Part shown: positions 1 through 64,000 of the stretch, piece after piece
Layout: each line of letters starts with the position of its first letter
How positions within the stretch are numbered: position 1 is the stretch's first letter
Assembly: GCF_000616095.1 (NCBI RefSeq)
Contig: NZ_BAMS01000001.1
Location: 1,488,001 to 1,552,000, forward strand
DNA: 64,000 bases
Direction: 5' to 3'
From: Sneathiella glossodoripedis JCM 23214
Lineage (GTDB): Bacteria; Pseudomonadota; Alphaproteobacteria; Sneathiellales; Sneathiellaceae
Notes under the pieces: model-generated
Seen by the model: the letters and a program-made list of their open reading frames with translations, nothing else
Told to the model about the DNA's origin: nothing
Database searches by the model: none
Position numbers and translations under genes: made by a program

Positions 1-483
1 TTCGACGCCCATGCAGATCTTCGTGATGGATATGAAGGGGAGCATTACTCCCACGCTGCTGCTATTCGGCGTGTGTTAGATCACGAAGACTTGCCCATTG
101 TCTCTGTCGGAATTCGCAATATCTCGGCAGAGGAAATTCCGTTCCTTGAAGCCAACCGGCACCGGATTACAATTCATTGGGGTAAGGATCGTCAAAGTTG
201 GAATGTGGATGAAATTGTTGCGCCTTTAAAAGGCCGGCCAATTTATTTGACCTTTGACCTTGATGGTTTTGACAGCTCGCTGATGCCGGCAACCGGCACG
301 CCGGAGCCGGGCGGCGTTTTTTGGGATGATGCAATGAATATCATTCGGGCCGCATCAAAACTTGGAACTATCGTTGGGGCGGATATTAACGAACTTGCAC
401 CGATGAGTGGGTTTCACGCTCCCGATTTTCTGGCAGCAAAACTAGCTTATAAAATTCTGAGCTTTTCACTCTGTAAAAGCTGA
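1..483 (+). CDS. speB: Agmatinase/arginase-family ureohydrolase, 3' part (5' end outside window)
   Basis: The reading frame is open from base 1 and begins inside the conserved metal-binding block (D-A-H-A-D followed by R-D-G-Y-E-G and H-Y-S-H-A). The second manganese motif, F-D-L-D-G-F-D, lies at about residue 85 of the visible part, followed by the family signature T-G-T-P-E-P-G-G. Ureohydrolases use a two-manganese centre to hydrolyse a guanidino group and release urea; agmatinase makes putrescine. About 160 residues are visible, roughly half of a normal 310-330 residue protein, so the start lies upstream of the window. Agmatinase versus guanidinobutyrase or another family member cannot be decided from this part. 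The gene converges on the permease that follows after 4 bp. Confidence 0.9.
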   Translation, partial: FDAHADLRDGYEGEHYSHAAAIRRVLDHEDLPIVSVGIRNISAEEIPFLEANRHRITIHWGKDRQSWNVDEIVAPLKGRPIYLTFDLDGFDSSLMPATGTPEPGGVFWDDAMNIIRAASKLGTIVGADINELAPMSGFHAPDFLAAKLAYKILSFSLCKS

Positions 484-487
484 TTTG

Positions 488-1509
488 CTAATTAATCCAG
501 GCGAATATGTATCCTGCACATAGGGATCCAATGAGTGCTAGTGAAATATAAAGCGCAAACGGTTTTAGTTTGAGTACTGGGGCGATGGCAAGTGCGCCCC
601 AGATACTGACAACACCTCCCGAAACAAGAAATGCAAGCGCAGCACCGGAGGACATACCATTTTCAATCAATCCTCGGGTGAACGGAAGAGCTGCGTATCC
701 ATCAATATAGGCGGGCGCCCCGATAAATACTGCCGCTGGTATCGACCACCACTGATCTTCCCCCAGATAATCTGCCACTGCGCCGGGAGAGAGCAGTGAG
801 TTGAGTGCATATTCTGCCGCAAATGCTGGGATCAGGCAGGTCAGGATAAGTCTGGAGGTTGAGATGAACTGCCGAATAAATGCCTGTTGTCTATCCACAT
901 CCCTCCAAATATTTGCTTTAAAGGCTTATCGCTTCCACAACGGGATGCAGCAAGCTGATGTGCCAGCCGATTATCGCGCAATGCGTTCAATGCCCACTCC
1001 CGTTTGGAGAAAAAGGAAGTCACCACACCGCCTAAAATTCCCAGTCCAAATGCAGCGGTCGTTTTGCCAATCGCAAAAACTGGGCCAAGGGTCGCTGCGG
1101 TTGTCATCAACATTGCCGGATCAGTAATAGGTGAGGACAGCCAAAATGCCATTACCGGCGCCAAAGGGACGCCCGCTGTCAAAAGTCCTGCCATCAAGGG
1201 GAGCACTGTGATGCCACACACAGGCGTAATTGCTCCTATCATTGAAGCTGCAATTACAGTCTGAACAGTTCTTCCTTCAAATACTGCGGCGACTTGGGCG
1301 TCTGCGCCGCTTGCGATTATCCAAGCTGCAATCACAATTCCCGGTATGACAAGTGGTGCTATATCAAGCAACCCAATAGCCACAAACTGCAAAGTATTTA
1401 ACGCTTGTTCAGGAAAGGCCAGCACGCCATAAATGACAGCCAATACACCGACTGCCCAAAGGGTAGTTTTGGGTAGCGACCATTTTCGAATTGCAACTGG
1501 TTCCGACAT
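488..1509 (-). CDS. YraQ/DUF318-type permease, split by a -1 frame break
   Basis: An integral membrane protein of the predicted permease family PF03773 (YraQ/ArsP_1-like). The first frame (1509 down to 841) carries hydrophobic helices and the family block around G-A-I-T-P-V-C-G-I-T and S-S-P-I-T-D-P. The second frame (to 488) carries the C-terminal helices with G-A-P-A-Y-I-D-G-Y. Neither is full length; joined through the heptamer at 916-922 they give about 340 residues, normal for the family. The chosen ATG at 1509 has an AAAGGAG ribosome binding site; a TTG at 1533 is less likely. The substrate is unknown. It is divergent from a LysR regulator, its probable controller. The break may be a sequencing error (TTTT read as TTT), a real mutation, or a programmed shift. 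Confidence 0.75.
916..922 (-). other. Slippery heptamer T-TTA-AAG at the permease frame break
   Basis: Read on the minus strand, the seven bases are TTTAAAG. In the upstream frame they are phased T TTA AAG, the X-XXY-YYZ arrangement of -1 frameshift sites. A -1 slip here leads directly into the downstream frame, which has its last upstream stop at 928-926, only 3 bases before the heptamer. Whether slippage occurs is not shown by sequence. Confidence 0.4.
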
Positions 1510-1548
1510 CTCAAGGCTCCTTTTGCCTTGCAAACTACGGCAGACTGT

Positions 1549-1565
1549 TTCATTTATAAAATGAA
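1549..1565. promoter_or_regulatory. Inverted repeat, candidate LysR operator
   Basis: A perfect inverted repeat, TTCATTT-ATA-AAATGAA, sits in the divergent spacer between the permease (start 1509) and the LysR gene (start 1596). Its position about 30-40 bp from both starts suits a shared LysR-type operator. The binding protein is inferred only from position. Confidence 0.5.
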
Positions 1566-1595
1566 TAGTTTGAATTTCAGATATTGGAAAAATTA

Positions 1596-2456
1596 ATGGA
1601 TCGACTGGAAAGCGACTTGCTTCGAACCTTTGTCGAGGTTGCGAAGGCAGGCAGTATTACCGAAGGCGCTGAGCGGATTGGGCGTTCACAGTCCGCGACA
1701 AGTCTGCAAATCAAGCGCCTGGAAGAGATATTGGGCTCACCCGTCTTCTACCGTCATGGCCGAGGGATTGTTTTAAGCGAAACAGGACGCCTTCTGCTGC
1801 CAGTAGCAAATGATGTGACAGATCGCCTGGAGAGAACCGTTCGTGATTTAACCTCCAGAAAAATAGAAGGGAAATTGAGGCTCGGCATACCGGATGATCA
1901 TGGGCGTGCGCGGCTGGTTCGTATCCTTGCTGCGTTTAGCGAGCGGCATCCATTGGTCGAGCTGGAGGTTACTTGCGCTCTTAGTGCGGATTTCCCTGAT
2001 GCACTGAAAAAGGGTCGGCTCGACCTTGCGATCTATGAAGTCAGTGCCCCCTCCGAACATGAAGAGCTTTTGTTTGAAGATCCAACTGAATGGGTAACTT
2101 TGGCTGGCCGGGATTTTGCAAAAATTGAAATTTTGCCGATCGCCTTGTTTGATCATGCCTGCTGGTGGCGAGAGGCCGCTTTGAAATCGCTGGACCAGTC
2201 GGGCAGGCCTTATCGAATTGTATATTCCAGCCAGAGTGTATCAGGTATCACCGCGGCCGTAGAGGCTGGCATTGCAATTGGTTTGCTCGGGTGTTCTTCC
2301 CTTAACCGGGGGCTCGCGCGTCTTGACCGAAATATCGGGCTTGGTCCAACACCGACTTCAAAGCTGGTTATGGCAGAGAATACCTCAGCCCCTCAGGATC
2401 CGCTGATTACACTCAAAAGCGCTATACGGGAGGCATTTTCCGCCATAGACACATGA
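1596..2456 (+). CDS. LysR-family transcriptional regulator
   Basis: A LysR-type regulator of 286 residues from the ATG at 1596; a TTG at 1584 would add four residues. The N-terminal winged helix-turn-helix spans about residues 5-65 (F-V-E-V-A-K-A-G-S-I-T-E-G-A then S-A-T-S-L-Q-I-K-R-L-E). The rest is a periplasmic-binding-protein-like effector domain that normally senses a small molecule. It is transcribed away from the permease and shares with it a spacer holding a perfect 7+7 inverted repeat, so it probably controls that permease and itself. The effector is unknown. Confidence 0.88.
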   Translation: MDRLESDLLRTFVEVAKAGSITEGAERIGRSQSATSLQIKRLEEILGSPVFYRHGRGIVLSETGRLLLPVANDVTDRLERTVRDLTSRKIEGKLRLGIPDDHGRARLVRILAAFSERHPLVELEVTCALSADFPDALKKGRLDLAIYEVSAPSEHEELLFEDPTEWVTLAGRDFAKIEILPIALFDHACWWREAALKSLDQSGRPYRIVYSSQSVSGITAAVEAGIAIGLLGCSSLNRGLARLDRNIGLGPTPTSKLVMAENTSAPQDPLITLKSAIREAFSAIDT

Positions 2457-2518
2457 GTGCGCTCATCGAAGAGTATATTGTGCTCATTACCAATGGTGTG
2501 ATTGCACAGATTTTGCCT

Positions 2519-3583
2519 TTAATAGGGGCCGGGGGTACATTCGCATACTGACATTTTTCCCCAGACGGTTGTCCACCACTCGCCATTCCAACTGGCATTG
2601 TATTTCTTGCAGGTGGGCGGACATTTTTTTGGAGCATCGACTGCGTTGTTCCAGATGGGGCCTGCTTTCGCTACAAATCTATTCTGGATATCAAACACGG
2701 CTATTTCAGCTGTAGGCTCCGATGCTTCAACACCTTTACCCGTTGGATCCGAATATCCGCTAGTCCCGCAATAGTAGGAAGGCAGGTACTTACCATATTC
2801 ACGCGTCCCTACAGCGTTTGATCCAATGACAAACGCAGTGGAAAGGAAGCTTGCCGCCTGTTCAGCAAAGCCTGTCGCGTTAAAACCATTCTTACCGCAT
2901 TCCTCCATCGTACCCGCTGTTACGCCCCACGGGACAATGACAAATTCAGGTTCCAGCTTTTTTAATGCTTTTATTGCCGTTCCGGGATTGTATTCGCTGG
3001 GCACATAGGCGTCAGCACAGACCATTAGCGATGTTTTTCCAAATGGTGTTTGCACGGTTTTGACATCTGATATCGGTCCGGGCATGTAACTGCATTGATC
3101 TTCATTCAGTATTTTCCTGCAATCTTCCGGATTGAATGCATTTTTCAGGACATTGAATTTACGGTGGTGAATAACAATCTCACCCTGCGGGCTAACCAAT
3201 ATCCCTGAGTCATAGGCGTAATACGCATCTGGCAGAGAACCTTCACCTGCTTTGGGCCCCTTTTCAGCGAGGCCAGCAGCTACCCAGATTCCGATAGTTT
3301 TTGCAATGTCCACAAATTGGTCGCTATGTCCTCCCGGAATGGGCTCGGCTTTGGTAAAAATCTCAGGATTAAGCCAACCGAATACCGAACTTTCCGGGAA
3401 TACCACTAACTGGGCGCCTTCTTCTTTCGCTTTCATCGCGAGCATCTTCATTTTTTGAAAATTACCCGCATCAGCAGATTGTAGCTGTATCGCAGCAACT
3501 TTGACTGATATAGGCAAGGTTTTAGAATGGAGTGTGCCAGTTGAAAGGAAAATGATTGCAAGAAAGGATAGAAAAATTTTCAT
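2519..3583 (-). CDS. Secreted carbon-nitrogen hydrolase (nitrilase superfamily, biotinidase/vanin-like)
   Basis: A 354-residue protein with an N-terminal signal peptide (hydrophobic core at about residues 3-17) and a nitrilase fold. The catalytic triad is visible: Glu64 in F-P-E-S, Lys142 in H-H-R-K-F, and Cys189 in M-V-C-A-D. Nitrilases of this fold cleave amides or related C-N bonds; a secreted form with this layout recalls vanin/biotinidase, which act on pantetheine or biocytin. The actual substrate cannot be told. The tail is unusual: the last 40 residues carry four cysteines in C-P-P-T-C and C-E-C. The start at 3583 has an AAAGGAG ribosome binding site 6 bases upstream. It converges on the LysR gene and appears monocistronic. 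Confidence 0.8.
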   Translation of the reverse strand: MKIFLSFLAIIFLSTGTLHSKTLPISVKVAAIQLQSADAGNFQKMKMLAMKAKEEGAQLVVFPESSVFGWLNPEIFTKAEPIPGGHSDQFVDIAKTIGIWVAAGLAEKGPKAGEGSLPDAYYAYDSGILVSPQGEIVIHHRKFNVLKNAFNPEDCRKILNEDQCSYMPGPISDVKTVQTPFGKTSLMVCADAYVPSEYNPGTAIKALKKLEPEFVIVPWGVTAGTMEECGKNGFNATGFAEQAASFLSTAFVIGSNAVGTREYGKYLPSYYCGTSGYSDPTGKGVEASEPTAEIAVFDIQNRFVAKAGPIWNNAVDAPKKCPPTCKKYNASWNGEWWTTVWGKMSVCECTPGPY

Positions 3584-3880
3584 GTTACTCTCCTTTATCT
3601 GAGTTGATATCTGACTGAGGGAAAGCAACAGAAGCGTTAATCGTCATGGACGCAGAAACAGACCTGCAAGATTGGATAGCAATCTGATTGAAACCTATGT
3701 GGGTAATTTAATAATATCAATTCAATTATGGTACCGGTATACAACAACGCGTAGAATTTTAAAATACAAATATCTAATATTTGTGCGGGTGGGGCCTGTT
3801 CGCCGCAATTTCACCCCAATATTGCCCTTCATTCGGTATAGAACAGCCGTAATTGAATTCGATACTGCAATCCTCAACAG
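3584..3880. other. AT-rich divergent spacer without a gene
   Basis: About 300 bp between the nitrilase-like gene and the sortase-target gene, which are transcribed apart. It is AT-rich and must hold both promoters, but no clear -35/-10 pair, operator or RNA gene was found. A 72-codon open frame starting at 3672 lacks a ribosome binding site and recognisable protein features. Confidence 0.5.
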
Positions 3881-5971
3881 ATGGGGATGATGCAGATGAA
3901 AACTTCGATTGAAGCAGGGGAACGACGAGCGGTGTCCGGGTGGCTGATAGCGGCAGATAATCCGATAGTCAAAGGCTGGAACAAATTTTTACAATTACTT
4001 CTCTGTCTGAACCTTTTGGGAATTACGGCACTTTGGGCATGTAGTGCCTTCGCAGATTCCCGATCAGGAAGCGAGCTTGTCTTTCGCACTGTGGCGAGTG
4101 AGACGATGAGCGAACAGGTTATCCCGTCGATGGCACTAGCGACAAAAATATCATCTGTAGTCACAGGTCACATCATCCGTACAACGGTAACACAGGAATT
4201 TCAGAACCCTACCCGTCATTGGGTGGAAGGGGTTTATTATTTTCCTCTTCCTGATGACGCGGCCGTTGATTCAATGACCCTCAAGATCGGAGAAAGGGTT
4301 ATCAAATCAGAAATTCAGGAGAAAGAAGAAGCCCGTAAAACCTTCGCCAAAGCTGCGGCATCGGGAAAAGTAGCGGCCTTATTGGATCAATATCGGCCCA
4401 ATACGTTTTCTACCAAGGTTGCCAATGTTGAACCGGGCGGATCTGTAACTGTTGAAATTTCCTTTCAATCTCTAGCGAAACAGGACGGACCGCTGTTTCG
4501 GTATGTTATGCCGCAAACTATCACGCCCCGCTATAATCCCGGTCGCGGTGACGATCGATCGATACCGGAAACAGTCAACGGTGATTTCACTCCGCAAAAT
4601 GAATTTTCAATTATCGTAAAAAATGGTGCTCAATTGGCTGATCTCTCAAGCAGCAGTCATATGGTGATCCATAAAAAAATGCCTAACGGAGACATTCGTC
4701 TTTTCCTTGAGGGCGGTACTATACCGACCAGTAAGGATTTTGTTCTTGAGTGGCGTTACGCTGAAGAAGCGACAACGAAGGCAATTCTTTTCAAAGAAGA
4801 AGCGGATGGTGCACATTATTTGCTGGGAATTATCCCGCCGCCATCTCCCGCGCAGGATCAATCTGTAAAGCGAAGAGATATCACATTTATACTGGATGTG
4901 TCTGGGTCCATGCAGGGTGATGGGCTCGAACAGGGGAGGGAGGCACTTCTGCAGGCATTAGATCTGCTGAAGCCTGTAGATCGTTTTCAGATTGTAATTT
5001 TTAACGACAATTATCAGACATTCTTTCAAAACTCTGTTCCAGCTTCTTCTGTGAATTTAGGAATAGCCCGTGAGCGTATAGCAGGATTGACAGCGGAACG
5101 AGGAACGGAAATGTATCCTGCTCTGCAGGCAGCGCTAAGCCAGCCGTGGGATAGGAATTTTGATCGCCAGATTGTTTTTTTAACAGATGGTGCCGTCACT
5201 AACGAAGAAGAGTTGTTCGCGTTGGTCAACGAACAATTGGGGGATGCACGTCTGTTCACTGTGGGATTGGGGGCAGCGCCAAATAGTTGGTTCATGCGAA
5301 AATCTGCCGAGTTTGGCCGGGGGTTAAATGTTCAGATTGTTGATATTGCACAGGCGGCATCTATTTTGACTGATTTGTTCGAAGATATTTCGAGCCCTAG
5401 CCTTCGTAATATTCAACTGGAGTTGGGGCAGGGAGCCGATAGTTATCCGAAAATTTCCCCTGATCTATATGGTGATCGGCCCACTATTTTTTTGAGCCGC
5501 ATTCCACACGAAAATTTGAAACCGTCTCAAAAATTTCAGCTACTCGCGGAAACTGCCAATAAAGACAAATTGTCAATTGATATGAATTCGGTTCCCTTGC
5601 AGGAACAAGCTGGTATCGCAAAGCTTTGGGCCAGGTACAAAGTTGAAGGATTGATCGATGCAAAAGCTCGCGGGATGGATGCTGACATTGTGCGCGAAGG
5701 AATTCTAGACGTAGCCTTACGGCACCAGATCATGAGCCCTTATACAAGTTTTGTCGCTGTCGATAAAACGCCTAGACGTGTTCAGGACGATTTCCTGAAA
5801 AAAGCAGGTTTGGATGCTTCGGCACCTGCGGATCTGGTTGCGAGTGCAACCCATGTTCAAACCTTAGCAACTGCAACGCCGATGAAAAAATATGCTGTTT
5901 TTGGGATTATCGCCATCATATCGGCAATATTACTGCATATCTTCCTGATGAAAGGAGGTGTTCGCAGATGA
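3881..5971 (+). CDS. Marine proteobacterial sortase target protein (VIT + vWA domains)
   Basis: A 696-residue surface-type protein. Visible in order: a membrane/signal segment at about residues 36-58, a VIT (inter-alpha-trypsin inhibitor) domain at about 80-200, a von Willebrand A domain at about 330-490 with the MIDAS motif D339-x-S341-x-S343, and a C-terminal sorting region. That region has L-A-T-A-T-P at 662-667, a hydrophobic helix, and a basic R-R end. This matches the family TIGR03788, encoded next to a class GN sortase in Gram-negative marine bacteria. The sortase gene overlaps it by 4 bp, so the two are translationally coupled. The sorting motif lacks the usual L-P-x-T-G form. Start choice is uncertain: four ATG codons lie in frame between 3881 and 3896. 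The ligand and cell location of the anchored protein are unknown. Confidence 0.9.
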   Translation: MGMMQMKTSIEAGERRAVSGWLIAADNPIVKGWNKFLQLLLCLNLLGITALWACSAFADSRSGSELVFRTVASETMSEQVIPSMALATKISSVVTGHIIRTTVTQEFQNPTRHWVEGVYYFPLPDDAAVDSMTLKIGERVIKSEIQEKEEARKTFAKAAASGKVAALLDQYRPNTFSTKVANVEPGGSVTVEISFQSLAKQDGPLFRYVMPQTITPRYNPGRGDDRSIPETVNGDFTPQNEFSIIVKNGAQLADLSSSSHMVIHKKMPNGDIRLFLEGGTIPTSKDFVLEWRYAEEATTKAILFKEEADGAHYLLGIIPPPSPAQDQSVKRRDITFILDVSGSMQGDGLEQGREALLQALDLLKPVDRFQIVIFNDNYQTFFQNSVPASSVNLGIARERIAGLTAERGTEMYPALQAALSQPWDRNFDRQIVFLTDGAVTNEEELFALVNEQLGDARLFTVGLGAAPNSWFMRKSAEFGRGLNVQIVDIAQAASILTDLFEDISSPSLRNIQLELGQGADSYPKISPDLYGDRPTIFLSRIPHENLKPSQKFQLLAETANKDKLSIDMNSVPLQEQAGIAKLWARYKVEGLIDAKARGMDADIVREGILDVALRHQIMSPYTSFVAVDKTPRRVQDDFLKKAGLDASAPADLVASATHVQTLATATPMKKYAVFGIIAIISAILLHIFLMKGGVRR

Positions 5972-6525
5972 TCCGTGTCCTTCTTGTCGCTGGAATGGTG
6001 GTTTTGGCGGCTCTTGGTGTTTGGCAATTGGGTAAGGCGGGATTACTCGCAGCAAAGGCATGGGCTGCCCCGGTTCTTATCGAAAAGGCCTTTAACCGAT
6101 TTGATCAAAATGGAGAACCCGCGCTTCCCTGGCCGTGGGCTGATAGCTACCCGGTAGCTACATTGGAATTTCCAAAGCAGAGGATAAAGCGCTTCATTCT
6201 GTCAGAGAGAAATATGCGCAATCTGGCATTTGCGCCTTCTTTGCAGGAAATAGCCGGCCATAATGTGATCTTTGCTCATCGTGATACTCATTTTGCTTTT
6301 TTACGCGATATCGAACTCGATGATGTAATGAGTTTTCGTAAAGCAGGTGATGCAAGCCAATTATGGCAGGTCAACAGGGTTCAGATTGTTAGAAAAGACG
6401 AATTATATATTCCCGATAACCTGCAAGATGAGCTTATTCTGCTCGTAACCTGCTATCCTTTTGAAGGTTTTGACGCAGGTGGGGACTTGCGGTATGTGGC
6501 GTGGCTGTCCAAATCCGCAACTTAG
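5968..6525 (+). CDS. Class GN (Gram-negative) sortase
   Basis: A 185-residue transpeptidase of the proteobacterial class GN sortases (TIGR03784). An N-terminal membrane helix covers about residues 5-22, followed by the class signature W-P-W-A-D near residue 55. Catalytic residues are visible as His104 (F-A-H-R-D-T-H), Cys162 (V-T-C-Y-P-F) and Arg175 (D-L-R-Y-V). Sortases cut a C-terminal sorting signal and transfer the protein to an acceptor; in Gram-negative cells the acceptor is not established. It overlaps the end of the VIT/vWA protein by 4 bp and, as in other genomes with this pair, that neighbour is presumably its only substrate. Confidence 0.9.
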   Translation: MIRVLLVAGMVVLAALGVWQLGKAGLLAAKAWAAPVLIEKAFNRFDQNGEPALPWPWADSYPVATLEFPKQRIKRFILSERNMRNLAFAPSLQEIAGHNVIFAHRDTHFAFLRDIELDDVMSFRKAGDASQLWQVNRVQIVRKDELYIPDNLQDELILLVTCYPFEGFDAGGDLRYVAWLSKSAT

Positions 6526-6552
6526 TTCAAACCTGCTTTCAGTATTTTTGGT

Positions 6553-6581
6553 TGGCTTATTCAATCATAGTGAATAAACCA
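6553..6581. terminator. Hairpin after the sortase gene, possible terminator
   Basis: An 11-bp stem with one mismatch (TTATTCA paired with TGAATAA, extended by TGG/CCA) and a 7-base loop lies 28 bp after the sortase stop. There is no clean T-tract after it, so termination is only plausible. Confidence 0.35.
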
Positions 6582-6718
6582 CTCCTGAACTCTTTGTTAA
6601 GTCTTTAAATTTAAACAATAGGGTGATGCCGAAGCGACATTTGTCACGGTTTTGACACTGTTGGCGTTTAGGCATGGTTAGGCCATTGGGGGCTTGGGGT
6701 CAGGATTAGGGAAAAGTC

Positions 6719-7522
6719 GTGTCATTCTTACACATACTGGTATTGGCAGCGGTTCAGGGGATTACAGAATTTCTTCCTATTTCCTCCAGTGGTCATCTGT
6801 TACTCGTCCCTTTACTCACTGACTGGCAGGATCAAGGAATTGAACTTGATATTGCAACGCATGTGGGATCCTTGCTTGCTGTTATTCTCTATTTTCGTGC
6901 TGATATCTTTCGAATGGGAAAAGCTTTGGCAGGTGTTGGTTCAGCTGATGATGTCATAGGGGGGCGTCAGCTGTTTTTTCACACTGTTGTCGGCTCAATA
7001 CCAGTTGTAATTGCCGGCGCAATCTTGCTGTTTATTGTGAAAATTGACTTACGATCACTGCTATTGATTGCAATGACAACACTCTTTTTCGGCCTGGCAC
7101 TCGGTGTCGCTGATTATTTTTTCAAGGGCAGGCGAAGTCTGCGTGAGATGAATAGCTGGGACGCTCTTTTTATCGGAATTTTTCAGATATTTGCGCTTTT
7201 TCCCGGAACAAGCCGTTCGGGTGTCACCATGACGGCTGCGCTCATTCGCGGGCTGGACCGAACAACTGCCGCTCATTTTTCCATGCTGCTCTCTATTCCT
7301 GTAATATTTGCCGCTGGCATCGCCGCCACGTACAAGAGTCTCATAGGGGGCGATTTTTCTTTTGGACTGGCGGCGCTATTGGCAGCCGTTGTATCCTTTG
7401 TAATTGCTTATCTCGTGATCAGGACACTCATGGTGTGGATCAATAAAATTGGCTTTATGCCGTTTGTAATTTACCGGATTATTCTGGGTGGGGCACTGCT
7501 TGCAATTTACGCTACAGCTTAA
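6719..7522 (+). CDS. uppP: Undecaprenyl-diphosphatase
   Basis: A 267-residue polytopic membrane enzyme of the BacA/UppP family. It removes a phosphate from undecaprenyl diphosphate on the outer face of the inner membrane, recycling the lipid carrier for peptidoglycan and other glycans. Both family signatures are present: E-F-L-P-I-S-S-S-G-H near residue 17 and P-G-T-S-R-S-G near residue 162. The start is a GTG at 6719. It stands alone about 190 bp after the sortase and upstream of a DUF3108 protein, within a run of envelope genes. Confidence 0.95.
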   Translation: MSFLHILVLAAVQGITEFLPISSSGHLLLVPLLTDWQDQGIELDIATHVGSLLAVILYFRADIFRMGKALAGVGSADDVIGGRQLFFHTVVGSIPVVIAGAILLFIVKIDLRSLLLIAMTTLFFGLALGVADYFFKGRRSLREMNSWDALFIGIFQIFALFPGTSRSGVTMTAALIRGLDRTTAAHFSMLLSIPVIFAAGIAATYKSLIGGDFSFGLAALLAAVVSFVIAYLVIRTLMVWINKIGFMPFVIYRIILGGALLAIYATA

Positions 7523-7610
7523 GTTTAGATAATTTATTTTACCAGTATCCCTTGTAAATACATTCGGGCATTCTTATGTATTGTCGAGCCTGCTTGCAAG
7601 GGGATTGAAA

Positions 7611-8450
7611 TTGTCAGCATTAAAACGGCTTTCCAAAACTATTGTTACAGTAACGCTCGCGTGCTCTGCATCGGTGACGTTGATGGTGCACGCCATCGCA
7701 GCGCAACCCTTGAAGTTACGTCACACGGTATATCTGGGTGGCTTGTATCTGGGCAGCGTGACAACTGATATTGAGCAGTCTGACAACAATTATCTCATTC
7801 GCACTGATGTTGTGTCGAGTGAGGGGATGAGCTGGCTGTTCAAATGGACTGCCAAAGGGGTTTCGCAAGGGGCTTTTGATCAAGATAAACTGACACCTGT
7901 CTTGCATTCTCATCTCAGTCAATGGAAAGACAAGAAGCGGGGGGCGGATTTATCTTTTAACGAAACCGGTGATGTTTCGGCATCGCTTGTTGGAAAGAAA
8001 TACACTGACCTGAAAAAATATACGCCAGTCGATCCCGCATCCCTAAAGGGCAGTATGGATCCACTGTCAATGATACTTGCTGCATTGTCACGATATGAAG
8101 AAACGGGAAGTTGTAGTGGGTTTTATCCGGTTTATGATGGTCGGCGGCGCTATGACGTGTTGCTAAGTGATGGTGGTGTCCGTCAGTTTAATTCCTCCTC
8201 CTATTCTGTTTTTGCAGGAGAGGCTTACGGATGTCGGTTTGATGTTGTTGAAAAAGGCGGGTTCCGAAGGGAGAAATCTTATGAAATTGAAGATCCCTCT
8301 GATCTTGTCGTGTGGGTAGCGGCACCTGCAGCGAACGCCCGCCCTGTTCCTGTGCGTATGGAAGTGAAAACGTCGTTTGGTATGTTGGAGCTGCACTTGG
8401 ATAAGTATGATTTTGGTGACTTGCAGCTCGCCAGTAAGAATTCCAGATAA
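7611..8450 (+). CDS. DUF3108 domain-containing exported protein
   Basis: About 279 residues from a TTG at 7611, chosen because AAGGGG lies 7 bases upstream; a TTG at 7581 would extend it by ten residues. An N-terminal signal peptide ends near an A-I-A-A site at about residue 31. The remainder fits DUF3108, a beta-rich periplasmic domain of unknown role common in proteobacteria, with the recognisable block beginning L-G-G-L-Y-L-G-S. Two cysteines (S-C-S-G-F and Y-G-C-R-F) could form a disulfide in the periplasm. It follows uppP and precedes an M15-like peptidase, so an envelope role is likely, but no function is assigned. Confidence 0.75.
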   Translation: MSALKRLSKTIVTVTLACSASVTLMVHAIAAQPLKLRHTVYLGGLYLGSVTTDIEQSDNNYLIRTDVVSSEGMSWLFKWTAKGVSQGAFDQDKLTPVLHSHLSQWKDKKRGADLSFNETGDVSASLVGKKYTDLKKYTPVDPASLKGSMDPLSMILAALSRYEETGSCSGFYPVYDGRRRYDVLLSDGGVRQFNSSSYSVFAGEAYGCRFDVVEKGGFRREKSYEIEDPSDLVVWVAAPAANARPVPVRMEVKTSFGMLELHLDKYDFGDLQLASKNSR

Positions 8451-8479
8451 TCCTGTTTTCTAAAATATGGAGGGGCGCC

Positions 8480-8938
8480 GTGCTGCTAAGCCCGCATTTC
8501 TCGCTCGCGGAATTATGCCGGAGCAAAACCGCTGATCTGTGCAATATTCAAAACCGGCCAGAGGAGATACAAATTCGTGCACTTGCTCTGTTGGCAAAAC
8601 ATATTCTCGAGCCGGTTCGATCCGCATTTCGCATTCCCTTTACACCAACAAGTGCTTATCGTTCGTCCGCGTTAAACCGTATGTTGGGATCTTCCGATCA
8701 CTCTCAGCACGTAAAAGGGGAAGCGGCGGATATTAAGCTTGCTGGCGTTAGCACTTTCGATCTGGCGCGCTGGATCCGCGATAACCTGGTGTTCGATCAG
8801 CTTATACTGGAATGTGTTACGCCGGGACGAGAGCAAAGTGGCTGGGTCCACTGCTCCTTCAGTGCAAAGCAGGCCCGCGGTGATGTACTGACCTATGCTC
8901 GCGGTGAATATATCAGGGGGTTAGTTTTAACCGGTTAG
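8480..8938 (+). CDS. Peptidase M15-family protein (D-Ala-D-Ala carboxypeptidase-like)
   Basis: A small 152-residue protein of the M15A/Peptidase_M15_3 type. Zinc-ligand motifs of the fold are present: S-x-H-x-x-G-x-A-A-D-I (S-Q-H-V-K-G-E-A-A-D-I at about residue 77) and W-V-H near residue 125. Members cut peptide cross-links or stem peptides in peptidoglycan; many short forms are phage or cell-autolysis enzymes. There is no signal peptide, so export would need another route. A GTG start at 8480 follows a strong GGAGGGG site. Its 3' end overlaps the convergent Lrp gene by 26 bp. Confidence 0.8.
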   Translation: MLLSPHFSLAELCRSKTADLCNIQNRPEEIQIRALALLAKHILEPVRSAFRIPFTPTSAYRSSALNRMLGSSDHSQHVKGEAADIKLAGVSTFDLARWIRDNLVFDQLILECVTPGREQSGWVHCSFSAKQARGDVLTYARGEYIRGLVLTG

Positions 8939-9374
8939 ACGACTTGATATCCTTAAGAACGATATTGGACCTGACATGTGCGATGCCCGGTAAGCGAAAC
9001 AGAAATTCATCCAGAAACTGATTAAAGGCATTGATATCTTTAACCGCCACCCGCAGGTGATAATCTGCATCGCCTGTCGTTGCAAAACATTCAAGTATTT
9101 CCGGCCGGTCAGAAATCGCATTCGTAAATGTTGTTACAGTATGCTCTTCCTGCCTCGATAGGCTGACATGCACAATGGCGGAAAAACCAAGTCCTGCGAT
9201 GTTTCTATCCAGTACAGCGTGATATCCGGTAATCAGGCCGATTTCCTCAAGGCTTTTTATACGTCGCCAGCAAGAGGACGCTGACAGTCCCAGATCCGCG
9301 GCCAATTGCGCGTTGCTCAGGCGGCAGTCATCCTGAAGACGTTCCAGAATTTGTTTGTCTATATCATCAAGCAT
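8913..9374 (-). CDS. Lrp/AsnC-family transcriptional regulator
   Basis: A 153-residue regulator with an N-terminal helix-turn-helix (D-K-Q-I-L-E-R-L-Q-D-D and L-G-L-S-A-S-S-C-W-R-R-I) and a C-terminal RAM ligand-binding domain starting near residue 65. Members respond to amino acids. It is divergent from the indolepyruvate oxidoreductase gene, an enzyme for aromatic keto acids made by transamination, so control by an aromatic amino acid is a reasonable guess. The 3' end overlaps the M15 gene. Confidence 0.9.
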   Translation of the reverse strand: MLDDIDKQILERLQDDCRLSNAQLAADLGLSASSCWRRIKSLEEIGLITGYHAVLDRNIAGLGFSAIVHVSLSRQEEHTVTTFTNAISDRPEILECFATTGDADYHLRVAVKDINAFNQFLDEFLFRLPGIAHVRSNIVLKDIKSSNRLKLTP

Positions 9375-9533
9375 TCTTTTAATTTACAGGATTTTGAATG
9401 ATTTTGTCAAAATACTAGCATTGTAAGAACCAATAATTCGAAAATCGCAAAAAATACGCATCAAGTTGAAAAGAGTTTTCACTGTCCTACTGTTAAAATA
9501 GCAGCAGGTTCGATGATTGGCTGGAGGGTGCCT

Positions 9534-12500
9534 GTGTTAAAACAATCCGATACAAATTCCGCAGTTGATAAGAGTTATCGGCTGAGCGATCGCTATGATC
9601 TGCAAACGGGCCGGGTTTTTATGACCGGAACACAGGCCCTCGCCCGTATTCCTCTGATGCAGAAGGCCCGTGATGAGGCCGCTGGCCTGAATACTGCCGG
9701 ATTTATTGCAGGGTACCGTGGCTCGCCGCTCGGCATGGTGGATAAGGAGCTGTGGTCTATCAAGGATAGGCTTGCTGCAGCAAATATCGAATTTGTGCCG
9801 GCCGTCAACGAAGAATTGGCTGCAACCGCTGTATTAGGATCTCAGCAGGTGGAGATAGATCCCCACAAAACAGTCGATGGGGTATTCGGACTTTGGTACG
9901 GTAAAGGGCCGGGAGTAGATAGGGCGGGTGATGCGCTCAAACATGGTAATGCCTACGGGTCATCCCCGCATGGTGGTGTGCTGGTTGTAGCGGGTGATGA
10001 TCATGGGAGCGTCTCCTCCTCCATGCCGCACCAGTCCGATGCGGCCTTTATCACTTTTTTCATGCCCATTTTGAACCCATCCAGTGTAGCTGAATATCTG
10101 TCCTTTGGTGAATATGGGTACGCGTTGTCCCGCTACAGTGGCATGTGGGTCGGCTTCAAAGCAGCAACAGAAACTGTTGAAAGTGCGATGAGCTTTGATT
10201 TGCCAGAACCACGTGTTTTTAAAGAACCTGACTTTGAAATGCCACAAGACGGCCTGCATTATCGTTGGCCGGATTTACCGGGCCCGCAGATTGAAGAACG
10301 GCTGGAAGCCAAAAAACACGCTGTTTTTGCCTTTTGCGAAGCTAATCCCATTGACCGGCATATTTACGAAGTGCCGGAAGCCAGATATGGAATTGTTACC
10401 ACCGGCAAAGCACATCTGGATTTGATGGAAGCTTTGCGATTGCTGGGTATCGGAGAGGCCGAGGCCCGTTCGATCGGTATTGATATATATAAAATCGGTT
10501 TGGTCTGGCCACTTGCCAAACAGTCATCGCTTGATTTCGTTCGCGGTAAGACAGAAGTCCTTGTGATAGAGGAAAAGCGGGGAATTATTGAAAGCCAGTT
10601 TAAGGAATATTTCTATGATTATCCGGGGGATAAACCCCTTCGGATGGTTGGCAAAAATGACGAAAACGGGAACCGGTTAATCCCCTGGACAGGAGAATTG
10701 TCACCACTTCAGCTGGCAGGAATTGTCGCGAAAAGGCTGGACGGTGTTTTCCCCGAACTGAATTTGAGTGAACGAGCGATGGCTCTGCTGGCTCAGGAGG
10801 CTGTGTGCCTCAATACTCCCGGTGCGACACGGACCCCTTATTTTTGTTCCGGTTGTCCGCATAATCGATCAACGAAAGTACCAGAAGGATCGCAGGCTCT
10901 TGCCGGTATTGGGTGCCATTTCATGGCGAGTTGGATGAAACGCGACACCAATTACCTCATCCAGATGGGCGGTGAAGGAGTGAATTGGATGGCTAATTCC
11001 CGCTTTAACGGCGGACGCCATGTTTTTCAGAATTTAGGGGATGGAACCTATTATCACTCTGGACTGCTGGCTATTCGTCAGGCAATTGCCGCCGGTACAA
11101 ATATTACCTATAAGATTTTATACAACGACGTTACAGCAATGACGGGCGGGCAGCCTGCGGATGGGCCAATCAGTGTGCCTTCGATTGCACATAGTCTGCG
11201 CGCGGAAGGGATTGATCGCATCGCTGTTCTTTCGAATAATATTGATCGTTTCAACCCGAGAGATTTCCCGGATCGGGTTACGTTTGATGACAGATCAGAG
11301 CTGGATTGGATACAGCGTGAATTACGGCAAATAAAGGGGGTGACGGCACTTATTTACGATCAACCCTGCGCAACTGAAAAGCGGCGCAAGATTAAGCGGG
11401 GACTTGTCGCGGAAACTCACAAACATGTCTATATCAATAAAGCTGTTTGTGAAGGGTGTGGTGACTGTTCTGTTGCGTCAAACTGCTTGTCAGTTGAGCC
11501 GGTGGAAACAGAATTTGGCCGAAAAAGGCAGATCAATCAAAATGCCTGCAATAAGGATTTTTCCTGTCTGGATGGTTTTTGTCCCAGTTTTGTAACGATT
11601 GAAGGGGGCAGGCGGCGCAGACCGGATGCTACTGCTGGAAATTCTGCTTTGCATGCCCATCTAGCAACATTGCCCAAAGAAGAACCTCCGGTTTTACAAA
11701 AACCATTTGATCTGATTGTCACAGGTGTCGGTGGTACAGGTGTTGTAACCGTTGGGCAGTTAATCACGATGGCAGCACATCTTGAGGGAAAAGGGGCATC
11801 CGTTCTGGATTTCATGGGATTTGCACAAAAATTTGGGCCTGTGATCAGTTATGTGCGCCTAGCATCCTCACCAGAAGACATCAATCAGGTACGGATTGAT
11901 ACCGGTCGGGCGGATGCGTTAATTGGCTGTGATCTGGTTGTTAGTACTTCACCAAAAGCATCTGCTGCTTATCGGCGTGGAAATACAAAGGGTGTCGTCA
12001 ATATGGCAGCAATGCCAACAGGCGACTTTACTCTTAATCCGGATGCCGATTTACAGATGCAGACGCGTTACGACACACTGCGCGAGGTGTTGGCAGAAAA
12101 CAGTTTGGCCAGGATTGATGCCAACCAAGCTGCTGTTCAGCTTTTGGGTGATAGTGTGTTTGCCAATATTCTGCTTCTGGCTTCGCCTGGCAGCAAGGCC
12201 TCGTCCCTGTAAGCCGCGAGGCATTAATGAGGGCGATTGAGTTAAATGGTGTCGCGGTTGATGCAAATAAAGCGGCTTTTGACTGGGGGCGCGTGTTGCA
12301 TGAGAAGCCCGAGCTATTGACGCAAAAGACGGCTGTTAACCCTGAGATGGACCTGAAATCGATGCAGGATCGTCATCGGGATTTCCTGACGCAGTATCAG
12401 GACGAAAAATGGGCAGATAGATATGATGACTATTTGCACAATCTAAGTCAGCGACAGGTGAGTGATGAGTTTCTGAAAGCCGTATCAAAGTCGCTATTTA

Positions 12501-12967
12501 AGCTGATGACCTACAAAGATGAATATGAGGTGGCCCGCCTGCATAGTGACGCGTCATTTCAAGCGGAAATTGCCGCAGAGTTTGAAGGGGAGTATAAGGT
12601 CATTCATCACCTCGCACCGCCGTTTTTAGTCTCTGATTTGGATGAGAGGGGGCGGCCCAAAAAGAAATGTTTTGGCCCTTGGATACGTAAAGTCTTTCCA
12701 ATGCTTGCCAAATTGAAATTTTTGCGGGGAACGGCTTTCGATCCTTTTGGATATCATAATGAACGTAAACTGGAACGCGAACTGATCGACTGGTACAAGG
12801 CACTGATAAGTGAAGTCGCGGACGGTTACACACCTGCGACTGCTCAAACCGCACTGAAAATTGCGAGTGCCCCCTTGCAGATTAAGGGTTATGGCGCAGT
12901 GAAACTTGCCAATATATCAAAAGTAAAGGCGCAGATCAGAGCCCTTCAGAAGGAAAGCAATGTATAG
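9534..12967 (+). CDS. Indolepyruvate ferredoxin oxidoreductase, IorA-IorB fusion, frame broken near 12179
   Basis: A thiamine-diphosphate and iron-sulfur enzyme that oxidatively decarboxylates arylpyruvates to aryl-acetyl-CoA with ferredoxin as acceptor. Order: N-terminal pyrimidine-binding domain (G-Y-R-G-S-P-L-G), TPP-binding region with F-C-S-G-C-P-H and G-I-G-C-H-F-M, an iron-sulfur segment near residue 640 with C-E-G-C-G-D-C and several more cysteines, then the gamma-type domain. The first frame stops at 12212; the continuation (G-F-A-W-Q-Q-G-L-V-P-V-S-R-E) is in the -1 frame and runs to 12967. Adding one G at 12179-12180 gives L-L-L-G-F-A-W and about 1144 residues, the usual size. The GTG at 9534 has a GGAGG site 6 bases upstream; an ATG at 9513 is the alternative. 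It is divergent from an Lrp regulator. Confidence 0.88.
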
Positions 12968-12983
12968 GTGGGCGCGGAAAAGT

Positions 12984-13814
12984 TTATGAGCTTGCCGGAA
13001 TAAGGCGGAAAGTCAGTTCGTTCCCATCCTGATCATATCCAGAACCTTTTGACCCTTTTTGAGGTCCCAAAGCTTGGATAACGCCGACAGCGTTGGTGCC
13101 GTCTGTGCATTGCATTTTCCATTCGCCGCGATTGCCATTAGAAAATTTGAAGGACGCATCACATGTTTTTCCGGCAATTAATGAAATTGATTTCGCAGTT
13201 CCAACACTACCAACCTGCGTAACAGATATGGAAAATTCTTCGAGCGAGGAAAGAGTTTTTTCCCATTCCAAGAACAGGTCATAAGGTTGTGTGTTGGCTG
13301 AGTTTTGACTTTTGCTTACCGTGGCTTTTGGTTTTTGTTTTGTATTTTGACCGTTTTTCAGTTGTGCGTAGGCCAATCGGAAATCAGCTGGAACTTTCAA
13401 GACATTTACATCATCATGGTCAACGGTTTGACAGGTGCAGTTAAGACTTTTTTGCCGTTTTGCGTTCTCGCAACCGTTAGTCGCTGACAATTCGGCGTAG
13501 TTCCAATCTCTGTGGCTGCCAAAGGAGGCCCATTTGTGTCTCACGGTTACTGCATCTGTATCCCATATGAGGCAAGCTGAGATTGCTTTGTGGGCCTTGT
13601 GCATTCCATCGCGGTAAGGAATGGTTTGTCCTTTTCGGAATTGGGAGCCCGCATGTGTGTGCGTAACCTGACTTGAGAGAAAACGGTTCATAAGCTGGTC
13701 ATAAAAAATCTGGGAAACGATATCCTGTGTATTGCCAGCTTGCCTGCCACTTTCTTGCTGTTGTGTAACACAAGATGTCAAAACCAATACCAGAGTGGTT
13801 GCCAGTAACCGCAT
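12984..13814 (-). CDS. Hypothetical lipoprotein
   Basis: A 276-residue protein that I do not recognise. It opens with a lipoprotein signal peptide (M-R-L-L-A-T-T then L-T-S-C at residues 12-15), so Cys15 is probably lipidated. A middle part is rich in charged and polar residues with a C-T-C motif. The last 65 residues look like a small folded module: two cysteines, a W in G-E-W-K-M, and glycine-rich G-P-Q-K-G-S-K-G-S-G followed by D-Q-D-G-N-E. It converges on iorAB and is separated from the cyclase by a low-GC promoter region. The role is unknown. Confidence 0.6.
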   Translation of the reverse strand: MRLLATTLVLVLTSCVTQQQESGRQAGNTQDIVSQIFYDQLMNRFLSSQVTHTHAGSQFRKGQTIPYRDGMHKAHKAISACLIWDTDAVTVRHKWASFGSHRDWNYAELSATNGCENAKRQKSLNCTCQTVDHDDVNVLKVPADFRLAYAQLKNGQNTKQKPKATVSKSQNSANTQPYDLFLEWEKTLSSLEEFSISVTQVGSVGTAKSISLIAGKTCDASFKFSNGNRGEWKMQCTDGTNAVGVIQALGPQKGSKGSGYDQDGNELTFRLIPASS

Positions 13815-13943
13815 TTAATCCCCCCAAAGATAGTAATTATTTTTATTTATAATCATAATAAGGGCAAAATTTGTAAGTGTATATATGGTATTTGAAATGT
13901 TGGGTGGCGCGGGGGTAAAAAAGCGTGGAGTTTGCAGGGTGTG

Positions 13944-13961
13944 CCCCCTATATATTGGGGG
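13944..13961. promoter_or_regulatory. GC-capped palindrome before the adenylate cyclase
   Basis: CCCCC-TATATATT-GGGGG is an 18-bp palindrome with one mismatched pair, 39 bp before the cyclase ATG. It contains a TATATT that could serve as a -10 element, so a bound repressor would block the promoter. The binding factor is unknown. Confidence 0.35.
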
Positions 13962-14000
13962 ACCCGAACTGTAGGGTGCGATGACAAGTTGAGGGGGAGC

Positions 14001-15392
14001 ATGGTTGCCATGTCCATGTCTACTGCTAGCGCTGAAGAGCGAAAAAAGCCTGCCTATATCGTTGATGAAAATCTGATAGACAACAAATATCTGAAAGACG
14101 CACTGATCCGCAATAAGCGCGAAGGGTTGGAGATGGCCGTTAAGGCTCGTTTCTTTGCGTTGATTGTTGTGGCGTTGCTTGCCATCTTTCTCGTTCAGGA
14201 CTGGTCGGTTTTATATTATTTGTTCCTGATCGCCCTGTTTATGCTTAATGGTTGGGCGCAGTTAAAAATCGGGCGTGTGGGGCGATCGCGAAAAGAGCTG
14301 TTATTGTTGTTTGTGGACATAACACTGATGGGCATAACAGTGGGTGTTCCCAACCCGTTTCAGGATGAACTGTGGTCGTTTGCCATGCAGTATAAATATG
14401 CAAACTTCCCGTATTTTTATATTGTTTTAGCGGGTGCGACCCTGATTTATTCGTGGCGTACGATGTTTGCCGTTGCATGGTACACTTTGTTCATTTGGGT
14501 AGGGGTATATGTTTGGGCGTTTTTCGAAGCACCAATTTTGCCAGAGATTTCAGCCCAAATGGGTTTGCTGCTCGCTGATTACCCGCATATTTGGGAAATG
14601 GTTGATCCCAACAGCGTCAATCTGCATCAGAGAGTTCAGGAAATTGTCGTTTTCATCATCATTACAGGTATCCTTGGGTTAAATAGCTGGCGATCAAACC
14701 GGTTGCTAGAGCGTCAGGCAGAGGCCGCCCGAGAGAGGGCTAATCTAGCGCGATATTTTGCGCCCAGCCTTGTGGAGCATCTGGCGGAGAGGGATGATCC
14801 ATTGGGTGAAGTCAGATCGCAATCAGTTGTCGTGATGTTTGTGGATATAGTCGGCTTCACCAAGATGGCAGAGCATGATGAGCCAGGCAGGGTGGTGCAG
14901 TTTCTAAGAGAATTTCATGGCCGCATGGAAACAGCCGTATTCGATCACAAAGGAACGCTGGATAAGTTCTTGGGCGATGGCTTGATGATCACTTTTGGAA
15001 CACCAACAACCACGCCAGATGATGCGAAAAATGCCCTTCAGTGTGCGATTGCCATGCAGAGAACCATGGATGAGTGGAATGCTGTCCGATCCGAAATGGG
15101 ACTTGCACAAGTCAAGCTTTCCATCGGAATTCACTGCGGTGACGTTGTTTTGGGTGATATTGGGTCCGAGCGGCGTATGGAATTTGCGGTTCTGGGTGAT
15201 GTTGTCAATGTCTCAAGCCGGCTTGAAAGTCTGACAAGGGAGATCGGCGCAAGCATCATCGCCAGCCAGCATGTTGTTGAGGCGGCGGGAGAGACACTTG
15301 CAGTAGATGCTGGCTATCAACTGATTGGATCGAAGGAAATTCGCGGTCGCGATGAGCCTGTTACCATCTGGGCAGTTCAGCGCGATACTTAA
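14001..15392 (+). CDS. Membrane-bound class III adenylate cyclase
   Basis: About 463 residues from the ATG at 14001, which follows a GAGGGGGAGC site. The N-terminal half has about five or six hydrophobic helices (residues 50-235), then a short coiled linker (R-Q-A-E-A-A-R-E-R-A) and a class III cyclase domain at about 275-455. Catalytic features are visible: metal aspartates in F-V-D-I-V-G-F-T and F-L-G-D-G, the adenine-selecting Lys in L-D-K-F-L-G-D, Asp in L-G-D-V-V-N and the transition-state Arg in S-S-R-L-E. These point to ATP, giving cAMP. The signal sensed by the membrane part is unknown. Its stop codon shares a TTAA with that of the convergent MBL gene. Confidence 0.88.
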   Translation: MVAMSMSTASAEERKKPAYIVDENLIDNKYLKDALIRNKREGLEMAVKARFFALIVVALLAIFLVQDWSVLYYLFLIALFMLNGWAQLKIGRVGRSRKELLLLFVDITLMGITVGVPNPFQDELWSFAMQYKYANFPYFYIVLAGATLIYSWRTMFAVAWYTLFIWVGVYVWAFFEAPILPEISAQMGLLLADYPHIWEMVDPNSVNLHQRVQEIVVFIIITGILGLNSWRSNRLLERQAEAARERANLARYFAPSLVEHLAERDDPLGEVRSQSVVVMFVDIVGFTKMAEHDEPGRVVQFLREFHGRMETAVFDHKGTLDKFLGDGLMITFGTPTTTPDDAKNALQCAIAMQRTMDEWNAVRSEMGLAQVKLSIGIHCGDVVLGDIGSERRMEFAVLGDVVNVSSRLESLTREIGASIIASQHVVEAAGETLAVDAGYQLIGSKEIRGRDEPVTIWAVQRDT

Positions 15393-16033
15393 CCAAAATT
15401 CATATCGGCAACAAACGGATTGGATTGCCGTTCCTGGCCGAAGGTAGACATGTTCCCATGCCCGGGGACAAAGGCGATGTCATCGCCCAGTGGCCATAAC
15501 TTGTTGCGAATTGAGTTAATCAGGTCTTCATGGTTGCCTTGGGGGAAATCTGTCCTGCCGATGGAGCCTTGAAACAGGACATCCCCAACAATTGCGACAC
15601 GGTCGTTCTTGCTGATGAAAACTACGTGGCCCGGTGTATGGCCGGGACAATGAACAACATCAAGCTCTACCTTCCCGACAGTTACAGTGTCTCCATCATT
15701 GAGCCAGCGATCCGGTGTAAAGGCGTAAGAAGGCGGAAAGCCGTAGCGAGCACATTGTTCGGGTAGCTGGTCAATCCAGAATTTATCCGCCTTGTGCGGC
15801 CCTTCAACGGGTACATCCAGCTTTTCGCGCAGTTCCTGCGTGCCGCCAGCATGATCCAGGTGGCCGTGGGTGATTAGAATTTTTTCAATTTCCACCTTTT
15901 GCTCTTCTGCAGCACCAAGAATATGCTCAAGGTCGCCGCCCGGGTCAATGACAGCAGCTTTCATGGTTTCCTCACACCAGATGAGCGAGCAATTTTGCGC
16001 AAAGGGAGTTACAGGTATTATTAATGCTTTCAT
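15389..16033 (-). CDS. MBL-fold metallo-hydrolase (glyoxalase II-like, YcbL type)
   Basis: A 214-residue zinc hydrolase of the metallo-beta-lactamase fold. The metal motif T-H-G-H-L-D-H-A-G lies near residue 55, with further ligands in H-C-P-G-H-T-P-G-H, V-G-D-V-L-F and P-G-H-G. The size and motifs match the short glyoxalase-II-like YcbL group, which hydrolyse thioesters such as S-lactoylglutathione; substrate is inferred. The ATG at 16033 is preceded by CGAGG; a further start at 16048 is weaker. It converges on the cyclase with a 4-bp overlap. Confidence 0.85.
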   Translation of the reverse strand: MKALIIPVTPFAQNCSLIWCEETMKAAVIDPGGDLEHILGAAEEQKVEIEKILITHGHLDHAGGTQELREKLDVPVEGPHKADKFWIDQLPEQCARYGFPPSYAFTPDRWLNDGDTVTVGKVELDVVHCPGHTPGHVVFISKNDRVAIVGDVLFQGSIGRTDFPQGNHEDLINSIRNKLWPLGDDIAFVPGHGNMSTFGQERQSNPFVADMNFG

Positions 16034-16124
16034 GAAAAACCTCGGCACACCGTAATAGTGTCACTGCTATTGTTGTTGTTCTGTATGTGGGGGTTATAGC
16101 AAGAATTGCCAGTCTTGACCACCG

Positions 16125-17018
16125 CTAGCGAAGGCTGGATTTCACACCTTCAGAGAGTATCCATTCGCGAACCGCGCAAAGGCTCTTGTTCGTTAGTCTG
16201 TTGGTTGGGGTGACAACCTGAAAAGGAAAGCGCGATAGGCGGGAGGAGCCGAATAATTTAACAAGCCGCCCCTTTTTGACGTCTTCGTCAATCAGGACAT
16301 CAATACCCATAGCAACTCCGATACCCTCCATCGCGGCATGAAGGGCGATGTCAGCGCTTTCAAAATTGAGCCCTGCATTGCCGTCAATATCCGTAATTCC
16401 AGCGTGTTTAAGCCATCTGGGCCAATCGGTTGGGCGCGGGCTTTCATGTAGCAGGGTAACGTTGGCAAGATCGGACGGGGATTGGATCTTCTTGGCAAGC
16501 TCCGGACTGCAGACAGGAAAGGTTGCGACATCCATCAGTTTGTCGATTTGAAACCCTTTGCGGGTATCGCCTTCGCGAATGACCTGAATGGATATATCAA
16601 AACTTTCCTCTTCGAAATCTGCAGGGTTGAGTGAGGTTGTGAGCTGAATATCCAGATCCGGAAACACTTCATGCAGGGCTGCCCATCTGGGAATAAGCCA
16701 GCGAATGGCAAATGTCGGGTAGACGCAAATGGAAATTTTGTTGCGTCTGGGCTCCGCTTTCAATCGTTGGGAGGCAGCGGAAATTTTCTGCAACGAGGGA
16801 GCAATTTCGGAAAGGTACTGACGACCGACTGCGGTCAGGGTGACCCGCTTGTGAGCGCGATGAAAAAGAGGGCGTCCCAGATAGTCTTCAAGGGCCTGTA
16901 TCTGCCGGCTGACCGCGCCCGGGGTTACGTTGAGTTCCTCGGCGGCCTGATTAAAGCTGAGATGTCTGGCTGCTGCTTCGAAAGAGCGAAGTCCGGCAGC
17001 GGAAGGCAGATATAACAT
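16125..17018 (-). CDS. LysR-family transcriptional regulator (GcvA-like)
   Basis: A 297-residue LysR regulator starting L-P-S-A-A-G-L-R-S-F-E-A-A-A-R, the N-terminal pattern of the GcvA-like group, with recognition helix in P-G-A-V-S-R-Q-I-Q-A-L-E. The effector domain follows from about residue 90. It is divergent from two tandem acyl-CoA dehydrogenase genes, with a TTGATT-N7-AATCAA repeat in the spacer, and probably regulates them in response to an acyl or amino-acid-derived compound. The inducer cannot be named. Confidence 0.9.
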   Translation of the reverse strand: MLYLPSAAGLRSFEAAARHLSFNQAAEELNVTPGAVSRQIQALEDYLGRPLFHRAHKRVTLTAVGRQYLSEIAPSLQKISAASQRLKAEPRRNKISICVYPTFAIRWLIPRWAALHEVFPDLDIQLTTSLNPADFEEESFDISIQVIREGDTRKGFQIDKLMDVATFPVCSPELAKKIQSPSDLANVTLLHESPRPTDWPRWLKHAGITDIDGNAGLNFESADIALHAAMEGIGVAMGIDVLIDEDVKKGRLVKLFGSSRLSRFPFQVVTPTNRLTNKSLCAVREWILSEGVKSSLR

Positions 17019-17028
17019 TGCATGGCTC

Positions 17029-17047
17029 TTGATTGAGAAAAAATCAA
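17029..17047. promoter_or_regulatory. LysR-type box between lysR and the acyl-CoA dehydrogenases
   Basis: TTGATT-N7-AATCAA, a perfect 6+6 inverted repeat fitting the T-N11-A rule of LysR sites, starts 11 bp from the lysR start codon and about 100 bp before the first dehydrogenase. Binding by the neighbouring LysR protein is inferred. Confidence 0.5.
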
Positions 17048-17148
17048 TTATAATCCGATGATTTATCGTTTGTCCATTGTTCTTACAACCGTCACAATGC
17101 GTGAAAAATAATCAAGAATAAAAATTCACCTAAATTAAGGAAACAGCA

Positions 17149-18935
17149 ATGACTTTTTATCAAAGCAGCGCGGAATTTAAACCACAGTCACTATCAGACT
17201 GGGTGGCACCGGATTGCCACGGCTTGAATTTCTTTGAGATTGACACGTCCTTGCAAGGATTGCTCAAATGCTATCTTGATGAAGATATGCGCAATCATAT
17301 GTCGCCGCATTTTGCGAAACTGGGTGAAATTGCCGGCAATGAATTGGATGACTGGTCTCGTCAGTCAGACAAACACCAGCCAAAACTGCATCAACGTGAT
17401 GCGCGTGGTCGCGATGAAGACTGGATCGAATTTCATCCACCTATCGGAATATGGAAAAAGTGGCCTTTGAACAGTTTGGCCTGCATGCGATGACAAACCG
17501 CGCCGGTGTTCTGGGACTGGATAAAAAAGCCCCTCAGATTGTGAAGTATATTTTCCAGTATCTGTTCGGTCAGTCCGAGTTTGGACAGCTTTGTCCCATT
17601 TCAGCAACAGAAACAACAGCAATGCTGATTAACCGGTATGCCGATGAGGAGACACGGGCCAAGCTGTTTGATCGGATGGTTCTGCAAGATACAGAAAATA
17701 TGCTTAAAGGCGCTCAGTTCATGACCGAAAAAACCGGCGGATCTGATGTGTCAAACATTGCTCTGCAGGCTCGTAACGAAAATGGAACATGGAAGCTTTA
17801 CGGTGAGAAATGGTTCTGTTCCTGCGCGGATGCGGATGTTGTTCTGCTCCTCGCGCGGCCAGAGGGTGCACCGGATGGAAATGCCGGTTTGGGCCTGTTC
17901 GCCCTGCCAAGGCGGCTTGAAGATGGCACACGCAACTCATATCGGATTGTGCGTTTGAAAGATAAGCTGGGTTCCAAGTCCATGGCATCTGGTGAGATCA
18001 TTTTTGACGGTGCGACAGTTTATCCACTGGGCGAAGTGGGACCACATGCCAACCGTGGCTTGAAGATGATGATGGATCAGGTGAATATGTCTCGCCTCAG
18101 CCATGGTGTTCGGGCCTCGTCCATGATGCGTCGTTGTCTGAATGAGGCATTGGCCGTTGCCGGTTATCGCCGTGCGTTTGGCAGCAAGCTGATTGAAAAA
18201 CCATTGCTGCGCCGTCAATTGATGAAGTTGATGGTTCCAACAGAACAATCCCTGTCCATGTACATGTATACTGCGGTTATGCTGGAAAAAGCGGAAGCAG
18301 GTGATGAAGAAGCTGCCAAGGTTACCCGGATACTGACACCGTTATTGAAATACCGGACAGCGCGGGACAATGTGAAAGTTGCAACCGGTGCAATGGAAGT
18401 GCGCGGTGGTAACGGATATATTGAAGACTGGGTCAATGCGAAGATGGTTCGCGATTCCCATCTGGGCGTTTTGTGGGAGGGAACTTCCAACATTAACTCG
18501 CTGGATGTGATTAATCGTGCTGTTGCCAAAGTTGGCGCTCACGAAGCGCTGGGCGAGGCGATGAATGATCTGCTGGAGCAGGATAACAACTTGCCTGGGC
18601 AGTATGCCGGTCAGCTCAAATCAGTGGTGTCAAAAGCAGTTGATTTCGCAGGCAAAGTAGCGCGCGAAGGTAAGGAAACTCTGGCTCGACGCGCTTCAAG
18701 TGCACTTTATCACACCGTTACAGCGAGCCTGATGGCGACAGAAGGTGCCAAATTGGGTGCCGAGGGCGGAGATGCCCGGCGTTTGCTGCTGTCGCGGATG
18801 GTTCTGGATCGCAGGCTGGGTACAGATGATCCGTTCTCAATGGAAAATGGTGACTTTGATCGCCTCGCTACTGATGCACTGCTGTCCGGCGAGCCTGTCA
18901 GTCTGGATCGTGCAATGGAAATTCTTTCCAAGTAG
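17149..18935 (+). CDS. Acyl-CoA dehydrogenase, first of a tandem pair, frame broken near 17440
   Basis: An FAD enzyme of the long acyl-CoA dehydrogenase group related to AidB. The first frame covers residues 1-97 (ending F-H-P), the second runs from Y-R-N-M-E-K to 18935. One missing base at 17440-17442 explains the split: restoring it gives 595 residues, exactly the length of the paralogue next door, where the same place reads F-H-P-A-Y-K-E-M-E-K. Visible signatures are M-T-E-K-T-G-G-S-D, W-F-C-S-C-A and G-G-N-G-Y-I-E-D-W with W-E-G-T-S-N-I-N near the FAD site. It oxidises an unidentified acyl-CoA, passing electrons to ETF. The ATG has an AAGGA site. Divergent LysR control is likely. Confidence 0.85.
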
Positions 18936-18961
18936 TTGGGTGCAAGGTGGGTGAGTGAGAT

Positions 18962-20749
18962 ATGTTTTTTGCCAAGACACTAAAAGATCGCGCAGATCGT
19001 GAACTGGAAGATTGGGTAGCACCGGATTGTCACGGGCTGAACTTCTTCGATATTGATCATAGTCTGCAAAGTGTGATGGAGTTATATCTTCCTGACGATT
19101 TGAGGGAGCATATGACACCGGTTCTTAGAGAATTGGGGGAGGTTGCTGGCAACCGTCTCGATGAGCTGGCAAGAATATGTGATCGCCACCCACCGGTGCT
19201 CCACCCACGTGATGCACGGGGCCGGGATGAGGAGTGGATTGAATTCCATCCCGCTTACAAAGAAATGGAAAAAATCGCCTATGGGGATTTTGGTATCCAT
19301 TGTATGTCCCATAAAGCAGGGGTACATGGCTGGCCTGAGAAAATACCGCCGATGGCCAAGTATATTTTTACCTATTTGTTTGTGCAGGCGGAATTTGGCC
19401 TGATGTGTCCGATCTCTGTGACGGATACGTCTTACGGGCTGCTTGCCAAGCATGGTCCGAAGGAGGCGATGGACAAATTCGGCTGGCAGATGCTGAGTCA
19501 GAATATGGATGAGATCCATATGGGGGCCCAGTTCATGACAGAAAAAGTTGGGGGATCCGAGGTTGCCAATTTTGAAGTGACCGCCCGTTTTGAAGATGGT
19601 CATTGGCGATTGTACGGGGATAAATGGTTCTGCTCCTGCGCGGGGGCGGAAGTGGCATTGGTGCTTGCCCGCCCGGAAGGTGCGCCGAAGGATAATTCCG
19701 GCCTGGCGATTTTTGCAGTGCCACGACATCTTGAAGATGGCAGCCGCAACAAGTATCGCTTCGTCAGGCTCAAAGATAAAATGGGCACTAAGTCCATGGC
19801 ATCGGGAGAAGCAAAATTTGAAGGCGCAATTGGATATGCGTTTGGTGATGTAGGTGCGAAGAAGAACCCGGGCCTTCGCCAGATGATGGATCAGGTTGTG
19901 ATGTCACGCTTAAGTCACGGCGTGCGGGCAGCGGGCATGATGCGTAGATGCTTGAACGAGGCTTTGGTTACAGCGCAGAACCGAGAAGTATTTGGTGAGC
20001 CGATTATTGAAAAGCCACTATTGCGCCGTCAGTTGATGAAAATGATGCTCCCGACGGAGCAGTCATTATCCATGTTCCTGCATGTGGCAAATCAGCTGCA
20101 TAAGGCGGATGCGGGTGACAAACAGGCAGAGCGGCTGAACCGGATATTAACCCCGCTTTTGAAATTCAGAACCTGTCGCGACAATGTGGATGTTGCTGGA
20201 GGCGCGTTGGAAATCCGCGGCGGCAATGGTTTTATCGAAGATTGGGTAAATCCGCGGCTTGTTCGAGACGCTTACACAGGTTTGCTGTGGGAGGGAACTT
20301 CCAATATTAACGCGCTTGATATTACCACCCGGGCAATAGCCAAAACCCACGCACATGAAGATCTTGCAAACGATCTGATAGAACGCTTGGATGAGGCCGA
20401 AGGGTTGCCCGGTCAGTTTGCGGGTGAACTTAAAGGTTTGGTTGGCCGTGCAAAATCCTTCGCCGAAAAAATAGCGATGTCAGGAAATGAGATATTAGCG
20501 CGTCAGGCGTCCAATGCGCTTTATCATGCAACGACGGCAACGCTGTTTGCAGAAGAAGGCGCAAAGCTGGGCCGAGCTGGTAAAGATGCCCGTCGTTTGC
20601 TGTTGTCCCGCTTTGTACAGGACACAAAACTGAAACCCAGTGACCCTCTAGCTGTTGGAGAAACACGTTTTGAGGTTGAGGCGGGTAATCGGCTTCTTGA
20701 TACGAAGCCTGTGTCGTTGGAAGAAGCAACGGACCTATTGCAGCTTTAA
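18962..20749 (+). CDS. Acyl-CoA dehydrogenase, second of a tandem pair
   Basis: A 595-residue acyl-CoA dehydrogenase clearly paralogous to the preceding gene along its whole length, starting from W-V-A-P-D-C-H-G-L-N-F-F near residue 17 in both. It carries M-T-E-K-V-G-G-S-E, W-F-C-S-C-A-G, G-G-N-G-F-I-E-D-W and W-E-G-T-S-N-I-N. The pair lies in one operon, 26 bp apart, and probably arose by local duplication, with diverged acyl specificity or a heteromeric enzyme as possibilities. Electrons should go to ETF and the quinone pool. A very long hairpin terminator follows. Confidence 0.9.
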   Translation: MFFAKTLKDRADRELEDWVAPDCHGLNFFDIDHSLQSVMELYLPDDLREHMTPVLRELGEVAGNRLDELARICDRHPPVLHPRDARGRDEEWIEFHPAYKEMEKIAYGDFGIHCMSHKAGVHGWPEKIPPMAKYIFTYLFVQAEFGLMCPISVTDTSYGLLAKHGPKEAMDKFGWQMLSQNMDEIHMGAQFMTEKVGGSEVANFEVTARFEDGHWRLYGDKWFCSCAGAEVALVLARPEGAPKDNSGLAIFAVPRHLEDGSRNKYRFVRLKDKMGTKSMASGEAKFEGAIGYAFGDVGAKKNPGLRQMMDQVVMSRLSHGVRAAGMMRRCLNEALVTAQNREVFGEPIIEKPLLRRQLMKMMLPTEQSLSMFLHVANQLHKADAGDKQAERLNRILTPLLKFRTCRDNVDVAGGALEIRGGNGFIEDWVNPRLVRDAYTGLLWEGTSNINALDITTRAIAKTHAHEDLANDLIERLDEAEGLPGQFAGELKGLVGRAKSFAEKIAMSGNEILARQASNALYHATTATLFAEEGAKLGRAGKDARRLLLSRFVQDTKLKPSDPLAVGETRFEVEAGNRLLDTKPVSLEEATDLLQL

Positions 20750-20777
20750 GTCCTGAATTCTTAAAAATCTATTTTGC

Positions 20778-20831
20778 AAGCCTGCTTTGATATCTGTGAC
20801 AATATGTCGCCACAGATATCAAGGTAGGCTT
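20778..20831 (+). terminator. 21-bp hairpin after the acyl-CoA dehydrogenases
   Basis: Left arm 20778-20798 and right arm 20811-20831 pair over 21 bases with two G-U wobbles, around a 12-base loop. The core TTGATATCTGTG/CACAGATATCAA is perfect. It is followed by a T-rich run (ATTTCTATTT), as expected of a factor-independent terminator, and separates this operon from fnrL. Confidence 0.7.
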
Positions 20832-20986
20832 ATTTCTATTTAAGTTGCTGAAAAATATAGATTTTTTTTGTTTGCTTCCGACCGATAGTCAGTTGCGACA
20901 GCACCTGCGACATCCCGACACATTGCTGATTGCCAAGCTTAAGGCGCATGGTTGATGCGTGGAAAATTGGGGAAAGGATGGATGTC

Positions 20987-21784
20987 ATGGTTTACCAGGC
21001 AGTTGCACCAGATACACATGCAGATCGTAAAATTCGCAGCAGATCATTTACATTTGATGCGGGGAATTCCCTTCAGCCAAAAACCAACTACTGCGCTTCT
21101 TGTGCCGCCCACAAACAGGCAATTTGCGCCAGATTGCAAGGGCGGGAGCTGGAAGCATTTTCAGCAAGCAGTACTCATCATGTCTTCAAACCTGGTCAGA
21201 TGATTTTTAGTGAATTTGACGATGCGCTGACTGTTTATACCGTTGTGTCAGGGGATGTCAGGTTGTCGCGTATGCTGGATGACGGACGTCGCCAGATAAC
21301 CAGTTTCAAATCCAAAGGGGATTTTATCGGCTTAAGTACCAGCGGGCATTACACTAGTGATGCCGAAGCAATCAATGACGTGGTTGTCTGTCAGTTTACT
21401 GCACATGCGCTGAAAAACTCACTGGAAGAGTTTAATGCGCTGCAAAGCCGGCTTATGGAAATGATGCAGGAAGAAATGATGACGTTGCAGGATCATATGG
21501 TCGTGCTGGGCCGGAAAACACCGGTGGAAAAAATCGCCAGTTTTCTTATGGAACGTGTCAGGAGAGTCATTGATACAGACTTGGAAGAGATCACCGGTGA
21601 GGTTGCCATAACCCTTCCCATGACGCGAGCTGACATTGCAGACTTTCTGGGACTGACGATTGAAACTGTCAGCCGGACATTTACCAAGCTTCGTAAACAG
21701 GGCCTCATCGAGCTTAAAAGCGCCCATGATATTTCCATTACAGACCTTTACGGGCTCGAATTGCTCGCAAGTTCTGCGCATTGA
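20987..21784 (+). CDS. fnrL: Crp/Fnr-family oxygen-responsive regulator (FnrL/FnrN type)
   Basis: About 265 residues from the ATG at 20987 (AAAGGA 8 bases upstream; ATGs at 20948 and 20978 are alternatives). Cysteines at 36, 39 and 47 form C-x2-C-x7-C and a fourth lies at 135, the set that holds an oxygen-labile [4Fe-4S] cluster in FnrN/FnrL proteins. A cyclic-nucleotide-like domain is followed by a Crp-type helix-turn-helix with E-T-V-S-R-T-F, whose E and SR residues read TTGA half-sites. It leads an operon with hemN and stands before ccoNOQP, its expected targets; a matching palindrome lies before ccoN. Confidence 0.9.
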   Translation: MVYQAVAPDTHADRKIRSRSFTFDAGNSLQPKTNYCASCAAHKQAICARLQGRELEAFSASSTHHVFKPGQMIFSEFDDALTVYTVVSGDVRLSRMLDDGRRQITSFKSKGDFIGLSTSGHYTSDAEAINDVVVCQFTAHALKNSLEEFNALQSRLMEMMQEEMMTLQDHMVVLGRKTPVEKIASFLMERVRRVIDTDLEEITGEVAITLPMTRADIADFLGLTIETVSRTFTKLRKQGLIELKSAHDISITDLYGLELLASSAH

Positions 21785-21795
21785 GGGGAAGTGAA

Positions 21796-23145
21796 ATGAT
21801 TACGGCACTCGCAGAAAAATATAATGCGCCTGTTCCTCGTTACACCAGTTACCCAACGGCACCGCATTTTCGTCCGGTCGAAGACGCTGATTTTTATTCG
21901 GATTGGTTGCGACGGCTGGACCCGTCAGAGCCTCTCTCCCTTTATCTGCATGTGCCGTTTTGCAAAGAAATGTGTTGGTACTGTGGTTGCAACACCAAGG
22001 TCACGCGCAAATATGATCCTGTTGCGGATTATGCGGCAGCTTTACGCAGAGAGATCGCCTTGATCGCAGAGCAGTTGCCGGATCGTTTTACAGTGTCACA
22101 TATTCACTGGGGAGGAGGAACCCCGTCCATCCTGTCGGCAGAAGATTTTGAAGCGACAATGGGCTTGCTTGGTGATCTATTTGACTACACCCCAAATGCT
22201 GAGAGGGCAATTGAAATTGATCCGCGCACAGCAGACCCTGAAAAGATCGCTGTGCTGGCACGTTCGGGTATCAATAGGGCAAGTCTTGGCATTCAGGATT
22301 TCAGTCACAAAGTTCAGGCGGCGATAAATCGGGTACAATCGTTTGGATTGACGTATCAGGTAGTGAAAGCCTTACGTGCTAATGGCATTGAGCAACTTAA
22401 TTTTGATCTGATGTACGGTTTGCCTCATCAGGATGTCGCGGCATTGCGAAAAACGATCGAGCTGTCACACGAGCTGCGCCCAAATCGAATTGCTCTTTTT
22501 GGATATGCTCACGTTCCCTGGATGAAATCGCATATGAAAATGATCAACGAAGCAGACTTACCCAGTGGATCAGAGCGGGCCGAACAGGCTCTTGTTGCGG
22601 CTGATTGCTTGAAAGAGCTGGGATATGTTCAGATTGGCTTGGATCATTTTGCGAGGCCTGATGATCCTATGGCTATTGCACTTGGAATGAATAATCTGAA
22701 GCGTAATTTTCAGGGTTATACGACGGATAGTGCACAAAATCTCATTGGTCTGGGTGCATCTTCAATTGGGATGTTGCCGCAAGGATATGTTCAGAATGTC
22801 ACCAGTGTACATGAGTACAAAAGGGCTGTTGCAAATAAGGGGTTACCCATTGCAAAAGCGGTGGCGGTTACCGAGGACGACCGTATTCGGCGGTATATTA
22901 TTGAACGCTTGATGTGTGATTTGTCCGTTGATTTTGCTGAGGTGGAGACGCGCAATAATCTGCCAAGTGGCAGTTTTCAAACTGAGCTGGAAGCTCTTTC
23001 GATACTGGCAGAAGACGGATTGTTGTCCTTGAAGGGGGCAAAGATTGAAATCACGGAAACGGGCCGATTTCTTGTTCGAACCATCTGTGCTGTTTTCGAC
23101 ACGTATCTTGGCAAAGGGGCCGGGCAGCATTCGAGAACAATTTAG
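21796..23145 (+). CDS. hemN: Oxygen-independent coproporphyrinogen III oxidase
   Basis: A 449-residue radical-SAM enzyme that makes protoporphyrinogen IX from coproporphyrinogen III without oxygen, supplying haem under low oxygen. The cluster motif C-x3-C-x2-C reads F-C-K-E-M-C-W-Y-C, followed by W-G-G-G-T-P-S. The C-terminal HemN domain is present and the length is normal. The ATG at 21796 has GAGGGG upstream, 11 bp after the fnrL stop, so the two genes form one operon and hemN is probably made with, and regulated by, FnrL. Confidence 0.95.
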   Translation: MITALAEKYNAPVPRYTSYPTAPHFRPVEDADFYSDWLRRLDPSEPLSLYLHVPFCKEMCWYCGCNTKVTRKYDPVADYAAALRREIALIAEQLPDRFTVSHIHWGGGTPSILSAEDFEATMGLLGDLFDYTPNAERAIEIDPRTADPEKIAVLARSGINRASLGIQDFSHKVQAAINRVQSFGLTYQVVKALRANGIEQLNFDLMYGLPHQDVAALRKTIELSHELRPNRIALFGYAHVPWMKSHMKMINEADLPSGSERAEQALVAADCLKELGYVQIGLDHFARPDDPMAIALGMNNLKRNFQGYTTDSAQNLIGLGASSIGMLPQGYVQNVTSVHEYKRAVANKGLPIAKAVAVTEDDRIRRYIIERLMCDLSVDFAEVETRNNLPSGSFQTELEALSILAEDGLLSLKGAKIEITETGRFLVRTICAVFDTYLGKGAGQHSRTI

Positions 23146-23218
23146 TAAAATATAATATATATATGTACTTTGGCTGTTGTAGCTTTAATCGGAAAAATTT
23201 GGGAAATCAGCGAAGGAA

Positions 23219-23232
23219 TTGACTGAAGTCAA
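23219..23232. promoter_or_regulatory. FNR/FixK box upstream of ccoN
   Basis: TTGAC-TGAA-GTCAA is a perfect palindrome matching the TTGAY-N4-RTCAA anaerobox. It lies 101 bp before the ccoN start, a position that allows activation at about -41 with a short leader. FnrL from the neighbouring gene is the likely ligand. Confidence 0.7.
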
Positions 23233-23333
23233 TGTGTAAATCCCGCGGTGCTGGCAATCTCGGCTCAGGGAGTGGATGGCCGTCCTAATCATGGGGCGTG
23301 TTTCCCCAATTTGATCAATATATCTAACGACGG

Positions 23334-24965
23334 ATGACTGGTATGAACCTGTTATGGATAGCCTTTTCGATCATCGGAGCCATTGTTGGTCTTCTGCTTT
23401 CAGCGAAAGCAGTTGATCAGGGAATGATGATCCATGGCATGACGTTTGCGATTGCATCGGTGATTGCAGCTTATGCGCTGATTTCTCAACATTACAATTC
23501 CCGACCTGCGGTGGTGGATCAGTCAGGTGGACCTGATTACAACTTGGCGATTGTCAAATATGGAGTGATCGCTTCCATGTTTTGGGGCGTGGTTGGATTT
23601 CTTGTGGGCGTTGTGATCGCGTTTCAGCTATCATTTCCGGTGCTCAATCTTGATTTACCCTGGACTACTTTTGGTCGTTTGCGGCCATTGCATACCTCCG
23701 CTGTTATATTCGCTTTCGGTGGGAACGTGCTTTTGGCGACCTCTTTTCATGTGGTGCAACGGACTTGCCGGACGCGACTGGCGGGAACATTTTCGCCGTG
23801 GTTTGTGTTTTGGGGGTACCAGCTATTTATTGTTCTGGCAGCGAGCGGATACGTTCTTGGTATCACACAGGGTAAAGAATATGCGGAACCGGAATGGTAT
23901 GTTGATATCTGGCTGACATTGGTCTGGGTAGTTTATCTGATGGTTTTTCTGGCAACCCTGTGGAAGCGTCAGGAAAAGCATATCTACGTGGCAAACTGGT
24001 TCTATCTGGCCTTCATCATCACGGTTGCAATGCTGCATGTGGTGAATGCGTTGGCTATCCCGGTTAGCCTGACAGGCGTTAAAAGCTACTCGTTATTTGC
24101 GGGCGTTCAAAGTGCCTTGACCCAGTGGTGGTACGGCCACAACGCCGTTGGATTTTTCCTGACGGCAGGGTTTTTGGGAATTATGTATTATTTCATTCCC
24201 AAGCGGGTAAACCGTCCGGTTTATTCCTATCGGCTGTCCATCATTCACTTCTGGGCATTGATCTTTCTATACATTTGGGCGGGGCCGCATCATTTGCATT
24301 ACACCGCCCTTCCAGACTGGTCACAAACCCTTGGAATGACTTTTTCCATCATGCTGTGGATGCCATCCTGGGGCGGTATGATTAACGGCTTGATGACCCT
24401 ATCGGGGGCCTGGGATAAATTGCGAACCGATCCCGTTGTGCGCTTCCTTGTAACCTCTGTTGCTTTTTATGGCATGAGCACATTTGAAGGCCCGCTTATG
24501 TCCATTAAGGAAGTAAACGCGCTTAGCCATTATACAGATTGGACAATCGGTCATGTGCATTCAGGTGCTCTTGGTTGGGTTGCCTATATCAGCTTCGGTG
24601 CCCTGTATTTTCTGGCGCCAGTCGTATGGAAGCGCAAATCACTTTATTCTGACAAGCTGGTGTCCTGGCATTTCTGGATTTCCACCATTGGTATCCTTCT
24701 TTACATCACGGCGATGTGGGTATCCGGTATCATGCAGGGCCTGATGTGGCGTGCATATGATGCCTTTGGTTTCCTTGAATATTCTTTCAGCGAAACAGTG
24801 GAGGCCATGCATCCCTTCTATGTCATTCGAGCTCTTGGCGGTGTCCTGTTCCTGATCGGATCACTGATCATGGTCTACAACCTGTGGCGAACAGCCAAAG
24901 GGGATGTCCGTAGCGAAGAGAAAGATGAGCTTATTCTCAATCCAGAAGTAGCGGTTGCGAGGTAA
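23334..24965 (+). CDS. ccoN: Cytochrome cbb3 oxidase subunit I
   Basis: The 543-residue catalytic subunit of the high-affinity cbb3 terminal oxidase, in the inner membrane, reducing oxygen to water with proton pumping. About 12-14 hydrophobic helices are seen, with haem and copper histidines in [17 protein letters not shown] and G-P-H-H-L-H-Y-T, and W-T-I-G-H-V-H-S-G. The first about 75 residues add two helices found in many alphaproteobacterial CcoN proteins. It heads ccoNOQP and has an FNR-type box upstream. A second ATG nine bases downstream is an alternative start. Confidence 0.97.
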
Positions 24966-24970
24966 GGGAT

Positions 24971-25696
24971 ATGTTTAGTCACAAAATTATTGAGAAAAAT
25001 TCGATCCTTATGCTCGTACTGACATTAATTGTCGTATCCATCGGCGGGTTGATTGAAATCGTACCACTGTTTTATCTGGAAAGTACGATTGAAAAGGTAA
25101 AAGGCGTGCGACCCTACAGCCCACTGGAGCTGGCGGGTCGGAACATCTACATCCGAGAAGGGTGTTACAATTGTCATAGCCAGATGATCCGCCCTTTGAG
25201 GGACGAAGCTGAACGCTATGGTCATTATTCGCTTGCGGCAGAGAGCATGTATGATCATCCGTTTCAGTGGGGATCAAAACGCACCGGGCCTGATCTGGCA
25301 CGAGTGGGCGGGCGTTATTCAGATGAATGGCATGTGACACATATGCGGAACCCGCAAAGTGTTGTGCCTGAAAGCGTAATGCCAGCTTATTCATTTCTGG
25401 AAAAAACTGAACTTCGCGTTCCCGATATTACGGCTGATCTTGTGGCTCATCGGATGATGGGTGTGCCTTACAGTGATGAAATGATTGAGAATGCCAAAGC
25501 TGACTTAAAGGCTCAGGTTGATCCAGATGCTGATAACGTGGATGGTTTGCTGGCCCGTTATCCAAAGGCACAGGTTCGGGATTTTGACGGTAATCCAAAA
25601 TTACTGTCCGAACTGGATGCATTGATTGCGTATCTGCAGATGCTTGGCACGCTGGTTGATTTTACCAGCTATGAGCCAGAGCAAAATAATCGATAG
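24971..25696 (+). CDS. ccoO: Cytochrome cbb3 oxidase subunit II (monohaem cytochrome c)
   Basis: A 241-residue subunit with one N-terminal membrane anchor (about residues 12-35) and a periplasmic cytochrome c domain. The single haem-attachment motif is C65-Y-N-C68-H69; the axial methionine probably lies in V-M-P-A-Y near residue 138. It takes electrons from CcoP and passes them to CcoN. It begins 5 bp after ccoN. Confidence 0.97.
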
Positions 25697-25705
25697 GAGG
25701 ATCAA

Positions 25706-25864
25706 ATGGATATTACATTTCAGGATGCTTCCTACTTTGCCCAGACATGGGGACTTTTATACCTGTTTGGCCTGTTCATGATTGTTCTGGTTTATGCCTT
25801 GTGGCCCCGAAATAAAAAGAAATTTGATGCGGCAGCTCAAATTCCGCTTGAGGAGAAAGACTGA
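25706..25864 (+). CDS. ccoQ: Cytochrome cbb3 oxidase small subunit
   Basis: A 52-residue single-helix membrane protein starting M-D-I-T-F-Q-D-A-S with a hydrophobic stretch at about residues 17-33 and a basic N-K-K-K after it, typical of CcoQ/FixQ. It stabilises the oxidase complex. A good AGGAGG site precedes the ATG, and its stop overlaps the ccoP start (TGATG). Confidence 0.93.
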   Translation: MDITFQDASYFAQTWGLLYLFGLFMIVLVYALWPRNKKKFDAAAQIPLEEKD

Positions 25865-26730
25865 TGTCCAAAGTGGAAAAAGATGAACTATCCGGCGTTG
25901 ATACCACTGGACATGATTGGGATGGTATCAAGGAACTTGATAACCCAATGCCGCGGTGGTGGCTGTGGACTTTTTATGCGACGATCATTTGGTCGATTGG
26001 TTACTGGGTTGTATACCCGGCTTGGCCATTGGTCAGTGATTATACCAAAGGTGTTTTTGGGTATTCCTCACGGGCAGAGCTACATGAAGAGCTTGCAAGT
26101 GTAGAAGAGGGGCGAGCATCCATCACTACAGAGCTTGTGAACGCGGATCTTGCTGATGTGAAAAATAATCCTCAATTGTATCAATTTGCGCTTTCTGGTG
26201 GTCGATCCAATTACGCGGTTAATTGTTCACAATGTCACGGGTCTGGCGCACAGGGTGCACCTGGATTCCCAAATTTGAATGATGATGATTGGCTTTGGGG
26301 TGGCTCAGTAGATGCGATTTACCAAACCATCAAATATGGCATCAGGTCGGATCATGACGAGACACGCACCGGTGAGATGCCAGCCTTTTTGCGGGATGAA
26401 ATTCTGGAGAAAGATCAGGTATCTGACGTGGCAGAATATGTTCTGTCCCTGTCACAAGAAGGACGTGATCCAGAGGCAGTTACTCGTGGCGCCGAAGTTT
26501 ACGCCAACGAGTGTGCATCCTGCCATGGAGAGAACGCACGCGGGAATCCGGAGTTTGGTGCCCCAAATCTGACTGACGCAATCTGGTTTTATGGCGGAGA
26601 TAAGCAAACGATTGTCAACACGATTGCCAATGGGCGCGCAAATGTAATGCCCGCTTGGGACGATCGTCTTGACGAGAGTGTGATCCGTCAGATCAGTCTG
26701 TATGTTCATTCACTGGGAGGCGGCAAGTAG
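25864..26730 (+). CDS. ccoP: Cytochrome cbb3 oxidase subunit III (dihaem cytochrome c)
   Basis: A 288-residue subunit with one membrane helix near residues 36-58 and two periplasmic cytochrome c domains. Haem motifs are C121-S-Q-C124-H125 and C217-A-S-C220-H221. It receives electrons from soluble cytochromes or the bc1 complex. The start overlaps the ccoQ stop by one base. Its stop codon sits in the loop of a GC-rich hairpin that separates the structural genes from ccoGHIS. Confidence 0.97.
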   Translation: MSKVEKDELSGVDTTGHDWDGIKELDNPMPRWWLWTFYATIIWSIGYWVVYPAWPLVSDYTKGVFGYSSRAELHEELASVEEGRASITTELVNADLADVKNNPQLYQFALSGGRSNYAVNCSQCHGSGAQGAPGFPNLNDDDWLWGGSVDAIYQTIKYGIRSDHDETRTGEMPAFLRDEILEKDQVSDVAEYVLSLSQEGRDPEAVTRGAEVYANECASCHGENARGNPEFGAPNLTDAIWFYGGDKQTIVNTIANGRANVMPAWDDRLDESVIRQISLYVHSLGGGK

Positions 26731-26739
26731 CCGCCCTCC
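26715..26739 (+). terminator. Hairpin between ccoP and ccoG
   Basis: GGGAGGCGGC pairs with GCCGCC(c)TCC around a 5-base loop that overlaps the ccoP stop codon, followed by a pyrimidine-rich run (ATCTCTCTTTCC). It may be a partial terminator, or an mRNA 3'-end protecting structure, giving more of the structural subunits than of the assembly factors. Confidence 0.4.
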
Positions 26740-26771
26740 GATCTCTCTTTCCTCCAGCAGGAGATTGTTAA

Positions 26772-28232
26772 GTGGATAGTAGTTCCGTTGAGAAAATTGA
26801 TGTAACGGCGGTCAATAAAAAGGAAAACCGCTCACTTTATGTCAAACGTGAAAAAATACATCCGAAGAAGGCGACGGGAAGTTTCCGCCGTCTGAAGTGG
26901 ATTATTATGGGGATTACACTTGCAATCTATTACATCACGCCTTGGATCCGGTGGGACCGAGGAGTGGGTGCACCAGATCAGGCCGTACTGGTTGATATTG
27001 AGCATAACCGTTTTTACTTCTTTTTTATCGAGCTGTGGCCACAGGAAGTATATTACATAACCGGTATTCTGATCGTAGCCGCCTTGTCCCTTTTTCTGGT
27101 GACAGCTTTGTTCGGGCGAGCTTGGTGCGGATATTCCTGCCCGCAAACCGTATGGACGGATCTTTTTATTTTCGTTGAGCGTGCTATTGAAGGAGATCGA
27201 AATGCCCGATTGAAGCTTGATCGGGCGCCGATGAGTTTCGATAAGTTTCAAAAACGCTTTCTCAAACATACCATCTGGGTCGCGATTGGAGTTGTGACAG
27301 GCGGAGCGTGGGTCTTTTACTTTGCGGATGCACCCACACTGTTTCGGGATCTGCTAACGTTTGAAGCCGGGAGTGTTGCCTATATTACGGTCGCAATCCT
27401 GACGGCGACTACTTATGTGTTTGGCGGACTGATGCGAGAGCAGGTGTGTACATATATGTGTCCGTGGCCGCGCATTCAGGGTGCTATGATTGACGAGGAA
27501 AGCCTTAGTGTAACCTATCATGCGCTGAGAGGTGAACCACGTGGGCCGCACAAAAAAGGGGATAGCTGGGAAGGACGGGGTCATTGTATTGACTGCAACC
27601 AGTGCGTTGCTGTCTGCCCAATGGGGATCGATATCCGCGATGGCTCCCAGCTTGAATGCATAACATGTGCGCTCTGTATTGATGCCTGCGATGGGGTTAT
27701 GGAAAAGATTGGGCTCCCCAAAGGTTTGATCAGTTATGATACATATGCAGGGCAAAATACTGCTGAGCCGATCAAGAAACAGCAGGTCCGTTTTATCCGG
27801 CCAAGAACACTTATTTACGGCTTTCTTTTGCTGCTCGTTGGCTCGATTATGCTGGTTACGCTTTTGAACCGGTCAGAGCTTGATGTCAATGTTATCAGGG
27901 ACCGCAATCCGCTATATGTGACACTGTCTGATGGAACGTTACGAAATGGCTATACGGTAAAAATTCTGAACAAAACACATGATCTGCGGCGATTTGAGAT
28001 ATCCGTAGAGGGAATTGAGATTACTTCCAGATGGTTGCAAACGGAAGGGCATAATGAGCAAGATCTGATCGTTGTTGTGCCAGGGGATGCCGTTTCAAGC
28101 GTTAAATTGTTTGTGGCCGCAAATGCGGAACAGCTTGCGGGTAAGAGCAGCAGGGATATTGCGATCGTTGTTAAAGATCTTGCAAATGGAAATGCGGAGC
28201 GAACCGAAACAACATTCAAAGGACCAAGATAA
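26772..28232 (+). CDS. ccoG: Cytochrome cbb3 oxidase accessory protein CcoG (FixG/RdxA), iron-sulfur
   Basis: A 486-residue membrane protein with about five helices, two [4Fe-4S] motifs (C-I-D-C-N-Q-C-V-A-V-C-P and C-I-T-C-A-L-C-I-D-A-C) near residue 275-305, and a C-terminal Ig-like domain. CcoG is a copper reductase needed to supply Cu(I) to CcoN. An additional redox pair is suggested by W-C-G-Y-S-C-P-Q near residue 118. The start is a GTG at 26772 with AGGAG upstream. Confidence 0.95.
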   Translation: MDSSSVEKIDVTAVNKKENRSLYVKREKIHPKKATGSFRRLKWIIMGITLAIYYITPWIRWDRGVGAPDQAVLVDIEHNRFYFFFIELWPQEVYYITGILIVAALSLFLVTALFGRAWCGYSCPQTVWTDLFIFVERAIEGDRNARLKLDRAPMSFDKFQKRFLKHTIWVAIGVVTGGAWVFYFADAPTLFRDLLTFEAGSVAYITVAILTATTYVFGGLMREQVCTYMCPWPRIQGAMIDEESLSVTYHALRGEPRGPHKKGDSWEGRGHCIDCNQCVAVCPMGIDIRDGSQLECITCALCIDACDGVMEKIGLPKGLISYDTYAGQNTAEPIKKQQVRFIRPRTLIYGFLLLLVGSIMLVTLLNRSELDVNVIRDRNPLYVTLSDGTLRNGYTVKILNKTHDLRRFEISVEGIEITSRWLQTEGHNEQDLIVVVPGDAVSSVKLFVAANAEQLAGKSSRDIAIVVKDLANGNAERTETTFKGPR

Positions 28233-28726
28233 TGGCATTTTCAGCTACGCGCCCGATTACCGGGAAACATGTTCTGGCTATGTTGGTGGGTTTTTTCCTG
28301 TTCATGCTGATTGCAAACGGATTTTTTCTGTATTTTGCGCTTACCAGCTTCTCTGGCTTGTCGACAGAAGATCCATACAAGAAAGGCCTAAATTATAATC
28401 AGGCACTGCTGGCGAAAGAGCAACAAATTGCCAGAGGTTGGAAACCTGATCTGAACATCAGGCATGGGACCAATGGTGAAGTGATGGTAACCTTAAATGT
28501 GCTTGATGCAACGGATCAACCGGTTCGTTTCACGGATGTAAAAGCGGTGTTCTGGAGACCGGCTGTGCAAGGTGAGGATGTTGATCTGGTGTTTAGCGAA
28601 AATGGCAATGAACTTACGGCAGCTGCGACCCTTGATAAATTGGGAAATTGGGAGCTGCGTATAGAGCTGTATGATGCCGCGCACGAGTCGCCTTATCGGC
28701 TGGAGAAACGGATATGGATCAAGTAG
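28232..28726 (+). CDS. ccoH: FixH/CcoH family protein
   Basis: A 164-residue protein with one N-terminal membrane helix (about residues 14-36) and a periplasmic beta domain, matching FixH/CcoH, which helps the cbb3 oxidase assemble. It starts on the last base of the ccoG stop (TAATG) and overlaps ccoI by 13 bp, so the three are tightly coupled. Confidence 0.9.
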   Translation: MAFSATRPITGKHVLAMLVGFFLFMLIANGFFLYFALTSFSGLSTEDPYKKGLNYNQALLAKEQQIARGWKPDLNIRHGTNGEVMVTLNVLDATDQPVRFTDVKAVFWRPAVQGEDVDLVFSENGNELTAAATLDKLGNWELRIELYDAAHESPYRLEKRIWIK

Positions 28727-31031
28727 CACTTGAAAAACAATCCGCTGTATCGTCCTTTTCAAGTACGGGAGGCGCCTATTGCTGTTCGGGTGGAGCAACT
28801 ACTCTGGCTGGGGAGTTTCGACCTGAAACTCAATTTAAGGATTTTGTTTCTGCTGATCCTGCAGCATTTGTCAGTCATGACCAATCCGGTCAGGCGCTTT
28901 TGCATTTGCTGGTGGAGGGAATGCATTGCGCAAATTGTATTCAGGCTATTGAAAAGAGCCTGAGGGCGCATCCCGCAGTTATAGAGGCAAGGGTGAACTT
29001 TTCCACCCGCAGGCTCCTTGTTCGCTGGACAGAACAGGAGGCGGAGGCTGCGGAGTTGGTCAAGCCAGTTATTGATCTGGGCTATGGGCTCACGCCTTAT
29101 GATCCTCAACTGATAAAATCCGCAGCAGAGGAAGAAGACAAGAAGCTTTTGCGGGCAATGGGAGTGGCCGGGTTCGCGGCAGCCAATGTGATGCTGTTGT
29201 CGGTCTCCGTTTGGGCAGGTTTGTTTTCTGCGGATATGGGCCCGGCGATGCGCGATTTCATGCATTGGGTGTCGGCTCTGATTGCGATGCCAGCGGTCGC
29301 CTATTCGGGGCAGGTTTTTTTTAAATCTGCAATCTCTGCCCTGCAGGCAGGTCGCTTGAACATGGATGTTCCCATTTCACTTGCGGTGATTTTGGCTGTG
29401 GGGATGAGCCTTTCCGAGACAATTCAAAGTGGCGAATATGCATATTTCGATGCGGCTGTGACATTGCTGTTTTTCTTGTTGATCGGGCGGTATCTGGATA
29501 GCAGAGCCCGCAGCCGGGCAAGGTCTGCGGCGGAACGATTGCTTATGCTAAAGGCAGTGGCAGCCACCGTCATTGAGAAAGATGGCAGTCACAGATCAGT
29601 TCCAGTGGAAAATGTGGTTCCGGGCACGCAGGTTTTCGTCGCTGCGGGTGATCGTTTTCCGGTCGATGGTACAATTCTGGAAGGTGAGACCAGTATTGAT
29701 AACTCACTGGTAACAGGTGAAAGCCTGCCGGTGGAGGCGAGCGCCGGATCGGATGTGTTTGCAGGGACGCTCAATCTGGGGGCACCGGTTCGTTTACGGG
29801 CAAGCAAAACCGGAGAGGATACCTTGCTGGGTGACATTGTTCGGCTCATGGAAAATGCGGAGCAGGGCCGGGCGAGCTATATTCGCATGGCGGATCGCAT
29901 TGCTGAATATTATGCGCCCGCTGTTCATATTCTCGCCGCGCTGACATTTGCCGGATGGTGGTTACTTGGCCATGATTGGCAATTATCCCTCATACAGGCG
30001 ATTGCCGTTTTGATTGTAACCTGCCCCTGCGCGCTTGGTCTGGCTGTGCCGGTTGTTCAAGTGGTTGCCAGTGGGCGGTTATTGCAGAGGGGTATTCTGG
30101 TAAAATCTGCTGATGGTCTTGAAAGGCTGGCGCAGATTGATCGGATCGTTTTTGATAAAACGGGCACTTTGACTGAAGGGCGACTTCATTTGGTTAATGC
30201 TGAGAATATTGATCCTGCAGATTTGAAGTTGGCCGCTGGACTTGCAGCTAACAGCAGGCATCCGTTAGCGCAAGCCGTGACAAGGTCGGTTTCAGACTTC
30301 AGAGCTATCGATGCTGTGCAGGAATATCCTGGCAAAGGCCTGGCCGCTGTTGTCGATGGTCGGAATGTGCGTTTGGGAAGCCGGAAATGGTGTGTCGAAA
30401 ATGGGGTTGAATTACAGGCCTCTGTCGATCCGCTACCGGAAATGTGGCTGTGTGTTGAGGGACGCGACCCTGTTCAACTTCAGTTTCAGGATCGGCTGAG
30501 GTCAGATGTGAAAGAGGTTATAAGAACACTCATTCGAAGCGGCATTACGATTGAGCTACTGTCCGGTGATCGCGAAGAAGTTGTTTCTGCCGTGGCAGAA
30601 GTGGCGGGAATTGAACGGTGGAGCTCGCAACTGTTGCCCGGTGACAAAGTGGCCCGATTGCAAGAGCTACAGATGCAAGGGTGCAAGGTGCTGATGGTCG
30701 GAGATGGTTTGAATGATGCACCGGCATTAACTGCGGCCCATGTCTCCATGTCTCCAGCAGATGCAGCCGATATTAGTCAGACCGCAGCTGACTTTGTATT
30801 CCAAGGGAAAAAACTGGGGGCTGTTATGGAGGTGTTCGGGTCGCACGCACCTCAAGGCTGTTGGTCACACAGAATTTCGGATTGGCCTTCGCTTACAACG
30901 CGATCGCTGTCCCGCTTGCTATTGCTGGATTTGTAACCCCGCTTTTTGCGGCTATAGCGATGTCGGCATCATCGCTTATCGTATGTATTAATTCCATGCG
31001 GCTCGCCAGAGCTAGAGGGGAAATCAGTTGA
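28714..31031 (+). CDS. ccoI: Copper-exporting P1B-type ATPase for cbb3 assembly, frame broken near 30836
   Basis: A copper-translocating P-type ATPase (FixI/CcoI) that moves Cu(I) for oxidase maturation. Order: an N-terminal cysteine pair at residue 23, an HMA domain with M70-H-C72-A-N-C75, helices, T-C-P-C-A-L-G-L, the phosphorylation motif D481-K-T-G-T and G-D-G-L-N-D-A-P. The first frame stops at 30936, after an out-of-frame tail. The true end (R-V-A-R-T-S-R-L-L-V-T-Q-N-F then A-Y-N-A-I-A-V-P-L-A) lies in the -1 frame and ends at 31031. One base is missing at 30835-30837; restored, the protein is 772 residues and has its last two helices. CcoS starts inside its stop codon. Confidence 0.9.
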
Positions 31032-31180
31032 GCGTTCTCGTCTATCTTATCCCGATCGCTTTATTCCTAGGCGGCCTTGGGCTCGCTGCGTTCCTCTGGA
31101 GTCTCAAATCAGGGCAGTATGAAGATCTTGAAGGCGCAGCAAACCGTATCCTGATAGATGATGAGGATGACAGGGCTTAA
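31028..31180 (+). CDS. ccoS: Cbb3 oxidase assembly protein CcoS
   Basis: A 50-residue protein from a TTG start, with one hydrophobic helix (V-Y-L-I-P-I-A-L-F-L-G-G-L-G-L) and the family run W-S-L-K-S-G-Q-Y-E-D-L-E-G-A-A. CcoS is needed to insert cofactors into CcoN. It overlaps the ccoI stop by 4 bp and shares a TTAA stop quartet with the convergent MFS gene. Confidence 0.93.
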   Translation: MSVLVYLIPIALFLGGLGLAAFLWSLKSGQYEDLEGAANRILIDDEDDRA

Positions 31181-32388
31181 GCGATTTTGGTCTGGACCAG
31201 AACTTCATCTTCAGGAAATTGCGGGCCCTTGACTGTTTCGTTACCGGCTTCAGGATGACGGGGAATATTGAGCGAAGCCAATAGTGAAAAAGCAGCCATA
31301 GCGGCCCCGGCCAGAAATACGCTGGCGGGTGAAGTGAGCCACAAAATGCCGAACAGGACAGGAATTACAACCGCTGCAATATGATTGATGGTAAAGCTGA
31401 CGCTGGCCGTTGCTGCCATGTCCTTGGGGTTGGCAATTTTCTGGAAATAGCTTTTGATACCGATGGCAAAGGCAAAAAACAGATGGTCGATAATATACAA
31501 TGCACCGGCCAATGTAGCATCATTGACAAACGCATATGCCACAAACACGCAGACCAGACCTGAATATTCAAAGACCAATGCCTTGCGTTCACCCCAATGC
31601 GAAATTAACCGACCGATTTTAGGGGCCAGAAAAATATTGATAGCGTGATTGAGCAAATACAGGGCCGTAATAGTGGAGACATCATATCCAAATTTCTCCA
31701 CCATCATAAATCCAGCAAATACCATGAAAATCTGGCGTCTGGCACCAGCTAGGAACGTCAGTGCATAATATAGCCAGTAGCGTTTACGAAGGACGATCTT
31801 TTTGGTCTGGGCGACTTCGACATGAAATTGCGGAAAAGCTCCCCAGCAGAAAAGGGCCGCAAAAACTGAGACGGCACCACCAAGAGCGTACATCGTTGCA
31901 AATTCAACCCCTGCAAATTTTGTGGCGAGAAAAATAAGACCATAAACGGCGAGGGAGGCAAAGGCCTGAGCGGAGAGTTGGCGACCCATAACCAGTGGTG
32001 CCCGCTCTTTTGATACGAGCTGAAGGGTGAGCGACTGGCGGAGCGTTTCGTGATAATGAAAGCCCACTGACATGAGGATGGTGGTTAGGTAGAAACCATA
32101 TTCGGAAGGAAAATAGCCTGTAAGTGCAACGCCGATACCAAAAACGAGCAAAGAGAGCATCAATAGGCGTTGTTCAGCAATGATCAGCAGAACAAAAATT
32201 ACGGTAAAGGCAAGCAGTCCTGGAATTTCACGCAAAGATTGCAGAATGCCGATTTCCCGGCCGGTGAAATTTACAACATCAACAGCAAAATTGTTCAGCA
32301 ACGCCATCCAAACAGCAAAACCGGCACCCCAGGCTGCTGCTGTGATCATAAGAAGGACTTCGGGTGTTTGCCATTTTCGTGTCTGCAT
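31177..32388 (-). CDS. MFS transporter
   Basis: A major-facilitator-type permease of about 403 residues from the ATG at 32388 (M-Q-T-R-K-W); an earlier start at 32490 would add a non-hydrophobic stretch and seems unlikely. About 12 helices are seen, with the loop-like segment G-R-E-I-G-I-L-Q-S-L-R-E near residue 40 and a longer central loop of charged residues (V-A-Q-T-K-K-I-V-L-R-K-R). The substrate is unknown. It is convergent with the cco operon and divergent from djlA, so it is probably unrelated to the oxidase. Confidence 0.75.
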   Translation of the reverse strand: MQTRKWQTPEVLLMITAAAWGAGFAVWMALLNNFAVDVVNFTGREIGILQSLREIPGLLAFTVIFVLLIIAEQRLLMLSLLVFGIGVALTGYFPSEYGFYLTTILMSVGFHYHETLRQSLTLQLVSKERAPLVMGRQLSAQAFASLAVYGLIFLATKFAGVEFATMYALGGAVSVFAALFCWGAFPQFHVEVAQTKKIVLRKRYWLYYALTFLAGARRQIFMVFAGFMMVEKFGYDVSTITALYLLNHAINIFLAPKIGRLISHWGERKALVFEYSGLVCVFVAYAFVNDATLAGALYIIDHLFFAFAIGIKSYFQKIANPKDMAATASVSFTINHIAAVVIPVLFGILWLTSPASVFLAGAAMAAFSLLASLNIPRHPEAGNETVKGPQFPEDEVLVQTKIA

Positions 32389-32604
32389 GAAAAAGTCTTT
32401 TCTTTTTGTTGTGATAAGCTGCGGACGGTTGCCAGCGATTTTCAGAACGACATAATTTAAACAAAAAGTCAATTTATCCGAAAGCAGCAAGCGGGCAATG
32501 CGGTGTTATTCGAACAAAATGTGCCTGTGTCACAAGTTAGCAGGCTGTTCGTTGGTGTTAGGTGGCTGTATAGTTTGTGAGGCTGTATTGGGAAAGGCAA
32601 TTGA

Positions 32605-33345
32605 ATGGCAATCTGGGGGAAATTAATGGGCGGCGCGGCGGGTTTACTGCTGGGCGGGCCAATTGGTGCGTTGCTGGGTGCTGTTGCTGGACATGTCGTT
32701 GATAAATATCGAGATAATGATGAAAGCGCGGATCCGGAGAAAGTTGATACCGGGCTTAAACAGGTTGCCTTTACGGTTGCGGTTGTAGCGCTTGGGGCCA
32801 AGCTTGCAAAAGCGGATGGCGTCGTTACGCGTGATGAGGTCGATGCTTTCAAAAGGGTTTTTCGTATTCCCAAAGAGGAAGAGGCAAATTTTGGAAAGTT
32901 TTTTGACAAGGCGCGAGAACACACCGCTGGCTATGAAGCCTATGCCAAGCAGGTGGCGCGGATGTTTAAAAACAGTCCGCAAATTAAGGAAGATCTGCTG
33001 AACAGTCTTTTTGCAATTGCCATGGCTGATGGTGTCCTGCATCCGGATGAGGATACCTATCTGAAAACAATTGCAGATATTTTTGGAATGGATGCGCAAA
33101 CCTATGACCGTATCAGAAGTTATCATTCTGGTGAGGAGGCGCGAGATCCTTATCGAATATTGGGGGTGAGTTCGAGTATTTCCGATGAAGAGCTTAAGAA
33201 GACATACCGTAAGCTTATTCGGGAAAATCACCCTGATAAAGTTATGTCAGAAGGCCTTCCACAGGAATTTATTGATTTGGCAAACGATAAACTGGCGAAA
33301 ATTAACGCCGCCTATGACGAGATATCGAAGCTTCGAGGATTATAA
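32605..33345 (+). CDS. djlA: DjlA-like co-chaperone (TerB + J domain)
   Basis: A 246-residue protein with a short glycine-rich hydrophobic N-terminus (residues 3-30), a TerB-type helical domain at about 50-170, and a C-terminal J domain with the H-P-D motif in N-H-P-D-K-V near residue 212. J proteins stimulate DnaK; DjlA acts at the inner membrane. The ATG lies after GGGAAAGG. Its stop overlaps the start of the amidase gene (TAATG), forming an operon. Confidence 0.88.
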   Translation: MAIWGKLMGGAAGLLLGGPIGALLGAVAGHVVDKYRDNDESADPEKVDTGLKQVAFTVAVVALGAKLAKADGVVTRDEVDAFKRVFRIPKEEEANFGKFFDKAREHTAGYEAYAKQVARMFKNSPQIKEDLLNSLFAIAMADGVLHPDEDTYLKTIADIFGMDAQTYDRIRSYHSGEEARDPYRILGVSSSISDEELKKTYRKLIRENHPDKVMSEGLPQEFIDLANDKLAKINAAYDEISKLRGL

Positions 33346-34040
33346 TGTCAGCACAGAAAATCGTGCAAAACCTATCTCCTAATCATAGTGAACGTAAGGG
33401 GGAGGGCAAGATCAGCATGCTTGTCCTTCATTATACTGGAATGAAAACGGGTAAGGCTGCGTTGGAACGCCTTTGCGATCCCGCAGCTGAAGTGAGTGCC
33501 CATTATCTGGTGGAAGAAGATGGTAGTATTTTGCAGCTTGTTGAAGAGGACAGGCGTGCCTGGCATGCAGGTGTTGGTTTTTGGAATGGGGAAACAGATA
33601 TAAATTCCTGCTCCATCGGGATTGAAATTGTAAACCCAGGCCATGAGTTCGGTTATGTCTCCTTTCCCAAAAGTCAGATCCTGTCCACATTGGAGCTATG
33701 TCAGCAGATTGTCGAAAAATACGAAATAAGCCCCCTGAATGTTGTCGGGCATTCTGATGTGGCACCGCAGCGCAAGCAGGACCCGGGGGAACAGTTTCCC
33801 TGGCAATGGTTTGCGAAAAAGGGTGTCGGTTACTGGCCAGACAAGATAGTGGTTCCAAATATGTCAAACTTTGATATGGCGAAGGCGCTCAGTAAAATCG
33901 GCTATGATGTATCTAATCTGGAAAAATCCATCGAAGCATTCCAGAGACACTGGCGTCCACAAGCCATTACTGGCAAAGCCGATGCGGAGACTTGCCGGCT
34001 GGTGGCATCCGTGGCGGTGGCAAGGCAAGGCTTGACCTGA
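33345..34040 (+). CDS. N-acetylmuramoyl-L-alanine amidase (AmiD-like)
   Basis: A 231-residue amidase_2/PGRP-type zinc enzyme that releases stem peptides from peptidoglycan. Zinc histidines appear in L-V-L-H-Y-T-G near residue 28 and V-V-G-H-S-D-V-A-P near 130, with the AmiD-like R-A-W-H-A-G and I-G-I-E-I-V-N-P blocks. A C-terminal peptidoglycan-binding helix domain covers about 165-225 (F-Q-R-H-W-R-P). No clear signal peptide is seen, so a cytoplasmic recycling role (like AmpD) is possible. It is coupled to djlA. Confidence 0.87.
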   Translation: MSAQKIVQNLSPNHSERKGEGKISMLVLHYTGMKTGKAALERLCDPAAEVSAHYLVEEDGSILQLVEEDRRAWHAGVGFWNGETDINSCSIGIEIVNPGHEFGYVSFPKSQILSTLELCQQIVEKYEISPLNVVGHSDVAPQRKQDPGEQFPWQWFAKKGVGYWPDKIVVPNMSNFDMAKALSKIGYDVSNLEKSIEAFQRHWRPQAITGKADAETCRLVASVAVARQGLT

Positions 34041-34065
34041 GCGTAGGAGAGGTTTAAGCACTGAC

Positions 34066-34447
<382 letters not shown>

Positions 34448-34552
34448 TTATTTATGCCGTTGTTTATGATTAAATCCGAATTATAAATTGATTGTCACTT
34501 GGTCAGCAGGTAATGCTAGGTTCTGGGTAACCTGTTCAAAAGACTGGATGGT

Positions 34553-36439
34553 ATGGGGTTTCAATCGGGCAAAATTTTGTTTCTCAGTTCGCTGAAGCGG
34601 TTTTTCACTGCTGTCTTTTTAGCCTGCATCGCGCCTATTAATTCTGCTCATGCCGCGGGTGGGGCCCTGCCACCACTTATTTATGATATCGGGATTTGTC
34701 TCTTTGCTGCGACGTTGGTTGGTGTAGTTGCAATACGTTGTCGCCTGCCGAGTATTGCAGCATTTTTGATTGCCGGGATTTTGGTCGGGCCTATTGGGTT
34801 TCAGTTAATTACCAATCCAAAGAATATTGAAACGATTTCCGAATTTGGCTTCATTCTGCTGCTTTTTATTATCGGTCTGGAAATAGATATTCGGAAAATT
34901 GCCAGTAGCGGAAAGATGATTGTCATTTCCGGTATATTGCAATATCCGCTTACAGTTTTGCTGGGAATGCTGGTTGTAAATGGTGCAATTCTTGTTGGAT
35001 TGGAACATTTGTTTACGGGGCAATATGATGCCTTGTATTTTGGTATATTCCTCGCTGGCTCTTCTACTTTGCTGGTGATCAAGCTGTTTCAGGAACGTTA
35101 TGAGCTTGGTACAGGTTCAGGTCGGCTTGCGCTGGGTATATTGGTGTTTCAGGACATTTGGGCCATTGTCGTTCTGGTTCTGCAACCGACATTCCATTCA
35201 CCCAAGCTGGTGCCTGCTCTCGTTTCCTTCATTGGCATGTTTGTTCTAGTCGGCATATCTTATGTCCTGGCACGTTTTGTTGTGGCTCGAGCTTTTCAGT
35301 GGCTCGCAAAAGATCCGCAGATGGTGTTTGTGGGGGCTATTGGCTGGTGTTTTACAATCGTTTTCATCGGAGGGCAGTTGGATGCAGCCGTTGAGCTGCT
35401 ATTTGAAATGCCAACTTCTCTTGCGGTGGGGTCAGGTATGAGTTCTCTGATCGCGGGCATGACAATTGCGACGCTACCCTATGCCCATGACATCAGTGCG
35501 AAAGTCGGCATTGTCCGTGACTTTTTTATTGTCCTGTTTTTTGTGGGGCTAGGGATGGGGATCCCTGAAATCAAGGATTTTGATGTTTTGATCCTAGCGG
35601 CGATGATTGTGGTTTTTGCGTTGTTGTCCCGTCAGTTGATTTTTATGACACTGTTTTATGTGACCGGTGGAGATAGGCGACTGGCGCAAATTTCGGCAGT
35701 CCGATTGGCGCAAGTATCAGAGTTCGCACTTGTGATAGCTTATCTTGGGGGGCAAGCTGGACATATTTCAGAAACTTTTTCCAGTGCCGTCATATTTGCC
35801 TTTGTTGTCACAGCCCTGCTCACTCCTTTATTGTTTGAGCACGCATATCGGGTTTACGCAATTTTCGCACCTGTAATGGATTGGCTTGGATTTAAAGAGC
35901 CGTCCGATGACGAAGAAGACGAGAGTCACTCAGCAGATATAGTGTTATTGGGCTTTCACCGGGTAGCTTCTTCGTTACTGCACGAAATACATGCGCATCG
36001 ACCTGAGTTGATGAAGCGTATTATGGTGATCGATTTTAACGTTCAGATCCACCCAGCGATCCGAAAAATGGGGGCTGCCGTTCGGTATGGTGATCTGGCA
36101 AGTGAACAGACATTGCGTCACGCGGGTCTGGACAGTGCCAACGTGATTATCGCGACAGTACCTGATGAAATTTTAAAAGGTACGACAAATCGGACGCTCG
36201 TGAAAATGCTGCGACAGATCAATCGTGAAGCCATTATTATTTCCAATGCAGAAGCGCCGCTTGCTGCGAAGGAGCTGTATGATCTGGGTGCAGATTATGT
36301 GTATATGTCCCGTGTGGATACGGCCCACGCGCTGGATGCTCTCATAGCCAGGGCACTGGAAGGATCATTACACGAATATCGTGAAGAGCAGGAACATAGT
36401 CATGGAAAAGTGCATGAACGAAACGAAGTCTTGCACTAA
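34553..36439 (+). CDS. CPA2 cation:proton antiporter, Kef type, with TrkA-N-like domain
   Basis: A 628-residue protein with an N-terminal signal-like helix, a Na+/H+ exchanger domain of about 12 helices (residues 40-440), and a C-terminal TrkA-N/RCK-like domain at about 460-580, ending in a charged His-rich tail. Kef-type systems release potassium in exchange for protons and are gated through the RCK domain. Here the nucleotide-binding loop is degenerate: L-L-G-F-H-R-V-A in place of the usual G-x-G-R-x-G, so binding of NAD(H) may be lost. Monocistronic by position, between rnpB and the dcw promoter region. Confidence 0.85.
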   Translation: MGFQSGKILFLSSLKRFFTAVFLACIAPINSAHAAGGALPPLIYDIGICLFAATLVGVVAIRCRLPSIAAFLIAGILVGPIGFQLITNPKNIETISEFGFILLLFIIGLEIDIRKIASSGKMIVISGILQYPLTVLLGMLVVNGAILVGLEHLFTGQYDALYFGIFLAGSSTLLVIKLFQERYELGTGSGRLALGILVFQDIWAIVVLVLQPTFHSPKLVPALVSFIGMFVLVGISYVLARFVVARAFQWLAKDPQMVFVGAIGWCFTIVFIGGQLDAAVELLFEMPTSLAVGSGMSSLIAGMTIATLPYAHDISAKVGIVRDFFIVLFFVGLGMGIPEIKDFDVLILAAMIVVFALLSRQLIFMTLFYVTGGDRRLAQISAVRLAQVSEFALVIAYLGGQAGHISETFSSAVIFAFVVTALLTPLLFEHAYRVYAIFAPVMDWLGFKEPSDDEEDESHSADIVLLGFHRVASSLLHEIHAHRPELMKRIMVIDFNVQIHPAIRKMGAAVRYGDLASEQTLRHAGLDSANVIIATVPDEILKGTTNRTLVKMLRQINREAIIISNAEAPLAAKELYDLGADYVYMSRVDTAHALDALIARALEGSLHEYREEQEHSHGKVHERNEVLH

Positions 36440-36774
36440 CCGTAGTAATTTTGTGCAGAAGTGTTTTTCTTAGCCGCAAATGCACCAAGCTAATTTGACC
36501 TGTTTGGCTTAGTTTAGTTATCTCGGATACTTTTCCATATCACCCCAGAATTGCTGAAAAATGGCTGAAGTGAAAATTTTTTTCACAAAGCTTTTTCGCG
36601 AGCGTCATGGGTTGAATCAGGGTTGCATTGAAATTGAGTTTACATGTCGGAACAAAGAAAAAACATTTAATTTCACAAGAGAACAAAATAGAAACATTAA
36701 CCATCTAAGTAATTGCTGAATAGAGGACTTCAACATTCGATGAAGATGAAAAGTTAACAAAAGTAATTTGCTCA
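36440..36774. other. Long AT-rich region upstream of the dcw operator
   Basis: No gene is supported here. It is AT-rich, has a GANTC site (GAATC, 36614-36618) and a single CtrA-like half-site TTAACCAT (36697-36704) without a second half at the right spacing. It probably holds part of the dcw promoter control; nothing firmer can be said. Confidence 0.4.
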
Positions 36775-36811
36775 AATTAGGCCTGAAAACCCAGCGATTT
36801 CAGGCCTAATT
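36775..36811. terminator. 14-bp perfect hairpin abutting the MraZ sites
   Basis: AATTAGGCCTGAAA (36775-36788) pairs perfectly with 36798-36811 around a 9-base loop. No T-tract follows on the plus strand, so it may be a terminator for upstream transcripts, an insulator, or a protein site. It ends exactly where the 10-bp repeat array begins. Confidence 0.45.
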
Positions 36812-36866
36812 CCATTGACTCCCATAATATTCCATGTTATCCCATAATATCCCATATTTGCTCCAT
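36811..36866 (-). promoter_or_regulatory. MraZ operator: tandem ATGGR repeats with 10-bp period
   Basis: YCCAT occurs at 36811, 36821, 36831, 36841 and 36851, exactly 10 bp apart, and once more at 36862. On the minus strand this is ATGGG/ATGGA-N5 repeated, matching the TGGG-N5-TGGG-N5-TGGG sites bound by MraZ in E. coli. A TTGACT at 36815 could be a -35 element inside the array, and it overlaps a GANTC site (36817-36821). The array lies 63 bp before mraZ. Confidence 0.8.
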
Positions 36867-36928
36867 TTTTCTCCGAATGGGGCGTGGGTCGGAGAGATAA
36901 TTCAGGAAAATTGCGGGGTTTACAGGGC

Positions 36929-37387
36929 ATGTCCCTATTTCTGTCCACTCATAGAAACAAGATCGACAAGAAGGGTCGGGTGTCAGTGCCTGCTCGGTTT
37001 CGATCTAATCTATTGGGGCGTGGATATGAGACGGTCGTGCTGTTTCCGAGTTTTGAGGGGAATTGCATTAACGCCTGTGACATGGGTGTGATGGAGGGGT
37101 TGCTGGAGAAGATAGGCGGCTTTGATCCATTTTCAGAAGATCGCGAGTCAGATGCGGATGTACTTATGGCGGAAGCTGTGGAGCTAAGTATCGATGGCGA
37201 TGGCCGTATTTTAATCCCCGCTGAAATGATTGAGGAGGCCGGCCTTGCTGGCGAATGTGTGTTCGCGGGGCGCGGTGACAGTTTTCAGATTTGGAGGCCG
37301 GACGCTTTTGAGGCGCGCATGAAGGAAGTTAAGGAGAGAGCGCGACTAAAGCGTCAACGAGGTAAGTCACTCGAGCGAGGTGAGTGA
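36929..37387 (+). CDS. mraZ: Transcriptional regulator MraZ
   Basis: A 152-residue protein with two AbrB-like half domains, marked by D-K-K-G-R-V-S-V-P-A near residue 12 and D-G-D-G-R-I-L-I-P-A near residue 90. MraZ forms a ring-shaped oligomer that represses its own promoter and the division cluster. The ATG at 36929 gives the family start M-S-L-F-L-S-T-H; an in-frame upstream ATG at 36884 would add 15 unlikely residues. The operator array lies directly upstream. Its stop overlaps rsmH by one base. Confidence 0.96.
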   Translation: MSLFLSTHRNKIDKKGRVSVPARFRSNLLGRGYETVVLFPSFEGNCINACDMGVMEGLLEKIGGFDPFSEDRESDADVLMAEAVELSIDGDGRILIPAEMIEEAGLAGECVFAGRGDSFQIWRPDAFEARMKEVKERARLKRQRGKSLERGE

Positions 37388-38340
37388 TGAGCGATCGGGC
37401 GCCACATGTTTCGGTCTTGTTGAATGAGGTTCTGGAGGTGCTTTCCCCCAAGCCCAACGAAATTGTTGTCGATGGTACATTTGGGGCAGCGGGATATAGC
37501 CGTGCGATTTTAGCGGCGGCTGATTGCAAGCTGTATGGCATCGATCGTGATCCGCGGGCTATTCGAATTGGACGGGATCTGGAGCGCGAAATGGGTGACC
37601 GTTTCACCATGCTGTCTGGTGTTTATGGTGATATGCAAGAGTTGCTCGCGCAAAATGGGGTGCATCAAGTAGATGGAATAGCGCTGGATATCGGCGTTTC
37701 TTCAATGCAAATTGATGAAGCGGAGCGTGGATTTTCCTTCATGCAGGACGGGCCGCTGGATATGCGGATGTCTGCTGAGGGACAGACAGCAGCTGATGTC
37801 GTGAACGAGATGGACGAGGAGCAACTTGTCAAAATCATCTATAGATATGGAGAGGAGCGTCGCGCACGTGCGGTGGCGCGGGCAATTGTAGAGCGACGGT
37901 CCAAAAAAGCTATCACGCGGACAATCGAGCTTGCAGAGTTGATTGCAACAGTTGTACGTCCTAGCGGTAAGGGAATTCATCCGGCAACCCGGACATTTCA
38001 AGCGCTTCGCATTCATGTGAATGATGAGTTGGGGCAGCTGCGTGAAGGGTTGGAGGCTGCGGAACGATTGCTTGCGCCGGGTGGTCGTCTCGCTGTGGTT
38101 TCCTTCCACAGTCTGGAAGACAGGCTGGTGAAAAATTTCCTGGCAGAACGTGCGAATGCAAAAGGTAATCCATCGCGCCATGTGCCTCTTGATGATAAGG
38201 CGCCAAGTCCATCTTTTGAATTGATAAAGCGTGGGGCAATCAAAGCAACCAAGGAAGAAATCACTCTGAACCCGAGATCACGTTCTGCAAGGCTTCGCGG
38301 AGCTATCCGTACAGATGCGCCTGTCTGGGGAGGTGTTTGA
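37387..38340 (+). CDS. rsmH: 16S rRNA (cytosine(1402)-N(4))-methyltransferase
   Basis: A 317-residue SAM-dependent methyltransferase (MraW) acting on C1402 of 16S rRNA. The SAM site is V-D-G-T-F-G-A-A-G-Y-S near residue 26, and D-I-G-V-S-S-M-Q and V-S-F-H-S-L-E-D-R are present. The start overlaps the mraZ stop (TGATG) and the stop overlaps ftsL the same way, so the genes are translationally coupled. Confidence 0.97.
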   Translation: MSDRAPHVSVLLNEVLEVLSPKPNEIVVDGTFGAAGYSRAILAAADCKLYGIDRDPRAIRIGRDLEREMGDRFTMLSGVYGDMQELLAQNGVHQVDGIALDIGVSSMQIDEAERGFSFMQDGPLDMRMSAEGQTAADVVNEMDEEQLVKIIYRYGEERRARAVARAIVERRSKKAITRTIELAELIATVVRPSGKGIHPATRTFQALRIHVNDELGQLREGLEAAERLLAPGGRLAVVSFHSLEDRLVKNFLAERANAKGNPSRHVPLDDKAPSPSFELIKRGAIKATKEEITLNPRSRSARLRGAIRTDAPVWGGV

Positions 38341-38759
38341 TGCGGTGGAATCTGACGGTGATTATTGGTGTTCTGGTGGTCGTTGTATCCTATGGCCTGT
38401 ATCAGCTCTCCTATGAGGTGCAGCAGCTCAATAGTGATCTGCGGTCAATTCGGTCTGAAATAAAAGAGAATAAGCAGGCAGTTCAAATTCTGAAGGCTGA
38501 ATGGGCTTATAGAAATCGTCCAGATTATTTGAAGGATTTGACGGCTAAATATTTACCGCTTCTGTTGGTTGCGCCTTATCAGGTTGCGAGTTTGCAAGAG
38601 TTGCCTGAACGCGAGATCGACCCGAGCATCAAGAGTTTGGTCGGTGTCCCTTTGCCACGGCGAAAACCGCGTCTGCAGATCCCGTCACCTGTTACGCTGC
38701 CAAGTTCTGGCTTGCAGCTTGCGACCTACAGGGCGGGTGATGGAGGAAGTGAGCGATGA
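38340..38759 (+). CDS. ftsL: Cell division protein FtsL
   Basis: A 139-residue bitopic membrane protein with a helix at about residues 5-20 and a coiled coil (about 22-60), fitting FtsL, which with FtsB and FtsQ links the Z-ring to septal wall synthesis. Identified mainly by place between rsmH and ftsI and by topology, since FtsL diverges in sequence. The ATG at 38340 has GGGGAGG upstream. Confidence 0.88.
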   Translation: MRWNLTVIIGVLVVVVSYGLYQLSYEVQQLNSDLRSIRSEIKENKQAVQILKAEWAYRNRPDYLKDLTAKYLPLLLVAPYQVASLQELPEREIDPSIKSLVGVPLPRRKPRLQIPSPVTLPSSGLQLATYRAGDGGSER

Positions 38760-40540
38760 CAGATCTTTACGTATCTCATCAATCGCCCACAAGAATGTCA
38801 GTCGGTTCACGTCAGGCAGGATCTGCTACCACGTCTAAAATCAGGTTAGAAGGCAGCGCCAAGGAAACTTTGGAGCAGGGCCGAAATCGTTTGGTAGTGG
38901 CTGGCGTTCTGTTCGCGTTTTGCTTTGTTGTGTTGGCGGGCCGGTTAATCGGTTTAGCGCTCACCGGAGTAGGAAGTGAAGTAGAGGACGTTGCTGAAGA
39001 TGTGGCACCAAAGGCTGCACCAATAATTCATAACGTGCGGGCACCTATATACGACCGGGCGGGAAATATATTGGCTGTTACTCTGGATACTGTATCCCTT
39101 CATGCGAACCCGAAGAAGGTTATTGATCCGGTTGAGGCTGCACAAAAATTATCAACAGTATTGAAGGACCTGGATGTTAAGGCCGTAGAACGTAAATTGC
39201 GGTTAAAGCGAAATTTCGTCTGGATAGAACGGCATCTGACGCCCTCACAGCAAAAAGCCATAAATAATCTGGGTATACCCGGGGTGTATTTCAGAAAAGA
39301 AGAAAGGCGGGTGTATCCGATGGGCGTCCTTGCTGCGCACCTTGTAGGATATACAGATATAGATAACCGCGGTATTGCTGGAGCCGAAAAATATTTTAAT
39401 GAGCAGCTGGCAGGTGGCTCAGATCGGCATGCTGAAGCGCTGCATCTTTCTGTGGATTTACGCGTTCAATATGCTTTGCGAGATGAGCTGAGCCGGTATA
39501 TGTCAATATTTCAGGCAATCGGTGCGTCCGGAATGGTGATGGACGTTCGCAGCGGTGAAATTCTGGGAATGGTGTCGCTACCTGATTTCGATCCCAATCG
39601 GCCCAGTGATTTTCCAAATGATAGTAAGTTTAATAAAGCGACCCTTGGCGTTTATGAGATGGGGTCGACCTTTAAAACTTTTACGACTGCAATGGCGCTT
39701 GAACTTAAAACCGTTTCGCTTCGCAACGGTTATGACGCGACCAAACCTATCCGAATAGCCGGTTTTAGAATTCGTGATGATCACCCTAAGAAACGGTGGT
39801 TGTCCGTGCCGGAAATTTACATGTATTCATCCAATATCGGAACGGCGAAAATGGCGGATGATGTTGGCCCAAAACGGCATCGGGCATTTCTCGAGCGATT
39901 AGGTTTGCTGCGTCGTCCAAATATTGAACTGCCTGAAGTCGGTGCCCCAATCCTGCCACCCCGCTGGAATACACTGGAAACCATGACAATATCATTCGGA
40001 CATGGTTTATCTGTTAGCCCGTTGCAATTGAGTGCTGCGACCAGTGCCATTGTAAATGGTGGCATATATCGCAATCCAACGATCCTAAAACGAGATGCGC
40101 CAGAAGAGGTGCAGGGGCGCCGTGTTATTAGTGAGGAGACGTCTTCTGTCATTCGCCGGTTAATGCGATTGGTTGTCGAGAAGGGAACCGGTAAACAGGC
40201 AGCGGCAAAAGGATATCTGGTTGGAGGCAAGACCGGCACAGCGGAAAAGGCGGTAAATGGTCGCTATAAGAGAGATGCGCTGGTTACCTCATTCGTAAGC
40301 GCATTCCCGATGGATGATCCAAAATATGTTGTGCTTGCAATGCTTGATGAACCCAAAGGCAATGCGTCAACTCACGGATTTAGGAGCGCGGGCTGGACTA
40401 CGGCGCCAATTATTTCGCGGTTGATTTCGCGCATTGGCCCGATCCTGGGAGTGAAACCAGTTGATGAGGACAGCGACAAAGTCCGTAAGCGGATGTTTAT
40501 TCCCACCTATTCAAGGGAGAAAAAGCTTGCGACTTTCTGA
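38756..40540 (+). CDS. ftsI: Peptidoglycan D,D-transpeptidase FtsI (PBP3)
   Basis: The 594-residue septal transpeptidase. A cytoplasmic tail is followed by a membrane helix at about 46-70, a dimerisation domain, and the penicillin-binding domain with the active serine motif S304-T-F-K307, Y-S-S-N-I and K-T-G-T-A-E-K. It cross-links septal peptidoglycan together with FtsW. ATGA overlap with ftsL; a GGAGG site is upstream. Confidence 0.97.
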   Translation: MTDLYVSHQSPTRMSVGSRQAGSATTSKIRLEGSAKETLEQGRNRLVVAGVLFAFCFVVLAGRLIGLALTGVGSEVEDVAEDVAPKAAPIIHNVRAPIYDRAGNILAVTLDTVSLHANPKKVIDPVEAAQKLSTVLKDLDVKAVERKLRLKRNFVWIERHLTPSQQKAINNLGIPGVYFRKEERRVYPMGVLAAHLVGYTDIDNRGIAGAEKYFNEQLAGGSDRHAEALHLSVDLRVQYALRDELSRYMSIFQAIGASGMVMDVRSGEILGMVSLPDFDPNRPSDFPNDSKFNKATLGVYEMGSTFKTFTTAMALELKTVSLRNGYDATKPIRIAGFRIRDDHPKKRWLSVPEIYMYSSNIGTAKMADDVGPKRHRAFLERLGLLRRPNIELPEVGAPILPPRWNTLETMTISFGHGLSVSPLQLSAATSAIVNGGIYRNPTILKRDAPEEVQGRRVISEETSSVIRRLMRLVVEKGTGKQAAAKGYLVGGKTGTAEKAVNGRYKRDALVTSFVSAFPMDDPKYVVLAMLDEPKGNASTHGFRSAGWTTAPIISRLISRIGPILGVKPVDEDSDKVRKRMFIPTYSREKKLATF

Positions 40541-41975
40541 GCTGCTTAAAGGCGCGAAAATTGATCCACAAATGGATGCAGAGATCACAGGCATTACTGC
40601 TGACAGTCGCGAAGTGCAGCCCGGTTATTTATTTGCGGCTTTACCCGGTACGCAAGCAGATGGCTGGAATTTTACTCATAAGGCGATAAATGCTGGCGCT
40701 GTCGCAATCCTCGCATCTAGTGAACATAGGGGTGAGACAGTATCAGTTTTCAGTCATTTTGTTGAGGATCCTCGGCTCGAGTTGGCACTTTTGGCTGATC
40801 GGTTTGAAGGACGGAAGCCCGATACTATTGCTGCCGTAACCGGTACTAATGGCAAAACCTCAGTTGCGTATTTTACGAGGCAGTTGTGGAGCCGTTTAGG
40901 CATGAGCGCTGCCAGCATTGGAACACTTGGTGTTGTGCGTGATGATGGCGTTGAGGATTTACATTATACAACACCAGATCCGGTGTTGCTGCACAAGGTT
41001 TTGCGTGAGCTCAAGGATGATGGTGTTGAGCATGTTATCCTGGAGGCATCCAGTCATGGGCTGGACCAGCGTCGGTTGGATGCCGCAAATGTATCTATTG
41101 CAGCTTTCACAAATTTCACGCGAGATCATATGGATTATCACAGCAGTGCCGAGGATTACTTGGCCGCAAAGCTTGGGCTGATTTCGCGTGTCGTGTCGAA
41201 AACGGGTGTGGCGGTATTAAACGCTGATTCAGATGTTTTCAGCGCTTTTGAAGAAGCTGCCAGACGCCGCGACGTCACTGTTTTCTCCTATGGATATCAG
41301 GGACGGGATATTCGTTTGGTATCTGCAAAATCGCATCCTCAAGGACAACATCTGTGTATTGATGTGGAGGGGCAGATATACGAGCTGGACTTACCTTTGG
41401 TTGGGGAATTTCAGGTCATGAACGCATTGTGTGCAGCGGGTATTGTGCTTGCAAGTGGTGCTTCACTGAAGTCGGTATTACATGTTTTACCATCGTTGCA
41501 AAATGTTCCGGGACGGATGGAGTTTGTCGGTAAATCATTGAACGGTGCAGGTGTGTATGTAGATTATGCTCATACGCCCGATGCTTTGCAGACAGTCTTA
41601 AAGGCCGTTAGGCCGCATGTTGAAAACCGACTGATTACTGTGTTTGGGTGTGGTGGTGATCGAGATAAAGGCAAACGGCCTCAAATGGGCGCTATCGCGG
41701 CACGCTATTCTGATGTTTCGATCATTGCTGATGACAATCCGCGAAGTGAAGATCCTGCGGTAATCCGAGCAGAGATCAAAGCTGCCTGTCCGGAAGGGAT
41801 TGATATTGGGGACAGGCGCAAAGCTATTTTAAAAGCTCTTGAAGTCGCTCAGCCGGGGGACGTCGTTATCATCGCTGGAAAAGGTCACGAAAGCGGACAA
41901 ACATTCGCGGATCGGACGGTTCCTTTCGATGATCGCGAGGTCGTGCGTGACGTGTTGAGACAGGGAGGAGGGTGA
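40527..41975 (+). CDS. murE: UDP-MurNAc-L-Ala-D-Glu:meso-diaminopimelate ligase
   Basis: A 482-residue Mur ligase adding the third residue of the stem peptide. The ATP loop reads T-G-T-N-G-K-T-S and the D-D-N-P-R-S-E motif marks the meso-diaminopimelate type. The TTG at 40527 was chosen because AAGGGAG lies upstream and it gives the family start L-R-L-S-E-L; it overlaps the end of ftsI by 14 bp. A start at 40461 is much less likely. Confidence 0.96.
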   Translation: MRLSELLKGAKIDPQMDAEITGITADSREVQPGYLFAALPGTQADGWNFTHKAINAGAVAILASSEHRGETVSVFSHFVEDPRLELALLADRFEGRKPDTIAAVTGTNGKTSVAYFTRQLWSRLGMSAASIGTLGVVRDDGVEDLHYTTPDPVLLHKVLRELKDDGVEHVILEASSHGLDQRRLDAANVSIAAFTNFTRDHMDYHSSAEDYLAAKLGLISRVVSKTGVAVLNADSDVFSAFEEAARRRDVTVFSYGYQGRDIRLVSAKSHPQGQHLCIDVEGQIYELDLPLVGEFQVMNALCAAGIVLASGASLKSVLHVLPSLQNVPGRMEFVGKSLNGAGVYVDYAHTPDALQTVLKAVRPHVENRLITVFGCGGDRDKGKRPQMGAIAARYSDVSIIADDNPRSEDPAVIRAEIKAACPEGIDIGDRRKAILKALEVAQPGDVVIIAGKGHESGQTFADRTVPFDDREVVRDVLRQGGG

Positions 41976-41978
41976 GTG

Positions 41979-43412
41979 ATGGCTGATCTTCCCCTATGGA
42001 CAGCAGAAGAGGTCGCACAGGCGATCGGCGTGGATGTTCATGATCAGCAGTGGCAGGCAACAGGTGTCTCCATTGACAGTCGCACTGTAGAGAAGGGTGA
42101 TCTGTTCATAGCAATTGTCGGCCCCGCCAATGACGGTCACGACTATGTTGCAAATGCTCTTGAGCGCGGCGCAGTTGCAGCGATTGTGAGTTCTAGTGTT
42201 TCAGATTGTCCCGAAGGGGCAAACCTTCTTTTTGTAGCAGATACACAGGTTGCGATGGAAAAACTGGGTGTCGCGGCAAGAACCAGAACGTCAGCTAAAG
42301 TGATTGCCGTGACGGGAAGTGTCGGTAAAACCGGGACAAAGGAAGCGTTAGCCCATTGTTTGAAAGAGCAGGGTAAAACTCATTACAGTGTTGGCAGCTT
42401 CAATAATCATTGGGGAGTTCCGCTGTCATTGGCGCGTATGCCAGCTAACACTGAATATGCCGTTTTCGAGCTTGGAATGAACCATGCTGGTGAACTGGGG
42501 CCACTCTCCAGATTTGTCAGGCCTGATGTCGCCATTATCACGACTATCGCAATTGCACATCTGGAATTTTTTAAAGACAAGTCTGAGATTGCTTTCGCTA
42601 AATCAGAAATTTTTGAGGGGCTTGCAAAAGAGGCTTATGCGATCATAAATGCTGACATAGAAGAGAGTGATCAACTGCAGCGTGCAGCGCTTCAACTTGG
42701 TGTTCGTCAGCTAATTACCTTTGGTGAAGTTGCCAGTGCTGATGCGAGGCTTGAAGCAATCAAGATTTTGCCTCATTCCAGTGAAATTTCCGCCAATATT
42801 TGTGGTCATAAACTGGACTATATCCTTTCAGTGCCAGGTGAACACTGGGCGATGAATAGTCTTGCTGTCTTGGCGGCTATCAAAGCTATTGGGGCTGATA
42901 TTGACAAGGCATCAAATTCCCTTGCGAGCATGGCTGCGCCAGGTGGACGCGGTGCGGAGCTCAAGGTTCTGGTCGAAGGCGGCTCGTTTGTCATAATTGA
43001 TGAAAGTTACAATGCGAGCCCCATTGCCATGCAAGCGGCATTTAAGGTCTTGGCCAGTCATGAGTTGAACGATGGCGGCCGAAAAATACTGGTGGTTGGG
43101 GATATGCGTGAACTGGGTGAAAAATCCCCGGAAATTCACGCTTCACTGGCAAATGATGTGTTGGCAAGCGGGGCAGATATGGTATACGCCTGCGGGTCGT
43201 ACATGCAGCATCTTGTTGATGCCTTGCCAAAAGAGTTGATAGGTGGATATACCGCGCATTCAGATGAGCTGGCGCCTTTAGTTGCCCAGTCGGTCAAGGC
43301 GAATGATGTGGTTCTGATTAAAGGGTCGCTTGGAAGTAAAATGAAAGTCGTTCTTGATGCGTTGCTGGCATTGTCAGTGGATCAAAATCCTGCGGGTAAG
43401 GTGGGGAGTTAA
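41979..43412 (+). CDS. murF: UDP-MurNAc-tripeptide:D-Ala-D-Ala ligase
   Basis: A 477-residue ligase that attaches D-Ala-D-Ala to the precursor. The ATP loop is [10 protein letters not shown] and a conserved segment with E-L-G-M-N-H-A-G-E is present. The ATG at 41979 has a GGGAGGAGG site; a GTG at 41976 is also possible. It starts 3 bp after murE. Confidence 0.97.
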
Positions 43413-43414
43413 AT

Positions 43415-44503
43415 ATGCTGTATAATCTTTTGTTTCCACTTGCCGAAGATTACCAGATTTTCAATCTGTTCAGGTACCTTACATTTCGAAGTGGCGGGGC
43501 TTTGCTCACGGCTTTGTTGATCAGTTTTATTTTTGGCCCTCATGTTATTAACTGGTTAAAAAGTCGGCAGCATCGTGGACAGCCCATTCGTGACGATGGA
43601 CCACAATCACACATTATTGCAAAGCAGGGAACGCCGACGATGGGCGGATTTCTAATCCTTTTGGGGCTTGGCTTTGGAACAGTTTTATGGGCAGACCTGA
43701 CGAACAGATATGTGTGGTCCGTTTTACTTGTGACACTTGGCTTCGGGGCAATCGGTTTCATTGACGACTACCTTAAGGTCAGCCGACACAATACAAGAGG
43801 TGTTCCTGGAAAGCTCAAATTATTATTTCAGATCTTAATTGCGCTCGCGGCCACGTACTGGATTGTTCAGACAACCAGTCCGGACCTGGCAACTGGTCTC
43901 ACCATTCCATTCCTGAAAAATGTTCTGATCGATCTTGGATGGTTTTACATACCTTTTGGAGTATTGGTAATGGTGGGGGCCTCGAACGCGGTAAATCTGA
44001 CGGATGGCCTTGATGGTCTTGCGATTGTACCGGTTATGATTGCGGCGACTTCTTTTGGCTTAATCGCCTATCTTGTTGGTAACGCGGTCTTCGCTAATTA
44101 CCTGCAAATACAGTCAGTCCCGGGTTCGGGTGAATTGCTGGTGTTTTGCGCGGCGTTATTTGGTGCTGGGCTTGGCTTCCTTTGGTTTAACGCACCGCCT
44201 GCAATGGTATTTATGGGGGATACAGGATCGCTTGCAATGGGTGGTGCCCTTGGCGCGATCAGTGTCGTTACCCGGCACGAGATTGTACTGGCAATCATTG
44301 GTGGATTGTTTGTGCTTGAGACAGTGTCCGTGATTGTGCAGGTAGCCTCTTTTAAGCTTACCGGAAAACGTGTTTTCAGGATGGCACCGCTACACCATCA
44401 TTATGAACAAAAAGGATGGCAGGAGCCGACCATTGTTATTCGGTTTTGGATTATAGCCGTTATTTTGGCGCTGATTGGTTTGGCGTCCCTGAAACTGAGA
44501 TAG
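43415..44503 (+). CDS. mraY: Phospho-MurNAc-pentapeptide transferase
   Basis: A 362-residue membrane enzyme with about ten helices that makes lipid I from UDP-MurNAc-pentapeptide and undecaprenyl phosphate. Active-site motifs are D-D-Y-L-K near residue 112, N-L-T-D-G-L-D-G-L near residue 195, and H-H-H-Y-E near the end. It begins 2 bp after murF. Confidence 0.97.
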
Positions 44504-44507
44504 TGGG

Positions 44508-45878
44508 ATGATGGAAAGCCGCGCTTATAAAAACAGAAATGTTGCTGTTCTTGGTCTTGGGAAAAGTGGACTTGCCACTGCCCGAAAACTGGCTGAGGGG
44601 AATGCGCGTGTATTGGTGTGGGACGATCAGGAGGCAGGCCGAAAGGCTGCCGAAACGAGCGGTTTACAAGTTGTGAGCTATTCAAGCGACGCTTGGGCAA
44701 ATGTTGATACGATTATCCTTAGTCCAGGTATTCCGCTGACACACCCAAAACCCCATCCAGTTGTCGAGCACGCAAATGCAAACCGCAAGCAGGTAATCGG
44801 TGATATCGAGGTTTTTCTGAAAGAAAAAACATCGGGTAAAATTGTCGGGATAACCGGCACGAATGGAAAATCGACGACGACTGCGCTAATTCATCATATT
44901 TTGAAATCTGCAGGCAAGGAGGCTGCGCTGGGCGGTAATATTGGCACACCCGTGATGGAGTTGCCGCAGCTATCGGAGCAAGGCATTTATGTGTTGGAGC
45001 TTTCCTCCTATCAGTTGGATTTAACACCATCCTGGCATGCAGATGTGGCCATTTTGCTTAATATCACACCTGATCATCTGGACAGGCACGGAGACCTTGA
45101 AGGATATATAGCTGTCAAAAAGCGAATTTTTAATGAGCAGGTAAAGGGTGATACAGCGATCCTTAATCTTGATGATCCCGTTTGTCAGCAGATCGCAAAA
45201 GAAGTCATTAATGATAATCGGCTAGTAGGTATTTCTACAAAACAAAGGCTGGATGACGGCGTTTCAGTTCTGCAGGGACTGCTTCAGGTTCGTGACGCAG
45301 GAAAGCTTTTGCTGGAATTTGATCTTCGGGAGCATGCGGCGCTGCGAGGTGAGCATAACTGGCAAAATACCGCAGCAGCAGTGGCTGCATGTCTTGTTTG
45401 TGGAATGCAGGCTGACGAGGTCGAGAGAGGTGTATTGTCGTTTGGCGGGTTGGCTCATCGTATGGAGCCAGTAAAAACGATCGGAACCATATCATTTGTT
45501 AATGATAGCAAGGCAACAAACGCTGAAGCAGCTGCAAAATCTTTAAGTTCTTATGAGAATATCTATTGGATTTGCGGAGGTGTTGCAAAGGCTGGCGGAA
45601 TTGAAGAACTTTCTCCTTATTTTGGCAGGGTTGCTCATGCTTTTCTAATCGGGGAGTGCGCTTGCGAGTTTTCCAAAACACTGGAAGGTAAGGTTCCTTA
45701 CACTGATTGTGGGACACTCCCAGAAGCTGTGAAGTTGGCGAATAAAATGGCAGGGACATGTGCTTCACAGGCGGTTGTTTTATTGGCACCTGCTGCAGCG
45801 AGTTTTGATCAGTTCAAGAGTTTTGAGGCGCGTGGTAATCAGTTTAAGGAGATTGTCTTGAACGGGGGGCTTTCATGA
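44508..45878 (+). CDS. murD: UDP-MurNAc-L-alanine:D-glutamate ligase
   Basis: A 456-residue ligase adding D-glutamate. An N-terminal Rossmann-like part (V-L-G-L-G-K-S-G) is followed by the ATP loop T-G-T-N-G-K-S-T-T and N-I-T-P-D-H-L-D-R-H. Two adjacent ATG codons (44508, 44511) leave the start uncertain by one residue. Overlaps ftsW by 4 bp. Confidence 0.97.
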   Translation: MMESRAYKNRNVAVLGLGKSGLATARKLAEGNARVLVWDDQEAGRKAAETSGLQVVSYSSDAWANVDTIILSPGIPLTHPKPHPVVEHANANRKQVIGDIEVFLKEKTSGKIVGITGTNGKSTTTALIHHILKSAGKEAALGGNIGTPVMELPQLSEQGIYVLELSSYQLDLTPSWHADVAILLNITPDHLDRHGDLEGYIAVKKRIFNEQVKGDTAILNLDDPVCQQIAKEVINDNRLVGISTKQRLDDGVSVLQGLLQVRDAGKLLLEFDLREHAALRGEHNWQNTAAAVAACLVCGMQADEVERGVLSFGGLAHRMEPVKTIGTISFVNDSKATNAEAAAKSLSSYENIYWICGGVAKAGGIEELSPYFGRVAHAFLIGECACEFSKTLEGKVPYTDCGTLPEAVKLANKMAGTCASQAVVLLAPAAASFDQFKSFEARGNQFKEIVLNGGLS

Positions 45879-46996
45879 CAACTTTTACCCGTCTTGACAG
45901 ATCCGTAGTTGGTCGATGGTGGTGGACGGTTGATCGTTGGACCTTGATGGCCGTTTCCCTGCTTATTGTGATGGGCGCTGTAATGGTGTTGGCTGCAAGT
46001 CCAGCAGTGGCAAATCGTCTTGATTTGGATAGTTTCCATTTCGTTCAAAGGCAGTTTTTCTATCTTCCACTCGCTTTTATGATCATTTTCGCCATTTCAC
46101 TGATGTCTCCACTTTGGGTTCGTCGCTTGGCGGTCATATTATTTGGTGTTTGCCTTGTGCTAACGCTCGCAACTTTGTTAATCGGGCCAGAAGTAAAAGG
46201 TGCTCGCCGCTGGTTGCGGTTTGGAAGTTTTACCTTGCAACCAACTGAGTTTTTAAAGCCTGCTTTTGCAGTTGTTTCAGCATGGATGTTTGCTCAACAG
46301 AAGCGAAGCGAAGATATACCGGGTAATATGATCGCAATTGCTCTGTATCTGATTGTAGTAGTGCTTTTGCTCTCGCAACCCGATGTGGGAATGACTCTTG
46401 TCGTTTCTGCGGTCTGGTTTGCGCAGTTTTTCCTGGCAGGTCTACCGATCATGTGGGTTGCGCTATTCTTAGGTCTTGGCATTGCAGGTGCGGCAGGGGC
46501 TTATTATTTCTTCCCTCATGTTTCGAGCCGGGTTGATCGGTTCTTAAAACCTGATGGGGGCGAAAATTACCAGATAGAGCGCGCAATGGAAGCCTTCCAG
46601 ACAGGTGGCTTTTTTGGTGTTGGACCGGGTGATGGATCGGTCAAACGGGTTCTGCCTGATGCTCATACAGATTTTATATTTGCGGTTGTTGGTGAAGAAT
46701 TCGGTGTGCTGTTTTGCCTGCTGCTGGTTGGCCTGTTTATGTTTATCGTTCTTCGCGGGTTTAGCCGTCTGTTGGAAGAGAAAAATTTCTTTGTGGTCCT
46801 GGCTGCGGCGGGTCTGTTGACCCAGTTTGGGCTGCAGGCAGTGATTAATATGGGCGTTAATTTACGCTTGATGCCGACCAAGGGAATGACATTACCCTTC
46901 ATTTCATATGGTGGGTCTTCCATGCTGGCTTTGGCCGTTTTAATGGGGATGCTGCTCGCCCTTAGTCGCCGCCGCGCCGGATCGGGGGACCTCTGA
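45875..46996 (+). CDS. ftsW: Septal peptidoglycan polymerase FtsW
   Basis: A 373-residue SEDS-family membrane glycosyltransferase that polymerises septal peptidoglycan with FtsI. About ten helices; SEDS landmarks are G-A-R-R-W-L, L-Q-P-T-E-F-L-K, Q-P-D-V-G and F-I-S-Y-G-G-S-S near residue 350. It is coupled to murD upstream (ATGA) and to murG downstream (TGATG). Confidence 0.96.
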   Translation: MTTFTRLDRSVVGRWWWTVDRWTLMAVSLLIVMGAVMVLAASPAVANRLDLDSFHFVQRQFFYLPLAFMIIFAISLMSPLWVRRLAVILFGVCLVLTLATLLIGPEVKGARRWLRFGSFTLQPTEFLKPAFAVVSAWMFAQQKRSEDIPGNMIAIALYLIVVVLLLSQPDVGMTLVVSAVWFAQFFLAGLPIMWVALFLGLGIAGAAGAYYFFPHVSSRVDRFLKPDGGENYQIERAMEAFQTGGFFGVGPGDGSVKRVLPDAHTDFIFAVVGEEFGVLFCLLLVGLFMFIVLRGFSRLLEEKNFFVVLAAAGLLTQFGLQAVINMGVNLRLMPTKGMTLPFISYGGSSMLALAVLMGMLLALSRRRAGSGDL

Positions 46997-48138
46997 TGGA
47001 GCAGACGCGCGGACATATTGTTCTGGCAAGTGGTGGTACTGGCGGCCATATCTTTCCTGCTAGGGCGCTTGCGGGGGAGTTACGTGAACGCGGTTATCAA
47101 GTAACCTTGATGACTGACGAGCGAGGCGAACGATATGAGGAGATGTTTCCTGGAGCCACGATCAAGCAGATAAAAGCGGGATCCCCGTCTCTTGGGGGGC
47201 TGCCTGGGAAGGTAACGTCCGTTTTCAAGTTAGGTGTAGGGCTGTTGCAGTCGATAATGTATTTGCGGCAAATAAAACCTGATGCGGTCGTGGGATTTGG
47301 CGGTTATCCTTCTCTTCCTCCTACATTTGCTGCTTCCTTGCTCAAAATCCCACTTCTTCTACACGAGCAAAATGCAATTCTGGGACGGGTTAACCGGTTA
47401 CTTGCGAGACGAGCCAACTGCATTGCAACATCGTTTGCATATACCGATACTGATGAGAGAAATCTGCAAGCAAAAATGAGCTTTACAGGTAATCCTGTCC
47501 GGCGTGAAATTCAGGAGTTACACGGTACTCCCTATCGATGTGTCGGAAATGAAGAGCCAGTTAATCTGTTGATTACAGGTGGTAGTCAGGGAGCCAAGAT
47601 ATTATCGGACGTCGTGCCGGTAGCGGTGTCCCTACTCGATAAAGACCTTCAGGCCAGACTCCATATTACTCAGCAATGTCGAGCTGAAGACATTGATCAG
47701 GTTCGGAGTTTGTATGCGAACACCGCAAGTATAGTAGTTTTGGACACTTTTTTTAGTAACATGCCGGAGTTGCTCGCAAATTGTCATTTGGCCATCGGTC
47801 GTTCAGGTGCTTCTACAATGGCGGAACTTGCGGCGGCCGGACGGCCTGCGATCTTGGTTCCCTACAAGTTCGCGATGGATGATCATCAGACAAAGAACGC
47901 GCGTTGTTCAGTTGATTTGGGTGCGGCGGTCCTGATTGCACAGGATGATTTTACCCCAGAGCTGCTTAGTTCAAAATTGAAGACGCTTCTTGAATGTCCA
48001 GACAAGCTGAAAACAATGGCCTTAGCAACGGCCAACTCCGCTGAAATTGGCGCAGCGGCGAAACTTGCTGATCTGGTAGAACGATTTACAGGTAATCGAA
48101 CGAGCCGTTCGATAAAGAGTGGAAAGGTTGTCGCATGA
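46996..48138 (+). CDS. murG: UDP-GlcNAc transferase MurG
   Basis: A 380-residue GT-B glycosyltransferase that converts lipid I to lipid II at the inner face of the membrane. [10 protein letters not shown] near residue 14, H-E-Q-N-A near 120, G-S-Q-G-A-K and [10 protein letters not shown] are all present. It overlaps murC by 4 bp. Confidence 0.97.
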
Positions 48139-49559
48139 GAGCGCTGCCCCTAGATATTGGATTGGTCCATTTCGTTGGCATTGGTGGCATTGGAATGAGC
48201 GGTATCGCTGAAGTAATGCACACGTTGGGGTATCAGGTCCAAGGATCAGATCTGTCGCAGAATGCCAACGTGGACCGTTTAAAGTCACTAGGGATACCTG
48301 TCCATATTGGTCACGATGCCAAAAATTTGGGGGATGCCCATGTGGTCGTCATTTCCTCTGCAGTGAAACCTGACAACCCAGAGGTAAAGGAGGCCCGGGC
48401 GAACCTGATCCCGGTGGTCCGCCGGGCGGAAATGCTGGCAGAGTTGATGCGCCTGAAATGGGCTATTGCAATTGGTGGGACGCATGGAAAGACAACCACA
48501 ACCTCTCTCCTCGCCAGTTTGCTTGATGCGGCGAATGCCGGACCTACTGTAATCAATGGTGGTATCATTAATGCCTATGGTACAAATGCCCGCCTCGGAG
48601 ATGGGGACTGGATGGTTGTTGAAGCTGACGAGTCCGATGGAAGTTTTACCAAGCTTCCTGCAACTGTCGCCGTGGTTACAAATATCGATCCAGAGCATCT
48701 TGATTTTTATGGTGATTTCGATGGTGTGCGGGATGCGTTTTTAACATTTGTGGAAAATATCCCTTTTTACGGTTTCGCAGCGCTGTGTATTGATCATCCA
48801 GAAGTTCAGGCTTTAATCGGTCGAATTTCGGATCGTCGATTGATTACGTATGGGCTTTCCCCACAAGCCGACTATCGCGCGGTCGATGTTCGCTTTGAAG
48901 CGGGCGGCGCCCGTTTTAATGTTGCAATAAGTGAGCGTGTAGGCGGTGAGCGACACATGATGAAAGGGTTTGAGTTGCCTATGCCGGGTGCGCACAACGT
49001 TCAAAATGCTATGGCAGCAGTTGCGGTGGGCGCCGAAATGGGATTTGACGAAGTCACCCTCAAGAAAGGACTTCGTGAATTTGGTGGTGTGAAACGTCGG
49101 TTTACGAGGGTAGGTGTAGCGAATGGTATCACTGTAATCGATGACTATGGACATCATCCTGTTGAAATATCCTCTGTAATGTCTGCGGCACGTCAGGCGT
49201 ATCAGAATAAAATAATAGCCGTTGTTCAGCCGCACCGTTATTCACGCCTCAAGGATCTTTTCGAAGGCTTTTGCACCTGTTTCAATGACGCTGATGTTGT
49301 GATTGTCGCTGATATATATGCGGCAGGAGAGCAGCCAATCGATGGCATTACACAGGAATCCTATGTGGAGGGGCTTAAGACGCGTGGGCACCGAAATGTG
49401 GTGGCTTTGAAAGGGCCTGAATATCTTGCGGAGCAGGTTGCAGAAGTGGCAGAGCCAGGTGACGTTGTGGTTTGTTTGGGAGCAGGGTCGATTTCTCTTT
49501 GGGCTAACAGATTACCATCAGAGCTTGCCGCACTGGAAGATACAGGAGGTTCTGAATGA
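48135..49559 (+). CDS. murC: UDP-MurNAc:L-alanine ligase
   Basis: A 474-residue ligase attaching L-alanine to UDP-MurNAc. A dinucleotide-like motif G-I-G-G-I-G-M-S-G starts near residue 15; the ATP loop is G-G-T-H-G-K-T-T-T, followed by [12 protein letters not shown] overlap with murB shows translational coupling. Confidence 0.97.
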
Positions 49560-50500
49560 ACCAACCTTCAATCCGTAGCATATCCATCTGTGAACGCCTG
49601 CCAGAGGTGAGAGGGCGAATTCGGGAAAATGCTCGGCTGGATAAGGTAACTTGGTTTCAAGTGGGTGGACCCGCAGATGTTTTGTTCAAGCCTGATGATG
49701 AAGATGACTTAAGCCAATTTTTGAGAGAAACCCCTGCCGATATTCCAGTGTTTACTCTTGGGGTTGGATCCAATTTGCTGGTTCGCGACGGTGGATACAG
49801 AGGTGTTGTGATCCGCTTGGGACGGAATTTTACGAATGTGGAACTGTTGGAAAATCACAGGGTGCGTGCAGGTGCAGGTGCGCTGGATTTATTTGTTGCC
49901 CGTTTTGCAGCCGAAAATTGTCTGACAGGCGCCGAGTTTTTAAGTGGCATACCAGGTAGTATCGGTGGTGCCCTTCGGATGAATGCTGGTGCTTACGGCA
50001 CGGAGTTGCAAGACATACTTGTGAGCGCAGTGGCGTTTGATCGAGACGGCAGGCGACATGAATTGAGCTGCGAAAATATGGGTTTTTCCTATCGCCATTG
50101 TTCAATTCCAGATGATTGGATTTTCACTGAGGCAACATTGCAGTTGCGCGAAGGTGATGCCGCCGAAATCCGCGGACAAATGGAACAGATTGCGAAAAGT
50201 AGAGAAGATAGTCAACCCATAAAAAGCAGAACGGGAGGATCTACTTTTGCAAATCCGCAAGGAGCAAAAGCATGGGAGCTTATCGACGCGGTGGGCGCGC
50301 GAGGCCTTCGAGTTGGCAACGCGCAGATATCGGAAATGCATTGTAATTTTTTGATCAACACAGGTGGGGCAACAGCGGCAGATATTGAAGCGGTTGGGGA
50401 AGAAGCCCGCAGGCGTGTTTTTGAGAAATTTGACCGGTTGTTGCGTTGGGAAATAGTTCGTATCGGCGAGCACTTGAAAGATAACGAGAAGGCGGAATAG
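49556..50500 (+). CDS. murB: UDP-N-acetylenolpyruvoylglucosamine reductase
   Basis: A 314-residue FAD enzyme making UDP-MurNAc. FAD-binding blocks are [11 protein letters not shown] and [15 protein letters not shown]; the catalytic serine lies in [10 protein letters not shown]. The length fits the type I/IIa short enzymes. It overlaps murC by 4 bp; ddl follows after 2 bp. Confidence 0.97.
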
Positions 50501-50502
50501 TC

Positions 50503-51410
50503 ATGACGCATGTTGCCGTACTAATGGGTGGATGGTCCGCAGAGAGAGAAGTTTCCCTTGATAGTGGGGAGGCCTGTGCGAAAGCTTGAAGCGTTGCGGC
50601 TATCAGGTCACAGCTATTGATGTCACAAGAGACATCGCGAGTGAGTTGGTAAAACTTTCGCCTGATGTCTGTTTTAACGCGCTGCATGGACGTTTTGGTG
50701 AAGATGGAACTGTGCAGGGAATGTTGGAAATTTTGGGTATCCCATATACTCACTCCGGTGTGCTGGCGTCTGCACTTGCCATGGATAAGCCCGCAGCAAA
50801 AACCGTCTTTGAGGCGGCAGGGCTTAGGTGCGCTGATGGGCGGGTGATGAGCCGACAAGAAATTTTGGGCGGAGCTGATTTTCCAGCGCCGCTTGTGATC
50901 AAGCCGCTGAATGAGGGTTCGAGTGTCGGAGTTACCATTCTGTTGGAAAATGAAAACCGAACACTGAAAGATGTGCCTTGGACTTTTGGAAATGAAGTCC
51001 TTGTCGAAAGCTATATTCCCGGCCGGGAAATTCAGGTTGCAGTGATGGGAAATGAAGCGTTGGGGGCCGTTGAGATCCGGCCGCTCGGTCGATTTTATGA
51101 TTATGAGGCAAAATATACTTCCGGCAAAGCAGAGCACCTGATGCCCGCTCCCATTGATAAGGATCGATACGATGAAGTCCTGAAAATGGCCGTTCGCGCT
51201 CATGAAGCGTTGGGGTGCCGTGGTGTCAGCAGATCGGATTTTCGTTTTGATGATACGGACGGGGGCTCAGCGCATTTTTATTTGCTGGAGACAAATACAC
51301 AGCCAGGAATGACTGAGTTAAGCCTGGTACCGGAGATAGCGGGGTATGCTGGAATTTCTTTTGAGGATCTGGTTCGCTGGATGGTGGAGGATGCCTCATG
51401 CGACAGATAA
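50503..51410 (+). CDS. ddl: D-alanine:D-alanine ligase, frame broken near 50586
   Basis: An ATP-grasp ligase making D-Ala-D-Ala for MurF. The ATG at 50503 opens with the family start H-V-A-V-L-M-G-G-W-S-A-E-R-E-V-S-L and stops at 50587 after A-C-A-K-A. The -1 frame continues L-K-R-C-G-Y-Q-V and runs to 51410 with G-R-F-G-E-D-G, the K-P-L-N-E-G-S-S-V-G loop and L-E-T-N-T-Q-P-G-M-T. One base is missing at 50584-50587 (GCTTTG read as GCTTG); restored, it has 302 residues, the usual length. As the only ddl in the cluster it is expected to be essential, so a sequencing error is the likely cause. ftsQ overlaps its end by 13 bp. Confidence 0.92.
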
Positions 51411-52450
51411 AAGTCACCGCACATGATCGCCCCTTGGGACCAACACCTGACGCAAATCGCAAATCTTCAGCTAAGAAGAAGACACGCGCGAAAAAATCGA
51501 CTGCCCAAAAGCTTTCTATTGTTGAGTTCCTTGGGCAGACCAGTGCAGCGGTTAAGAATAGGGTATCGAATAGCTTTGCATTTTTGTCCAAGTTGAAGCT
51601 GAAAAAAAAGTCAAGGTCAGCACAAAGCTCATCACGGCGCAAGTCGGGGCAGGCGTGGGGTAAGATTGCGGCCTTTGGGGGAGTAGTTACTTCTGTTTCC
51701 TTGATGGTTGGGTATCTGGGATATCTTGTTGTTACTCACAATGTTATTGATCGATCTGTTGACTGGGTTGAAGAAAAACGTTTGCAAGCGCTGGGAGGTG
51801 TTGGACTTGTCGTTCAGGAGGTCAGTGTCGTTGGTCGTGAGCGAACTCCTGTTGATCAACTGATGGCAGCTTTGAATGTAAGCCGCGGGACAAGCATTTT
51901 GGATTTTGACCCGGATGCTGCACGTCATCGAATTGAGAAGCTGGGCTGGATTGAAGAAGCTTCGGTTATGCGCCGTTATCCAGACGAAATTTTTATTCGA
52001 ATTATTGAGCGCCGTCCTTTTGCACGTTGGCAAACAAATGGAAGAACCGTCGTCATTGATCGCAAAGGCGAGGTTGTTGCCAAACGGGATTACAACGAAT
52101 TCAAACACCTGCCCAAAGTGGTTGGATTTGGTGCGAATGAAAAAGCTGCTGAACTCTTTGATATGTTGGCAAAATCACCGGCCTTATTTACCCGTCTGCA
52201 GAACGCGGTACGAATTCGCGACAGAAGGTGGGATCTGGAATTTAGCAATGGCGTAAAAGTTTTATTGCCTGAAGAGGGCACGGCTCATGCTTGGGCGCGG
52301 CTGGAACAGCTGCAAGAAAGCCGAAAAATTCTCAATAAAGGAGTTATGGCAATTGACCTGAGAAATGGCGATCGCATGTTCGTAAAATTACGGCCAGGTG
52401 ACGCGGAATACAGGCGCGAGAGCTTTACCAAATCGGAGACACAAAGTTAG
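51398..52450 (+). CDS. ftsQ: Cell division protein FtsQ
   Basis: A 350-residue bitopic protein. A long basic, Lys/Ser-rich cytoplasmic tail (residues 1-85) precedes a membrane helix at about 90-112, a POTRA domain starting near V-S-V-V-G-R-E-R-T, and the FtsQ beta domain. FtsQ scaffolds FtsB/FtsL in the divisome. The start lies 13 bp inside ddl. Confidence 0.92.
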   Translation: MRQIKVTAHDRPLGPTPDANRKSSAKKKTRAKKSTAQKLSIVEFLGQTSAAVKNRVSNSFAFLSKLKLKKKSRSAQSSSRRKSGQAWGKIAAFGGVVTSVSLMVGYLGYLVVTHNVIDRSVDWVEEKRLQALGGVGLVVQEVSVVGRERTPVDQLMAALNVSRGTSILDFDPDAARHRIEKLGWIEEASVMRRYPDEIFIRIIERRPFARWQTNGRTVVIDRKGEVVAKRDYNEFKHLPKVVGFGANEKAAELFDMLAKSPALFTRLQNAVRIRDRRWDLEFSNGVKVLLPEEGTAHAWARLEQLQESRKILNKGVMAIDLRNGDRMFVKLRPGDAEYRRESFTKSETQS

Positions 52451-52493
52451 GGTGACGAATTGATTGCCTGTTTTAAAGGGGAATAAAAACAAG

Positions 52494-53735
52494 ATGGCAG
52501 TGGGAAGAAGCGGACCCATTACAGCATTGGATATCGGCACTACGAAAGTGTGCTGTTTTGTTGCCGTTGAGGAAACCGGAGGCCTTAGGGTTAAAGGTAT
52601 TGGCCATCAGGTCGCAAAGGGTATGCGTGCCGGCTCCATCACCAATATGGAAATGGCGGAAGAAAGCATTCGTTCCGCTGTTGATGCGGCAGAGAGAATG
52701 GCCGGGGAGACGATCCGTGATGTGTATTTGAGCGTTACAGCGGGTCAACCTGCCTCACAGACAGTTGATGTTGAAATGTCTATCGGTGGACAGGAAATCG
52801 GCGAAAAAGATCTACTGCGGACTTTGAAAGAAGCCAAGGCCAGTTACAACCCAGAGAACCGAACCGTTATTCATGCTCTTCCAGTGGGATATAATGTGGA
52901 TGGAAATCGGGGTATTCGTGATCCGAGAGGGATGTTTGGCGACAATTTCGGGATCAGCATGCATATGGTCTCGGTACTTAATAACCATGTTCGCAACATT
53001 ACCAATTGTGTAGAAAGATGCCATTTGGGCATCTCCAAGCTTGTGTCTGCGCCATACGCATCAGGGCTAGCGTCTTTGGTGGAAGATGAAATGGATCTTG
53101 GGGTCACGGTTATAGACATGGGAGGTGGATCGACATCCTTCGCAGTTTTTTATGATGGAGAGATGGTTTACAACGAAGTGCTACCCGTCGGAGGTGGTCA
53201 CGTTAGCAATGATATTGCACGTGGATTGTCAACCAGTCTAGCCAATGCGGAGCGGATGAAGACTCTCTATGGTAGTGCTCTTGCAAGCCCGTCAGATGAA
53301 AAAGAAATCATTGATGTGCCGTTGATTGGCGAGTCAGAAAGCGAAGTGGCAAATCACGTTCCTCGCTCAATGCTCGTGGGGATCATCAAGCCCAGAATTG
53401 AGGAAATACTTGAAATTGTTCGCGATCGTCTGGCCGCGTCGGGATTTGCGAAAGTTGCAGGTCGCCGTGCAGTCCTAGTTGGTGGTGCATCACAATTGGC
53501 TGGTGTTCAGGAATTGTCCGCCCGAATTTTGGACAAGCAAGTCCGCATGGGTAAACCTATACGTGTCAAATCACTTGCCGATGCCACAGGTGGACCGGCC
53601 TTTGCCACTGCTGCTGGACTCCTGTCTTATGCGGTGCGCAAAAATTTCTATGATCAACTGGGTATGAGTGCGGAAGAGAAAACCCCGCAAAACCGCCTTT
53701 TGCGGATCGGAAATTGGTTTAAAGAAAATTTCTAG
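52494..53735 (+). CDS. ftsA: Cell division protein FtsA
   Basis: A 413-residue actin-like ATPase that tethers FtsZ to the membrane. Phosphate motifs are D-I-G-T-T-K-V near residue 10 and V-I-D-M-G-G-G-S-T near residue 205; the C-terminal amphipathic membrane helix is N-W-F-K-E-N-F. The ATG at 52494 gives the family start; a TTG at 52464 is less likely. AAAGGGG lies somewhat far upstream (about 13 bases). Confidence 0.96.
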   Translation: MAVGRSGPITALDIGTTKVCCFVAVEETGGLRVKGIGHQVAKGMRAGSITNMEMAEESIRSAVDAAERMAGETIRDVYLSVTAGQPASQTVDVEMSIGGQEIGEKDLLRTLKEAKASYNPENRTVIHALPVGYNVDGNRGIRDPRGMFGDNFGISMHMVSVLNNHVRNITNCVERCHLGISKLVSAPYASGLASLVEDEMDLGVTVIDMGGGSTSFAVFYDGEMVYNEVLPVGGGHVSNDIARGLSTSLANAERMKTLYGSALASPSDEKEIIDVPLIGESESEVANHVPRSMLVGIIKPRIEEILEIVRDRLAASGFAKVAGRRAVLVGGASQLAGVQELSARILDKQVRMGKPIRVKSLADATGGPAFATAAGLLSYAVRKNFYDQLGMSAEEKTPQNRLLRIGNWFKENF

Positions 53736-53840
53736 ACCAAAAAAATGAGGATTTTTGATCAATATGTAAGAAGTAGGGTTCCATTAACTACAATATTTGG
53801 TATTAATTAGAGAGCTTGCGTTAAAAAGGAGGGTAGTGCT

Positions 53841-55532
53841 GTGGGGATAAATTTATCAGTACCAGACCAAACTGAACTAAAACCTAAAATTCTTGTACTC
53901 GGAGTGGGTGGTGCTGGCGGAAATGCCGTCAACAACATGATCCGGTCTGAATTGCAGGGCGTTGAATTTGTTGTTGCCAATACCGATGCGCAGGCGTTAA
54001 AGCAAAATTTGGCGGATACCCGTATTCAACTGGGGGCTGAGCTTACCGAAGGGCTGGGGGCTGGATCGAAGCCTCAGATCGGCGCAGATGCTGCCGAAGA
54101 AGCGCTTGAAGAAATCAGCTCTCACCTTAAAGGTGTTCATATGTGTTTCATCACTGCCGGCATGGGCGGTGGAACTGGCACAGGTGCTGCGCCCGTTGTC
54201 GCACGCGCAGCGAAGGAACAAGGAATTCTGACGGTTGGTGTTGTAACCAAACCGTTTCAGTTTGAAGGCAATCATCGGATGCGGATTGCCGAAGCAGGTA
54301 TTGAAGAACTCCAAAAGCACGTTGATACTCTGATCATTATCCCTAATCAGAACCTCTTCCGTATCGCAAATGAGAAAACCACCTTTGCCGACGCATTTAA
54401 CATGGCTGATGATGTTCTCCATTCCGGTGTTCGGGGTGTTACAGACCTGATGATCATGCCAGGGCTGATCAATCTGGACTTTGCTGACGTCAATACTGTC
54501 ATGAGCGAAATGGGCAAAGCCATGATGGGAACCGGTGAAGCAAGCGGTGAAAATCGTGCAATCGAGGCGGCAGAAGCCGCGATTTCCAACCCGCTTTTGG
54601 ATGATGTTTCCATGAAAGGGGCGAGAGGCGTTCTGATCAATATTACTGGCGGAATGGACCTGACGCTGTATGAATTGGATGAAGCCGCCAATCGCATCCG
54701 CAGTGAAGTGGACCCAGAGGCGAATATTATCGTTGGTTCTACATTTAATGCAGAGATGGAAGGTACAATGCGTGTGTCTGTTGTTGCAACAGGCATTGAT
54801 GCAGGAGAAGCGTTGCAACCAGTTGCTCCGAACGTTACTTCACTGTTGAAGGTAACGGGGGGTATTGCTGCCGGAAATTCTGGTCGAGCACGCACAACTG
54901 GCGACACCCCTGATATGAGCGGTGTAATCGCGAGCGGATTTGGCGCTTCCGTTCCTGAGCCCTCAGGTTCACAGCCAATGATGTCTGGTGATCACACTGA
55001 AACTAGTGGTGAAGAATATACCGTTGGTCAAACGAGTGCTCATGATCAAAACACCAATTTGGCCCGCGATATAGAACCTGATTTGCTTTCAGAAATTGAA
55101 GATGTGATGGAAGAAAGTGAAGAAGTTGGTGAGGTTGATGCCTCCCTTGGCAATGCACCATTCAAGGCGCCACCTGCAATTAAAGTTGAGAAACGCCCTG
55201 AAGAACTCATTAATCCGGTGGCTCGTGAAAGCGCAGAAGCAGCCGCGCAACCGAAGCGCAAACGCAAGGGGCCAAGCCTGTTTGAGCGTATGACTGGGGT
55301 CGGTCGGATGAGCCGTAAGGCAGAAGCTGAGCGCAAGCAGGCAGAAGCGGCGAAAAAAGCAGCAGAGAGGCGTGAGCCTGTTGCACGGCAGCAAAAAGCG
55401 CCTCAAGCAGACCCTCAAGCGACACCGACACAAAAGGAAGAAGCCTTAACATCCTCAGTTCGGGTGGAGCCGAAAACCGAGGATGAGGATTTGCTGGATA
55501 TACCGGCATTTCTTCGCCGGCAAGCAAATTGA
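53841..55532 (+). CDS. ftsZ: Cell division protein FtsZ
   Basis: A 563-residue tubulin homologue that forms the Z-ring. The GTP loop [10 protein letters not shown] lies near residue 110 and the T7 loop N-L-D-F-A-D-V-N near 212. The globular part ends at about 325, followed by a long acidic then basic disordered linker typical of alphaproteobacteria and the conserved tail [10 protein letters not shown] that binds FtsA. The GTG start follows AAAGGAGGG. A spacer of 105 bp separates it from ftsA and could hold an additional promoter. Confidence 0.97.
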
Positions 55533-55548
55533 TAGTTTGAATTAAAGC

Positions 55549-55581
55549 AAAAAAGGGCTGCTGTTTAGTAGCCCTTTTTTT
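55549..55581 (+). terminator. Factor-independent terminator after ftsZ
   Basis: AAAAAAGGGCT (55549-55559) pairs with AGCCCTTTTTT (55570-55580) around a 10-base loop, with a T-run in the right arm. It should end the long dcw transcript 16 bp after ftsZ. Confidence 0.9.
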
Positions 55582-55691
55582 GTGTTCCGAGTGACGTAAT
55601 GTGGTTTGTTGCAAAGCAGAAACAAACGGTAACAAAGAGTGATTTGAGTTTCCAGAGGGGGCTCTGTAGAACTATTCTAGGTAATTAGAAT

Positions 55692-56645
55692 ATGGAAATA
55701 CAAGAACCCATGATCACATTTCAAAAAACGCTGAGAAACAGCATTAGCTGTACTGGTGTCGGAGTTCACAGCGGTGATGTTGTTAATATGACGCTGAAGC
55801 CAGCGCCTGCTGGAACGGGTATTGTATTTCGTAGAGTTGATGTTGATCCAACCGTCGCTGACATACCGGCTCGTTATGATGCCACAACTGACTTGGTAAT
55901 GTGTACAACAATTGCCAATGATGCTGGTGTAAAGGTTGGCACTGTTGAACATTTAATGGCGGCCTTCTCTGGCAGTGGTGTAGATAACGCGATCGTTGAG
56001 TTGGATGGACCGGAAGTACCCGTTATGGATGGGTCCTCCGCACCCTTTATTTTTCTGATTGAATGTGCGGATATTGTCGAGCAGTCAACACCACGTCAGT
56101 TTATCAAGGTGTTGAAAGAAGTTTCTGTTCGCAATGGCGACGCGGTGGCGACATTATCGCCTGGCGATAATATGTCAGTTTCTTTTGAAATTGCATTCGA
56201 TAACAAACGCATCGGTCAACAGAATTGCAGCTTTAACTTGCGGAATGGCATTTTTAAAAATGAGATAGCGCGGGCTCGCACATTTGGTTTTCTGGGCGAG
56301 TTGGAACAATTGAAGGCTATGGGGCTTGCCAAGGGCGGTTCCTTGGATAATGCGATTGTTCTCAGTGGTGATGAAGTATTGAATGAAGAAGGGCTTCGTT
56401 ATCAGGATGAGTTCGTTCGGCACAAGGCGCTTGATGCTATCGGTGATCTGTATTTAGCAGGTGCACCTATTATTGGGCAGTTCCACGGAGTTCGTTCCGG
56501 GCATGCGTTGAACAACAAGTTATTGAACACCTTTTTGAAAGATGAAAGCGCTTGGTGCTATACGACGGAAGCACCGGTTCGCAGTTCAAATGTTGGCGGT
56601 GCCTATTGGCCAGAGCAGAAGGCGGCGGCACCAATTACGGCTTGA
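55692..56645 (+). CDS. lpxC: UDP-3-O-acyl-N-acetylglucosamine deacetylase
   Basis: A 317-residue zinc deacetylase for the committed step of lipid A synthesis. V-E-H-L-M-A-A near residue 80 and the H-K-A-L-D-A-I-G-D motif near residue 245 supply zinc ligands and acid/base residues. The ATG at 55692 and one at 55710 are both possible; the second gives the more usual short N-terminus. It is separated from ftsZ by a terminator, so it has its own promoter. Confidence 0.97.
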   Translation: MEIQEPMITFQKTLRNSISCTGVGVHSGDVVNMTLKPAPAGTGIVFRRVDVDPTVADIPARYDATTDLVMCTTIANDAGVKVGTVEHLMAAFSGSGVDNAIVELDGPEVPVMDGSSAPFIFLIECADIVEQSTPRQFIKVLKEVSVRNGDAVATLSPGDNMSVSFEIAFDNKRIGQQNCSFNLRNGIFKNEIARARTFGFLGELEQLKAMGLAKGGSLDNAIVLSGDEVLNEEGLRYQDEFVRHKALDAIGDLYLAGAPIIGQFHGVRSGHALNNKLLNTFLKDESAWCYTTEAPVRSSNVGGAYWPEQKAAAPITA

Positions 56646-56669
56646 TTTCTAGCGTGTTAAAGTGAAAGA

Positions 56670-56699
56670 AAAAGGCGCGACATTAAATTCGCGCCTTTT
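56670..56699. terminator. Bidirectional terminator between lpxC and the XRE gene
   Basis: AAAAGGCGCGA (56670-56680) pairs with TCGCGCCTTTT (56689-56699) around an 8-base loop. T-runs on both sides serve the two convergent genes. Confidence 0.88.
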
Positions 56700-56719
56700 C
56701 CATTTTTTTGAAAAAGTGG

Positions 56720-57106
56720 TTACGCGGATTTACGCTTCCGCTCTCTTCCAGCGAGGCTTTTAATCAGGCCGCTGACTGCAGACCTGACTGAAGGCTCATC
56801 AATCTCACTGTAATTGCGAACAAGTTCAATTGTGGAGCGATTCTTGCCGCCATGTTCAAGCGGTGAGCTTGATGTAAGTGGTTCAAGCTGGTCAAAGAAA
56901 TAGGAGACATCGACTTCGAGTCGCTGTGCAATTTCGTACAACCGGCCAGCGCTAACACGGTTTGCGCCTGTTTCGTATTTTTGAACTTGTTGGTAGGAAA
57001 TTTCCAAAGCCTGTGCGAGATGTTCCTGGGTCAATCCCATCATAGTGCGCCTCTCCCGAATGCGCTCTCCTACATGGTCGTCAACCCGTTTAGCGAGTTT
57101 ACTCAT
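56720..57106 (-). CDS. XRE-family transcriptional regulator
   Basis: A 128-residue DNA-binding protein with a Cro/C1-type helix-turn-helix at about residues 12-70 (R-I-R-E-R-R-T-M-M-G-L-T-Q then S-Y-Q-Q-V-Q-K-Y-E-T-G-A-N-R-V). This form, with a short polar C-terminal extension and basic end, is widespread in alphaproteobacteria as a small free-standing regulator; specific targets are not known. Upstream lies a 364-bp gene-free stretch holding four hairpins, which would form its 5' leader. Confidence 0.88.
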   Translation of the reverse strand: MSKLAKRVDDHVGERIRERRTMMGLTQEHLAQALEISYQQVQKYETGANRVSAGRLYEIAQRLEVDVSYFFDQLEPLTSSSPLEHGGKNRSTIELVRNYSEIDEPSVRSAVSGLIKSLAGRERKRKSA

Positions 57107-57470
57107 TAGCTGGTACCTTTCTTAAACTTGGGCCTTTGGGGAGCCCATACACAATTCCCGCCTTATACCTCTGGCGGGGGATAGGTATCCCGAAACGGGA
57201 TCTGTCGGACTCTTCTTAAAAGAAGAAGATCACCGCTGTTAGTCTACCTTCGCTATTAATCTAGCACACTGATCACAAAAAAGAAATGCCGTATAATACA
57301 ACCTCTGATAAAGTCTTTTATAATAATAGGTTAGGGTGAAAAATGCCGGAAAATAATCCTAAAATACGGAACTATTGTGAAAAATATTCATGAAAAATAA
57401 ATCCTTCCTAGCTGCTTCCCAATTGCACTGCTATTGGATAATATGATCCCCGAAAATAACTCCTGCATGG
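57107..57470 (-). promoter_or_regulatory. Gene-free stretch with four hairpins, leader of the XRE gene
   Basis: Four inverted repeats follow each other in about 100 bp: TGGGC/GCCCA (57129-57147), CCCGCC/GGCGGG (57157-57178), ATCCCG-AAA-CGGGAT (57187-57201) and CTTCTT-AA-AAGAAG (57212-57225). On the minus strand this is the leader of the XRE gene. The rest, to 57470, is AT-rich and should hold the promoters of both divergent genes. No small ORF is convincing. Confidence 0.5.
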
Positions 57471-58310
57471 ATGATGTTAATGGCAATTTTGCACCTGAAA
57501 AAACACTTTAGTCTGACGTTAGGCGTACTGCTGGTCACGGTCCTTGCAAGTGGTTGCAGTAGTGATGACGCAGCGGACAGCTATCAGGAGCGGCCTGTCC
57601 AGGAGCTTTATAACACTGCGTTGGCTGATCTGAACGCGGAAAATTATCTTGAAGCGGCCCGCGGGTTCGACGAAGTCGAGCGGCAACATCCTTATTCGGT
57701 TTGGTCAACAAAGGCGCAGGTCATGTCGGCGTTCGCTTACTATCAAAGCAATAAATATGATCAAGCAATTCTGGCTGCCGACAGGTTTATTGAGTTACAT
57801 CCAGGAAACAAGGATGTTCCTTACGCTTATTACCTTAAAGCGATTTCTTATTATGAGCAGATTACAGGTGTTGGTCGCGATCAGAAAGTAACCCGTCAGG
57901 CATTGGATGCGCTTGAAATCGTTGTGCGCCGTTTTCCAAATTCAGAATATGCCCGGGATGCGAAACTGAAAATTGATCTCACGCGGGATCATCTGGCTGG
58001 CAAGGAAATGGAGATTGGTCGTTACTACCAACGCTCAGATCAATTTGTTGCAGCCATCAACCGGTTCCGGCAGGTCATTGAACAATACCAGACAACATCT
58101 CATGTACCCGAGGCACTTCATCGACTGACGGAGAGTTATCTGGCGCTTGGCATCGAAGATGAAGCTAAAAATGCGGCTGCAGTCCTAGGATATAACTTTC
58201 CGGGTAGTGAATGGTATCAGGACAGTTACGCGCTACTAGATGAGAACTATCTTCGTCCCGAAGTCAAAGAAGATAGTTGGATTACAAAAACCTGGAAAAA
58301 GATTTTTTAG
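57471..58310 (+). CDS. bamD: Outer membrane assembly factor BamD
   Basis: A 279-residue lipoprotein of the BAM complex that inserts outer-membrane beta barrels. The lipobox L-A-S-G-C lies at residues 25-29, followed by about five tetratricopeptide-like repeats (for example A-R-G-F-D-E-V-E-R-Q-H-P). Several ATG codons near 57471-57480 leave the start uncertain by three residues. Divergent from the XRE gene; recN follows after 12 bp. Confidence 0.95.
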   Translation: MMLMAILHLKKHFSLTLGVLLVTVLASGCSSDDAADSYQERPVQELYNTALADLNAENYLEAARGFDEVERQHPYSVWSTKAQVMSAFAYYQSNKYDQAILAADRFIELHPGNKDVPYAYYLKAISYYEQITGVGRDQKVTRQALDALEIVVRRFPNSEYARDAKLKIDLTRDHLAGKEMEIGRYYQRSDQFVAAINRFRQVIEQYQTTSHVPEALHRLTESYLALGIEDEAKNAAAVLGYNFPGSEWYQDSYALLDENYLRPEVKEDSWITKTWKKIF

Positions 58311-58322
58311 ATTACGCATTCA

Positions 58323-59984
58323 ATGCTGGCCTCTTTGTCCATTCGAAATATTGTCCTGATCGACAGACTGGATCTCAATTTTGAGGCGGGCTTGTGCGTG
58401 CTCACCGGTGAGACAGGTGCGGGTAAGTCAATTTTGCTGGACAGTCTTGCTTTGGCATTGGGGGCCCGTGCTGATCTGGGTCTCATAAGAGCTGGAGAAG
58501 ATAAGGGAAGTGTCACAGCAACATTTAGTTTGCCTAACAGTCATCCTGCATTCGAACTGCTTCAGGATATTGAGCGTGAGGAGGGTGAGCCGCTGATCCT
58601 GCGGCGTATAATAAGTTCGGATGGCCGCAATCGGGCGAGTATCAATGATCAGTCAGTGAGCACCGGCCTGTTAAGATCAGTTGGTGAGACTTTGGTTGAA
58701 ATTCACGGTCAAAATGCGGAAAGAGGATTACTCGATGCGAGAGGGCATCGTGCTCTGCTTGATCTATATGGCCGGCTTGAAAAACAGACCGCAGACGTAT
58801 CTAAAAAGTTTCTTACATTTGAAGTGTTGTCCGAGCAATTGACCGAAGCGGAAGAAGCACTTGAAAAGGCGCGGGTGGATGAAGAGTATCTTCGGCACGT
58901 TGTAGATGAATTGGAGGCGCTAAATCCCTGCGAAGGTGAAGAGGAGGAACTTTCCGCCAGTAGAGCGGCATTTATGCATGCAGAAAAAATAGCTGAAGCT
59001 TTAAAAGATGCTCAAAAGGCATTGAACGATCACGGAGGCGTAGACGGAAAAATCCGAAACGCAACCCGTGCAGTTGAGCGTGTCGTGGAAAAGGCATCAG
59101 GAAAGCTTGATCCGGTGCTCGATAGTCTTGAGCGAGCAGCCATTGAACTGAGTGAAGCTTCTATGACAATAGAAGCTGTTACGCATGATCTCAATTTGGA
59201 TCAATCTGGTGTTGAGCAAGTCGAAGAGCGCCTATTTTCGCTTCGAGCGGCGGCACGTAAGCATAAGTGTGAGGTTTCCGCATTACCAAATGTTTTGGAG
59301 CAATTCAGGGAACGACTGGCCACTGTAGAGCATGGGGATGCGGAGGTGAAACGCTTGCAGCTAGAGGTTGCTGCTGCGCGTAAAGAGTATGAACTGGCTG
59401 CCGGTCATTTACGCGATAAGCGGATTAAGTCTGCGTCAAAATTGGATGCTGCTGTTATGGCTGAACTTGGCCCCTTGCGGTTGGGAGCGGCCAGATTTAT
59501 GACGGCAGTGACAGAACTGGCGCCGGACCAGTGGTCCGCCAGTGGAATGGACAGAGTGGAATTTCAGATTGCGACTAATCCAGGAAGCAATCCTGGCCCG
59601 TTAATAAAAATTGCATCCGGCGGTGAACTTTCACGGTTTATGCTGGCGTTAAAAGTGGTTCTGGCGCAATCCGGATCAGCACCAACATTGATATTTGACG
59701 AAGTCGATCGTGGAGTTGGTGGGGCCACTGCTGACGCTGTTGGGGAGCGATTGTCGAGATTGGCTGAAAAGCTCCAGTTGCTCGTTATAACTCATTCACC
59801 ACAAGTTGCTGCTGCAGGGCAGAGCCATTGGAACATACAAAAAATGTCTCAATCCGGGTCAACAAGGACTACAGTTGAGCGGCTGGAAGACGATGAAAGA
59901 AGAGAGGAAATCGCCCGTATGCTGTCTGGTGCGAGCATAACAAATGAGGCGAGAGCGGCAGCTGTCAGCCTGATGGAAGGATAA
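58323..59984 (+). CDS. recN: DNA repair protein RecN
   Basis: A 553-residue SMC-like ATPase acting in double-strand-break repair. Walker A G-E-T-G-A-G-K-S-I lies near residue 30, a long coiled coil fills about 150-370, and the signature S-G-G-E-L-S-R-F and Walker B L-I-F-D-E-V-D-R-G are C-terminal. The bamD-recN-ligA order is common in this class of bacteria and suggests one operon. Confidence 0.96.
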   Translation: MLASLSIRNIVLIDRLDLNFEAGLCVLTGETGAGKSILLDSLALALGARADLGLIRAGEDKGSVTATFSLPNSHPAFELLQDIEREEGEPLILRRIISSDGRNRASINDQSVSTGLLRSVGETLVEIHGQNAERGLLDARGHRALLDLYGRLEKQTADVSKKFLTFEVLSEQLTEAEEALEKARVDEEYLRHVVDELEALNPCEGEEEELSASRAAFMHAEKIAEALKDAQKALNDHGGVDGKIRNATRAVERVVEKASGKLDPVLDSLERAAIELSEASMTIEAVTHDLNLDQSGVEQVEERLFSLRAAARKHKCEVSALPNVLEQFRERLATVEHGDAEVKRLQLEVAAARKEYELAAGHLRDKRIKSASKLDAAVMAELGPLRLGAARFMTAVTELAPDQWSASGMDRVEFQIATNPGSNPGPLIKIASGGELSRFMLALKVVLAQSGSAPTLIFDEVDRGVGGATADAVGERLSRLAEKLQLLVITHSPQVAAAGQSHWNIQKMSQSGSTRTTVERLEDDERREEIARMLSGASITNEARAAAVSLMEG

Positions 59985-62100
<2,116 letters not shown>

Positions 62101-62106
62101 CATTGT

Positions 62107-64000
62107 TCAGATCGGTGCTGTTGCATCTCTTAGCCAGTCTTTTACTGGGCCTTCAAGATGTGGCGAAATTTTTAGCCACACTTCCGCATGGTAATCGTTA
62201 AGCCATGCAACCTCCTCTGGGCTTAAAAGAGATTTCTCAATGGCGTTGACGTCGATAGGGGCAAAGGTCAGAGTTTCAAAGCCCAATAGTTCCCTTTCGG
62301 CCCCTTTGGGGGCGGAAATTTCCTGAACGGTGACAAGATTTTCGATCCGAATTCCATATTCACCGGTTTTGTAGTAGCCAGGTTCATTGGAAAGGATCAT
62401 TCCTTTTTGCAGTGCAACTGAATTTGGCATTTTCGAAATGCGTTGTGGTCCTTCATGAACGGACAGATAGCTGCCAACGCCATGTCCAGTGCCATGATCA
62501 TAATCAAGGCCAAGCTGCCACAAAGGTGCTCTGGCCAGCGTATCAAGCTGTGATCCAGTAGTTCCCTTTGGAAATACGACCTGAGCAAGTGCAATATGCC
62601 CTTTGAGAACGTAGGTGAAGCGCTCTTTCATTTCGGTGCTTGGCTCACCAATGGCAATGGTTCGTGTAATATCGGTGGTGCCATCCAGATATTGCCCACC
62701 GCTATCCACAAGATAAAAACTGTTCTGGTCAAGTACCCGGTTTGTTGCTTCTGTAGATCTATAATGCACTATGGCGCCATTTCGGCCAGAACCTGAGATT
62801 GTTGAAAAGCTGGTGTCTTTAAAGTATTCGCCTTCGCTCCTGAACTGATACAGCTTCCGTTCCGCTGAAAGTTCATCAACCGAACCGCTGGTTCCATTTT
62901 CACTGATCCAATGAAGGAATTTGGCCACGGCAACACCATCGCGAATATGTGCAGTTCGAGTGCCCTGAATTTCCACTTCATTTTTGGCCGCTTTTGGTAG
63001 CATGCAAGGATCTTCGGAACGAACAACTGTCGCGCTCGCTGAATTGAGTTGATCTATGATCCATTGACTGGTTGTCGCTGGATCAATTTGGACCTGCTTA
63101 CCCCTCAAGCCTGATAAATGGCTTTCAAATTCATCGGGTTCGTGCAATCGGACGCCATTCCCCAGATGTGCGCGGAGATCGCTGGAGATTTTCTGTTCCG
63201 AAATAAACAGATCAACGGTTTCATCCTGGTGTAACATGGCAAAACCAAGTGCGAATGGTGTACTTGGTAAGTCAGCGCCGCGGATGTTGAGCAGCCAAGC
63301 TGTGGTATCGGGGAGGGTATGGATTACTGTATCAATCCCTTTTTTGGACAGTGATTGGGCAATCTGACTTCTTTTCTCACGACTGGACTGACCGCTGAAT
63401 TTTTCCTGATGCGGAACAACAAGTGCCAAGGGAGGCGCAGGTCGATCCGACCAAATGTTATCTATGGGGTTAGGGCTTATGGATACAAGGGTTATGTGGG
63501 GGTCGGCGAGCGCCTGTTGCAGGTTCCGAATGTTGTTTTCCGTGTGCAGCCAAGGATCGATAGCAAGTTTACTGTCCTTGTCGAGGGCCTCTTTAAGCCA
63601 CTCGGTCATGGGCTCATCGCTAACATGACGAGCTGTAAACAATTCAGTGTCTACCTCGTTTTGTACCTGGATCGTGTAACGTCCATCCACAAATATGGCG
63701 GCCTTGTCAGCGGTTACTGCTGCAACACCGGCTGAACCAGTGAAGCCTGTCAGCCATTTCAAACGCTCTGAAGAGGCAGGTGCTGCCTCGCCATGAAATT
63801 CATCATTCAGTGGAATGATAAAGCCATCTACTTTTAATCGAGCTAGTTCCTTTCTTAGTAAGGAAAGTCGCTCCCGAGATTTTTCCGGCGCCAGTATGGT
63901 GGATTTTATCTGGTCGGCGAAAGCTCGACGTAATTTTTTAAACAGTTTATCTATCGCTGCGGAGCGATTCCGCAGAATATTGTCAAATATTTCGTCACTG
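62107..64000 (-). CDS. pepP: Xaa-Pro aminopeptidase (aminopeptidase P), 5' end outside window
   Basis: The frame stays open from 62107 to the right edge with no stop, so the start lies beyond the window. About 630 residues are visible, close to the length of the three-domain aminopeptidase P. N-terminal creatinase-like domains precede a C-terminal pita-bread domain with metal ligands in D-S-G-G-Q-Y, D-G-T-T-D-I-T-R-T, H-G-T-G-H-G-V-G, and E-P-G-Y-Y and the last E in R-I-E-N-L. It removes N-terminal residues before proline. It converges on ligA. Confidence 0.93.
   Translation of the reverse strand, partial: SDEIFDNILRNRSAAIDKLFKKLRRAFADQIKSTILAPEKSRERLSLLRKELARLKVDGFIIPLNDEFHGEAAPASSERLKWLTGFTGSAGVAAVTADKAAIFVDGRYTIQVQNEVDTELFTARHVSDEPMTEWLKEALDKDSKLAIDPWLHTENNIRNLQQALADPHITLVSISPNPIDNIWSDRPAPPLALVVPHQEKFSGQSSREKRSQIAQSLSKKGIDTVIHTLPDTTAWLLNIRGADLPSTPFALGFAMLHQDETVDLFISEQKISSDLRAHLGNGVRLHEPDEFESHLSGLRGKQVQIDPATTSQWIIDQLNSASATVVRSEDPCMLPKAAKNEVEIQGTRTAHIRDGVAVAKFLHWISENGTSGSVDELSAERKLYQFRSEGEYFKDTSFSTISGSGRNGAIVHYRSTEATNRVLDQNSFYLVDSGGQYLDGTTDITRTIAIGEPSTEMKERFTYVLKGHIALAQVVFPKGTTGSQLDTLARAPLWQLGLDYDHGTGHGVGSYLSVHEGPQRISKMPNSVALQKGMILSNEPGYYKTGEYGIRIENLVTVQEISAPKGAERELLGFETLTFAPIDVNAIEKSLLSPEEVAWLNDYHAEVWLKISPHLEGPVKDWLRDATAPI

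Follow-up and report, generated by a model that had tools for sequence, protein, structure and literature searches.

Can a sortase serve a target whose C-terminal tail carries no LPxTG, and on what would recognition then rest? The question is raised by two overlapping genes in a 64,000-nucleotide stretch (hereafter the window) of the genome of Sneathiella glossodoripedis JCM 23214, which encode a VIT/vWA protein and a class GN-like sortase. The class GN system was named as a dedicated Gram-negative sortase with a single adjoining target (PMC3237569), and the literature accessible to us yielded no experimental study of a class GN sortase. The original prediction for this locus described a dedicated pair with a 4-bp overlap, in which L-A-T-A-T-P replaces LPxTG before the membrane helix of the target, and a sortase with an intact triad that might accept this variant. 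The two reading frames are as described, sharing ATGA at 5968–5971, and the target is organized as follows:

3881–5971, plus strand: VIT/vWA sortase target, 696 aa (TIGR03788, 558.4 bits against a cut-off of 551.65)
3986–4054, plus strand: hydrophobic core of a long signal peptide, residues 36–58 (sequence and N-terminus comparison)
4142–4465, plus strand: VIT domain, residues 88–195 (PF08487, 3.4e-34)
4877–5326, plus strand: vWA domain, residues 333–482 (PF13768, 1.1e-15)
5861–5878, plus strand: sorting signal T661-L-A-T-A-T666, P4 to P2' (register from the genus alignment)
5891–5950, plus strand: C-terminal membrane helix, residues 671–690 (sequence; tail position conserved)
5951–5968, plus strand: basic tail KGGVRR (sequence)
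5968–6525, plus strand: class GN-like sortase, 185 aa, with an N-terminal membrane helix (TIGR03784, PF04203, AlphaFold2 model)

The target scores above the TIGR03788 cut-off, contains both the VIT and vWA domains and adjoins a sortase gene. Its tail has the helix and the basic residues, but TLATAT lacks the P4 Leu, P3 Pro and P1' Gly of an LPxTG-like tail, and the protein is a variant of TIGR03788, not a standard member. The signal peptide is likely cut after AFA, and the mature protein is probably fixed in the periplasm or to the sacculus.

The sortase matches TIGR03784 at 7.9e-40 with 136.3 bits, under the cut-off of 158.25; as only two of ten Sneathiella sortases score above that value, it belongs to a divergent branch of TIGR03784. 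The His-Cys-Arg triad and the sortase fold are present, and the cognate TIGR03788 neighbour is the only target detected in the genome. Class D membership is contradicted by a score of 38.1 against the 165 bits of NF033746, and class E, which reads LAxTG with Leu at P4, by a register that places the Leu of the window signal at P3. The triad (His104, Cys162, Arg175) is intact as predicted, His104 being invariant and Cys162 and Arg175 each at least 90% conserved among 85 sortases. The closest named locus is that of Sneathiella sp. NORP203, whose sortase has 48% identity and whose loop is the same as that of G016, another genome of the genus. AlphaFold2 models have a pLDDT of 96.1 for the window sortase and 94.8 for a canonical relative.

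That the two genes form a dedicated pair was borne out by their co-occurrence among 24 Sneathiella genomes, nine of which have both and 14 neither, while one fragmentary case has the sortase alone at a contig end. Except at contig ends, target and sortase reading frames are intact in all carriers. The pair is flanked there by an arginase-family gene and by uppP, its constant right-hand neighbour:

6719–7522, plus strand: uppP (undecaprenyl-diphosphatase)

In the seven pair-less Sneathiella inspected (loci L226–L232), the arginase-family gene lies near uppP with at most small or unidentified open reading frames between them. This interval is an empty site, and target and sortase are present or missing as one unit at a single position. 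A functional link between uppP and the pair was considered and rejected: species that lack the pair still have uppP in place, and the association is one of synteny. Across six genomes, no second substrate was found with a profile of 12 tails, although a very different tail would escape it; the paired target had E-values between 1e-17 and 1e-23 and the next match one of 0.058, so that the paired target is the sole match in each. Genes for a permease, a nitrilase-like protein and a LysR-type regulator (488–3628 of the window) separate the arginase-family gene from the pair, an arrangement confined to this genome among the Sneathiella inspected. Outside the genus, genome G024 (locus L101), from another genus of Sneathiella's family, has a pair with the canonical signal LPQGAT that groups with the rest of the pairs, which suggests separate acquisition; pairs therefore probably also transfer between lineages.

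We read sorting signals in 130 target-sortase pairs that were left after duplicate removal; the genomes came from Sneathiella, from a sample of the class, from GTDB contigs with names and from an additional family. Each tail was read beside its own sortase, and the signals of 16 of the 130 rows were assigned by hand from the tails. Class GN signals in this set usually read [L/F/Y]-P-x-[T/G]-A-[T/S]. Sneathiella, Kordiimonas and family f105 have lost the hydrophobic P4 residue, and their signal becomes G-P-x-[T/G]-A-[T/S/A]. Within Sneathiella the tails align as HGPQTAT, HAPQTAT, HGLQTAT (genome G010) and SALATAT, beside TLATATP in the window. The last therefore reads P4 Thr, P3 Leu, P2 Ala, P1 Thr, P1' Ala and P2' Thr, since the full-length HGLQTAT of G010 has Gly at P4 and Leu at P3, and cleavage would fall between T664 and A665. 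The tail is thus non-canonical, as originally predicted, with the register displaced by one residue, the Leu standing at P3 and not P4. Pro at P3 has given way to Leu twice in the genus, in G010 and in the window together with its sister G005 (TLATAT and ALATAT). The original prediction saw only T-A-T-P-like features as kept; T-A-T is in fact the norm for the family, with Ala at P1' in 116 and Thr at P2' in 107 of the 130 pairs. Even the cut-site Thr at P1 is not fixed among class GN pairs, Gly replacing it in 35 of 130 signals (LPxGAT, GPAGAT).

Whether close homologues share a different motif has a mixed answer: the relatives have G-P-[Q/K]-T-A-[T/S], which is unlike both LPxTG and the TLATAT of the window. 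The first two motif positions have thus drifted throughout the lineage, and the window tail has gone one step further. The change to TLATAT is more than chance, because the tail is homologous throughout the genus and the sortases of the same clade carry matching changes. Both this co-variation and the clade-wide switch from Leu to Gly at P4 had been missed by the original prediction. The sortase positions concerned, with the triad, are these:

6235–6273, plus strand: shortened β3-β4 segment, residues 90–102, six residues shorter than in canonical relatives and ending in F102
6271–6273, plus strand: F102, two before the catalytic His (column comparison)
6277–6279, plus strand: catalytic His104 (alignment)
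6403–6405, plus strand: Leu146, in the β6-β7 loop
6451–6453, plus strand: catalytic Cys162 (alignment)
6490–6492, plus strand: catalytic Arg175 (alignment)

The position two before the catalytic His (His-2) is Phe or Tyr in all 22 pairs that combine a short loop with Gly, Ala or Thr at P4, and in no others; it is Ala, Gly, Ser or Thr in 105 of 105 pairs with a hydrophobic P4, and among all aligned sortase columns it is the best separator of the two groups. Position 146 is Leu or Ile in each of the 22 pairs with a small P4, and mostly small or polar in the others, 94 of the 105 hydrophobic-P4 pairs being without a bulky residue there (11 have one). Twenty of the 22 have 13 residues separating the conserved Gly/Ala-Pro from His-Arg-Asp and two have 16, where 19 are usual; the β3-β4 loop is thus 3–6 residues shorter. 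AlphaFold2 predicts a tight hairpin (E91-95/E98-102) at this segment in the window sortase and coil in the canonical relative. Loop shortening alone was rejected as the determinant, because Sphingomonadales and Wenzhouxiangella have short loops and have kept an L/M-P signal. A further 398 Pseudomonadota genomes showed no exception in any readable tail, and no aromatic His-2 of independent origin outside the clade; the one new aromatic match was another Kordiimonas, with the signal GPQTAT. Three of the 130 pairs have lost the P4 hydrophobe yet have a long loop: these loci from other alphaproteobacteria (L148, L152 and L153) carry GVPTAT, NTRTAT or HTRTAT, with canonical loop length and Thr, Asn or Ser at His-2, and possibly represent an intermediate state. 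Together with the short loops of Sphingomonadales and Wenzhouxiangella and the 11 hydrophobic-P4 pairs with a bulky residue 146, they weigh against functional matching of signal and cleft.

Solved class A enzymes indicate where these positions would lie relative to the substrate. A140 of S. pyogenes SrtA, which stands at His-2, touches P3 Pro and P1 Thr, and P4 Leu is in contact with valines of the β6-β7 loop (PMC9520033). His-2 accordingly maps to S1/S3 and not directly to S4, which counts against matching with P4. L146 falls at or beside one of the P4-contacting valines in an alignment to the class A chain, a placement that is approximate as this loop is variable. In S. aureus SrtA, residue 118 (His-2) helps to set specificity, and engineered forms with V168M or V168F among their β6-β7 changes take Ala, Asp and Ser, or Ala, at P4 (PMC9126251).

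On a target-core tree built without the tails, the aromatic, short-loop pairs form one clade (one change, SH-aLRT 99). Given this single origin, the correlation between P4 and the enzyme represents one evolutionary event, and the counts of 22 and 105 are not independent. A sortase tree made without the loop and His-2 columns requires two changes and is poorly resolved. Loss of the P4 hydrophobe, L148 and L152 included, is likewise one change on the target-core tree, which suggests but does not prove that P4 was lost first and that the aromatic residue came later.

The reading that we favour, with a probability of roughly 60%, is a one-enzyme, one-substrate system in which signal and cleft have been re-matched by compensatory 'bump for hole' respecification. 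The signal peptide would export the target, whose C-terminal helix and basic tail would keep it in the inner membrane, and the membrane-bound sortase would cut T-L-A-T|A-T-P between T664 and A665 through C162. A periplasmic amine, in the simplest case that of diaminopimelate in lipid II or peptidoglycan, would then receive the freed carboxylate. In an ancestor of Sneathiella, Kordiimonas and a further alphaproteobacterial family, the signal would have lost its large hydrophobic P4 and the cleft would have changed, with a shorter β3-β4 loop, a small His-2 becoming Phe or Tyr and position 146 becoming Leu or Ile. Bulk would in effect have shifted from substrate to enzyme, P4 going from Leu to Gly as small residues gave way to bulky ones at two positions of the enzyme. 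These bulky side chains may occupy the space of P4, and partly that of P3; recognition would therefore rest on x-T-A-[T/S] and a fixed distance to the helix, and such relaxed recognition would explain why P3 Pro drifted to Leu in the window genome. That the result is a sortase lineage blind to P4, tolerant of the loss of P3 Pro, orthogonal to LPxTG/LPxTA sortases and co-evolving with its sole substrate seems to us an evenly balanced proposition. The narrower expectation, that the intact sortase probably accepts its non-canonical signal, is supported by these comparisons.

The same pattern could arise if the motif, the aromatic His-2, Leu146 and the short loop were merely linked by descent on one long branch, having drifted without functional matching. 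The single origin on the target-core tree fits such drift, as do columns outside the cleft (P35, L26 and A28, near the membrane helix), which separate the groups almost as well; we nevertheless consider it unlikely, because the top separating column is His-2 and another is a β6-β7 loop residue, and because the enzyme sites went from small to bulky as P4 went from bulky to small, a state maintained across three families. Erosion of the signal in a pair that is being lost, with a sortase that no longer needs it, would account for the absence of both genes from 14 of 24 Sneathiella genomes and for the variability of the first two motif positions within the genus. Decay of this kind is improbable, since the triad, x-T-A-[T/S], the helix and the basic tail are all retained, the carriers' reading frames are intact, the only lone gene lies at a contig end and absence affects the whole pair.

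The original register would instead keep Leu at P4 at the cost of one deleted residue (L-A-[x]-T-A-T), and the signal would then be of an LAxT type resembling class E. Signals of the LAQTAT type do occur in other class GN pairs (loci L146 and L160); against this stand the full-length tail of G010, the gap-free alignment of the window and G005 tails to GPQTAT and a genus ancestor that most likely lacked P4 Leu, and we regard this register as very improbable. More room is left for the proposal that the sortase releases its target by hydrolysis, or links it to an acceptor other than peptidoglycan such as an outer-membrane lipid, a glycan or a protein. The literature found names no acceptor for any class GN sortase, and related VIT/vWA proteins carry GlyGly-CTERM or PEP-CTERM tails, which belong to non-sortase systems (PMC3237569); the fold and triad of the window sortase are of the transpeptidase type, and this alternative, although the least doubtful of the four, is still rather doubtful.

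Compared with known systems, the window pair shares with the class GN or marine sortases (TIGR03784 and TIGR03788) the gene order, VIT/vWA target, adjoining sortase, single target, triad and tail architecture, and differs in a sortase score below the cut-off, a loop six residues shorter, an aromatic His-2 and a signal without P4 Leu and P3 Pro. Class D supplies the closest solved relative by sequence, Bacillus SrtD (PDB 2ln7, 5e-22), and the top structural match by VIA-align, C. perfringens SrtD5 (PDB 4d70, Z 16.6, rmsd 2.5 over 140 residues), which is tied with others within 1. Class D sortases share the T-A cleavage site according to the literature, but are Gram-positive, read LPxTA with P4 Leu and have no single dedicated neighbour. 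In class E, the P3 departure of S. coelicolor SrtE1 (LAxTG) has been tied to an aromatic residue of the S3 region, Tyr229 (PMC5148588). SrtE1 thus resembles the window pair in combining a natural change at P3 with an aromatic residue; unlike it, SrtE1 keeps P4 Leu, has a longer loop and places the aromatic residue at the position of S. aureus SrtA 104 in the β3-β4 loop, not at His-2. The evolved S. aureus SrtA variants F40 and F1-21 likewise join a bulky β6-β7 residue to a small P4 (Ala, Ser, Asp) (PMC9126251), but they are engineered, retain P3 Pro and TG and have no aromatic His-2.

Few parts of sorting signals are as constant as P4 Leu and P3 Pro, and here a natural family has dropped both; the pair is likely a natural case of enzyme and signal re-matching. 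With the co-changed enzyme positions named above, the evolution of sortase specificity can be tested directly, and the clade's sortase is a possible orthogonal ligase. The motif series also sharpens the question of the role of Gram-negative sortases. Searches for LPxTG would overlook the clade of Sneathiella, Kordiimonas and f105, and we propose [L/F/Y/G]-[P/L]-x-[T/G]-A-[T/S] as a tail model for the family.

Both ends of the target gene have a further feature. In the basic tail, the KGGV codons AAAGGAGGT (5951–5959) double as a strong Shine-Dalgarno sequence for the overlapping sortase ATG. At the N-terminus (3881–4054 of the window), an N-region of about 30–40 residues (about 35 in the window) precedes the signal-peptide core in targets of close Sneathiella relatives. 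Among these a stretch P-[IVL]-[VL]-x-G-W-x-[RK]-[LF]-x-[RQ]-L-L is conserved, which the N-terminus comparison found to be absent from the targets of f105 relatives. The N-region resembles the extended signal peptides of autotransporters.
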